Below, one piece after another: positions 1-30,072 of a DNA stretch of 30,072 nt. Position 1 is the first letter of the stretch. Every line of letters starts with the position of its first letter. Source of the stretch: a virus; the IMG/VR virus record IMGVR_UViG_3300046675_000555, positions 1 to 30,072 of that record. The stretch is one strand, 5' to 3'. A program made the translations under genes and the position numbers. The notes beneath the pieces are model-generated. The model made no database searches and was not told the origin of the DNA. It worked only from the letters and a program-made list of their open reading frames with translations.

Positions 1-498
1 GACAACCACAGCATCGCGCTCGGTAAGCAGCCCGAGGTCGTGGAGTTTGCCGCGGTCCGCTTTGACTGGGACACCTACGACATAGTCCATAGGTACGACA
101 CCCTGATCAAGCCTAGCTGCGGCAGGCTGCCGGACAAGACCATCCAGACCACCGGCCTGACCGATGCAGACCTCGTTGGCGCCCCTAGCTTTAAGGCTGT
201 CGCAGCCAATATCGCCGGCACGATCGAGCCTGCCGACATCGTCATCGCCCACAACCTGTCCTATGACATCGAGATGATCGATATAGAGTTCGAGCGCCTC
301 GTTAGGAGGGTAGCGTGGCCAGCGATCAAGCTGTGTACCGTCGAGCAGACCATGCACGTTACGGGCAACCGGATCAACCTGAGCGGCCTGCACAAGATGA
401 TCACTGGTAGACCCCACGAGGGCGCCCACCGGGCAATGGCCGACGTCATGGCCACCCTGACCGTCCTCCGTGGAGCCAGGGAGAGGGGGTGGCTATAA
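1..498 (+). CDS. DnaQ-like DEDDh 3'-5' exonuclease (5' end outside window)
   Basis: Probable proofreading exonuclease that removes mismatched 3' nucleotides, acting with the polymerase encoded just downstream. The frame is open to the left edge. The first visible residues (DNHSIALGKQPEVVEFAAV) match the segment right after the ExoI D-x-E motif in this family, so the catalytic D-x-E codons lie outside the window. A GTG at position 40 is internal, not the true start. ExoII is seen as A-H-N-L-S-Y-D and ExoIII as H-R-A-M-A-D (the H-x4-D signature of the DEDDh type). The stop overlaps the next ATG as TAATG. The family call is firm; pairing with the alpha subunit is inferred from position. Confidence 0.88.
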   Translation, partial: DNHSIALGKQPEVVEFAAVRFDWDTYDIVHRYDTLIKPSCGRLPDKTIQTTGLTDADLVGAPSFKAVAANIAGTIEPADIVIAHNLSYDIEMIDIEFERLVRRVAWPAIKLCTVEQTMHVTGNRINLSGLHKMITGRPHEGAHRAMADVMATLTVLRGARERGWL

Positions 499-707
499 TG
501 AGGGACGAGGACGAGAGGAGGACTACTGTGAAACGGTTTGCCCTCCGCCTCATGAAGGAGGTCGTTGCGCATCAGCGCTACGGCGGCTCTCTCGAGGACG
601 CCATAGACGGCTCCATCCTGTTTATTTCCAACCTGCTCAAGATAGACGAGCGGGAGCTGAGGAGCTACCTCCGTGAGCAATCTAAAACTAACGACGTGGC
701 TCCATGA
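498..707 (+). CDS. small hypothetical protein, 69 aa
   Basis: Begins at an ATG that overlaps the exonuclease stop (TAATG), so it is probably translationally coupled. A GTG nine bases upstream is a less likely start. The product is charged and mostly helical in character (MRDEDERRTTVKRFALRLMK...). No domain is recognised. It sits between the exonuclease and polymerase genes and overlaps the next small gene by 35 bases, as expected in a compact phage replication operon. Confidence 0.65.
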   Translation: MRDEDERRTTVKRFALRLMKEVVAHQRYGGSLEDAIDGSILFISNLLKIDERELRSYLREQSKTNDVAP

Positions 708-843
708 CCTCCACGAGGTTACCGGCACCCTGGTGATATACTGGACCAAGGACGTACCGGAGCGGGAGCGCCAGAGAATGACGGTCATCCTCCGCGGTGT
801 CTTGGCGGAGATGGAGGACCCTAAGAACTGGGATCAGGAGTGA
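673..843 (+). CDS. small hypothetical protein, 56 aa
   Basis: A GTG-started frame of 56 codons overlapping the previous gene and ending four bases before the polymerase ATG. The translation is protein-like, with W, Y and charged residues and no low complexity (MSNLKLTTWLHDLHEVTG...). It fills what would otherwise be a 139-base gap between two tightly packed genes, and its codon use (GAG, GAC, CTC, ATC) matches its neighbours. The function is unknown. The start codon is uncertain, and an internal ATG at 778 would leave only 21 residues. Confidence 0.55.
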   Translation: MSNLKLTTWLHDLHEVTGTLVIYWTKDVPERERQRMTVILRGVLAEMEDPKNWDQE

Positions 844-846
844 ATA

Positions 847-3800
847 ATGATAGCGGTCAGGACGGGATACTCGTTTAAGCTCGCCGTCGGTCACGTTAAG
901 TCGGTCGTCGATCGCCTCGTCGAGCTCGGCAAGACCGACGCCCCAATCGCCGACCGGGGCGGCACCTTCGGCTTCGTCTCGTGGACCAAGGCCTGCGCCA
1001 CCGCTAACCTGCGCCCCGTCTACGGCGTAGAGCTGGCGGTCAGCGACAACTGGGGGACCAAGTCCCGCAAGGAAGCCTCGCCGGAGCAACAGCCGCGCTT
1101 CGACTACTGGACCTTTCTGGCCAAGAGCGACCTCTCCGACCTCCACCAGCTGGTCAGGGCGGCGACTGGTAAGGCGGCCAAGGTCCCGGTACTCTCCTAT
1201 GACGAGGCGCTTGGAGCGCCGGGCGTGATCAAGGTCGCCAATGAGCAGGTCGATATCGACCTTGTCGACTTTGACATAGAGGACGTCTATATGGGCCTCA
1301 CCCCCGCCACTCCGCTGGGCCTGGTCAGGGCTGCCGCGCGCAGGGGCGCCCTGTTCGTCGCAGGTAGTCGCAACGTCTACCCCTGCAGCGGAGACCTCGA
1401 GTTCTATAGAGTCATGCTGGGGAGGCACTCGGCATCGACCCAGACCTATCCGCAGCACATCCTCTCCGACGACGAGCTCGCTGCCGCACTCGCCCCTGCG
1501 GCACTCGCCACAGATATCGCTAAAGCTATGGATCACTCCCGCGAGATAGTCTCCGGCTGTTGCGCCGTGCTCGAGAAGGGCGAGTTGCTCCACTTCAATG
1601 CCGAGAAGACCCTGCACCAGCTCTGCGAGGAGGGCGCGGCTCGGCTAGGCGTCGATCTATCCGTCCCGATGTATCGGGAAAGGATAGATCGAGAATTAGC
1701 CCTGATTGCCGAGAAGAAGTTCGACGACTACTTCCATATCATCTCCGACCTAGTGAACTGGGCCAAGCCCCGCATGGTCGTCGGACCGGCGCGGGGAAGC
1801 TCGTGCGGCAGCCTCGCCTGCTACCTGCTCGGTATCACTGCGATAGACCCCATTCCCCACGGCTTGATCTTTGAGAGGTTTATCGATATCACCCGCGCCG
1901 ACCTCCCCGATATCGACCTCGACTTCTCCAGACAGGACGAGGTGATGGCCTACGCGGAGCAGCGCTACGGCGAGAGGGTGGCCAGGCTGGCCAGCGTATC
2001 GATCTTCCAGTCCCGCTCTGCCCTGGCCAGGGTAGGGGCCGCCCTGAAGATACCCTCCTGGCAGGTGGAGAAGGTGGCGGAGACTGCGTTCAAGCGGATG
2101 ATGGGCGACTCCCGCAAGAGTAGTACGATCTTAGATACGCTCACAGATACCGATCCTGGCAGGGTGATGCTCAAGGAGTTTCCCCAGGCAGTCATCGCCG
2201 GCAGGTTCGAGGGTCACCCCGACCACTCCTCGATCCACGCCGCGGGCCTCGTCGTTACAGATAAGCCGGTCTCTACCTACGTTGCCGTAGACCGGAGGAA
2301 CGGCACTGCGATGTGCAACAAGTACGACGCAGAGTACCTCAACCTGCTCAAGATCGATGTCCTGGGTCTGACCCAGCTCTCGATCTTTGAGCGTACCCTC
2401 GAGCTGATCGGTGAGAGCCCCGTCTCCGGCTGGCTGGAGAAGATACCGCTCGACGATGCCAAGGCATTCGATCTACTCAATCGCCACAAGTACTGCGGCG
2501 TCTTCCAGTTTACCGGTGCCGCAATGCGCGGCCTGGCCAAGCAGATCACGTTCGAGTCGTTTGAAGACATCGTCGCCGCCACCGCCCTAGTCCGACCTGG
2601 CCCGCTCGCCTCCGGGGGGACCAGCCAGTGGGTGGAGAGAAGGGCGGGGCGCCAGGCAGTGACCTATCCACACCCACTGCTCGAAGAATTTTTGAGAGAC
2701 ACCTACGGGATACCGGTCTATCAAGAACAAATCCTTCGGATCGGTAGAGAGCTTGGCGATCTCTCGTGGGCGGACGTGACCCAGCTACGCAAGGCCATGA
2801 GCAGGTCCCTTGGTAAAGAGTATTTCGATCAGTATGGGGACAAGTGGAAGGAGACCGCGATCAAGAAGGGGATGCCGCCTGAGGTGGCGACAGAGTTTTG
2901 GGTAGCGATGTGTCTTGACGCGAATACTAAAATTAGATTGGCGAAGAGGAGTAAGCCGCTAACTATTAAACAACTATATCGGAAGTATGAGAGTCATCAG
3001 ACGTATGAGATTAAGCGGAAGGGCTCAAGGCCTTCCCTGGTCAGCCTGTTCCCAGACGGGAGGGGTCATACGCAGAAGGCGCTCAAGTTCATCAAGTCTG
3101 GAAGAAAGGTCTGCTGGAAATATATGTTTGAAGACAAGAGCCACGTCATATGTACCCCAGATCATCGCTTCATAGTTAATGGAGGGTGGCAGAAGATAGG
3201 AGAGGCAAAGATTGGAGACGACTTCGCATTCATGGGAGAAGACTATGAGAAGCGAGGATCGCGAGCTCGGAACCATACTGGAGGTGGTAAGGGGAGTGGG
3301 AAGCGGGATACTCTAGGCCGCTACTCTGGTACGGGTCGCGTCTCCTTTGCTAAAGATTTCCGTAGAGAGATGACAGGCAAGCCCTGTGCTGACTGCGGTA
3401 AGATTGCAACTCACATGGAGGTCCACCATAATGATTTCGTGGAAGGTAGAAAGAGACTGCGAGACGTAGCTTGGCTATGTCCTAGTTGTCATCGCACCAG
3501 GCACTGGCAGTTTGGTAGAGGGGCAACCCCTCCGTGGGGGGTAGGCAAGGCTGTTACATCAAAGAGACTAGTTAAGAGACAAAAGATCGGATTGAGAGAA
3601 GTCTATGACATCTCAATGGAAAAACATTTTAACTTTACTCTTCAAAATGGGTTGATAACTCATAATTGTCAATACGGAGCTTGGTGCCTGAGCGGCGATA
3701 CCGTATTAGTAGACCCTTATGGAAACCAGTCCCACAAGAAGCGGACCTTTACCCTGAGAGAACTCTACGAAAACGGGGGCTCATTCAATAGCCAGACCGG

Positions 3801-4962
3801 CAAGAAGCAGAACCTGCTGTGCCTCCAGGACGGGAGGATCAAGCCCCTCAGGTTGGTCGATGTCTACTATAGGGGCAGACAGAAGACCTGGCTGGTCAAG
3901 GTCGAGAGCGGAGAGAGCATTCGCGCCACCAAGGCCCACAGGTTTCTGGGCGTGGACGGCAAGTACTGGAGGCTCGATGACCTGCGACCAGGCGACGCGG
4001 TCATCTCGATAGGATGGAGTGCAGGCAGGACCGCAGTAGCCTCCAAGATCGTCTCTATCTCCGATCCCAAGATCGAGGACACCTACGATGTAGCCATGCC
4101 AGAGCCCTATAATAACTTCGTTGCCAATAACTTCGTAGTCCACAACTCCTTCAATAAGAGTCACAGCGTCGCCTATGCCTATGTCTCGTATTGGTGCGCG
4201 TACCTCAAGGCCCACTACCCTACGGAGTTCGCCGCCGCCACGCTCGATGCAGAGGAGAAGCCGGAGCGCCAGATCGAGCTGCTCCGCGAGCTAGCAGAGG
4301 AGGGCATCGGCTATATCCCGGTAGACCCGGAGAGGTCTACCGCCCGCTGGCAGGCCACCAGCGATGGCCGCCTGCTGGGTCCCTTGACCAACATCAAGAG
4401 CATTGGCCCCGCCAAGATGCTGCTGATCCTCCAGGCCCGCAGGGGAGAGCGCAAGCTAACCGCCTCGCAGGCCAAGCTGCTCGAGAACCCAAAGACTGCA
4501 ATCGATAGCCTGTTTCCGATCAGGGACCGCGTCCGCACTCTCTATCCAAACGGGCTTGGAGACGCGAACATCGCCAGTCTGCCAACTCCGGTGATCGCGT
4601 GCCAGCCTGGTATCCAGGGCCCGCAGGTCATTGTGGTGGTGATCAACCGCCTGATCCCCAAGGACGAGAACGAGCCGGTCAAGGTCGCCCGCAGGGGCGG
4701 GGTCCTCCTCGATGGTCCGATCCAGGCACTCAACATGTTCGTCAGGGATGACGGAGATGAGATGTTTGCCAAGATCGGTCGCTTCAAATTCAATGAGTTG
4801 GGCAAGCCCGTCCAGGAGGAGGGCAAGCCGGGCAAGGTGATCTACGCCTTAAAGGGGGTAGTCCCTCCGTCGTTCAGAATGCTCGATGTCCGGCAGGTCA
4901 GGAAGCTCGGATATATGGAGGAAGGCTATGATGACAATAGACCAAGCGGCGATCCTGATTAG
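847..4962 (+). CDS. dnaE: Phage DNA polymerase III alpha subunit (DnaE-like) with two inteins
   Basis: C-family replicative polymerase precursor of 1371 residues; removal of both inteins would leave 965. Order: a degenerate PHP-like N-terminus (about 1-190), where the expected H-x-H-x metal motif reads R-T-G-Y-S-F; the palm domain with G-P-A-R-G-S-S-C-G-S from G313; P-D-I-D-L-D-F with Asp355 and Asp357; and L-L-K-I-D-V-L-G-L with Asp504. These correspond to E. coli alpha Asp401, Asp403 and Asp555. Intein 1 is residues 689-940 and intein 2 is 947-1100. The C-extein resumes at S-F-N-K-S-H, followed by a helix-hairpin-helix (L-T-N-I-K-S-I-G-P-A-K) and a divergent C-terminal region. It is shorter than bacterial DnaE. 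It lies in an operon with the exonuclease. The start is an ATG four bases after the previous stop. Confidence 0.95.
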   Translation: MIAVRTGYSFKLAVGHVKSVVDRLVELGKTDAPIADRGGTFGFVSWTKACATANLRPVYGVELAVSDNWGTKSRKEASPEQQPRFDYWTFLAKSDLSDLHQLVRAATGKAAKVPVLSYDEALGAPGVIKVANEQVDIDLVDFDIEDVYMGLTPATPLGLVRAAARRGALFVAGSRNVYPCSGDLEFYRVMLGRHSASTQTYPQHILSDDELAAALAPAALATDIAKAMDHSREIVSGCCAVLEKGELLHFNAEKTLHQLCEEGAARLGVDLSVPMYRERIDRELALIAEKKFDDYFHIISDLVNWAKPRMVVGPARGSSCGSLACYLLGITAIDPIPHGLIFERFIDITRADLPDIDLDFSRQDEVMAYAEQRYGERVARLASVSIFQSRSALARVGAALKIPSWQVEKVAETAFKRMMGDSRKSSTILDTLTDTDPGRVMLKEFPQAVIAGRFEGHPDHSSIHAAGLVVTDKPVSTYVAVDRRNGTAMCNKYDAEYLNLLKIDVLGLTQLSIFERTLELIGESPVSGWLEKIPLDDAKAFDLLNRHKYCGVFQFTGAAMRGLAKQITFESFEDIVAATALVRPGPLASGGTSQWVERRAGRQAVTYPHPLLEEFLRDTYGIPVYQEQILRIGRELGDLSWADVTQLRKAMSRSLGKEYFDQYGDKWKETAIKKGMPPEVATEFWVAMCLDANTKIRLAKRSKPLTIKQLYRKYESHQTYEIKRKGSRPSLVSLFPDGRGHTQKALKFIKSGRKVCWKYMFEDKSHVICTPDHRFIVNGGWQKIGEAKIGDDFAFMGEDYEKRGSRARNHTGGGKGSGKRDTLGRYSGTGRVSFAKDFRREMTGKPCADCGKIATHMEVHHNDFVEGRKRLRDVAWLCPSCHRTRHWQFGRGATPPWGVGKAVTSKRLVKRQKIGLREVYDISMEKHFNFTLQNGLITHNCQYGAWCLSGDTVLVDPYGNQSHKKRTFTLRELYENGGSFNSQTGKKQNLLCLQDGRIKPLRLVDVYYRGRQKTWLVKVESGESIRATKAHRFLGVDGKYWRLDDLRPGDAVISIGWSAGRTAVASKIVSISDPKIEDTYDVAMPEPYNNFVANNFVVHNSFNKSHSVAYAYVSYWCAYLKAHYPTEFAAATLDAEEKPERQIELLRELAEEGIGYIPVDPERSTARWQATSDGRLLGPLTNIKSIGPAKMLLILQARRGERKLTASQAKLLENPKTAIDSLFPIRDRVRTLYPNGLGDANIASLPTPVIACQPGIQGPQVIVVVINRLIPKDENEPVKVARRGGVLLDGPIQALNMFVRDDGDEMFAKIGRFKFNELGKPVQEEGKPGKVIYALKGVVPPSFRMLDVRQVRKLGYMEEGYDDNRPSGDPD
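2911..3666 (+). mobile_element. Intein 1 in DnaE, with HNH homing endonuclease domain (252 aa)
   Basis: A protein-splicing element in frame, precursor residues 689-940. Block A begins with Cys689 (CLDANTKIRL). Block B carries T-P-D-H (VICTPDHRFIV). Block F is VYDISMEKHFNF and block G is NGLITHN, ending with His939-Asn940 and followed by Cys941 as the +1 residue. All residues needed for class 1 splicing are present. Between blocks B and F is an HNH nuclease: C847-x2-C850, V-H-H-N (859-862) and C878-x2-C-H...H886. The DNA is visibly AT-richer than the flanking polymerase: 25 of 60 G+C in 2941-3000 against 39 of 60 in 1921-1980. That suggests recent arrival and a still mobile element. Confidence 0.92.
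3685..4146 (+). other. Intein 2 in DnaE, endonuclease-free mini-intein (154 aa)
   Basis: A second in-frame intein, residues 947-1100, starting only six extein residues (C-Q-Y-G-A-W) after intein 1 ends. Block A is CLSGDTVLVD, block B SIRATKAHRFLGVDG, block F TYDVAMPEPYNNF and block G ANNFVVHN, with terminal His1099-Asn1100 and Ser1101 as +1 residue. No endonuclease domain is seen. The insertion point, immediately before S-F-N-K-S-H, is the position used by the cyanobacterial split DnaE inteins, which sit before C-F-N-K-S-H. Block B also resembles theirs (I-R-A-T-K-x-H-x-F-x-x-V-D-G). Its base composition is close to the polymerase, so it looks older than intein 1. Confidence 0.9.
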
Positions 4963-5107
4963 GGAGACTAGCGGCCAGCTCGGAGAGGCGCTGCCGCAAG
5001 ACGTCTGCGTGGCGATCGCCACCAGGCTGCTCTCTCCGCCTCAGCAGCTACGGTTGCTGAGTCCTGGGGACGTCGCTCGCTACCACAGGGAGAGGTACGA
5101 AGAGTGA
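4928..5107 (+). CDS. small hypothetical protein, 59 aa
   Basis: Starts at ATG 4928 (or the adjacent ATG 4931), preceded by a purine-rich GGAGGAA, within the last 35 bases of the polymerase gene. It ends in a GTGA overlap with the nuclease gene. The sequence (MMTIDQAAILIRETSGQLGE...) is helical, with no known domain. The position between polymerase and nuclease suggests a replication accessory role, which is inference only. Confidence 0.6.
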   Translation: MMTIDQAAILIRETSGQLGEALPQDVCVAIATRLLSPPQQLRLLSPGDVARYHRERYEE

Positions 5108-5496
5108 GCGACGGAGATCTGAGGAAGATATTTCGCAACCACCTGCCTATGGTGGCCTGGAGTACGATAGAGACTGGCGCGGTCGAGCCCGGCGTCGCCG
5201 ATCTCAACGGCCTGCTTAACGGTGTTGAGTTCTGGGTAGAGAACAAGCGCACGCTTGCCTATGCCGTAGAGGTCAAGCCGAGCCAGGTCGCCTGGCACCG
5301 GCTGCGGTGGGCCAAGAGGGGGAGGACCTTCTTTGCGGTACGCCGCTGCGGCAGCGAGCTCTGGCTAATCGAGGGCCGCCACGCGCTCCAGCTCAAGGAC
5401 TACGGTCTGCGGGACTGCCCCACCCTCCTGGTGGCCGACGGAGGTCCGGCCCGCTGGCCATGGGCCAGGGTTCTAGACCTCCTAGTGGGGCACTAG
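5104..5496 (+). CDS. PD-(D/E)XK superfamily nuclease-like protein (VRR-NUC type)
   Basis: 130 residues with the core of a restriction-endonuclease-fold nuclease: G-V-A-D-L-N (Asp33), then W-V-E-N-K (Glu46, Lys48), with a possible second pair V-E-V-K, and Gln61 in P-S-Q-V-A-W ahead of a basic helix. The pattern G-x-x-D...E-x-K...Q-x-x-W is typical of VRR-NUC and phage Holliday-junction-type nucleases, which cut branched or flap DNA during replication and recombination. The GTG start overlaps the previous stop (GTGA). It is the last gene of the replication operon and is followed by a 704-base non-coding region. The superfamily is likely; the substrate cannot be read from sequence. Confidence 0.75.
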   Translation: MSDGDLRKIFRNHLPMVAWSTIETGAVEPGVADLNGLLNGVEFWVENKRTLAYAVEVKPSQVAWHRLRWAKRGRTFFAVRRCGSELWLIEGRHALQLKDYGLRDCPTLLVADGGPARWPWARVLDLLVGH

Positions 5497-5613
5497 GAGG
5501 GCCCATGTGCAGCGGTTAGACCGTGGGGTACCCCCTCCAGGAGGGCCTACCAGCGGCCTTTTCTATCGTATTGGAGGCCTAGAAAATTGAGTAAAATCAA
5601 GCCCCCTAGGCCC

Positions 5614-5642
5614 TTTACATTTCTTCCTTCTTTCTTTATATA
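5614..5642 (+). promoter_or_regulatory. sigma70-like promoter with pyrimidine-only spacer
   Basis: TTTACA (5614-5619) and TATATA (5637-5642) are separated by exactly 17 bases. They match TTGACA at 5 of 6 positions and the TATA part of TATAAT. The spacer consists only of T and C. This AT-rich island stands out in a GC-rich intergenic region and points toward the gene block starting at 6201, which would give it a leader of about 550 bases. Start-site mapping would be needed to confirm it. Confidence 0.5.
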
Positions 5643-5896
5643 TAGGAGGCCTTCTAGGGCATGCGGGGAGCTTCCACCCTCCCTCCCCCTAGGAAGTGGT
5701 TCGACAAAGTGGTCGGCCCCTGAGGACCTCTCGAGTGCCCTAGCGGCCTTGACCCTCCCCCGGTTGGGGCGGGACTGTAGAGAGGGAGCACGGGGAACCT
5801 CCTTAGGACCTCTCCCCCACTAGAGCGATAAGCTGCACGAGGGGAGAGGGCCTGGTTTAGGGCGAACCTCCTGCCGGCATCTACGAAAAGCCGAAG

Positions 5897-5957
5897 GGAA
5901 AATTTAGGAGGGTCTAGGCCCCTGCGGCCTCCTCTCTATTCTCCTCCTAAATTTTCC
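5897..5957. repeat. 15-bp perfect inverted repeat, 31-nt loop
   Basis: GGAAAATTTAGGAGG at 5897-5911 is the exact reverse complement of 5943-5957, with a 31-base pyrimidine-rich loop. As RNA it would form a strong stem. No T-run follows, so it is not a textbook terminator. The arms contain AGGAGG and its complement. Its place midway between promoter and first gene suggests a leader-RNA or protein-binding role. Confidence 0.7.
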
Positions 5958-5989
5958 AGAGCGAATGACCCTCCCTAAAAATTGTTCTT

Positions 5990-6148
5990 CTCCTCTCGCA
6001 AAAGCGGAGGAGCAGTGCCGTCGGCAAACGACGGAGCGCAAGCGCAAGCAGAAAATGCGACAAGAGCGGGGAGGTTGGATCGACTGCGACGGGCCGCCCG
6101 CCACCGCGCGGCCCAGAAAGTGAAATGCGGCCTCGGCCGCATCGAGGC
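5990..6148 (+). other. cluster of leader hairpins
   Basis: Three stem-loops follow one another. At 5990-6012, CTCCTCTCGC pairs with GCGGAGGAG around AAAA with one bulge. At 6018-6034, CCGTCG pairs with CGACGG. At 6130-6148, GCCTCG pairs with CGAGGC. Together with the 15-bp repeat upstream and the leader repeat downstream, they make a continuous structured leader ahead of the gene at 6201. Confidence 0.45.
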
Positions 6149-6149
6149 G

Positions 6150-6179
6150 GGATGACCTCCGCCTCCTGAAGATCAGGTC
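6150..6179 (+). repeat. leader repeat copy 1 with CCTGA-AGA-TCAGG hairpin
   Basis: A 30-base block beginning GGATGACCTCC and ending GATCAGGTC. It matches 6511-6540 at 26 of 30 positions. Both copies keep a five-base-pair hairpin (CCTGA, three-base loop ending GA, TCAGG). It lies 21 bases before the start codon at 6201, so it is likely a shared post-transcriptional control or protein-binding element. Confidence 0.6.
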
Positions 6180-6200
6180 CAACACAAAGGAAAGACCAAG

Positions 6201-6470
6201 ATGACCACCGCAACCACTCTCGACCTCCTCGCCCGCCCGAACACCTACAAGCACTTTGTTGCAGCGGCCCTGCTCAAGAGCAAGGGTAAGACACTCACCT
6301 TCGACCAGCTCTCCAAGGCGGCCTACGGCGAGGTTAAGGACGAGTACAAGGCCCCGATTGCTATGATCCTGGTTGGGATCAAGGTCGCGATCAAGGCGAA
6401 CAAGCTCCCGCTCCAAGTCGTGCGAGAGAAGGGCACCGTGAAGATCGCACCCAAGGGTCGCAGTCGATAA
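6201..6470 (+). CDS. small winged-helix-like protein, 89 aa
   Basis: First gene after the structured leader; the start follows AAGGAAAGACCAAG. The translation aligns by eye with the C-terminus of the protein ending at 16238: both have an L-L or A-L helix, then K-A-x-Y-G, then a stretch ending V-A-I-x-x-x-K-L-P, then a beta segment, and both end in a Ser/Gly/Arg tail. The layout (three helices, then a two-strand wing) resembles a winged-helix DNA-binding domain like that of response regulators. It is probably a small phage DNA-binding regulator; the target is unknown. Confidence 0.65.
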   Translation: MTTATTLDLLARPNTYKHFVAAALLKSKGKTLTFDQLSKAAYGEVKDEYKAPIAMILVGIKVAIKANKLPLQVVREKGTVKIAPKGRSR

Positions 6471-6483
6471 GGCCTAGTGAAAT

Positions 6484-6501
6484 TCGGAGGAGACCCTCCG
6501 A
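6484..6501 (+). other. hairpin downstream of the 6201 gene
   Basis: TCGGAGG (6484-6490) pairs perfectly with CCTCCGA (6495-6501) over a four-base loop. It lacks a following T-run, so it is more likely a processing site or pausing hairpin at the start of the next leader than a terminator. Confidence 0.45.
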
Positions 6502-6510
6502 GTTGTGCAG

Positions 6511-6540
6511 GGATGACCTCCTGCGCCTGACGATCAGGTC
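6511..6540 (+). repeat. leader repeat copy 2 with CCTGA-CGA-TCAGG hairpin
   Basis: Second copy of the 30-base element, 26 of 30 identical to 6150-6179. The four differences leave the five-base-pair stem intact and alter one loop base. It lies 30 bases before the start at 6571. Conservation of the stem, not just the sequence, argues for function. Confidence 0.6.
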
Positions 6541-6551
6541 TCTCCACCCAT

Positions 6552-6566
6552 AAGCAAGAAAGCGAA
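6552..6566 (+). promoter_or_regulatory. purine-rich leader/RBS module (variant copy)
   Basis: AAGCAAGAAAGCGAA, a slightly diverged copy of the AAGCAAGAAAGGAA module found before several genes here. It ends four bases before the ATG at 6571 and supplies the ribosome-binding purines. Confidence 0.5.
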
Positions 6567-6570
6567 AGCG

Positions 6571-7071
6571 ATGCCTACCGACAACGTGTGGACCCGCCAC
6601 CTCCACAAGCCCAAGACGGCGAGCAAGATCAAGAGGACCGCTACCTCCCCGCTCTATCAGTCCCTCCGCAGTGAGAGCTACAGGCTGGGCGAGCGCAATG
6701 ACTGCTCCGTCGTTGCAGTCGCCGCAGTCTGCGGGGTCTCCTATGCGGATGCCCACGCGGCCCTGGCCAAGAGAGGGCGCAAGCACAAGCGCGGCGTCTA
6801 TAACTCAATCATCATCGATGCGGTCTTAGGCTTCTCTAAGACCCTAGAGCGGATCGACCCCAAGTCGATCATCAGCAGCTACCCCGGCATCCATAAGACA
6901 CTCCAGAACGTAACCACCCATCACCCCCGCCGCTTCCCCGGCTCGTTCAATCCGTCCAAGTGCTACCTCTTGTTCATCAAAGGCCACGTGCTCGCAGTCA
7001 TGGGCGGCGAGGTCAACGACTGGACGATCAACAAGGCCAAGCGTGTGATCGCCATCTACGAAGTTAAGTGA
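6571..7071 (+). CDS. C39/papain-like fold putative cysteine peptidase, 166 aa
   Basis: The N-terminal catalytic region reads E-R-N-D-C-S-V-V-A-V-A-A with Cys45 at the start of a hydrophobic helix. A later strand-turn reads K-G-H-V-L-A-V-M with His139, followed by V-N-D-W with Asp150. This Cys...His...Asp spacing and the N-D-C-x-V-x-A-x-A-A signature match small phage proteins with the C39/papain-like peptidase fold. It could process a phage or host protein or be a non-catalytic relative. A basic tail (about 1-35) precedes the domain. The fold assignment is moderately secure; activity is inference. Confidence 0.6.
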   Translation: MPTDNVWTRHLHKPKTASKIKRTATSPLYQSLRSESYRLGERNDCSVVAVAAVCGVSYADAHAALAKRGRKHKRGVYNSIIIDAVLGFSKTLERIDPKSIISSYPGIHKTLQNVTTHHPRRFPGSFNPSKCYLLFIKGHVLAVMGGEVNDWTINKAKRVIAIYEVK

Positions 7072-7080
7072 AATAACCCC

Positions 7081-7096
7081 AAGCAAGAAAGGAAGA
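7081..7096 (+). promoter_or_regulatory. AAGCAAGAAAGGAAGA leader/RBS module
   Basis: Full-length copy of the recurring purine-rich module, placed seven bases before the ATG at 7104. The AAGGA core serves as the Shine-Dalgarno sequence; the conserved upstream AAGCAAG is not explained by ribosome binding alone. Confidence 0.55.
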
Positions 7097-7103
7097 CCCC
7101 ACC

Positions 7104-7601
7104 ATGAGTGACGCTTTCTCCAACTTCGCCGTTGACACCGACTTCGATGCTCCTCCGCAGGCTGAGCCGTCGATGCGCGGCCGGCTCTCTAACGCAATCG
7201 ATGCCTCGCGCTACATTCTCGCGGGCAAGAGCACCGTCACCCTAGTCTCCAAGAAGACCGGGGCGCGGTTTACCTACCGTATATCGGTCAGCGATGACGG
7301 GGCCTGCCACTTCGTCGCGCTGCTGTCTGGCCCGAACAACGGGGCCGACTACAAGTACCTGGGCAGGATATCCCGCGGCATCTTCTGGCTTGGCCGCAAG
7401 GTCCCCCGCGCCGACGATATCTCCCGCGACGCCCCGTCTGCCCGCGCCTTCGAGTGGACCTGGAAGAGGCTGGCCCGGCAGGTCCTGCCGGACGACCTGG
7501 AGGTCTGGCACGAGGGGTCCTGCGGTCGCTGCGGCCGCAGGCTGACCGTCCCGTCGTCCGTAGAGCGGGGCTTCGGTCCCGAGTGCGCCACTAAGATTTA
7601 A
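7104..7601 (+). CDS. DUF6011-type zinc-binding protein, 165 aa
   Basis: The C-terminus has C-G-R-C-G-R-R-L-T-V-P-S-S-V (Cys140, Cys143) followed by E-R-G-F-G-P-E-C (Cys161). This is the DUF6011 signature, a small presumed zinc-binding module common in phage and actinobacterial proteins. The central part holds a beta-rich domain (T-V-T-L-V-S-K-K-T-G-A-R-F-T-Y-R) that commonly precedes it. The biochemical role is unknown; nucleic-acid or protein binding is plausible. The start has a strong upstream purine module. Confidence 0.75.
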   Translation: MSDAFSNFAVDTDFDAPPQAEPSMRGRLSNAIDASRYILAGKSTVTLVSKKTGARFTYRISVSDDGACHFVALLSGPNNGADYKYLGRISRGIFWLGRKVPRADDISRDAPSARAFEWTWKRLARQVLPDDLEVWHEGSCGRCGRRLTVPSSVERGFGPECATKI

Positions 7602-7612
7602 AGAAAGGAAGA
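7600..7612 (+). promoter_or_regulatory. AAAGAAAGGAAGA leader/RBS module (short copy)
   Basis: A shortened copy of the recurring module that overlaps the end of the previous gene and lies eight bases before the ATG at 7621. Confidence 0.45.
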
Positions 7613-7620
7613 CCCTACCC

Positions 7621-7920
7621 ATGAGCTATGTTATGATCAACCGCGCGCCCGACGGCACGCACACCAGAGCCTTCACGAGTGAGGCAGCCGCCCTGGCCGC
7701 CCTGGCAGAGATGCTTGGCCGCAGTACAGACGACTGCGGCCTGCCCCTATGCCCCGGCCGCTCCTACTATAGCGACTGGGGCAACGTCATCACGGTAGAG
7801 CAGAGAGGCCCGGGCCACACTGCCGCCATCGAGACCAGGCTGCGCGAGGCCTTCGACGCCAGAGAGTGCGGCACTGCAACCAAGCGGCAGATCGCCCTGC
7901 TCGAGAAGTATGGGACCTGA
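7621..7920 (+). CDS. hypothetical protein, 99 aa
   Basis: No domain recognised. It is a mixed alpha/beta protein (MSYVMINRAPDGTHTRAF...) ending in T-K-R-Q-I-A-L-L-E-K-Y-G-T, which looks like the first helix of a winged-helix motif. Just past the stop, another frame continues with helix-and-wing-like sequence up to 8015, so this may be the front part of a longer protein split by a frameshift. The start has a good ribosome site. Confidence 0.6.
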   Translation: MSYVMINRAPDGTHTRAFTSEAAALAALAEMLGRSTDDCGLPLCPGRSYYSDWGNVITVEQRGPGHTAAIETRLREAFDARECGTATKRQIALLEKYGT

Positions 7921-8015
7921 GCCATGAACTCGACCGCCTGTGCGACCGCGGCGTTATCAGGTACAGCCGCCGCAAGGGCGGCTACGTCATGACCCAAGCA
8001 AGAAAGGAAGACTAA
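7917..8015 (+). pseudogene. possible frameshifted C-terminal extension of the 7621 gene
   Basis: In the -1 frame relative to the 7621 gene, the sequence reads L-S-H-E-L-D-R-L-C-D-R-G-V-I-R-Y then S-R-R-K-G-G-Y-V-M-T up to a TAA at 8013. It has no start codon of its own, yet it reads like the recognition helix and wing of a winged-helix domain. A one-base indel near 7910-7917 would join it to the upstream protein. There is no clear slippery heptamer, so a mutation or sequencing error is as likely as programmed shifting. Confidence 0.4.
7996..8011 (+). promoter_or_regulatory. AAGCAAGAAAGGAAGA leader/RBS module
   Basis: Second exact copy of the 16-base module, ending five bases before the GTG at 8017. 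Confidence 0.55.
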
Positions 8016-8016
8016 C

Positions 8017-8319
8017 GTGACCACCAAGATGTCCCTCCCCACCTGCGAGGTCCGCGTCTCTACCTTAACCGGCCTCTACTATCTTGGCTTCGGGCCAACA
8101 CGCTCGCGCTCAGAGTACAAGACCTTTAAGGGCGCCGTCAAGTCGGCCGTCCGCAAGGGATACGAGGTCCTCACCACAGAGGACCCTATGATCGAGTTTG
8201 TCAAGAACGAGAGGAAGACAAAGATCGTAACCAACCTCATGAGCGGCAGGCTCATCCGCATCGGTGTCAATACGGACCCCTGCTGTGACCCATCAACCGA
8301 GAGCTACTGGAGCAAGTAA
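8017..8319 (+). CDS. hypothetical protein, 100 aa
   Basis: GTG start right after a copy of the purine module; ATG 8029 is an alternative. The basic N-terminal half (K-T-F-K-G-A-V-K-S-A-V-R-K-G-Y-E-V-L) suggests a small alpha/beta fold. It ends D-P-C-C-D-P-S-T-E-S-Y-W-S-K. No known family. It is followed after two bases by the next small gene. Confidence 0.6.
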   Translation: MTTKMSLPTCEVRVSTLTGLYYLGFGPTRSRSEYKTFKGAVKSAVRKGYEVLTTEDPMIEFVKNERKTKIVTNLMSGRLIRIGVNTDPCCDPSTESYWSK

Positions 8320-8321
8320 AC

Positions 8322-8504
8322 ATGATGAAGGCACTGGAGATAGTGGCCGCCGACAGGTGGAACCTCCTAAGCTACAAGGCCGCCGTCCGCGCCCTCCTGG
8401 CCTCTGGCCACGCAGCCGGCCATGCCGGCTCTACCTGGGGGGACCTCCCCCAGGAGGTCCAGCGGGACCTGCTGGCCCTGTGGACGAAGAAAAGGGAGGC
8501 CTAG
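8322..8504 (+). CDS. small hypothetical protein, 60 aa
   Basis: Starts at ATG 8322 only two bases after the previous stop and ends just before a terminator hairpin. The sequence (MMKALEIVAADRWNLLSYK...) is helical, with tandem A-G-H-A residues. The function is unknown; it is the last gene of this sub-operon. Confidence 0.6.
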   Translation: MMKALEIVAADRWNLLSYKAAVRALLASGHAAGHAGSTWGDLPQEVQRDLLALWTKKREA

Positions 8505-8544
8505 GGGCCTCCAGGGGTAGGGCTATAACCCTCCTCCCCGGCTG

Positions 8545-8568
8545 GGCCCCCCCAGAGGGGCCTCTTTT
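8545..8568 (+). terminator. intrinsic terminator
   Basis: GGCCCC (8545-8550) pairs with GGGGCC (8557-8562) around a six-base loop and is followed by TCTTTT. It closes the unit ending with the gene at 8504 and is followed at once by the next leader module. Confidence 0.65.
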
Positions 8569-8570
8569 AC

Positions 8571-8586
8571 AAGCAAGAAAGGAAAG
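8571..8586 (+). promoter_or_regulatory. AAGCAAGAAAGGAAAG leader/RBS module
   Basis: A copy of the module directly after a terminator and six bases before the ATG at 8593. Its presence just downstream of a terminator suggests it can mark the start of a new transcript or a processed 5' end. Confidence 0.55.
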
Positions 8587-8592
8587 AAACCC

Positions 8593-9195
8593 ATGCAGTA
8601 CGTCATTAAGAACCACAATGCCCTCATAGGGGAGGCGTTTGCCTTCCTGTGGAGGGACAACCTCAGCCGCCAAAAGAGCGAGGCTGGGAGCTACAACCCC
8701 GGCCAGTACTACTACGTTACCGCCTCCGACGTCGAGGCCCAGGTCCGCCTGTTCATCGAGGAGGACCTGGAGCACGTGGAGCGGGGCAGCAAGGGGCGGG
8801 CCTGGGGGCGAGGCTATAGTCGCATCACCGTGAGGGGCAACCTACTCAGCGATGTCCGCAAGTGGCTGCTCTGCAACCTGAGCCTGGAGCGCCATAACTT
8901 CGGCAGGGGCCACGTCAGTGGGATGCGATTTCGCCCTAGAGGCGCACCGCTCCACCCCTCTGAGGTCCAGACCATGGAGAGGAGAGAGAGGCGCAAGGCC
9001 AATGGCCCGGTGATCCACTTTAAGGCGAGGGCCAAGGGTGGCTCGCTGCTCTGCTCAATCAAGCCGAGGTCCCCGTGGTCGCGGCACAAGCACCGCGTCT
9101 ACTCTACGGAGGCCCAGAAGGAGGTGACTTGTCCCCGCTGCGCTAAGGCCCTCTCCGAGGGACGCAGCCAACCAAAGTGGTGGGTAGGCAAATGA
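8593..9195 (+). CDS. hypothetical protein with C-terminal CxxC, 200 aa
   Basis: The N-terminal half is mixed, with aromatic residues (G-Q-Y-Y-Y-V-T). The C-terminal 60 residues are very basic and include S-L-L-C-S-I-K-P-R-S...V-T-C-P-R-C-A-K-A-L, where Cys pairs could bind zinc. The overall charge suggests nucleic-acid binding, which is inference. The start follows the purine module, and the stop overlaps the next gene as ATGA. Confidence 0.6.
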   Translation: MQYVIKNHNALIGEAFAFLWRDNLSRQKSEAGSYNPGQYYYVTASDVEAQVRLFIEEDLEHVERGSKGRAWGRGYSRITVRGNLLSDVRKWLLCNLSLERHNFGRGHVSGMRFRPRGAPLHPSEVQTMERRERRKANGPVIHFKARAKGGSLLCSIKPRSPWSRHKHRVYSTEAQKEVTCPRCAKALSEGRSQPKWWVGK

Positions 9196-9371
9196 AGATG
9201 AACAACGCTAAGCCTTTCGTCTGCTCGATCTGCCAGAGGGAGGTCACCGATGAGTGGGGCAACAACCCCGCCCCCATCTGCGAGGGGAGGTGCTGCGACG
9301 AGTGCGACCTCTCTATCGTCCTGCCCGCACGCATTCGCCGACTGAACAGGGAGAAGATACGTGGCCTTTAA
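9192..9371 (+). CDS. small zinc-finger-type phage protein, 59 aa
   Basis: Starts at ATG 9192, overlapping the previous stop (ATGA). Cys residues are arranged F-V-C-S-I-C-Q-R-E-V...C-E-G-R-C-C-D-E-C, a treble-clef or zinc-ribbon pattern, with G-N-N-P-A-P between and V-L-P-A-R-I after the last Cys. This resembles a widespread family of short phage proteins with the same G-N-N-P and C-C-D-E-C-N/D elements, of unknown function. Confidence 0.7.
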   Translation: MKMNNAKPFVCSICQREVTDEWGNNPAPICEGRCCDECDLSIVLPARIRRLNREKIRGL

Positions 9372-9591
9372 CATGTGTAGCCCGTCGGAGGATGCCGAGG
9401 AGGTCCTCGTCGATGCACTCGATGCCACTCTCAAGCTGATCGGGATCGCACTAGAGGAGGACAAGTTTGAGCTCCTCTCCCTGTGGTTCCTAGGGCAGAT
9501 GAGTACCGCCTATAGCGCTGGCTACAGGGAGGCTAAGGGCGAGGAGGAGCTATTCAGGGACCTCTTTGAGGAGAGCAAGAGTGGACTGTAA
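9361..9591 (+). CDS. hypothetical acidic helical protein, 76 aa
   Basis: GTG start overlapping the previous gene by 11 bases, with an ATG four codons later as an alternative. The product is acidic and helical (D-A-E-E-V-L-V-D-A-L...E-E-L-F-R-D-L-F-E-E) without a known domain. It is the last gene before the cargo region with sorting-signal proteins. Confidence 0.6.
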   Translation: MAFNMCSPSEDAEEVLVDALDATLKLIGIALEEDKFELLSLWFLGQMSTAYSAGYREAKGEEELFRDLFEESKSGL

Positions 9592-9666
9592 CCACGCCTG
9601 AGGGATTAAAGATTGCACTCGATGCGTCTCCCCCAGGCGGGCGGCGCATCAGGGGCAATCCCGCCC

Positions 9667-9687
9667 AAAAGGCCAAGGAGGCCTTTT
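9667..9687 (+). terminator. hairpin that doubles as terminator and RBS-masking stem
   Basis: AAAAGGCC (9667-9674) pairs perfectly with GGCCTTTT (9680-9687), with loop AAGGA. The stem ends in a T-run, as in an intrinsic terminator. The best Shine-Dalgarno for the next gene, AAGGAGG (9675-9681), lies in the loop and the first stem bases, about ten bases before ATG 9692. The same element could end upstream transcription and control translation of the secreted protein. Confidence 0.6.
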
Positions 9688-9691
9688 CCTG

Positions 9692-10336
9692 ATGAAGAAA
9701 CTTTTGCTCATGGCTACAGTGGCAGTCCTGGCATTCGCCAGTCCAGCTGCGGCTGACGTCATCATCGACAACCACCTCAGCGGTACCGGCGACAACGTGG
9801 TGTTCGACAGCTTCAACAGTGTCACCAATGTTGCAGTCGGCAGCTTTAACGGGCAGCATCAAGGGCTCGTTGACTTCAGTTGCTTGGGCGGCTGCCTCGG
9901 TTTCACTGGAGCGGCGAACGGCAACGACATCAAGATCGCCGACACCAACGACCTGAAAGTTCAGGTCTTCGACACGACCGGCCTTCACGTGTTGCAGACG
10001 CAAACCGATGTCTTTTCTTTGAAGGGCAGCGGAGATGCGACTGCGTTCGTGATCGCTGACGAAGCGAACGGCACCCAGAAGCTGTTCACGTTCGCTCTCG
10101 GTACGCTAAGTCTGTCGTCACAGTCCGGTTTCACCCTGAGCGCAATCAACGGCGAAACAATCGACTCGTTCAGGGTCGCCACAACCGGCAACCTCACGGA
10201 CTTCGAGCACTACCGGATCGACGTCGCAGCAGCGGCGGTTCCTGGCCCGGTCGTGGGTGCGGGACTGCCGGGGCTGATTACTGCGTGTCTCGGCCTCTGG
10301 GGATTGCAGCGTCGGCGACGTACACTGCAAGCGTAG
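9692..10336 (+). CDS. secreted protein with PEP-CTERM-like sorting tail, 214 aa
   Basis: An N-terminal signal peptide of about 21 residues (MKKLLLMATVAVLAF...A-A-A) is followed by a beta-rich Gly/Asn/Thr domain like many exported PEP-CTERM proteins. The C-terminus has a tripartite sorting signal: V-P-G-P-V-V-G-A-G-L-P-G-L from residue 183, a hydrophobic stretch with W, then R-R-R-R. In the known system such tails are handled by a host exosortase and the protein goes to the cell surface or matrix. The neighbour at 10459 carries the same tail. Presence in phage DNA is unusual; it may alter the host surface, for example to block other phages (inference). Confidence 0.75.
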   Translation: MKKLLLMATVAVLAFASPAAADVIIDNHLSGTGDNVVFDSFNSVTNVAVGSFNGQHQGLVDFSCLGGCLGFTGAANGNDIKIADTNDLKVQVFDTTGLHVLQTQTDVFSLKGSGDATAFVIADEANGTQKLFTFALGTLSLSSQSGFTLSAINGETIDSFRVATTGNLTDFEHYRIDVAAAAVPGPVVGAGLPGLITACLGLWGLQRRRRTLQA

Positions 10337-10458
10337 TATCGTTTTGACCCTGCCCTAAGTCGGGACCGGACGGGAGGTTAGACTAAGAGAGGGCACGACC
10401 ATTGACCGTTCCGGCGGTAGGTACGGCCCTCGCCTTCACATACAGGAGTGATCAAGAT

Positions 10459-11130
10459 ATGAGACGGCTACTTCTAGCCTCTGCGGCCGTGCTGGCGCTA
10501 TCCGCACCAGCTCTAGCCGATACCTACCAGATGGACAGCTTCACTGTGAATGCGGGGGAGCAGAATGTCCACATAACCTCGCCGATCGACCTGACCGTTC
10601 AGGCTGGAGATATCACGCTGCATTCAGCTACGCAGGGTGACCTGCTTGTCTGGTGCCTCGATCTGACTGACCTATTGTTCCAGCCATACAAATTCAACGA
10701 GACGGTCTATGGCGGGGGCAACCTTCCGGGTCTTCCGGCCGGTGGCCTGAGCGCTGTGCAAATCCGTGAGATCGCCTCACTGATGAAATTTGGCTTGACG
10801 GTCAACCCCGACGCGGACAATGACGCGGCGGTACAACTCGCGATCTGGAAAACGGAGTATGGCAACGCCTTTACCGACACTGGCTTGTCTGCGTCGCTTT
10901 CGGCCAAGGTGGCACTCCTACTGCTCGATGCGGCCAACGGAGGCCTGATCGACTGTCCGACCTGTACCCTCACCGTACTGTCGGACGCCGTGAGTGCGCC
11001 CAATCAGGCACTTGGCTTTGCGTCAGTACCAGTTCCTGCCCCAATCGTTGGGGCGGGTCTACCTGGGCTGATCGCAGGATGCCTCGGTCTCTGGGGTCTC
11101 CAGAAGCGTCGGCGTAGCAAGCTCGCATAA
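10459..11130 (+). CDS. secreted thioester-domain-like protein with PEP-CTERM-like tail, 223 aa
   Basis: Start ATG 10459 with AGGAG upstream; a signal peptide of 20 residues ends A-L-A-D. The domain contains V-W-C-L-D-L (Cys66) and A-A-V-Q-L-A-I-W-K-T-E-Y-G (Gln126). This Cys/Gln pairing with Q-x-A-I-W is the signature of thioester domains, which form an internal Cys-Gln bond able to attach covalently to amines on surfaces. The C-terminal tail (191-219) has P-A-P-I-V-G-A-G-L-P-G-L, a hydrophobic helix and K-R-R-R. Together with its neighbour it forms a two-gene surface-protein cassette closed by a terminator. The thioester call rests on motifs read by eye. Confidence 0.7.
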   Translation: MRRLLLASAAVLALSAPALADTYQMDSFTVNAGEQNVHITSPIDLTVQAGDITLHSATQGDLLVWCLDLTDLLFQPYKFNETVYGGGNLPGLPAGGLSAVQIREIASLMKFGLTVNPDADNDAAVQLAIWKTEYGNAFTDTGLSASLSAKVALLLLDAANGGLIDCPTCTLTVLSDAVSAPNQALGFASVPVPAPIVGAGLPGLIAGCLGLWGLQKRRRSKLA

Positions 11131-11140
11131 AGCTAACTTG

Positions 11141-11174
11141 CCCTGGCGGGGGCTTGCTCCTGCCGGGGTCTTTT
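11141..11174 (+). terminator. intrinsic terminator after the secreted-protein pair
   Basis: CCCTGGCGGG (11141-11150) pairs with CCTGCCGGGG (11159-11168), with two G-U wobbles, and is followed by TCTTTTC. Confidence 0.7.
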
Positions 11175-11183
11175 CTTCACTAC

Positions 11184-11257
11184 CGGCAGCGAGTGAAGCC
11201 GCTGCCGTAAGGCCCCGAGGCTCTCTTTAGGGTCCCCGCCCTTCTGGGAGCCTCGGG
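11184..11257 (+). other. two further hairpins in the 11131-11280 gap
   Basis: CGGCAGCG (11184-11191) pairs with CGCTGCCG (11200-11207), and CCCGAGGCTC (11214-11223) pairs perfectly with GAGCCTCGGG (11248-11257). With the terminator upstream this makes three stems in 120 bases between the secreted-protein genes and the next small gene. Neither has a long T-run; they may form a structured leader. Confidence 0.5.
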
Positions 11258-11280
11258 TATTTCAAAATAGGAGAAGGAAT

Positions 11281-11487
11281 ATGGGACGACCTAGCTACTA
11301 CGACGACAACTACGGCCACTGGGAGATCAATGGCGAGGAGGACCTCGAGTACTACCGACAGACCCAAGCGGCGAGCGTCAGGAAGAAGTGCAGCGGCTGT
11401 GGCAGGACGGTAAAGATCAAGCCAGACTACGCCTACTGCAACGGCTGCGCAGAGAAGATCGAGAGAGGATGGGATGTGGGAGGTTAG
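11281..11487 (+). CDS. small zinc-ribbon protein, 68 aa
   Basis: C-terminal C-S-G-C-G-R-T-V-K-I...Y-C-N-G-C-A-E-K-I forms a four-Cys zinc ribbon. The N-terminal part is Tyr/Asp-rich. Such short ribbons are common in phages and bind nucleic acid or protein. A good ribosome site, AGGAGAAGGA, lies just before the ATG. Confidence 0.7.
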   Translation: MGRPSYYDDNYGHWEINGEEDLEYYRQTQAASVRKKCSGCGRTVKIKPDYAYCNGCAEKIERGWDVGG

Positions 11488-11578
11488 CAGTGGTGAGGCC
11501 CTCGAGGCCTGTTTCTTCTTGGGGCTAGTTCTATCGAGCTGGCTCTGCCTGTACATCATAAGCAAGAAAGGAACGTGA
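11474..11578 (+). CDS. 34-residue single-pass membrane peptide
   Basis: Starts at ATG 11474 inside the end of the zinc-ribbon gene and runs 34 codons. A hydrophobic segment (A-C-F-F-L-G-L-V-L-S-S-W-L-C-L-Y-I-I) is followed by S-K-K-G-T, a typical N-out/C-in single transmembrane helix with a positive inside tail. Its 3' end contains a copy of the AAGCAAGAAAGGAA module. Small membrane peptides of this kind in phages may be lysis or exclusion factors; here the function is unknown. Confidence 0.5.
   Translation: MWEVSSGEALEACFFLGLVLSSWLCLYIISKKGT
11560..11573 (+). promoter_or_regulatory. AAGCAAGAAAGGAA module copy
   Basis: An exact copy of the module, lying in the 3' end of the membrane-peptide frame and followed by GTG 11575, which opens only 16 codons. 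It may be a remnant of a gene start or may serve a role other than translation initiation. Confidence 0.45.
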
Positions 11579-11660
11579 ACGGTGCCGCACCGATTGCGCT
11601 GTATATGTGCACGCAGCGCAGTTAGGGCGACATTGCCCAAACCAGGAAAGGACTACTCCT

Positions 11661-12053
11661 ATGGCTGAAACTAAACGCGAGCTCCGCGTAGCTCCTCCCC
11701 TCCCCGACAATATTGACGATTGGACGCGGCACATCAAGGCCGAGCGCACTCTCAATGATGCGGTGGAGGATATCCACAGGGTCTTGGTTAATGAAGACCC
11801 TAAGTATCGCGCACTCCTGCGGGCTACCTATGATGCCCACGCCGTAGAGGGATCACTGTCCATGGACAATGCCCTAGCGGCGATGGCGATCCGCAAGAAG
11901 GCTGAGGATACCAACAACAGTGAAGTCGCCGAGGAGAAGCTCGCGGTCATTAACATGGCGCTTGGCGTTGTGTTGAGGCGCTATAAGGCTTCTCGCAAGC
12001 AGCGACGCAACACCATTGGTGGAGAGGAGGTCCCACCAGAGAATAACGATTAA
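11661..12053 (+). CDS. hypothetical helical protein, 130 aa
   Basis: ATG 11661 is preceded by GGAAAGGA. The protein is rich in helix-forming residues (T-L-N-D-A-V-E-D-I-H-R-V-L, R-K-K-A-E-D-T-N-N-S-E-V) with a basic region near the end (R-R-Y-K-A-S-R-K-Q-R-R). No domain recognised. It precedes the helix-turn-helix gene and is separated from it by a terminator. Confidence 0.6.
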   Translation: MAETKRELRVAPPLPDNIDDWTRHIKAERTLNDAVEDIHRVLVNEDPKYRALLRATYDAHAVEGSLSMDNALAAMAIRKKAEDTNNSEVAEEKLAVINMALGVVLRRYKASRKQRRNTIGGEEVPPENND

Positions 12054-12074
12054 ATCTCTTCACTTACTATACAG

Positions 12075-12099
12075 CCGGGGCGCAAATGCCCCGGTTCTT
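12075..12099 (+). terminator. intrinsic terminator
   Basis: CCGGGGC (12075-12081) pairs perfectly with GCCCCGG (12088-12094) around a six-base loop, followed by TTCTT. Confidence 0.65.
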
Positions 12100-12142
12100 A
12101 CGCATGCATGGTGCCGCGTGAAACAAAGAAAAGGATCAAAAA

Positions 12143-13021
12143 ATGAAATGCGTATGTCCTATGGGCGGGGATCGGACCTGCCCCGACGACTGCCCCCTTG
12201 CGGTATGGGCTGGCCTATCGAAAACCGACCGCAAGGCTCAACGTAAGTCCGTAGCCGAGAGACTTTATAGGCAGGGCTTGACGATGGAGCAGATCGCGAC
12301 CCAGCTTGGCGTGAGCCACATGACTATCGTCCGCGATCTCAGGGAATTTGAACATAATGTTCAAATTAAACCTGCTAAGACCGAGCGCAATCCCAAGGGT
12401 GCGGGCCGCCCCAAGGGCAAGAAGACAGCCAAGCGAGCCCCGCGTAAGGAGGGGGAGAAGCAGGCGCAGCGCTCCGTCAATGCCCGACCAGAGGACTGGG
12501 ACCAGTTCAAGGCTAAGGCCATAGCGGAAGGGAAAACGGCTGCACAGAAACTAGGCGAGCTCGTTGCCGAGCCAGTGATCGATCCGACATCACTATCCAT
12601 GACGGCGCAGCAGAAGCTAGACATTGCATTACGGCAACAGAAGAACCGCAACGACGCAATTTTTGAGCAACGAGTTCGCGGTGAAGTTGTCAGGCGCGTT
12701 GACGAGATCATGCTGCCCCTCTGGAAAGAGCGCATCGAGGAGGCCAAGAACCTCTACGTGGGCCGCAGGGGGATCATGGATAAGGTGACGTATAATCTCA
12801 TCTGGGGCTGCCTTCACCCCGATAGTCGTCTATCCACCAGCCCTGAGAGGCTCGCCAAGGCGTTCAATGCATTCGAGTCATTTGAGAAGCGACTCCTCGC
12901 TGAGAAGGACTCGCCAACCAATATGCCGGACATACCGGACAACCTCGCGGCCTGGGATAAGATGAAGGCAGAGGCGCAAAAGAGTAGACGCGCTAATCGC
13001 AATGCTGTGAAGCGCCGATAA
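12143..13021 (+). CDS. helix-turn-helix DNA-binding protein, 292 aa
   Basis: An N-terminal Cys cluster (C3, C5, C13, C17 within C-V-C-P-M-G-G-D-R-T-C-P-D-D-C) is followed by a helix-turn-helix at residues 46-68 (L-T-M-E-Q-I-A-T-Q-L-G-V-S-H-M-T-I-V-R-D-L). Next come a very basic linker (P-K-G-K-K-T-A-K-R-A-P-R-K) and a long helical C-terminal domain. The helix-turn-helix resembles those of replication or partition regulators. A perfect 23-bp palindrome lies in the gene just after the helix-turn-helix codons, a possible own binding site. AAGGA stands seven bases before the ATG. It is likely a sequence-specific regulator. Confidence 0.75.
   Translation: MKCVCPMGGDRTCPDDCPLAVWAGLSKTDRKAQRKSVAERLYRQGLTMEQIATQLGVSHMTIVRDLREFEHNVQIKPAKTERNPKGAGRPKGKKTAKRAPRKEGEKQAQRSVNARPEDWDQFKAKAIAEGKTAAQKLGELVAEPVIDPTSLSMTAQQKLDIALRQQKNRNDAIFEQRVRGEVVRRVDEIMLPLWKERIEEAKNLYVGRRGIMDKVTYNLIWGCLHPDSRLSTSPERLAKAFNAFESFEKRLLAEKDSPTNMPDIPDNLAAWDKMKAEAQKSRRANRNAVKRR
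12345..12367. promoter_or_regulatory. perfect 23-bp palindrome (11-1-11) inside the HTH gene
   Basis: The arm AATTTGAACAT at 12345-12355, a central A and the exact reverse complement at 12357-12367. It is AT-rich in a GC-rich neighbourhood and lies within the coding region directly after the helix-turn-helix codons. It could be the operator of the encoded protein, an autoregulatory roadblock, or a partition-type site; its sequence is not the classic parS. Confidence 0.65.
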
Positions 13022-13072
13022 AAATGAGGAGCCACCGGTGACCGACGACCTAATGTAAGGATGGCAGCGCAG

Positions 13073-13146
13073 CGCCCTCTGGCGGAGGGCGTCACGGTGC
13101 AATCTGCACCACTAGGATGGCTGTCACGTTGGCCAAAAAAGGCCAA
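13073..13146 (+). other. three-hairpin leader
   Basis: CGCCCTC pairs with GAGGGCG (13073-13091), GGTGCA with TGCACC (13096-13110), and TTGGCC with GGCCAA across six A residues (13129-13146). All arms are perfect. The block lies between the helix-turn-helix gene and the AGGAG-ATG at 13169-13182, so it is probably a structured 5' leader. It does not fold as a tRNA. Confidence 0.5.
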
Positions 13147-13179
13147 GTCAGGAAGCCATTCCCAAACCAGGAGCTTAAT

Positions 13180-13227
13180 ATGTCAGAGCCTAGATTCACT
13201 ATCTCAGAAGTTAGTCGATCAAGCTAA
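13180..13227 (+). pseudogene. well-initiated but prematurely stopped gene start
   Basis: AGGAG (13169-13173) and ATG 13180 are ideally spaced, yet the frame (M-S-E-P-R-F-T-I-S-E-V-S-R-S-S) stops after 15 residues. The neighbouring frame then carries Q-K-L-V-D-Q-A-K-R-A-G-T-E-V and continues to 13486. A one-base indel around 13205-13215 would join the strong start to that frame, so the two are probably one gene broken by a frameshift. Confidence 0.45.
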
Positions 13228-13255
13228 GCGGGCTGGAACAGAGGTTTCCAAACAC

Positions 13256-13486
13256 ATGCAGTCTCTTGCCATCTTCTTAGGAGATGTCAAAAAGGCCCAT
13301 GAAGCCATCGCCGCTCTCCCAGAGGATAGGGCAAAGGTTAATGAATATATCAAGACCCTAGATGGCAAAGCCTTCGATATCACTGTCGATGACATCATGA
13401 ACGAATCAGGAGTTCGTGACGTGCAAGGCACACGCGCCTTTGTCTACGCTCTCCACAAGAAGCTCTTGGAAAATAAACCCCGCTAA
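13256..13486 (+). CDS. hypothetical protein, 76 aa from first usable ATG (N-terminus probably lost by frameshift)
   Basis: The frame is open from upstream, but the first plausible start is ATG 13256 with AGAGG about ten bases before. The sequence (M-Q-S-L-A-I-F-L-G-D-V-K-K-A-H-E-A...) contains a helical core and F-D-I-T-V-D-D-I-M-N-E-S-G-V-R-D-V. The protein-like reading in the same frame extends back to about 13205, which supports the indel described for 13180-13227. Function unknown. Confidence 0.55.
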   Translation: MQSLAIFLGDVKKAHEAIAALPEDRAKVNEYIKTLDGKAFDITVDDIMNESGVRDVQGTRAFVYALHKKLLENKPR

Positions 13487-13496
13487 AAAGGAGAGG

Positions 13497-13526
13497 GAGG
13501 GCGGGGCAGCCCCCCGTCCTCTCTTT
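13497..13526 (+). terminator. intrinsic terminator
   Basis: GAGGGCGGGG (13497-13506) pairs with CCCCGTCCTC (13512-13521), with one G-U pair, followed by TCTTT. It lies between two small genes of the cargo region. Confidence 0.6.
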
Positions 13527-13532
13527 GAAAAA

Positions 13533-13775
13533 ATGGATCATCAACTCGTTCAAAGAATGCAGGTCCACTGGAAGAAGGGACTAGAAAATTTTCGATCTTT
13601 CTTCCACCTGTTGGGAGAGGCCAAGGGTGAGATCGGAAATAACGCATTACCAAGTTGGTGCCTCAATACAGTTGGCGTCGGCTTTAGCCGGGTCACTCAA
13701 ATAGCCGGCGTACTTCAGAAAGAGGATGAGCTGAGAGCAAGACAAGATATCGCTAAGGCTCGCGAAGCGGCATAG
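13533..13775 (+). CDS. hypothetical protein, 80 aa (probable N-terminal half of a frameshifted gene)
   Basis: Start ATG 13533. The sequence M-D-H-Q-L-V-Q-R-M-Q-V-H-W-K-K ends with R-A-R-Q-D-I-A-K-A-R-E-A-A. In the -1 frame, the downstream sequence continues without a start codon as V-G-E-D-D-I-R-F-G-H-W-L-I-D-H-G and runs to 13966. The two halves read like one protein of about 143 residues. Function unknown; the style is that of a small alphaproteobacterial phage protein. Confidence 0.55.
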   Translation: MDHQLVQRMQVHWKKGLENFRSFFHLLGEAKGEIGNNALPSWCLNTVGVGFSRVTQIAGVLQKEDELRARQDIAKAREAA

Positions 13776-13966
13776 TTGGCGAAGACGATATTCGGTTTGG
13801 TCACTGGTTAATCGATCACGGCATCGATATCACTCGTCATGACCGAGCCGCTCTCATCAAGCTTGGGTCAAACCTCGAGGCCATGCGCCAGGTCCTAGAA
13901 AGAACCGATCGCTCATCTTATCAATATATCTGGGAGGAGGCTCGAGCCCAACTGCCACCGACGTGA
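13757..13966 (+). pseudogene. frameshifted C-terminal half of the 13533 gene
   Basis: Open from 13757 to TGA 13964-13966, but without ATG, GTG or TTG at a usable place. It reads F-G-H-W-L-I-D-H-G-I-D-I-T-R-H-D-R-A-A-L and later Q-V-L-E-R-T-D-R-S-S-Y, compositionally ordinary protein. No canonical slippery site lies at the junction (the previous stop is TAG 13773-13775). It is either decayed by a one-base deletion, affected by a sequencing error, or joined by programmed -1 shifting. Confidence 0.55.
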
Positions 13967-13978
13967 ACCCTTTCAACT

Positions 13979-14009
13979 TTCTCCTTTCCTTAGTGTAAGG
14001 ATAGGAGAA
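13979..14009 (+). other. 14-bp hairpin before the long operon
   Basis: TTCTCCTTTCCTTA (13979-13992) pairs with TAAGGATAGGAGAA (13996-14009), with one mismatch and loop GTG. No T-run follows. It precedes the AGGAGGG ribosome site for GTG 14041 and may act as a leader or boundary structure. Confidence 0.5.
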
Positions 14010-14040
14010 TATTGAAATGTATTTAGGAGGGTCAGAGAAA

Positions 14041-14223
14041 GTGACCGACGACCTCGACGACATCGAGAGACAGATGACTCGCCGCGGCAACTCTCGCAGT
14101 AGGTCAGGTCGCAAGACGGGCCAGGGCTGGGACATCATGAAGCGAACCCATACCTTCAAGGCCAAGCTGAGGAGAGCCGTGGCGAGCTATAACACCAGAG
14201 CAAGGAAGTCAAGGGAGAAATAG
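14041..14223 (+). CDS. small basic hypothetical protein, 60 aa
   Basis: GTG 14041 with AGGAGGG nine bases upstream is preferred over ATG 14017, which has no ribosome site. The product is strongly basic (R-R-G-N-S-R-S-R-S-G-R-K, A-R-K-S-R-E-K), suggesting nucleic-acid binding. The first 14 bases (GTGACCGACGACCT) are repeated at 13038-13051 after another AGGAG. First gene of the long rightward operon. Confidence 0.6.
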   Translation: MTDDLDDIERQMTRRGNSRSRSGRKTGQGWDIMKRTHTFKAKLRRAVASYNTRARKSREK

Positions 14224-14224
14224 A

Positions 14225-14437
14225 ATGGATAAGGCAAAGACTGATAACGGAGATACGATCTCTGTCGAGATGGTACCCGATCGAGACACCAAGGGGACCT
14301 ACGTGTACAAGTCCGTTGATAAGTTGGCAATGATCACATCGCTCTATATAAGGAAGGAGGCCTATACCGGAGAGCGGCCAGAGAGGATCGTTCTGACCGT
14401 GGCGAGGGGGAGAGAGGGAGATGACGAACGTCATTAA
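14225..14437 (+). CDS. hypothetical protein, 70 aa
   Basis: ATG one base after the previous stop, with GGGAG nearby. It is a beta-rich small protein (D-T-I-S-V-E-M-V-P-D...R-I-V-L-T-V-A-R-G) with no recognised domain. It overlaps the next gene by 17 bases. Confidence 0.6.
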   Translation: MDKAKTDNGDTISVEMVPDRDTKGTYVYKSVDKLAMITSLYIRKEAYTGERPERIVLTVARGREGDDERH

Positions 14438-14651
14438 GTTTCCGACCAGCTACAGCAAGGCTCGCACGGCCAGGGAGCTATACTTTGCCCTGCGGCGCTA
14501 CACCAAGACCCCTGAGCGGATGAGCGACCTGCTCAGGGACCTGCTCGACTACAAGATGACGGACACGTTTGCCAAGGACCTCGCCATCTTGATGGTGATG
14601 ATCCACAGAGAGGAGAGGGACAAGGAATGGCCTCCACTGACGACGAGATAA
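14421..14651 (+). CDS. hypothetical protein, 76 aa
   Basis: Begins M-T-N-V-I-K-F-P-T, an N-terminal I-K-F-P motif common in small phage regulators, followed by helices. The start overlaps the previous gene and follows a purine-rich GGGGGAGAGAGGGAG site. Function unknown. Confidence 0.6.
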   Translation: MTNVIKFPTSYSKARTARELYFALRRYTKTPERMSDLLRDLLDYKMTDTFAKDLAILMVMIHREERDKEWPPLTTR

Positions 14652-14815
14652 CCGAACTGGCTATTGTATATCTGGCCGGCCAGATGCCTCCGCATGAGTA
14701 CCGCAACCTGATGATCGTTGAACTGATGAACCTCTCCCTCTCCCGCCACAGCGGCGAGGAGAGTGAGGACGACGACAGGCTGACCAAGCTTGCAACCGCA
14801 ATCAGGGGGAAATAA
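14627..14815 (+). CDS. small acidic hypothetical protein, 62 aa
   Basis: Overlaps the previous gene by 25 bases in another frame, with AGGGACAAGGA before the ATG. Helical and acidic (D-D-E-I-T-E-L-A-I-V-Y-L-A-G, E-E-S-E-D-D-D-R). No domain recognised. Confidence 0.55.
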   Translation: MASTDDEITELAIVYLAGQMPPHEYRNLMIVELMNLSLSRHSGEESEDDDRLTKLATAIRGK

Positions 14816-15193
14816 GTGAGGCAACATATACCCGCCATCCTGGAGAACGATCGGATCACGACGGGGGAGTACGCCACCCACGTCGGGGACCTGCACGGGG
14901 CCTTCATCGTCAGAGGGCCGCACGGGACCGAGCTTAAAATCATTTCGAGTGGTACCGGTCCGATCTGCGAGGGCTGGGAGCACGTCAGCGTCTCTACCCC
15001 CAACCGTATGCCAACGTGGGCGGAGATGTGCTTCGTCAAGAGCCTGTTCTGGCGAGACGACGAGTATGTTGTTCAGTACCACCCTGCGAAGTCTGAGTAC
15101 GTCAACTATCACCCGTACTGCCTCCACCTGTGGAGACCGATCGCAATGTTCATGCCGACCCCGCCGCCTGGCTTCGTCGGCCCAAAGGAGTGA
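14816..15193 (+). CDS. DUF7694-like phage protein, 125 aa
   Basis: GTG start directly after the previous stop. The core reads G-W-E-H-V-S-V-S-T-P-N-R-M-P-T-W-A-E-M-C then F-V-K-S-L-F-W, and later Y-H-P-A-K-S-E-Y-V-N then H-P-Y-C-L-H-L-W-R-P. This arrangement (W-x-H-V-S-V, P-T-W-x-E-M, H-P-x-S/K-x-Y-V-N, C-L-H-L-W) is a well-conserved small phage family that I associate with DUF7694. Function unknown, but strong conservation of W, H and C suggests a defined binding site. Confidence 0.7.
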   Translation: MRQHIPAILENDRITTGEYATHVGDLHGAFIVRGPHGTELKIISSGTGPICEGWEHVSVSTPNRMPTWAEMCFVKSLFWRDDEYVVQYHPAKSEYVNYHPYCLHLWRPIAMFMPTPPPGFVGPKE

Positions 15194-15195
15194 AG

Positions 15196-15429
15196 ATGTC
15201 GAAGACACTGCAAGAGAGATACCAGGCCGCTCTAGAGCGGTCCGGTGAGAGAGTGGTCAAGCGCCTTAACTCTGGCGTCATCGTCATGACCAGGACCAAG
15301 GGCAGCCACTACTACCTCGGCCCCAGCGGGAGCCTGCGGGTGGGTCCAACGCGAGAAGGCAGCCTTCCCGCATCGGACAAGTTCAAGATGCTGCTGCTGC
15401 GCGACCCTGCCCTCGAGGGCAAGTCGTGA
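15196..15429 (+). CDS. hypothetical protein, 77 aa
   Basis: ATG 15196 preceded by AAAGGAGTGAAG. It contains S-H-Y-Y-L-G-P-S-G-S-L-R-V-G-P-T-R-E-G-S, a motif shared by short phage proteins of alphaproteobacteria, and an N-terminal helix. It ends in a GTGA overlap with the next frame. Function unknown. Confidence 0.65.
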   Translation: MSKTLQERYQAALERSGERVVKRLNSGVIVMTRTKGSHYYLGPSGSLRVGPTREGSLPASDKFKMLLLRDPALEGKS

Positions 15430-16238
15430 AGGAGCAGGTCATCGTTCACGGCGAGTGGAGGGCGGACCTGCTCCAGGAGGGGCCCGAGCAGAGCCTCGTT
15501 AAGATTATCAAGGGACCCTCCAACCTGATTGGCCTGTCTCTGTGCTTTCCCAATAGCCACATAGCCAGGGCCACAGGAAGCGAGTACACTGAAGACAACC
15601 AGGAGCTGCCTATGTCGGAAGATAACCATACCGCGAGGTACAACGAGCTCGTTGAGGAAGCGATTGCCGCAGGTCTCTCTGCAAAGAAGATCGGCACACG
15701 CTTCCGCAATGCAGAGACCGGGGCCAAACGCTGCGAGGCCCTGGAGGCTGCGATCGCCTCCCATAAAGAGAAGGTCGCGGAAGGGGTCGTGCCCGAGAAG
15801 GGCACGGTAGAAGTCGCAGCCATACCGGCGGAGGGTGAGAAGACTGAACCCCCGCGCATCAACCAGGAGAAGAAGATGGCTAAGAGTGCAACGAAGAAGA
15901 AACCGACGGCTGCCGCCAAGAAGGCCACGAAGCCCGCAAAGTCTGTAGTCGTTGCAGAGAAGCGGAACGGTATCGTTGGAGAGTTCGGTACCAGAGCGGA
16001 TACAAACAAGGAGAAGCTACTCCTGGCGCTCTATGCCAAAAAGAACAAGCCGGTGCCGGCTCTCGATCTGATTAAGGCCGTCTACGGTAAGCAAGACATC
16101 GAGATGTTGGGAAGCCTGAAGATGGTCCTCCAGGGTCTCCAGGTCGCAATTGATAGCGACAAGCTGCCGTATACCATCGAGGTAGAGGGACGCCTGAAGG
16201 AAGCCACCATTACACTGGCATCGAAGTCCGGCCGCTGA
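15426..16238 (+). CDS. multi-start protein: N-terminal extension, Lys/Ala histone-like linker, winged-helix-like domain (270 aa)
   Basis: The frame opens at GTG 15426 (GTGA overlap) and has two internal in-frame ATGs, each with AGGAG six bases upstream: 15612 (208 residues) and 15876 (120 residues). Segments: 1-62 a small unknown domain; 63-150 helical; about 151-172 a Lys/Ala/Thr/Pro-rich histone H1-like linker (K-K-K-P-T-A-A-A-K-K-A-T-K-P-A-K); and the C-terminal 75 residues a winged-helix-like domain homologous to the protein at 6201. It is probably a DNA-binding phage protein, perhaps made in nested forms. Which start is used cannot be decided from sequence alone. Confidence 0.65.
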   Translation: MKEQVIVHGEWRADLLQEGPEQSLVKIIKGPSNLIGLSLCFPNSHIARATGSEYTEDNQELPMSEDNHTARYNELVEEAIAAGLSAKKIGTRFRNAETGAKRCEALEAAIASHKEKVAEGVVPEKGTVEVAAIPAEGEKTEPPRINQEKKMAKSATKKKPTAAAKKATKPAKSVVVAEKRNGIVGEFGTRADTNKEKLLLALYAKKNKPVPALDLIKAVYGKQDIEMLGSLKMVLQGLQVAIDSDKLPYTIEVEGRLKEATITLASKSGR

Positions 16239-16256
16239 TTTCGGCCGTTACGTGAG

Positions 16257-16294
16257 GGAGGGGGAGGGGGACTAGTCCCCCTCTCCCTCTTTTG
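16257..16294 (+). terminator. strong intrinsic terminator
   Basis: A G-rich arm (GAGGGGGAGGGGGA, near 16257-16271) pairs with TCCCCCTCTCCCTC (16276-16289), with one wobble and a CTAG apex, and is followed by TTTTG. It separates the 14041-16238 group from the helicase group. Confidence 0.75.
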
Positions 16295-16316
16295 CTTTTG
16301 GAAGGAGAAGTCCGAA

Positions 16317-16601
16317 ATGAGAACCGCAGTAGCTAAAAAAGATATCGAGTACTCTCCATCGGAGAGGGAGCTACTCGATTGTATCCCCATGGACGGCAAG
16401 AAGATCACCATCGAGGAGCTAACCAAGCGGCGCTATGCCAGGGATAGAGAGCCGCCATTCAATGCTACGGGCAGCGTCAGGGCTACGCTGTCCCAGCTCA
16501 TGCGCAAGGTCGACCACAACCTAGAGACCTTCCGCATCAGGAAGGGGCGGCGCATGGGGCCAATCTCTTCAGAGGTCTGGGTAGAAAAGCGAGGACGCTA
16601 G
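16317..16601 (+). CDS. winged-helix-like protein, 94 aa
   Basis: Good ribosome site, GGAAGGAGAAG. The order of helices and hairpin (R-E-L-L-D-C-I-P, I-T-I-E-E-L-T-K-R-R-Y, S-V-R-A-T-L-S-Q-L-M-R-K-V, then I-R-K-G-R-R-M-G-P wing) is that of a response-regulator-type winged helix. It looks like a more distant relative of the domains at 6201 and 16000-16238. It immediately precedes the helicase. Probable DNA-binding regulator. Confidence 0.6.
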   Translation: MRTAVAKKDIEYSPSERELLDCIPMDGKKITIEELTKRRYARDREPPFNATGSVRATLSQLMRKVDHNLETFRIRKGRRMGPISSEVWVEKRGR

Positions 16602-16602
16602 T

Positions 16603-18060
16603 ATGTACGAGCCAAAGTGGCCATGCCATCCCCACCAGTTGATCGGGGAGAGGAAGATGAGAGGGAGAAGGGCATTCGCCCTGCTGATGGCCATGCGGAC
16701 CGGCAAGACCAAAACGGCAATAGATGACTTCGGGGAAATGGAGTCGGCCGGAGAGGTAAGGGACTTGCTGGTTTTGGCTCCCGCCGGGGTCTACCGGACC
16801 TGGCACGATGAGTTCGATAAGCACGCGGGTGCGGACCTGCTGGACAGGGCCCGCATCCATACCTGGGAGACCGGAGGCGGCGCGGGCCATGCCAGGGCGG
16901 CCACCAGGTTTATGGCCGAGCGCGATGACAGGGTGCCTCGGATTATGCTCATGAATATCGAGGCTCTCTCCTACAAGACCGCGGGGGCCAGGGAGCTGGC
17001 GGCAGAGTTCGTCGGCCACAGGCACGCAGAGGTCATCGTAGACGAGAGCACCACCATCAAGAGTCACGCTACGAACCGAACTAAGTTCGTTATAAGAGCA
17101 CTGCGCGACGCAGGTAGCTATAGGAGGATACTGTGCGGCCTGCCGACTCCGCAGAGCCCGCTCGACCTGTTCGGCCAGTTCACCTTCCTCGACGAGAACA
17201 TCCTCGGTTACGCGTTTACCGAGTTCACCCTATTCCGGGCGCGCTATGCCAAGGTCGTAATGACCCAGCTCCCGGGCAGGAAGTTTCTCGTACCACTGAT
17301 CAGGGGCTTCCAGAATACCGATGAGCTGTACGCCAAGATCGAGCCCCACTCGTACCGCATCAGGCTGGAGGACGTCAAGGACCTCCCGGTCACCTACCAG
17401 GTCAGGCACGTCGAGCTGACCCCAGAGCAGAAGAAGGCCTACGACAGTCTGAAGAAGAACGCCATCGCCGAGCTGGAGGGAGGCAGGCTGGTGACGGCCC
17501 AGTTGGTTATCGTCCAGATGCTCAGGCTCCACCAGATCCTGTGCGGCTTCGTCAAGGACTCGGAGGGGGTAGTCAGGGAGCTGCCGGAGAAGCGCACGGC
17601 AGCCTTGCTCGATCTATTCGAGGAGTATGACGGCAAGGCGATCGTGTGGTGCTCCTACGACCTCTCCATCAGGAGAGTGGCGGCCGCGCTCAAGGACAAG
17701 TACGGAGAGGGCTCCGTCGCCCTGTTCTGGGGCGGCAACATCAGGGAGAGGGAGGGAGAGGACAAGCGCTTCAAGGAGGACCCCAAGTGCAGGTTCATGG
17801 TCGCCACACCGGGGGCAGGCGGGAGGGGGAGGCGGTGGGACGTGGCCAACCTGGTCGTCTACTATAGCAGCACCAACAACCTAGAGCACCGAGACCAGAG
17901 CGAGGAGAGGGCCAAGGACATGACCAAGACCGACAGCACGGCCTACGTCGATTTGATCGTGCCTGGTTCTATTGACGAGAAGTTCATCCACGCGCTGCGG
18001 CGCAAGATCGACCTCGCCAGTGTGATCACCGGCGACGCCTACAGGGAGTGGCTGGTATGA
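16603..18060 (+). CDS. SNF2-type superfamily 2 helicase/ATPase, 485 aa
   Basis: DNA-dependent ATPase that remodels or unwinds DNA. An N-terminal H-x-H-Q-L Q-motif-like segment is followed by Walker A A-M-R-T-G-K-T-K-T (Lys35), motif Ia L-V-L-A-P-A-G-V-Y-R-T-W, Walker B V-I-V-D-E-S-T (Asp147-Glu148), motif III-like L-C-G-L-P-T-P, and a C-terminal helicase lobe with A-I-V-W-C-S-Y and R-D-Q-S-E-E-R-A as motif VI (430-437). The SNF2-like order in a compact 485-residue form is typical of phage helicases next to replication genes. It is likely used in replication or recombination. Confidence 0.9.
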   Translation: MYEPKWPCHPHQLIGERKMRGRRAFALLMAMRTGKTKTAIDDFGEMESAGEVRDLLVLAPAGVYRTWHDEFDKHAGADLLDRARIHTWETGGGAGHARAATRFMAERDDRVPRIMLMNIEALSYKTAGARELAAEFVGHRHAEVIVDESTTIKSHATNRTKFVIRALRDAGSYRRILCGLPTPQSPLDLFGQFTFLDENILGYAFTEFTLFRARYAKVVMTQLPGRKFLVPLIRGFQNTDELYAKIEPHSYRIRLEDVKDLPVTYQVRHVELTPEQKKAYDSLKKNAIAELEGGRLVTAQLVIVQMLRLHQILCGFVKDSEGVVRELPEKRTAALLDLFEEYDGKAIVWCSYDLSIRRVAAALKDKYGEGSVALFWGGNIREREGEDKRFKEDPKCRFMVATPGAGGRGRRWDVANLVVYYSSTNNLEHRDQSEERAKDMTKTDSTAYVDLIVPGSIDEKFIHALRRKIDLASVITGDAYREWLV

Positions 18061-18082
18061 TACAACCAACGGAGCAGGATAA

Positions 18083-18331
18083 ATGATCAAATTCAAGGCG
18101 GCGGGTTCAAGTGATCGCGAGATCGTCGGCTTCGGCCTCACCGAGAAAAATATCGAGCATTTGAAAAAGGGCAACCCGATATTCGTCATGGGCCTCGAGA
18201 TGGGCCTGCCGTTTGACGTGACCATCTTCTACGGCAAGGACGAGCAGACGATGGCTGCCAGCCTGCGCAGGTCCGGCTTGATCGACGAAAAGACCGTCAT
18301 CCACGATACCGGCAAGAAGGTACGCCAATAA
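18083..18331 (+). CDS. hypothetical protein, 82 aa
   Basis: ATG 18083 with GGAGCAGGA upstream. It contains G-F-G-L-T-E-K-N-I-E-H-L-K-K-G-N-P-I and M-G-L-P-F-D-V-T-I-F-Y-G, a compact alpha/beta pattern seen in short phage proteins. No function known. Situated after the helicase. Confidence 0.65.
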   Translation: MIKFKAAGSSDREIVGFGLTEKNIEHLKKGNPIFVMGLEMGLPFDVTIFYGKDEQTMAASLRRSGLIDEKTVIHDTGKKVRQ

Positions 18332-18343
18332 CGGAGGGGGGCC

Positions 18344-18550
18344 ATGAAAGTCTACAAGGAGGGAAACTCGCGGGGAGTGACCAACCGGGGCAGGGGCATC
18401 AAGCCCTGGCAGGTCCGCCTCTATGCCGACGGCCACTTCACCTACATCGGGTCATTTGCAACACAAGAGGAGGCCCAGGCAGCCTACCGCGAGGCCTGGG
18501 ATAGATACGTCAGTAAGACTGCGACCGCCAACAAGAGGACCAAGGTGTAG
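18344..18550 (+). CDS. AP2-like DNA-binding domain protein, 68 aa
   Basis: K-P-W-Q-V-R-L-Y-A-D-G-H-F-T-Y-I-G-S-F, then T-Q-E-E-A-Q-A-A-Y-R-E-A, is the three-strand plus helix pattern of AP2/integrase-type DNA-binding domains. In phages these usually accompany HNH endonucleases. Here the domain stands alone, so it may be a regulator or the remnant of a homing nuclease. Strong GGAGGGGGG ribosome site. Confidence 0.7.
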   Translation: MKVYKEGNSRGVTNRGRGIKPWQVRLYADGHFTYIGSFATQEEAQAAYREAWDRYVSKTATANKRTKV

Positions 18551-18620
18551 CGGCAGGCACCAATGCAGTCTGGGCAAAGAGCCCCTCGACCTACCCGCTA
18601 CAGCGCAAGGAGTGGCTAGT

Positions 18621-18872
18621 ATGAATGAGAGCGTAAAAAACTTTTTTGAACTGCCTGGCGACACACTCGTAAGTTGTAAGGAGCTATGCAGAAGCCTGCA
18701 TTGCGATAGACAGCAATTTAATAGGTGGTGTCGAGTTGGTAAGGGTCCTCAACGAACGCAATTGGCTCCGAGACTGATCATGTATCGAGTGGATCACGTG
18801 AAGGAGTGGATTATGGATAATCTTCTCTACGATGCTATTGCAATGTATTTTTCACGTGGAGGCAGACCATGA
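18621..18872 (+). CDS. AlpA/excisionase-like helix-turn-helix protein, 83 aa
   Basis: Start ATG 18621 with AAGGAG upstream. D-T-L-V-S-C-K-E-L-C-R-S-L-H-C-D-R-Q-Q-F then N-R-W, and P-R-L-I-M-Y-R-V-D-H-V-K-E-W, follow the MerR-like small helix-turn-helix plus wing of AlpA or excisionase proteins. Its codons are AT-richer than its neighbours (TTA, AAT, ATA, GTT), suggesting recent acquisition. It could be a phage transcription switch or recombination directionality factor; no integrase is visible in this window. Confidence 0.6.
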   Translation: MNESVKNFFELPGDTLVSCKELCRSLHCDRQQFNRWCRVGKGPQRTQLAPRLIMYRVDHVKEWIMDNLLYDAIAMYFSRGGRP

Positions 18873-18895
18873 CTAACCAAAAGGAGACGATATAA

Positions 18896-19144
18896 ATGAT
18901 GACCTATAGCTACGCACTCAGCGGCACCAACAGGGACGGCCAGACCTGGACCGCCAGGGGCAGGGTAGAGATTGAAGGGGATAAGGGAGACCTCATGGTG
19001 GCCATGGAGCGCTGCCTCTCCGACGCCTTCCTCAGGCTGACCAAGGGTGAGGCCGTCTACGGCCAGCCCGGGGTGGCGTGCCGCGGCCCGTATCGGGTTA
19101 CGGGCTTTGAGCTTAAGGTGGGGGAGGGGAGCGATGTTGATTAG
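18896..19144 (+). CDS. hypothetical protein, 82 aa
   Basis: ATG 18896 with AAAGGAG nine bases upstream. Beta-rich start (Y-S-Y-A-L-S-G-T-N-R-D-G-Q-T-W-T) and a hairpin near the end (Y-R-V-T-G-F-E-L-K-V). Overlaps the next gene. No known domain. Confidence 0.6.
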   Translation: MMTYSYALSGTNRDGQTWTARGRVEIEGDKGDLMVAMERCLSDAFLRLTKGEAVYGQPGVACRGPYRVTGFELKVGEGSDVD

Positions 19145-19349
19145 GCTCCCGCACTGGCTCACCATCGTTATCGACTGGCTTAACGAGCCCCTCTATGGCG
19201 CACACCTGCGCAGGATAGACCCGCTACTGCTGGCGATCGGGGTCGTCGTCACCGCCTACTACTGGACAACCGGAGGCTGGTACCTCGCGCTAGAGGGGGC
19301 TGCCCTATACGCCTTCATCATCGTCTGCGTACTGTGGGTGATGCCGTGA
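19134..19349 (+). CDS. small membrane protein with two predicted helices, 71 aa
   Basis: ATG 19134 inside the end of the previous gene, with GGGGAG nearby. Hydrophobic segments L-L-L-A-I-G-V-V-V-T-A-Y-Y-W and G-A-A-L-Y-A-F-I-I-V-C-V-L-W-V are separated by a short loop, and an amphipathic N-terminal helix precedes them. Holin-like in size, but far from the lysis genes and on the other strand, so no function is assigned. Confidence 0.6.
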   Translation: MLIRLPHWLTIVIDWLNEPLYGAHLRRIDPLLLAIGVVVTAYYWTTGGWYLALEGAALYAFIIVCVLWVMP

Positions 19350-19525
19350 CGTGGGTCTTCGTATTCGCCTGCGCCGCCTTCTTCTGCCATGGAGCCGCCA
19401 AGCCTGGCAATGGAGAGTACTACGCCGCCAAGGCCGCCTGCATTAGGGCGGCCCTAGTCTACGCCAAGCGACATCGGATCGGCACGGGCCATTGGGAGGT
19501 AGCATGCGTAGAGAGGGAGAGATGA
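19346..19525 (+). CDS. small protein with N-terminal hydrophobic helix, 59 aa
   Basis: GTG 19346 overlaps the previous stop (GTGA). T-W-V-F-V-F-A-C-A-A-F-F-C-H-G-A-A could be a signal peptide or membrane anchor, followed by a Tyr/Ala/Lys-rich soluble part. It probably forms a pair with the preceding membrane protein. Function unknown. Confidence 0.5.
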   Translation: MTWVFVFACAAFFCHGAAKPGNGEYYAAKAACIRAALVYAKRHRIGTGHWEVACVERER

Positions 19526-19707
19526 CCAAGCCGGCCATGACCCGCTACTTCATTATCATAGAGACCGCAGAGGGAGAGAGGCTGTTCCACTGCCGCCGCG
19601 CCAATAGGACCGAGGCATACAAGTACGCCATGGAGAGGGCGAAGGAGTACCAGGGCAAGATAACGCTCTGCCGCCCAGCCAAGAACCAGGAGGGAGCCGT
19701 AACATGA
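19522..19707 (+). CDS. hypothetical protein, 61 aa
   Basis: ATG 19522 overlaps the previous stop (ATGA) and follows GAGAGGGAG; ATG 19504 is an alternative. R-Y-F-I-I-I-E-T-A-E-G-E-R-L-F-H then a helix, E-A-Y-K-Y-A-M-E-R-A-K, suggests a small beta-alpha fold. No family known. Confidence 0.55.
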   Translation: MTKPAMTRYFIIIETAEGERLFHCRRANRTEAYKYAMERAKEYQGKITLCRPAKNQEGAVT

Positions 19708-20111
19708 ACTTCGTCACTATCATCCCAGAGCGCCAGGCCATCGAGGAGATCGCCTGCGGCGACATCATAGATGCCTACGAGGTAGTAGGACTCGAGCCTA
19801 GCCAGATCGACATCGGCATCGTCCGCAGACTGGGAGACGGCTTTGCCGTCAACATCGTAGTCGCAGGGCAGGGCCTGCTTAAGCCACCAGAGGAAGGTCG
19901 CTACTTCTCTATCGACCGCCAGCTCTACGAGGGCAGGGCGGTCATCTTCCTCTCTGACATCGAGGGAGAGACAGTATCGTGTCGGATTAAGCCACCTGTT
20001 ACGTTCTATCGCAGCCACGTTGAGGTCGAGGCAGCAATCCAACGCAAAGAAATCGACCGTCCATATCTGGCCGTCGGCAAGGAGGTATGCTGGCAGTGGG
20101 AGGGAGGATAA
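19704..20111 (+). CDS. hypothetical protein, 135 aa
   Basis: ATG overlapping the previous stop. Alternating strands and loops (I-D-I-G-I-V-R-R-L-G-D-G-F-A-V-N-I-V-V-A, Y-F-S-I-D-R-Q-L-Y-E-G-R-A-V-I-F-L), with the C-terminus A-V-G-K-E-V-C-W-Q-W-E. No recognised domain. Confidence 0.6.
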   Translation: MNFVTIIPERQAIEEIACGDIIDAYEVVGLEPSQIDIGIVRRLGDGFAVNIVVAGQGLLKPPEEGRYFSIDRQLYEGRAVIFLSDIEGETVSCRIKPPVTFYRSHVEVEAAIQRKEIDRPYLAVGKEVCWQWEGG

Positions 20112-20140
20112 TGTTCGTGACATTTAGTGGAGGACGACGC

Positions 20141-20770
20141 ATGAACTCAGTTCGCACCCAAGCGCAGATCGACAATCTGGCGGTGATGTTGCGCCGCATG
20201 ATTTGGATGGCACGGAAGCAAGTGGGCGACACTTCGATGAAGGTGATCGCGGGGAAAGCCGAGGAGCTTTTGAAACTTTACGGCCTTCAAGGATCGCTGC
20301 TCCGGGAAATGTCGCCGAACGCCGACACTTCGGAATGTCGCCAAGCGACAGTAACACCAGCTACAACCGAATTGTTGGATGAGCTTCTCGATATGGAGGC
20401 GCTTCTCGCTGATAGCACTGTTATCAAATGGCAGCTTGACAAGGCTCATGCCGAGATCGCCCGCCTCTGCGCCGAGAATGAAAACCTGCGGCGTTGGAAA
20501 GCACTCGACAAGCCGCTAACCGCCGCGATGGAAATCGCCAATCTCGCCATAGACCAACGTCGCGCGGAGAACGACTGCCTCCTCGCCCAGCGGGACCAAC
20601 TGCTCGCAGCGCTGCTTCCATTTGCAAATGCCCGCTGGGATTTGCTGAACGATGAGCATGACAGTGTTTTCACGCAAATCACGAGCGGAGCTAACGGCAT
20701 TCGTGTTGGCCATGTACGCAATGCCCGCGCCGCCATCGCATCCGTGGACTTAAGGGAGAGAGGAAGATGA
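20141..20770 (+). CDS. coiled-coil protein with host-like codon use, 209 aa
   Basis: Start ATG 20141 with GGAGGACGACGC before it; an ATG at 20111 is in frame but has no ribosome site. The middle is a long heptad-like helix (L-D-E-L-L-D-M-E-A-L-L, I-K-W-Q-L-D-K-A-H-A-E-I-A then R-L-C-A-E-N-E-N-L-R-R-W). Arg codons are nearly all CGN until the last few residues, and GAA is frequent, unlike the AGG/GAG style of its neighbours. It is probably acquired from a host chromosome or another phage. Function unknown. Confidence 0.6.
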   Translation: MNSVRTQAQIDNLAVMLRRMIWMARKQVGDTSMKVIAGKAEELLKLYGLQGSLLREMSPNADTSECRQATVTPATTELLDELLDMEALLADSTVIKWQLDKAHAEIARLCAENENLRRWKALDKPLTAAMEIANLAIDQRRAENDCLLAQRDQLLAALLPFANARWDLLNDEHDSVFTQITSGANGIRVGHVRNARAAIASVDLRERGR

Positions 20771-21111
20771 CGATCATCTGGGACCCCCGCATCCGCTACC
20801 TGGGATGGGGCGCACTGACGCTGATCGGGGCGTCAGTCGTGGCCGCAGTAATGCTGACTGTGGCCGCCCCGATCCCTACTGCTGCCCCGAAGGGGGACCG
20901 CCTGGTGTTGGTACCGCGGCATCAGGCTGTGGTTGAGACACCGCAGCCGACTGCCCCGATACTAACGGAGCCCCTACCCCTACCCCTGCCCCTACCGTTA
21001 CCGCTCCCTACCCCTCCAGAGAGAGTCCTCGCCGCCCCGTACGACGTCTGCGCGGCCCACCACTTAAGGAAGGTGTACACACACAACGGTAGGGGATGGC
21101 GCTGCCGCTAA
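20767..21111 (+). CDS. membrane-anchored proline-rich protein, 114 aa
   Basis: One transmembrane helix near residues 11-33, then a periplasmic Pro-rich stretch including P-L-P-L-P-L-P-L-P-L-P-L-P encoded by a CCCCTA-type tandem repeat (about 20971-21019), then a small C-terminal domain D-V-C-A-A-H-H-L-R-K-V-Y-T then R-G-W-R-C-R with two Cys. The plan (anchor, Pro-Leu spacer, Cys-containing head) is that of a periplasm-spanning protein. A role in envelope modification or as a spanin-like factor is speculation. Confidence 0.6.
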   Translation: MTIIWDPRIRYLGWGALTLIGASVVAAVMLTVAAPIPTAAPKGDRLVLVPRHQAVVETPQPTAPILTEPLPLPLPLPLPLPTPPERVLAAPYDVCAAHHLRKVYTHNGRGWRCR

Positions 21112-21287
21112 TGCGCGACACAGTCTGGGTCACCCGCGAGGGGGAGAAAATACTCGTCTCGCAGATGGAGACGCGCCACATCAAAAACTGCATCGCAATG
21201 ATCTTGCGGCACAGGTGCTGGAGGCGAGAATATCTTGATCGCCTCCAGCTAGAGCTATTGATCCGAGATATGAAACTGAGAGGATGA
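21111..21287 (+). CDS. small phage protein, 58 aa
   Basis: ATG 21111 overlaps the previous stop (TAATG); an ATG at 21096 is an alternative. W-V-T-R-E-G-E-K-I-L-V-S-Q-M-E-T-R-H-I then K-N-C-I-A-M-I is the pattern (W-x-T-R/K-x-G-x-x-I-x-V-x-x-M-x-x-x-H-L/I-x-N) of a very common short phage protein of unknown function. Confidence 0.65.
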   Translation: MRDTVWVTREGEKILVSQMETRHIKNCIAMILRHRCWRREYLDRLQLELLIRDMKLRG

Positions 21288-21304
21288 AAGAAGGAAGAAA
21301 GACA

Positions 21305-21691
21305 ATGCACTTCTGCACATCAACAATGAAGTTTCTCAAGAACGACTGGTTCTGGCAGAAGACCGACATGCTGGTCGCCCGCATGACCTCGCAGGACCTG
21401 GTCAACGTCTACTCCCACATCGATAGGTTCTTTGACGACCACTTGAGGGATTGGACCAACGTGGTCGGGGTAGCCAGGAACTGCCCTGACCCGTGGCCTC
21501 CGGTGCTCGCTCCAGTATGGGTCTCCGCCTGGAGGAACGAGGACGAGGCTGCAATGTTCCTCGGCAACCTATACTGTCGCAAGGCGATAGTCCGCCCGGA
21601 GGTTTGGTGGAGCTTCTCGGACACGGTGCTACCGGGGAGGCCTAGGCGCTACATCGTACAGCACCACATGATGACACCGCACTCAAAGTAA
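21305..21691 (+). CDS. hypothetical protein, 128 aa
   Basis: Start ATG 21305, spaced seven bases from GAAGGAAG; ATG 21284 (ATGA overlap) is in frame but lacks a well-spaced site. Trp- and His-rich (K-N-D-W-F-W-Q-K, H-L-R-D-W-T-N-V-V) with D-P-W-P-P-V-L-A-P-V-W-V-S-A-W. No family recognised. Confidence 0.6.
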   Translation: MHFCTSTMKFLKNDWFWQKTDMLVARMTSQDLVNVYSHIDRFFDDHLRDWTNVVGVARNCPDPWPPVLAPVWVSAWRNEDEAAMFLGNLYCRKAIVRPEVWWSFSDTVLPGRPRRYIVQHHMMTPHSK

Positions 21692-21706
21692 GCAGAGGAG
21701 AGAGCA

Positions 21707-22066
21707 TTGACTAACCAAGATAGCGAGCGAATAGCAGAGTTGACGTCAGAGGCGATCCGCACCTCCGGTGAGGAGGTGATCAAGGACATCGTCGCAGCAA
21801 TAGAGAGGGCAGAGGAGACGGCCAAGGCGCTGCGCGCAGAGGGCGACGCCCTGATCGAGGCGATCAGGGGGCAGACCTATCGCTTCGCCGACAAGGTGTC
21901 GAGGTACGTAACCAACTGCCAGGAGGTCAAGGACCTATTCCAGGTCCAACAGGTCAAGGCGTTCGACCCTGACAACTTCCTCGATGAGAAGAAGAAGGCC
22001 CCTCGAGAGGTCCCCGTACTCATCACCGAGGAGCACCTCGCGACTGAAGAGGAGATACCATTCTGA
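21707..22066 (+). CDS. acidic coiled-coil protein, 119 aa
   Basis: TTG start at 21707 after GAGGAGAGAG. Long amphipathic helix (E-E-V-I-K-D-I-V-A-A-I-E-R-A-E-E then T-A-K-A-L-R-A-E-G), then a Lys/Glu tail. It could be a scaffold-like or regulatory protein; no assignment. Confidence 0.6.
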   Translation: MTNQDSERIAELTSEAIRTSGEEVIKDIVAAIERAEETAKALRAEGDALIEAIRGQTYRFADKVSRYVTNCQEVKDLFQVQQVKAFDPDNFLDEKKKAPREVPVLITEEHLATEEEIPF

Positions 22067-22128
22067 TGGCGTGGTATGTAAAGTAACCCGGCGCACGGGG
22101 CCGGCTGGATTAAATCAGGCCCCCTCTT

Positions 22129-22144
22129 AAGCAAGGAAGGAAGA
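22129..22144 (+). promoter_or_regulatory. variant of the purine-rich leader/RBS module
   Basis: AAGCAAGGAAGGAAGA, two bases different from the 7081 copy. It lies eight bases before the ATG at 22153. Confidence 0.45.
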
Positions 22145-22152
22145 AGTTGGAC

Positions 22153-22527
22153 ATGGCAAAGATCGTAAAATTTCCAAGGGGCCGCAAGTCGTCCGCGGAC
22201 CCCATCTACTCCGACGAGGTCTCCCAGTTCGTGGACGACCTCGGAGGCTTCGTGCTCAACCTCAAGGCGGCAACCCACTCGACGTGGGAGGAGCTGGCCC
22301 ACCGGACGGGCCTCAACGATATGACCCTGGTCAGGCTGGCGGATAGGAAGACCAAGGCGCCGATGTTCAGAACGGTGTACGCCATCCTGCGGGCACTCGA
22401 TGAGAGGTCCCTGATTAGGCACTCGCTGTTCGAGAAGTACAGGGGGTTTAACCGGGCAGATGCCAAGCGGCTGGACAAGAGCGTCGCAGGCATGGGGGAG
22501 AGGGGGAGGGGGAGTGCAAGAACCTAG
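22153..22527 (+). CDS. XRE-like helix-turn-helix regulator, 124 aa
   Basis: ATG 22153 with a module-type ribosome site; TTG 22147 is an alternative. It begins M-A-K-I-V-K-F-P-R. The middle reads T-W-E-E-L-A-H-R-T-G-L-N-D-M-T-L-V-R-L-A, a lambda-repressor-type helix-turn-helix, followed by the usual third-helix segment (P-M-F-R-T-V-Y-A-I-L-R-A-L). Last gene of the long rightward operon. Probable phage transcription regulator; ends in a basic Arg/Gly tail. Confidence 0.65.
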   Translation: MAKIVKFPRGRKSSADPIYSDEVSQFVDDLGGFVLNLKAATHSTWEELAHRTGLNDMTLVRLADRKTKAPMFRTVYAILRALDERSLIRHSLFEKYRGFNRADAKRLDKSVAGMGERGRGSART

Positions 22528-22535
22528 CCTTCATA

Positions 22536-22560
22536 GAGCCCCTAGGAGGGGGCTCCTAGG
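22536..22560. repeat. overlapping alternative hairpins at CCTAGG
   Basis: GAGCCCC (22536-22542) can pair with GGGGCTC (22549-22555), or CCTAGGAG (22541-22548) can pair with CTCCTAGG (22553-22560). The two cannot form together. Confidence 0.5.
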
Positions 22561-22613
22561 CCTCCTCTAAGGGGGGAGGACTAAGGCCCCCCTCTCTGGA
22601 CCCCCTAATCAGG

Positions 22614-22653
22614 GGCCTTCCTAGGCCCCCTGTAAGGGGCCTTTAGGAAGGCC
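22614..22653. repeat. 16-bp near-perfect inverted repeat
   Basis: GGCCTTCCTAGGCCCC (22614-22629) pairs with 22636-22653, with only a TT bulge, loop CTGTAA. It contains a CCTAGG. A strong RNA or cruciform hairpin. Confidence 0.6.
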
Positions 22654-22712
22654 AGGGAGGGGCCTTCCAGAGCCGGGCTGTGGCCTAGCCCCCCTCCCTT
22701 AGAAACTAACCA

Positions 22713-22732
22713 GCGGCCTGTTTGTAGGCCGC
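22713..22732. repeat. 7-bp perfect hairpin
   Basis: GCGGCCT (22713-22719) and AGGCCGC (22726-22732) around GTTTGT. An 11-base string, ACCAGCGGCCT, also occurs in the 5497-6200 non-coding region. Confidence 0.5.
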
Positions 22733-22735
22733 CAC

Positions 22736-22771
22736 GGGCCTAGGTCCTCCCGGACCTAGGCCCCCCTTTTT
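22736..22771 (+). terminator. strong terminator, 12-bp perfect stem with CCTAGG
   Basis: GGGCCTAGGTCC (22736-22747) pairs perfectly with GGACCTAGGCCC (22752-22763), loop TCCC, then CCCTTTTT. It ends the rightward operon. Confidence 0.8.
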
Positions 22772-22773
22772 GA

Positions 22774-22840
22774 CCTAGGGGAGGTATCCAGGTAGGTATC
22801 TATTGGGGGCCCAGGCCGCCAAGGACCCTCCTCCCCTAGG
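22774..22840. repeat. 11-bp inverted repeat across 45 nt
   Basis: CCTAGGGGAGG (22774-22784) and its exact reverse complement at 22830-22840. Outermost palindrome of the convergent region, close to the end of the leftward operon. Confidence 0.55.
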
Positions 22841-22868
22841 CCCCCCTCCCCGCGCGACGGCCCTACGG

Positions 22869-23069
22869 CTAGTGGTCCTCCTCCGTAACCTTGCCGTACA
22901 GGATACCCTGGAGCACCTTGATCAAGTCCGGCGTCCTCGATCTTGGTACGACTATCTCACAGATCGGCTCATCATCCTCGCCCATGGCGACGATGTGCGG
23001 TCCGCACTTGGGATCGCTGCACTCGGTAACCTCGAAGCTCCGAGCCCTCCTCAGCATGGTTCGCCTCAC
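22869..23069 (-). CDS. small hypothetical phage protein, 66 aa
   Basis: GTG start overlaps the amidase stop (GTGA); ATG at 23057 has GTGAGG at a better distance and is a possible start. V-T-E-C-S-D-P-K-C-G-P-H-I-V-A-M-G with E-I-V-V-P, a short beta-rich pattern seen in phage proteins near lysis genes. The C-S-D-P-x-C-G-P-H motif could bind a metal. Last gene of the leftward operon. Confidence 0.6.
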   Translation of the reverse strand: MRRTMLRRARSFEVTECSDPKCGPHIVAMGEDDEPICEIVVPRSRTPDLIKVLQGILYGKVTEEDH

Positions 23070-23800
23070 TCTCTATTGTGGAAGTCCTCCCCGTTGAGCG
23101 AGACGACTACGTCGCCAGTCATGGTGATGACCAGGGAGACCGTATTGGGGCACCTGCGGTCTCCCCCAAACACGGTCGTCCCGTTGATTACGACCTTGAC
23201 GTCGCCCTCCGCCCTGCCCCTAATGTTGACCCGGTTATTGTCCTCCTCGACGATCTCCTCCGGAGGCGGCTCAGCCTCACCGAGCTTCTCTCCCGCCAGG
23301 GTCTCTGCGATCGCGCGGCATATCTCGTCGAAGCTCTCCTGGTATAGGTTGGCGTCCTCCTGGCTGTCGACGAAACACGTCTCGATCAAGAGCGCGGGCA
23401 TCTCCGTGTTGTTGAGGAAGAACAAGTCGGAGCGGTACTTCTCTCCTCGGTCGATGAAGTCTCCCGCCTCCGCTAGGGCTGCCGAGAGCTCGGCCGCCGC
23501 CTTGGACTGGGTGACGTAGAGGACCTCGCAGCCCATCGCCTTGGTGGTGTCCTCATATGCATTGAAGTGAATGCTGACGTCGAGGTCGCGGGACTGGGCG
23601 TTATGGTAGGCGACAATGGCTTCCAGGTTCTCGCTCTGCGACTTTGACTCGTCGTCGTGGAAGGTCTTGACCCCTACCCCAAGGGCGGTCAGGTAGGAGG
23701 CCACCTTGTCGACGACCATGCGGGCCTCGTCGACCTCATCGATGTATCCGGAGGCGCCGCGGACGTACTTGCCGTGGCCCGACGAGATTACTATGTCCAT
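23066..23800 (-). CDS. N-acetylmuramoyl-L-alanine amidase (Amidase_3), 244 aa
   Basis: Cuts the bond between muramic acid and the peptide stem of peptidoglycan. Start ATG at 23800 with GGGAGAG upstream. Zinc ligands of the family are visible: His9 in I-S-S-G-H-G, Glu25 in D-E-A-R-M-V, His78 in V-S-I-H-F-N-A; catalytic Glu140 lies in L-L-I-E-T-C-F-V. A C-terminal beta-rich segment (V-K-V-V-I-N-G-T-T-V-F-G-G then V-V-V-S-L-N-G) is an added module. It overlaps the endolysin gene by ten bases; the two are likely co-translated lysis enzymes. Confidence 0.88.
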   Translation of the reverse strand: MDIVISSGHGKYVRGASGYIDEVDEARMVVDKVASYLTALGVGVKTFHDDESKSQSENLEAIVAYHNAQSRDLDVSIHFNAYEDTTKAMGCEVLYVTQSKAAAELSAALAEAGDFIDRGEKYRSDLFFLNNTEMPALLIETCFVDSQEDANLYQESFDEICRAIAETLAGEKLGEAEPPPEEIVEEDNNRVNIRGRAEGDVKVVINGTTVFGGDRRCPNTVSLVITMTGDVVVSLNGEDFHNRE

Positions 23801-24774
23801 ATCACTTCTCTCCCTTCGATATAGTTTTGAACACTGCTGAGCATGTCGTCCGCATCGCTGCGCAGCTCTGCCTCCTTGCGGTTGATCGGCCCATAGTGCT
23901 GGCGCAGATTGCGCAGGGTCAGGCCGCAACTCTCAACGGCAAAGGCGGGACAGGACTTGCACAAGGTCTGAAACTCATAGCCCCTGCCGCTGCCGTAGCA
24001 GGCCCAGTCGCTCTCAGAGCAGCTCACCCCATCGGCAAAGACATAGAGATAGCAGGCCCCCGGGTTGCGCGCAAACTCGTCCATTAGCTCATCGAACTCT
24101 GGGGAGCTACCGTTGCTGGCGTTGTAGCTGGTCTGGTACATGCCTGCCTCTGCGGTATCGCTACTCACGTTGTCGGCAGACTGGTCGCGGCCCTCGCAGT
24201 GCCGTCCGCTCGACTCTCTCATCCCAAGGCCCATCAATAGGACGTAGAGGTGGCGGAGCGTGTCCGTTCCGGAGGCATCATTACTCATACCGAGCTCAGA
24301 GAAGTCGGAGTTGTACCACGACAGGGCATCGATATCGTCGTCTCCAGTATTCCTCCTCGCCATATTGACGACGGCTGCGTGGCCGCTGTGCCACCTTAGG
24401 AGTGACTGGGCAAACGCCACGGCGATGCCTCGGGTATAGCCGGGAGGGGCAGAGCCTCGATCATGCCAGGAGTAGCCGGCGATCGCGGAGTCGTCGGCAA
24501 TCTTGCAGATGGCAGAGACCTGGGCCACGCTGAGGCCTCCCGGAGCAGGCTCTGGGATAATCGGCGGGGCATGCGCCTCGAGGGCAGCCCAGGTCTGCTG
24601 GCCTACGACGCCGTCCACCTCGAGACCTCTGGTGCGCTGGAAGTCGCGTACCTCTCCGTCCGTAATTGGGCCGAAGTCTCCATCTGCCTTTGGCCCGCGC
24701 GGCAGGAGGGACTGCATGTAGCTAACTTCCATACCGCTATCGCCTTGGGAGAGTACGGGGCGCTCTGTCGTCAT
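23791..24774 (-). CDS. endolysin with peptidoglycan-binding domain and lysozyme-like domain, 327 aa
   Basis: An N-terminal PG_binding_1 repeat (about 1-68; G-D-S-G-M-E-V-S-Y-M-Q, A-D-G-D-F-G-P-I-T, V-D-G-V-V-G-Q-Q-T-W) is followed by a Pro-rich linker and a catalytic domain of about 245 residues. The key segment M-G-L-G-M-R-E-S-S-G-R (Glu187) and E-A-G-M-Y-Q-T-S-Y-N recall lytic transglycosylase or lysozyme folds found in alphaproteobacterial phage endolysins. Cys pairs near the C-terminus (S-C-S-E-S-D-W-A-C, L-C-K-S-C) may form disulfides in the periplasm. It breaks down the wall at lysis. Confidence 0.8.
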   Translation of the reverse strand: MTTERPVLSQGDSGMEVSYMQSLLPRGPKADGDFGPITDGEVRDFQRTRGLEVDGVVGQQTWAALEAHAPPIIPEPAPGGLSVAQVSAICKIADDSAIAGYSWHDRGSAPPGYTRGIAVAFAQSLLRWHSGHAAVVNMARRNTGDDDIDALSWYNSDFSELGMSNDASGTDTLRHLYVLLMGLGMRESSGRHCEGRDQSADNVSSDTAEAGMYQTSYNASNGSSPEFDELMDEFARNPGACYLYVFADGVSCSESDWACYGSGRGYEFQTLCKSCPAFAVESCGLTLRNLRQHYGPINRKEAELRSDADDMLSSVQNYIEGREVIWT

Positions 24775-24778
24775 CTCT

Positions 24779-25141
24779 CTACCTCGCCTTAAACTTGTCT
24801 CCAGCCCTGATGGTGATCGGAGAGAGGCTCAGCGTATCTCCGGTATTGACTGGATTTGCATACGGGGCTATCGTCCCTGCGGAGTACAGCCCGTCGCTGG
24901 TGGTGATTGCCCAGTAGGTCGGGCAACCCTTCTTCTTCGCGATCATAGTCACGTTCCGCGTCTCGACGAAGACGCCTCTCACCACCCTGGCGAACACCCT
25001 GCCCGCGCCATACTCGCGCGAGGCGATAGCGCGGGCAAAGACGTCGTCGTATGACGACGGCTCTCCGTCACAGACGTGGATGCGGTTGGCAGTGAGCACC
25101 AGCCTGGCCTGACCCTCTTGGCTCATTTCGTAGCGCATCAT
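24779..25141 (-). CDS. hypothetical protein, 120 aa
   Basis: ATG at 25141 overlaps the previous stop (ATGA). It contains R-L-V-L-T-A-N-R-I-H-V-C-D-G-E-P-S, then R-N-V-T-M-I-A-K-K-K-G-C-P-T-Y-W-A-I. Beta-rich with no recognised family. Being in the lysis operon it may assist release or tail assembly; this is inference. Confidence 0.6.
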   Translation of the reverse strand: MMRYEMSQEGQARLVLTANRIHVCDGEPSSYDDVFARAIASREYGAGRVFARVVRGVFVETRNVTMIAKKKGCPTYWAITTSDGLYSAGTIAPYANPVNTGDTLSLSPITIRAGDKFKAR

Positions 25142-25695
25142 GGCCACGGCACCTGGGGTGGTTTTGCGGGCCTCAGCATGCCTCTCCAGACCAGCTCTCG
25201 GACGGCGGCATGAGTTACGAGGGGAGGGATATTCAGATAGGCGCTGATGGAGTCGATATTCCAACGGCCGCCAGGGAGGAGCAGGGCGAGGATGTCACTG
25301 GCCGCTGGGCTTAAATTGAAGTTGTTCACTGGCGCTGGCTTCTCTTGCTCCAGTCTCTTGCGCTCTTGCTCTGCCGCCAGTCTATTTGCTGTCGCCAGTC
25401 TGGCGCGGCGCTTGAGCTCAACCTTCCAGGCGGCCTTGGCCAGGGCGCGCTTCCGCCGGCGGCGCTCAATCATTTCATCGGTGAAGTATACGCTGTTCGA
25501 TCTATCTGCCTCTGCGCAGTGCCTCTCTAGTGCCTCCCAGCCCCCGTCTGCTATATTGTAGCGGTGCTCGTGGCTCGGCAGAGAGACCTCTTCGGAGTAT
25601 GAGAATAGCGGCTCGAGCCTTCCCGTCGTTTTGACGTGCTCGATAAAGTCTATGTCCTCGATCTCGAGGTATTCACTCCACTCCAGGGTCTCCAT
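25138..25695 (-). CDS. hypothetical protein with basic coiled coil and winged-helix-like end, 185 aa
   Basis: An acidic N-terminal part (E-W-S-E-Y-L-E-I-E-D-I-D-F-I-E), then an Arg/Lys-rich helix (R-R-R-R-K-R-A-L-A-K-A-A-W-K), then S-P-A-A-S-D-I-L-A-L-L-L with a turn and N-I-D-S-I-S-A-Y-L-N-I-P-P-L, which looks like a winged helix. No known family. Confidence 0.6.
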   Translation of the reverse strand: METLEWSEYLEIEDIDFIEHVKTTGRLEPLFSYSEEVSLPSHEHRYNIADGGWEALERHCAEADRSNSVYFTDEMIERRRRKRALAKAAWKVELKRRARLATANRLAAEQERKRLEQEKPAPVNNFNLSPAASDILALLLPGGRWNIDSISAYLNIPPLVTHAAVRELVWRGMLRPAKPPQVPWP

Positions 25696-25762
25696 CGCTA
25701 CCCAACCTATCTGGCAGAGTATAAAAGTCTACCACCAGTAGGGCAGCCAGGGAAAGCCCCCC

Positions 25763-26044
25763 CTATTTAGACGGATTGATGTGAAGCTCCTTGGTCATGA
25801 TGTCTACGATCCTCTCCATGCGAGCCTTGTTAGCCTGGGTCTCCTTCTCGGTCACGGTCAAGCGGTTATTGATCTCGGCCAGGTGAGGAGAGCCGCGCAC
25901 CTCCAGAGTCGTAACCCGCGTCTCGAGCCTGACCATATATGCGGTGAAGCTGAGTCCCGCCACGGCGATGGCAACGACCTGGCCGATCAGGAAATAGACG
26001 AGCGTTTGGTTCTCACCGATCCAGCTCCTTGCCTTATCGATCAC
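25763..26044 (-). CDS. membrane protein with coiled-coil tail, 93 aa (holin- or spanin-like)
   Basis: GTG start at 26044. One transmembrane helix (L-V-Y-F-L-I-G-Q-V-V-A-I-A-V-A-G-L-S-F) is followed by a periplasmic heptad-type helix (V-R-L-E-T-R-V-T-T-L-E-V, R-L-T-V-T-E-K-E-T-Q-A-N-K-A-R-M). The anchor plus coiled coil resembles XhlA-type or inner-membrane spanin proteins; together with the neighbouring lysins it probably belongs to the lysis system. Overlaps the 33-residue peptide gene by 11 bases. Confidence 0.65.
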   Translation of the reverse strand: MIDKARSWIGENQTLVYFLIGQVVAIAVAGLSFTAYMVRLETRVTTLEVRGSPHLAEINNRLTVTEKETQANKARMERIVDIMTKELHINPSK

Positions 26045-26135
26045 GGCGCACCTTCCCTCGGATCTTCTTGAGACGACGCGCCAATGCGGCCAGGAGGGCC
26101 GCCCGCCTTTGCTCGCACTCTCGGCATGAGGTCAT
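26034..26135 (-). CDS. 33-residue basic phage peptide
   Basis: ATG overlaps the stop of the tail gene (ATGA, 26132-26135) and the end overlaps the next gene. Sequence M-T-S-C-R-E-C-E-Q-R-R-A-A-L then L-A-A-L-A-R-R-L-K-K: one C-x-x-C pair and a basic helix. The coupling on both sides and its regular helix make it likely real. Function unknown. Confidence 0.55.
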   Translation of the reverse strand: MTSCRECEQRRAALLAALARRLKKIRGKVRRDR

Positions 26136-29100
26136 GGCGTGCCATCCATCGAGTGGCCCGGCTGTAGGTTGGAGTATGAATAGACGATCTCCGAGTGCGC
26201 CGGCTTCCAGCGATTGAACAGGCAGTCCTGGTCAATGAATAACCCGATGCGCAGGTGGGGGTCTACTCCGGCCTGGCCCTGGCTTGCGCGGAACCAATTC
26301 AGGCTCGCATTAGTGACGTGGATGGTCCAATAGAACCTCATCTCTGGCCGCCCGATCTGCCAGCGGGGGCTCTTGTGGTCCTGGCTAAGTGCGCTGGTGT
26401 CCCCGCACTGGCTGATGCCGACCATGAACGGCGAGTACTCCTCGATCAGGACCTGGTAGCCCATCCACTCTGCGACGCTATAGAAGAAGGAGCGCGACTG
26501 GCCGCCCATCAGCGTCATCTTCATAACGAGCATGTCTCGCCGCTCGCCAATGGTCGCCGTCTCCTTGAAGCATGGGTCGGGCAGTCCCCAGGCCCGCTCC
26601 CAGTCCGGCAGTAGCTCGAGAGTCGACCGCGGGTCCGACTCTATCTCGAGGAGGTCTGCGGCGCGGCCGTCTACGAAGCCGTAGTACCTGCCCAGGCCGG
26701 TCACGGTCTTGACCAGCGTTGACTCATGGCGCCTCGGCCACGCCTGCCCCTTTGGCAAGAGGTCCATCAGCGCGTACGCGTAGTCGTCGCCAGACCTCCG
26801 CACGTGGCGGTCCATATCGGTGGGGTAGGTTGGCGGCGGCTGGGGCATGCGCCCCGGCTCACCGAGGTCTGGCGGCTCCGGCACCAGATCATCGGCATAG
26901 AGGATTTGCGGGTGCTGTTGCAGCACCGGGTCGATAGGAACATCCGGCGAGCCGGTGACGAGGTTGTTAGCACGCAGCACACCGATCGAATAGCCAAGCC
27001 CGAGGTACGGCGAGCTAGTGACAAGGTCGATTGCGTGCGGGATTGCATAGAAGTGCGCGAGGGCGGGCGTCCCGAGCACCGGGCTAGACGTGACGAGGTC
27101 GAGCGCCGCCATGCTGCCGCCGAGGCCGGGAGACCCGAGCGCAGGCGACGACGGCGCAAGCGGAGTCCCGTAGAACAGGTAACCGTAGGGCGCATTCGGC
27201 GGCGAGAAGTTGTTGGTCCACCGCGCCACGCCCTTGGTGACGCGGATTTCGTCTAAGTAGCCGTTGACGCAATTTGCGCCGCTTGGATTGTATGAGTTGC
27301 CGCCGATGAACGGCAGTCCCGCGCTTATCGCATAGTTGTTCGCATCGACGTAGCTTGCACCTTCCTGCATTCCATTCAGATAGAGCTTAGTGACCCCTGC
27401 CGAGCGAACGAGCGCGACGTGATACCAGACGTTCGCAGATAGAGTTGTCGATCCAGTGATTATACCCGCCGCATTTACTAAAACCCAAAGGACGCCATTA
27501 GTTGTGTAGATAGTTGGATGTGTAAACGAGTTAACACCGCTCGGGCGCCCATCGTAGATGATTACTGCATTACTCGGATTATTAAGGTTCGCCCAAAAAT
27601 CAATCGTGAAGTCACCGGTGCCATAGGCAAAATCATTAGAGCCATCCAGCGCCAGACCGCAATTTGCGCTCCCGTCGAAGATCGCCGCTGCGCTACCAAA
27701 CTTTTCTTGTGCAACAGAAAGCTGTGCAGTTCCGTGGATCGTGACCGGGTGATTGCGCCCCGACGTGTCCGGAATGACGGTCGAGCCGTTGAAGCCGTCG
27801 CAGTGCAGCAGCAGTACGGTCGCGGCGTCGATAGACTGCAGCGGCCATGCGGCGCCGAGGACGGGTGAGGCTGGCGCGAGTGGCTGTGCGAAGAACTGAT
27901 ATGGCGGGTACGGCGCAGTCGGTGGCGAGAAGTTCGTCGTCCAGCGGGCAACCCGCGAGACGCGGATTTCATCCATGAAGCCGTTGAAGCAACCGGGCGG
28001 GTAGGCTGGCCCCGAGGCGCCGATGCGCGGATAGCCGCCAGCGCCAACCGCGTAGTTGTTGGCGTCGGTGTAGATCGGGCCTTCCTGTACGCCGTTGACG
28101 TAGAGTTTGGTGACACCTGCCGCGCGAACGGCAGCGACGTGGTACCACACGCCAGTCGTGGCTACGGTCGTGCCGGTGATCGGGATCGCGCCATCGTAGC
28201 CGAACTGGAATTTGTTCGTTAGCCCGTCGATTACAACAAACGGTGCGACGGTCGCCCCGGCATCGCGGCTATCGTAGATGATGAATGTCGCGCCCGTTGT
28301 GGACGGCAATCCCACCAGATTGACCCACGCCTCTATGGTGAAATCGCCAAGGCCGAACGCAAAGTCTACTCCGCTATCGAGCGATAGGTAAGAGGCTGTC
28401 GTTCCTCCAAACTCAGCGCCTCCTCCGCCAAACCTTGCAGCGCCAGTATTGTTGTTGACCCGCGTGCCGCCGTTCGACGTAACTGCGTGGTTCTTGCCCG
28501 AGTAGTCGGTGAATGTGGTTGCGAACTGCGTTCCCTCGCAGTGCAGCAGCAGGACCGTGTTGCCGTCCTGCTTCGTCAGTCCCGGCAGACCCAGCGGAGC
28601 CGCGCCGACCATCGGCGTAGGTGTGTACGGCGCAGCCGGTGGCGTGAAGGCGCCGGTCCACAGCGCGCGGCCCTTGGTGACGCGCACTTCGTCCATGTAC
28701 CCGTAAGTACCGAGAAGTGGATAAACACTCGCGCCGATCTGAGTGTAATTCCGCGTATCGGCGATACTGCCTTGAGACACGCCGTCAAGATAAAGAGTAG
28801 AGGTTCCGCCCGAGCGCACCAGGGCAATGTGGTGCCAGACATTGGCGGTGATTGCGGTCGTACCAAGTATAAGGCCAGAGGAATAGACGACATTATTGCT
28901 GTGGGCTAACGCAAGACCGACGTTCGCTTCCGACCCAGTGGCATACGGCCAGTAGATGATGAAGTCGGCACCTACGACAGACGGAAGGGCCGTCAAATAG
29001 AGCCAGAGGTCAATCGTAAAGTCGTTGGTGCCGAAAAGAAAATCAACACTCGAGTCAGCTATCAGAACGCCATTCTGGTCCGGCGCGTTAAACGAGGCAC

Positions 29101-30072
29101 CACCAAACTTTGACTGCGCAGTGGAGATAGCATAGCTGGCGTTTCCAGTGTTTGACGCAACCGCATGGCGCGCCGTCGCATCAGTGATGGTCTGCGAGCC
29201 GTTTGCCCCATCCATGTGGAGCAACATGACGGTGCCGTCCGCAGACGGCGCGAGCCCCAGCGGAACGAAATAGTACGGAGGGAACGGTGCTACTGATGGC
29301 GTGAAGTTTGCGGTGTAGCGTGCACCTCTTGAGATACGATACTCGTCAATGTAGCAGTTTGCGCAGGGGCCGTAGTTGATCGTTGCATATGTGTTGGTAT
29401 ACGAATAGGTGTCTGCGAAGGTGCCGCCCTCCGACACGCCGTTGACGTAGACCCGAGAGACTTGCAGATAGCGGACGAGCGCGACGTGGACCCACTGATT
29501 GACCGGGATTGGCGTCGTCGTAGTAATGCGCGCGCCCTGCTGCGTATAATACTGAACGACCTCTGCCGACCCATTCCAGAAGAAGCCGAGATATGGGTTG
29601 TTCGCATCACCAACCTGTCGGCCATCATAGATGCCGCCATCGTAACCGACGTTCCGGAACGAGTTGACCCAAATCCACGCCTCAATCGTAAAGTCGTCAG
29701 TCCCAAAACCAAAATCAGCGTGGGGTACAGTATTGTCAGTTACGACATAGGACGAGGCCGATCCGTCACACGAGAGCGAGCCGGAGCCAATCTTAGACCG
29801 CGCTGACGTTAGTATCGCACTGCTTTGCAGATTGACCGCGTGGCGACCGGCACTGTCCGGCGCATATGGGCCATCAAAGTGCAGCAGTAGCGAGGTCGAG
29901 AGCGGAGTGGCGACGAGAGACGCCGTGTAGGTGATCGAAACATAGCCAGTGCCAGCCGTGACGCCGTCGCCAGCGTCGGTTCCTGCCTGTCCGACGACGA
30001 CGGTGATGTTTGCCGAGGCGGCAGGAGCGCCGCCGTCGCTTGGCGCCCATGTCTGAGTGACCCTACCTCCTG
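26132..30072 (-). CDS. giant tail protein: LamG-like lectin repeats fused to YmfQ/Mu gp48-like baseplate domain (N-terminus outside window)
   Basis: The frame is open to the right edge, so at least 1312 residues are visible. In protein order: a Gly-rich tail segment (A-N-I-T-V-V-V-G-Q-A-G), four LamG-type jelly-roll repeats (about 29900-29300, 29230-28620, 28570-27900 and 27850-27190), a linker with several L-V-T-S-S-P-x-L-G repeats (about 27180-26880), and a C-terminal DUF2313/YmfQ-like domain (from about 26820). Repeat hallmarks are L-L-L-H-x-D/E-G, D-F-T-I-x-x-W, H-V-A-L-V-R, L-Y-x-N-G and D-E-I-R-V-T/S. The last domain normally belongs to a baseplate protein. It is probably the receptor-binding protein, recognising surface glycan or protein. 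Confidence 0.85.
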   Translation of the reverse strand, partial: GGRVTQTWAPSDGGAPAASANITVVVGQAGTDAGDGVTAGTGYVSITYTASLVATPLSTSLLLHFDGPYAPDSAGRHAVNLQSSAILTSARSKIGSGSLSCDGSASSYVVTDNTVPHADFGFGTDDFTIEAWIWVNSFRNVGYDGGIYDGRQVGDANNPYLGFFWNGSAEVVQYYTQQGARITTTTPIPVNQWVHVALVRYLQVSRVYVNGVSEGGTFADTYSYTNTYATINYGPCANCYIDEYRISRGARYTANFTPSVAPFPPYYFVPLGLAPSADGTVMLLHMDGANGSQTITDATARHAVASNTGNASYAISTAQSKFGGASFNAPDQNGVLIADSSVDFLFGTNDFTIDLWLYLTALPSVVGADFIIYWPYATGSEANVGLALAHSNNVVYSSGLILGTTAITANVWHHIALVRSGGTSTLYLDGVSQGSIADTRNYTQIGASVYPLLGTYGYMDEVRVTKGRALWTGAFTPPAAPYTPTPMVGAAPLGLPGLTKQDGNTVLLLHCEGTQFATTFTDYSGKNHAVTSNGGTRVNNNTGAARFGGGGAEFGGTTASYLSLDSGVDFAFGLGDFTIEAWVNLVGLPSTTGATFIIYDSRDAGATVAPFVVIDGLTNKFQFGYDGAIPITGTTVATTGVWYHVAAVRAAGVTKLYVNGVQEGPIYTDANNYAVGAGGYPRIGASGPAYPPGCFNGFMDEIRVSRVARWTTNFSPPTAPYPPYQFFAQPLAPASPVLGAAWPLQSIDAATVLLLHCDGFNGSTVIPDTSGRNHPVTIHGTAQLSVAQEKFGSAAAIFDGSANCGLALDGSNDFAYGTGDFTIDFWANLNNPSNAVIIYDGRPSGVNSFTHPTIYTTNGVLWVLVNAAGIITGSTTLSANVWYHVALVRSAGVTKLYLNGMQEGASYVDANNYAISAGLPFIGGNSYNPSGANCVNGYLDEIRVTKGVARWTNNFSPPNAPYGYLFYGTPLAPSSPALGSPGLGGSMAALDLVTSSPVLGTPALAHFYAIPHAIDLVTSSPYLGLGYSIGVLRANNLVTGSPDVPIDPVLQQHPQILYADDLVPEPPDLGEPGRMPQPPPTYPTDMDRHVRRSGDDYAYALMDLLPKGQAWPRRHESTLVKTVTGLGRYYGFVDGRAADLLEIESDPRSTLELLPDWERAWGLPDPCFKETATIGERRDMLVMKMTLMGGQSRSFFYSVAEWMGYQVLIEEYSPFMVGISQCGDTSALSQDHKSPRWQIGRPEMRFYWTIHVTNASLNWFRASQGQAGVDPHLRIGLFIDQDCLFNRWKPAHSEIVYSYSNLQPGHSMDGTP

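Follow-up and report, generated by a model that had tools for sequence, protein, structure and literature searches.

Whether a single phage DNA polymerase can accommodate two inteins with next to nothing between them, where two such neighbors would have come from and whether both leave the protein are the questions raised by the window analyzed here, the whole 30,072-base stretch of an IMG/VR virus record. The window carries phage genes, with PHROGs matches in 5 of the 10 window proteins scanned, including a helicase, an endolysin-like protein and a baseplate-wedge protein. Its plus-strand reading frame at positions 847-4962 encodes a DnaE-type polymerase of 1371 residues, identified by Pfam matches to DNA_pol3_alpha (9.6e-56) and to the finger domain (2.8e-39; residues 511-674), just downstream of which the intein pair is placed. 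A PHP match at the start of the N-extein is weak and falls under the Pfam cut-off, and the N-extein contains PDIDLDF, a catalytic motif.

Family models identify both inteins on this one protein: Pfam Intein_splicing (4.6e-19) and NCBIfam intein_Nterm (1.2e-12) and intein_Cterm (2e-6) each match two stretches, all exceeding their curated cut-offs, and a PRK07373 match (residues 1067-1204 to its positions 3-140) spans the end of intein 2. Two relatives of this polymerase, L006 and L007, are 72% (669 of 932 aligned residues) and 70% (662 of 939) identical to the joined extein and read DDMCQFGAWAFNKAHS (FWDDM-CQFGAW-AFNKAHS), with both insertion sites unoccupied. Because these natural empty alleles show the uninterrupted junctions, they fix the boundaries of both inteins (Table 1). 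The first-pass annotation had placed two inteins at residues 689-940 and 947-1100, with C-Q-Y-G-A-W as the only extein between them and a normal phage DnaE segment as the product of joining; the boundaries proved right to the base, and the remainder is borne out by the family matches, the Pfam matches to DnaE and the empty relatives, in which the spacer reads CQFGAW.

Table 1. Positions of the DnaE exteins, the two inteins and their motifs in the window.
Feature	Position	Strand	Basis or remark
DnaE N-extein, residues 1-688	847..2910	+	ends ...FWVAM; polymerase domain with PDIDLDF; L006 aligned to E. coli DnaE
Intein 1, residues 689-940 (252 residues), HNH-motif intein of class 1 type at site A (VAM^C)	2911..3666	+	family matches, motifs, boundaries by script
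Intein 1 block B, TPDH	3154..3165	+	motif
Intein 1 HNH/zinc motif, CxxC...EVHHND...CxxCHRTRH	3385..3504	+	comparison with four site-C relatives
Six-residue extein spacer CQYGAW, residues 941-946	3667..3684	+	CQFGAW in empty relatives
Intein 2, residues 947-1100 (154 residues), mini-intein of class 1 type at site B (GAW^SFNK)	3685..4146	+	family matches, motifs, model
Intein 2 block B, TKAH	3928..3939	+	motif
DnaE C-extein, residues 1101-1371	4147..4959	+	starts SFNKSHS
Site C (FNK^SH), empty in this DnaE	4158..4159	+	holds inteins of the intein 1 family in other viral contigs

Intein 1 has Cys689 as Cys1, TPDH in block B, YD in block F and a THN end followed by Cys941 as the +1 residue, and intein 2 has Cys947 as Cys1, TKAH in block B, YD in block F and a VHN end followed by Ser1101. 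The claim that all blocks are present in both inteins therefore stands for blocks A, B and G, which are canonical, for the His-Asn ends, for the +1 nucleophiles and for the YD of block F, but it does not hold for the usual HN[F/Y] of that block, which reads FNF in intein 1, where 4 of 4 relatives at site C have HN, and NNF in intein 2. The block F His is common but not universal among class 1 inteins, so that it is not strictly defining.

Structural comparisons relate both elements to known splicing domains. The best solved relatives of intein 1 by sequence are DnaE inteins, including 4kl6 (presumably the Npu DnaE intein) and 1zd7 (named Synechocystis dnaE), and those of intein 2 are DnaB inteins. 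Modeled alone with AlphaFold2, intein 2 is predicted to adopt the HINT fold (pLDDT 90.1), with its best match to the Ssp DnaB mini-intein (E 1.2e-11) and a target-normalized TM of 0.91 to a RecA intein splicing domain. A model of the double segment (437 residues; mean pLDDT 64.7, pTM 0.45) contains two runs of intein-like beta strands and gives no mutual placement of the two intein domains; the 50 PDB matches listed for it, in a search spanning both domains jointly, are inteins or their relatives (hedgehog, BIL).

An endonuclease region is present only in intein 1 of the pair. Its HNH region keeps 16 of the 20 residues invariant in four site-C relatives, with all Cys, His, Glu and Asp residues among those kept, compared with 48 of 61 such positions over the whole intein, and the Pfam HNH model matches with an E of 0.055, under its cut-off. 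Intein 1, the relatives of which reside in DnaE at FNK^SH, is probably mobile and equipped with an HNH endonuclease.

We consider it likely, with a probability of roughly 85%, that this DnaE carries two independently acquired class 1 inteins, six residues apart, and that both excise. In each intein, an acyl shift at Cys1 would be followed by transfer to Cys941 or Ser1101 and by cyclization of the terminal Asn, and excision in either order would yield VAM-CQYGAW-SFNKSHS. Failure at the inner junctions would free the hexapeptide and leave two dead fragments; coordination between the inteins could therefore matter. Speaking against this reading are the absence of the usual block F His from both inteins and the deviation of intein 1 at 13 of the 61 positions invariant among its four relatives.

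The first of these points would also suit the alternative that one intein splices poorly and that the gene is no longer functional or has given way to another polymerase, which could be encoded elsewhere in the virus, as the record is a 30-kb fragment. We regard this as improbable, though the least so of the rival explanations, given that each intein retains Cys1, TxxH, a His-Asn end and its +1 nucleophile and that the frame remains open over all 1371 codons with PDIDLDF in place.

The distribution of occupied and empty sites bears on how the pair might function. Among 64 viral DnaE loci surveyed, 48 are readable and empty, 4 belong to this virus (sites A and B occupied), 7 form the L012 group (site C), 1 (L064) is occupied at site A, and 4 (L068, L077, L100 and L102) end before the region. 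The first-pass annotation had proposed a search for other DnaE proteins with both sites occupied, and in these loci none came to light outside this virus. Likewise, a pattern scan for site B occupancy returned four stretches in viral contigs, every one of them from this virus, and none in genome contigs, the pattern being one that the His-less cyanobacterial split inteins cannot fit; an analogous scan for alleles occupied at site A only, with a pattern that demands an HN end and FNK and that L064, truncated where its contig stops, was unable to fit, returned no matches in viral contigs. No allele of this lineage was found to carry just one of the two inteins. A residue usable as a +1 nucleophile occurs at site A in 17 of the 30 distinct empty sites, at site B in 5 and at site C in 23, and at A and B together in only 3, so that the double state would need either an unusual host allele or an intein bringing its own +1 Ser.

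The first-pass annotation proposed that the two intein domains could hinder or assist each other and that splicing order could regulate the polymerase, which would make the pair a regulatory switch. Conditional splicing has been described for other inteins in the available text of published work (e.g. PMC6195587, PMC7360933), and yet the pairing is not conserved, the double state occurring, within the survey, in this virus only (4 of the 64 loci, representing one sequence), so that we hold a switch to be a shade less probable than a dead gene. A further alternative is that the N half of intein 1 acts with the C half of intein 2 to remove 412 residues, spacer included, giving a shortened alternative polymerase. 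The order of the parts permits such skipping in principle, and it has no other support; the two families are distant (23-24% identity), and the product would lack a conserved stretch, one that has the same length in all 48 readable empty alleles, which makes skipping decidedly unlikely. The same conservation of spacer length makes it a fair inference that both inteins must splice for the polymerase to work, as had been claimed.

To place the two inteins among their relatives, we compared them with those found in other viral contigs. Relatives of intein 1 were found by tblastn in 10 other viral contigs from four DnaE lineages (L012-L018, L019, L030 and L040), with L020 and L031 left out since only their HNH part matches. 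All 10 lie at site C, FNK^SH or its equivalent, ten extein residues past site A; intein 1 is 37-45% identical to the members of this family (37-42% in the best tblastn segment), and within L012-L018 (7 contigs) the intein DNA differs from that of L012 by at most one base. The nearest relative of intein 2 is the intein of L064 (positions 5303-5885), at 41-43% identity (41% along a 108-residue stretch, with an E of 3e-21 among the fetched loci). This intein has an HNH motif and starts at site A (WDDL^C), and its contig ends before the downstream junction. In a tree of eight rows, in which support inside family 1 is modest, intein 2 pairs with L064 (97/94), and intein 1 joins the site-C family (97/97), where it lies nearest to L012 (84/83).

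Duplication of one intein, copied in tandem six residues along, has in its favor that both inteins sit in the same gene and are weakly similar (10 of 44 and 26 of 115 identities, or 23-24%). Each intein is nonetheless closer to its own outside kin than to the other, and an AU test rejects inteins 1 and 2 as sisters (p 3.4e-9, under the model used), so that the tree and this test together rule duplication out for practical purposes. An assembly artefact merging two alleles, a thought invited by the metagenomic origin of the contigs, is the least credible explanation of all, considering that the boundaries are exact and in frame and that the identical arrangement recurs in 4 of 4 other IMG/VR contigs with differing metagenome numbers, none of which shows a mismatch in the overlapping part (for L005, 3539 of 4113 bases).

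The frame reported in the first-pass annotation is open, free of internal stops and reproduced, as far as they overlap it, in each of these contigs. Every fetched locus of the double-intein gene is 100% identical to the window over its overlap, and the five identical contigs may represent one population, for which reason they were counted as one allele.

Each family occurs at more than one site, and both appear to have changed their insertion site. With the kin of intein 1 at site C and the nearest kin of intein 2 at site A, the shift seems to have run from C to A in family 1 and to have taken place between A and B in family 2. In the numbering of E. coli DnaE (2hnh), counted from the alignment of L006, the positions found correspond to V748^E749 (A), Y754^G755 (B), F756^N757 (occupied in Gordonia phage Wojtek, described below) and K758^S759 (C); about ten residues around FNKSHS therefore hold at least four intein insertion points. 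Presence is sporadic in both settings: the near relatives L006 and L007 are empty for intein 1, and at site C L098 holds an HNH intein of family 1 where L056 is empty. The latter two are distinguished by an exact in-frame insert of 792 bp, bordered by sequence that is 99.0% and 96.9% identical, and by silent changes in the two codons preceding the insert. This pattern is what would be expected of homing with co-conversion, without amounting to proof of it, and, at the level of sequence, it shows family 1 to have been recently mobile.

Annotated phages gave no match for intein 2, plasmids matched neither intein 2 nor the N part of intein 1, and in genome contigs 53 stretches fit the pattern of the intein 1 family, of which none was confirmed, in a pattern scan that diverged members may escape.

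Base composition was also compared between inteins and exteins. The GC content of intein 1 is 0.479, a value as low as which is reached by only 0.07% of sliding windows of equal length, and the five lowest-GC sliding windows all begin within 20 bases of intein 1. Its GC3 is 0.49 against 0.79 for the pooled exteins (p 2.8e-20), and that of intein 2 is 0.75 (p 0.42 against the exteins). All 7 of the HNH-bearing inteins compared, intein 1 among them, are however lower in GC than the N-extein before them, L019 by a small margin, and because the 6 of 6 others share the property, low GC is no clean sign of late arrival, a reading of the GC3 value that we accordingly downgraded. What the GC pattern hints at is a settled intein 2 more than a recent intein 1.

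The mini-intein of the pair, having no endonuclease, could spread only along with its neighbor or with the gene. Because only 18 bp separate the two inteins, it is very likely that a repair tract begun at site A would include them both. In the available text of PMC10643990, a mini-intein beside an endonuclease-bearing intein must depend on co-homing if it homes at all, and for Haloferax double inteins, both endonuclease-bearing, the same text reports no evidence of co-homing and finds double homing inefficient. We infer that an 18-bp spacing is the most favorable case for co-homing. A more speculative extension, to which we give rather less than even odds, is that HNH inteins shift among sites A, B, F^N and C of this DnaE stretch, that the present pair is a composite element, an HNH intein with a passenger mini-intein 18 bp off, carried together in one repair event, and that the passenger splits the target for cutting by other HNH inteins of the family.

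Several known systems resemble the pair in part. The two neighboring inteins MCM-a and MCM-d of Haloferax mediterranei likewise occupy one replication gene, with their homing interplay measured, and differ, according to the portion of the report available (PMC10643990), in that both carry LAGLIDADG endonucleases, whereas the present pair combines one HNH intein with one mini-intein in a phage polymerase. Two inteins per replication protein are also found in Pyrococcus abyssi CDC21 and in Thermococcus kodakarensis DNA polymerase, with spacers of 48 and 85 residues in the available text of PMC8966425 compared to 6 here. Within the portions of the literature available to us, no natural inteins closer than 48 residues were found, the spacing of the Trichodesmium DnaE inteins lying outside this comparison.

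Intein 2 shares its place in DnaE with the split DnaE inteins of cyanobacteria (Ssp, Npu): the wild-type Ssp junction is given as beginning CFNK in the consulted part of PMC2664965, compared to SFNK here, and the PRK07373 match agrees with this position. Unlike those, inteins 1 and 2 are unsplit, within one 1371-residue frame, and the best solved kin of intein 2 are from DnaB; furthermore, both end in His-Asn, whereas cyanobacterial DnaE inteins carry Ser or Ala instead of that His, as described in the available section of PMC5874633. The two intein families, the HNH motif in one of them and a multi-position landing spot that other phages also use and that is shared with the cyanobacterial split DnaE intein are observations that go beyond the first-pass annotation.

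Closer in host type is Gordonia phage Wojtek (OL455890; L025, positions 3938-4735), which has an HNH-motif intein in a phage DnaE two residues past site B. It differs from the present pair in lying between F and N (SF^N) with Asn as the +1 residue, and in that one intein is seen in the translation. The Wojtek intein groups with intein 2 and L064 (97/97) on a long branch of unsure place, and the corresponding empty allele is found in phage LuckyLeo (SFNIAHC; 95.3% identical in the matched pieces). Canonical splicing requires Cys, Ser or Thr at +1, and because its +1 residue is Asn, the Wojtek intein may splice oddly or not at all. The mycobacteriophage TerL inteins similarly provide several insertion points in one phage gene, with five in TerL1 in the part of PMC5050341 available; they differ in residing in the TerL ATPase domain, and the main text of that report contains no mention of DnaE or polymerase III.

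A natural middle extein of six residues would be an extreme test of the side-by-side folding and action of splicing domains, and the pair offers a ready model for whether neighboring inteins interfere with, help or cross-splice one another. Protein engineers may gain from it two divergent inteins that function in the same chain. Because natural alleles with and without an intein exist at several positions in a ten-residue stretch, target-site switching can be tested directly on such pairs, of which occupied L098 and empty L056 are suited to a homing test.

Two minor observations concern other interrupted genes. In L099, DnaE is interrupted at about positions 6011-6881, near reference residue 338, by some 870 nt in which each of the three forward frames has stops and across which the frame changes; the DnaE match resumes in a second piece, starting at reference residue 289, as would suit an intron-like element or an assembly fault, and a comparison of the insert with Rfam gave no match. 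Finally, mycobacteriophage genes annotated as ThyX or HNH endonuclease (H84-H87 and H90-H100, among the best 20 of 30 records) are 24-26% identical to the L030 intein and look like related inteins.
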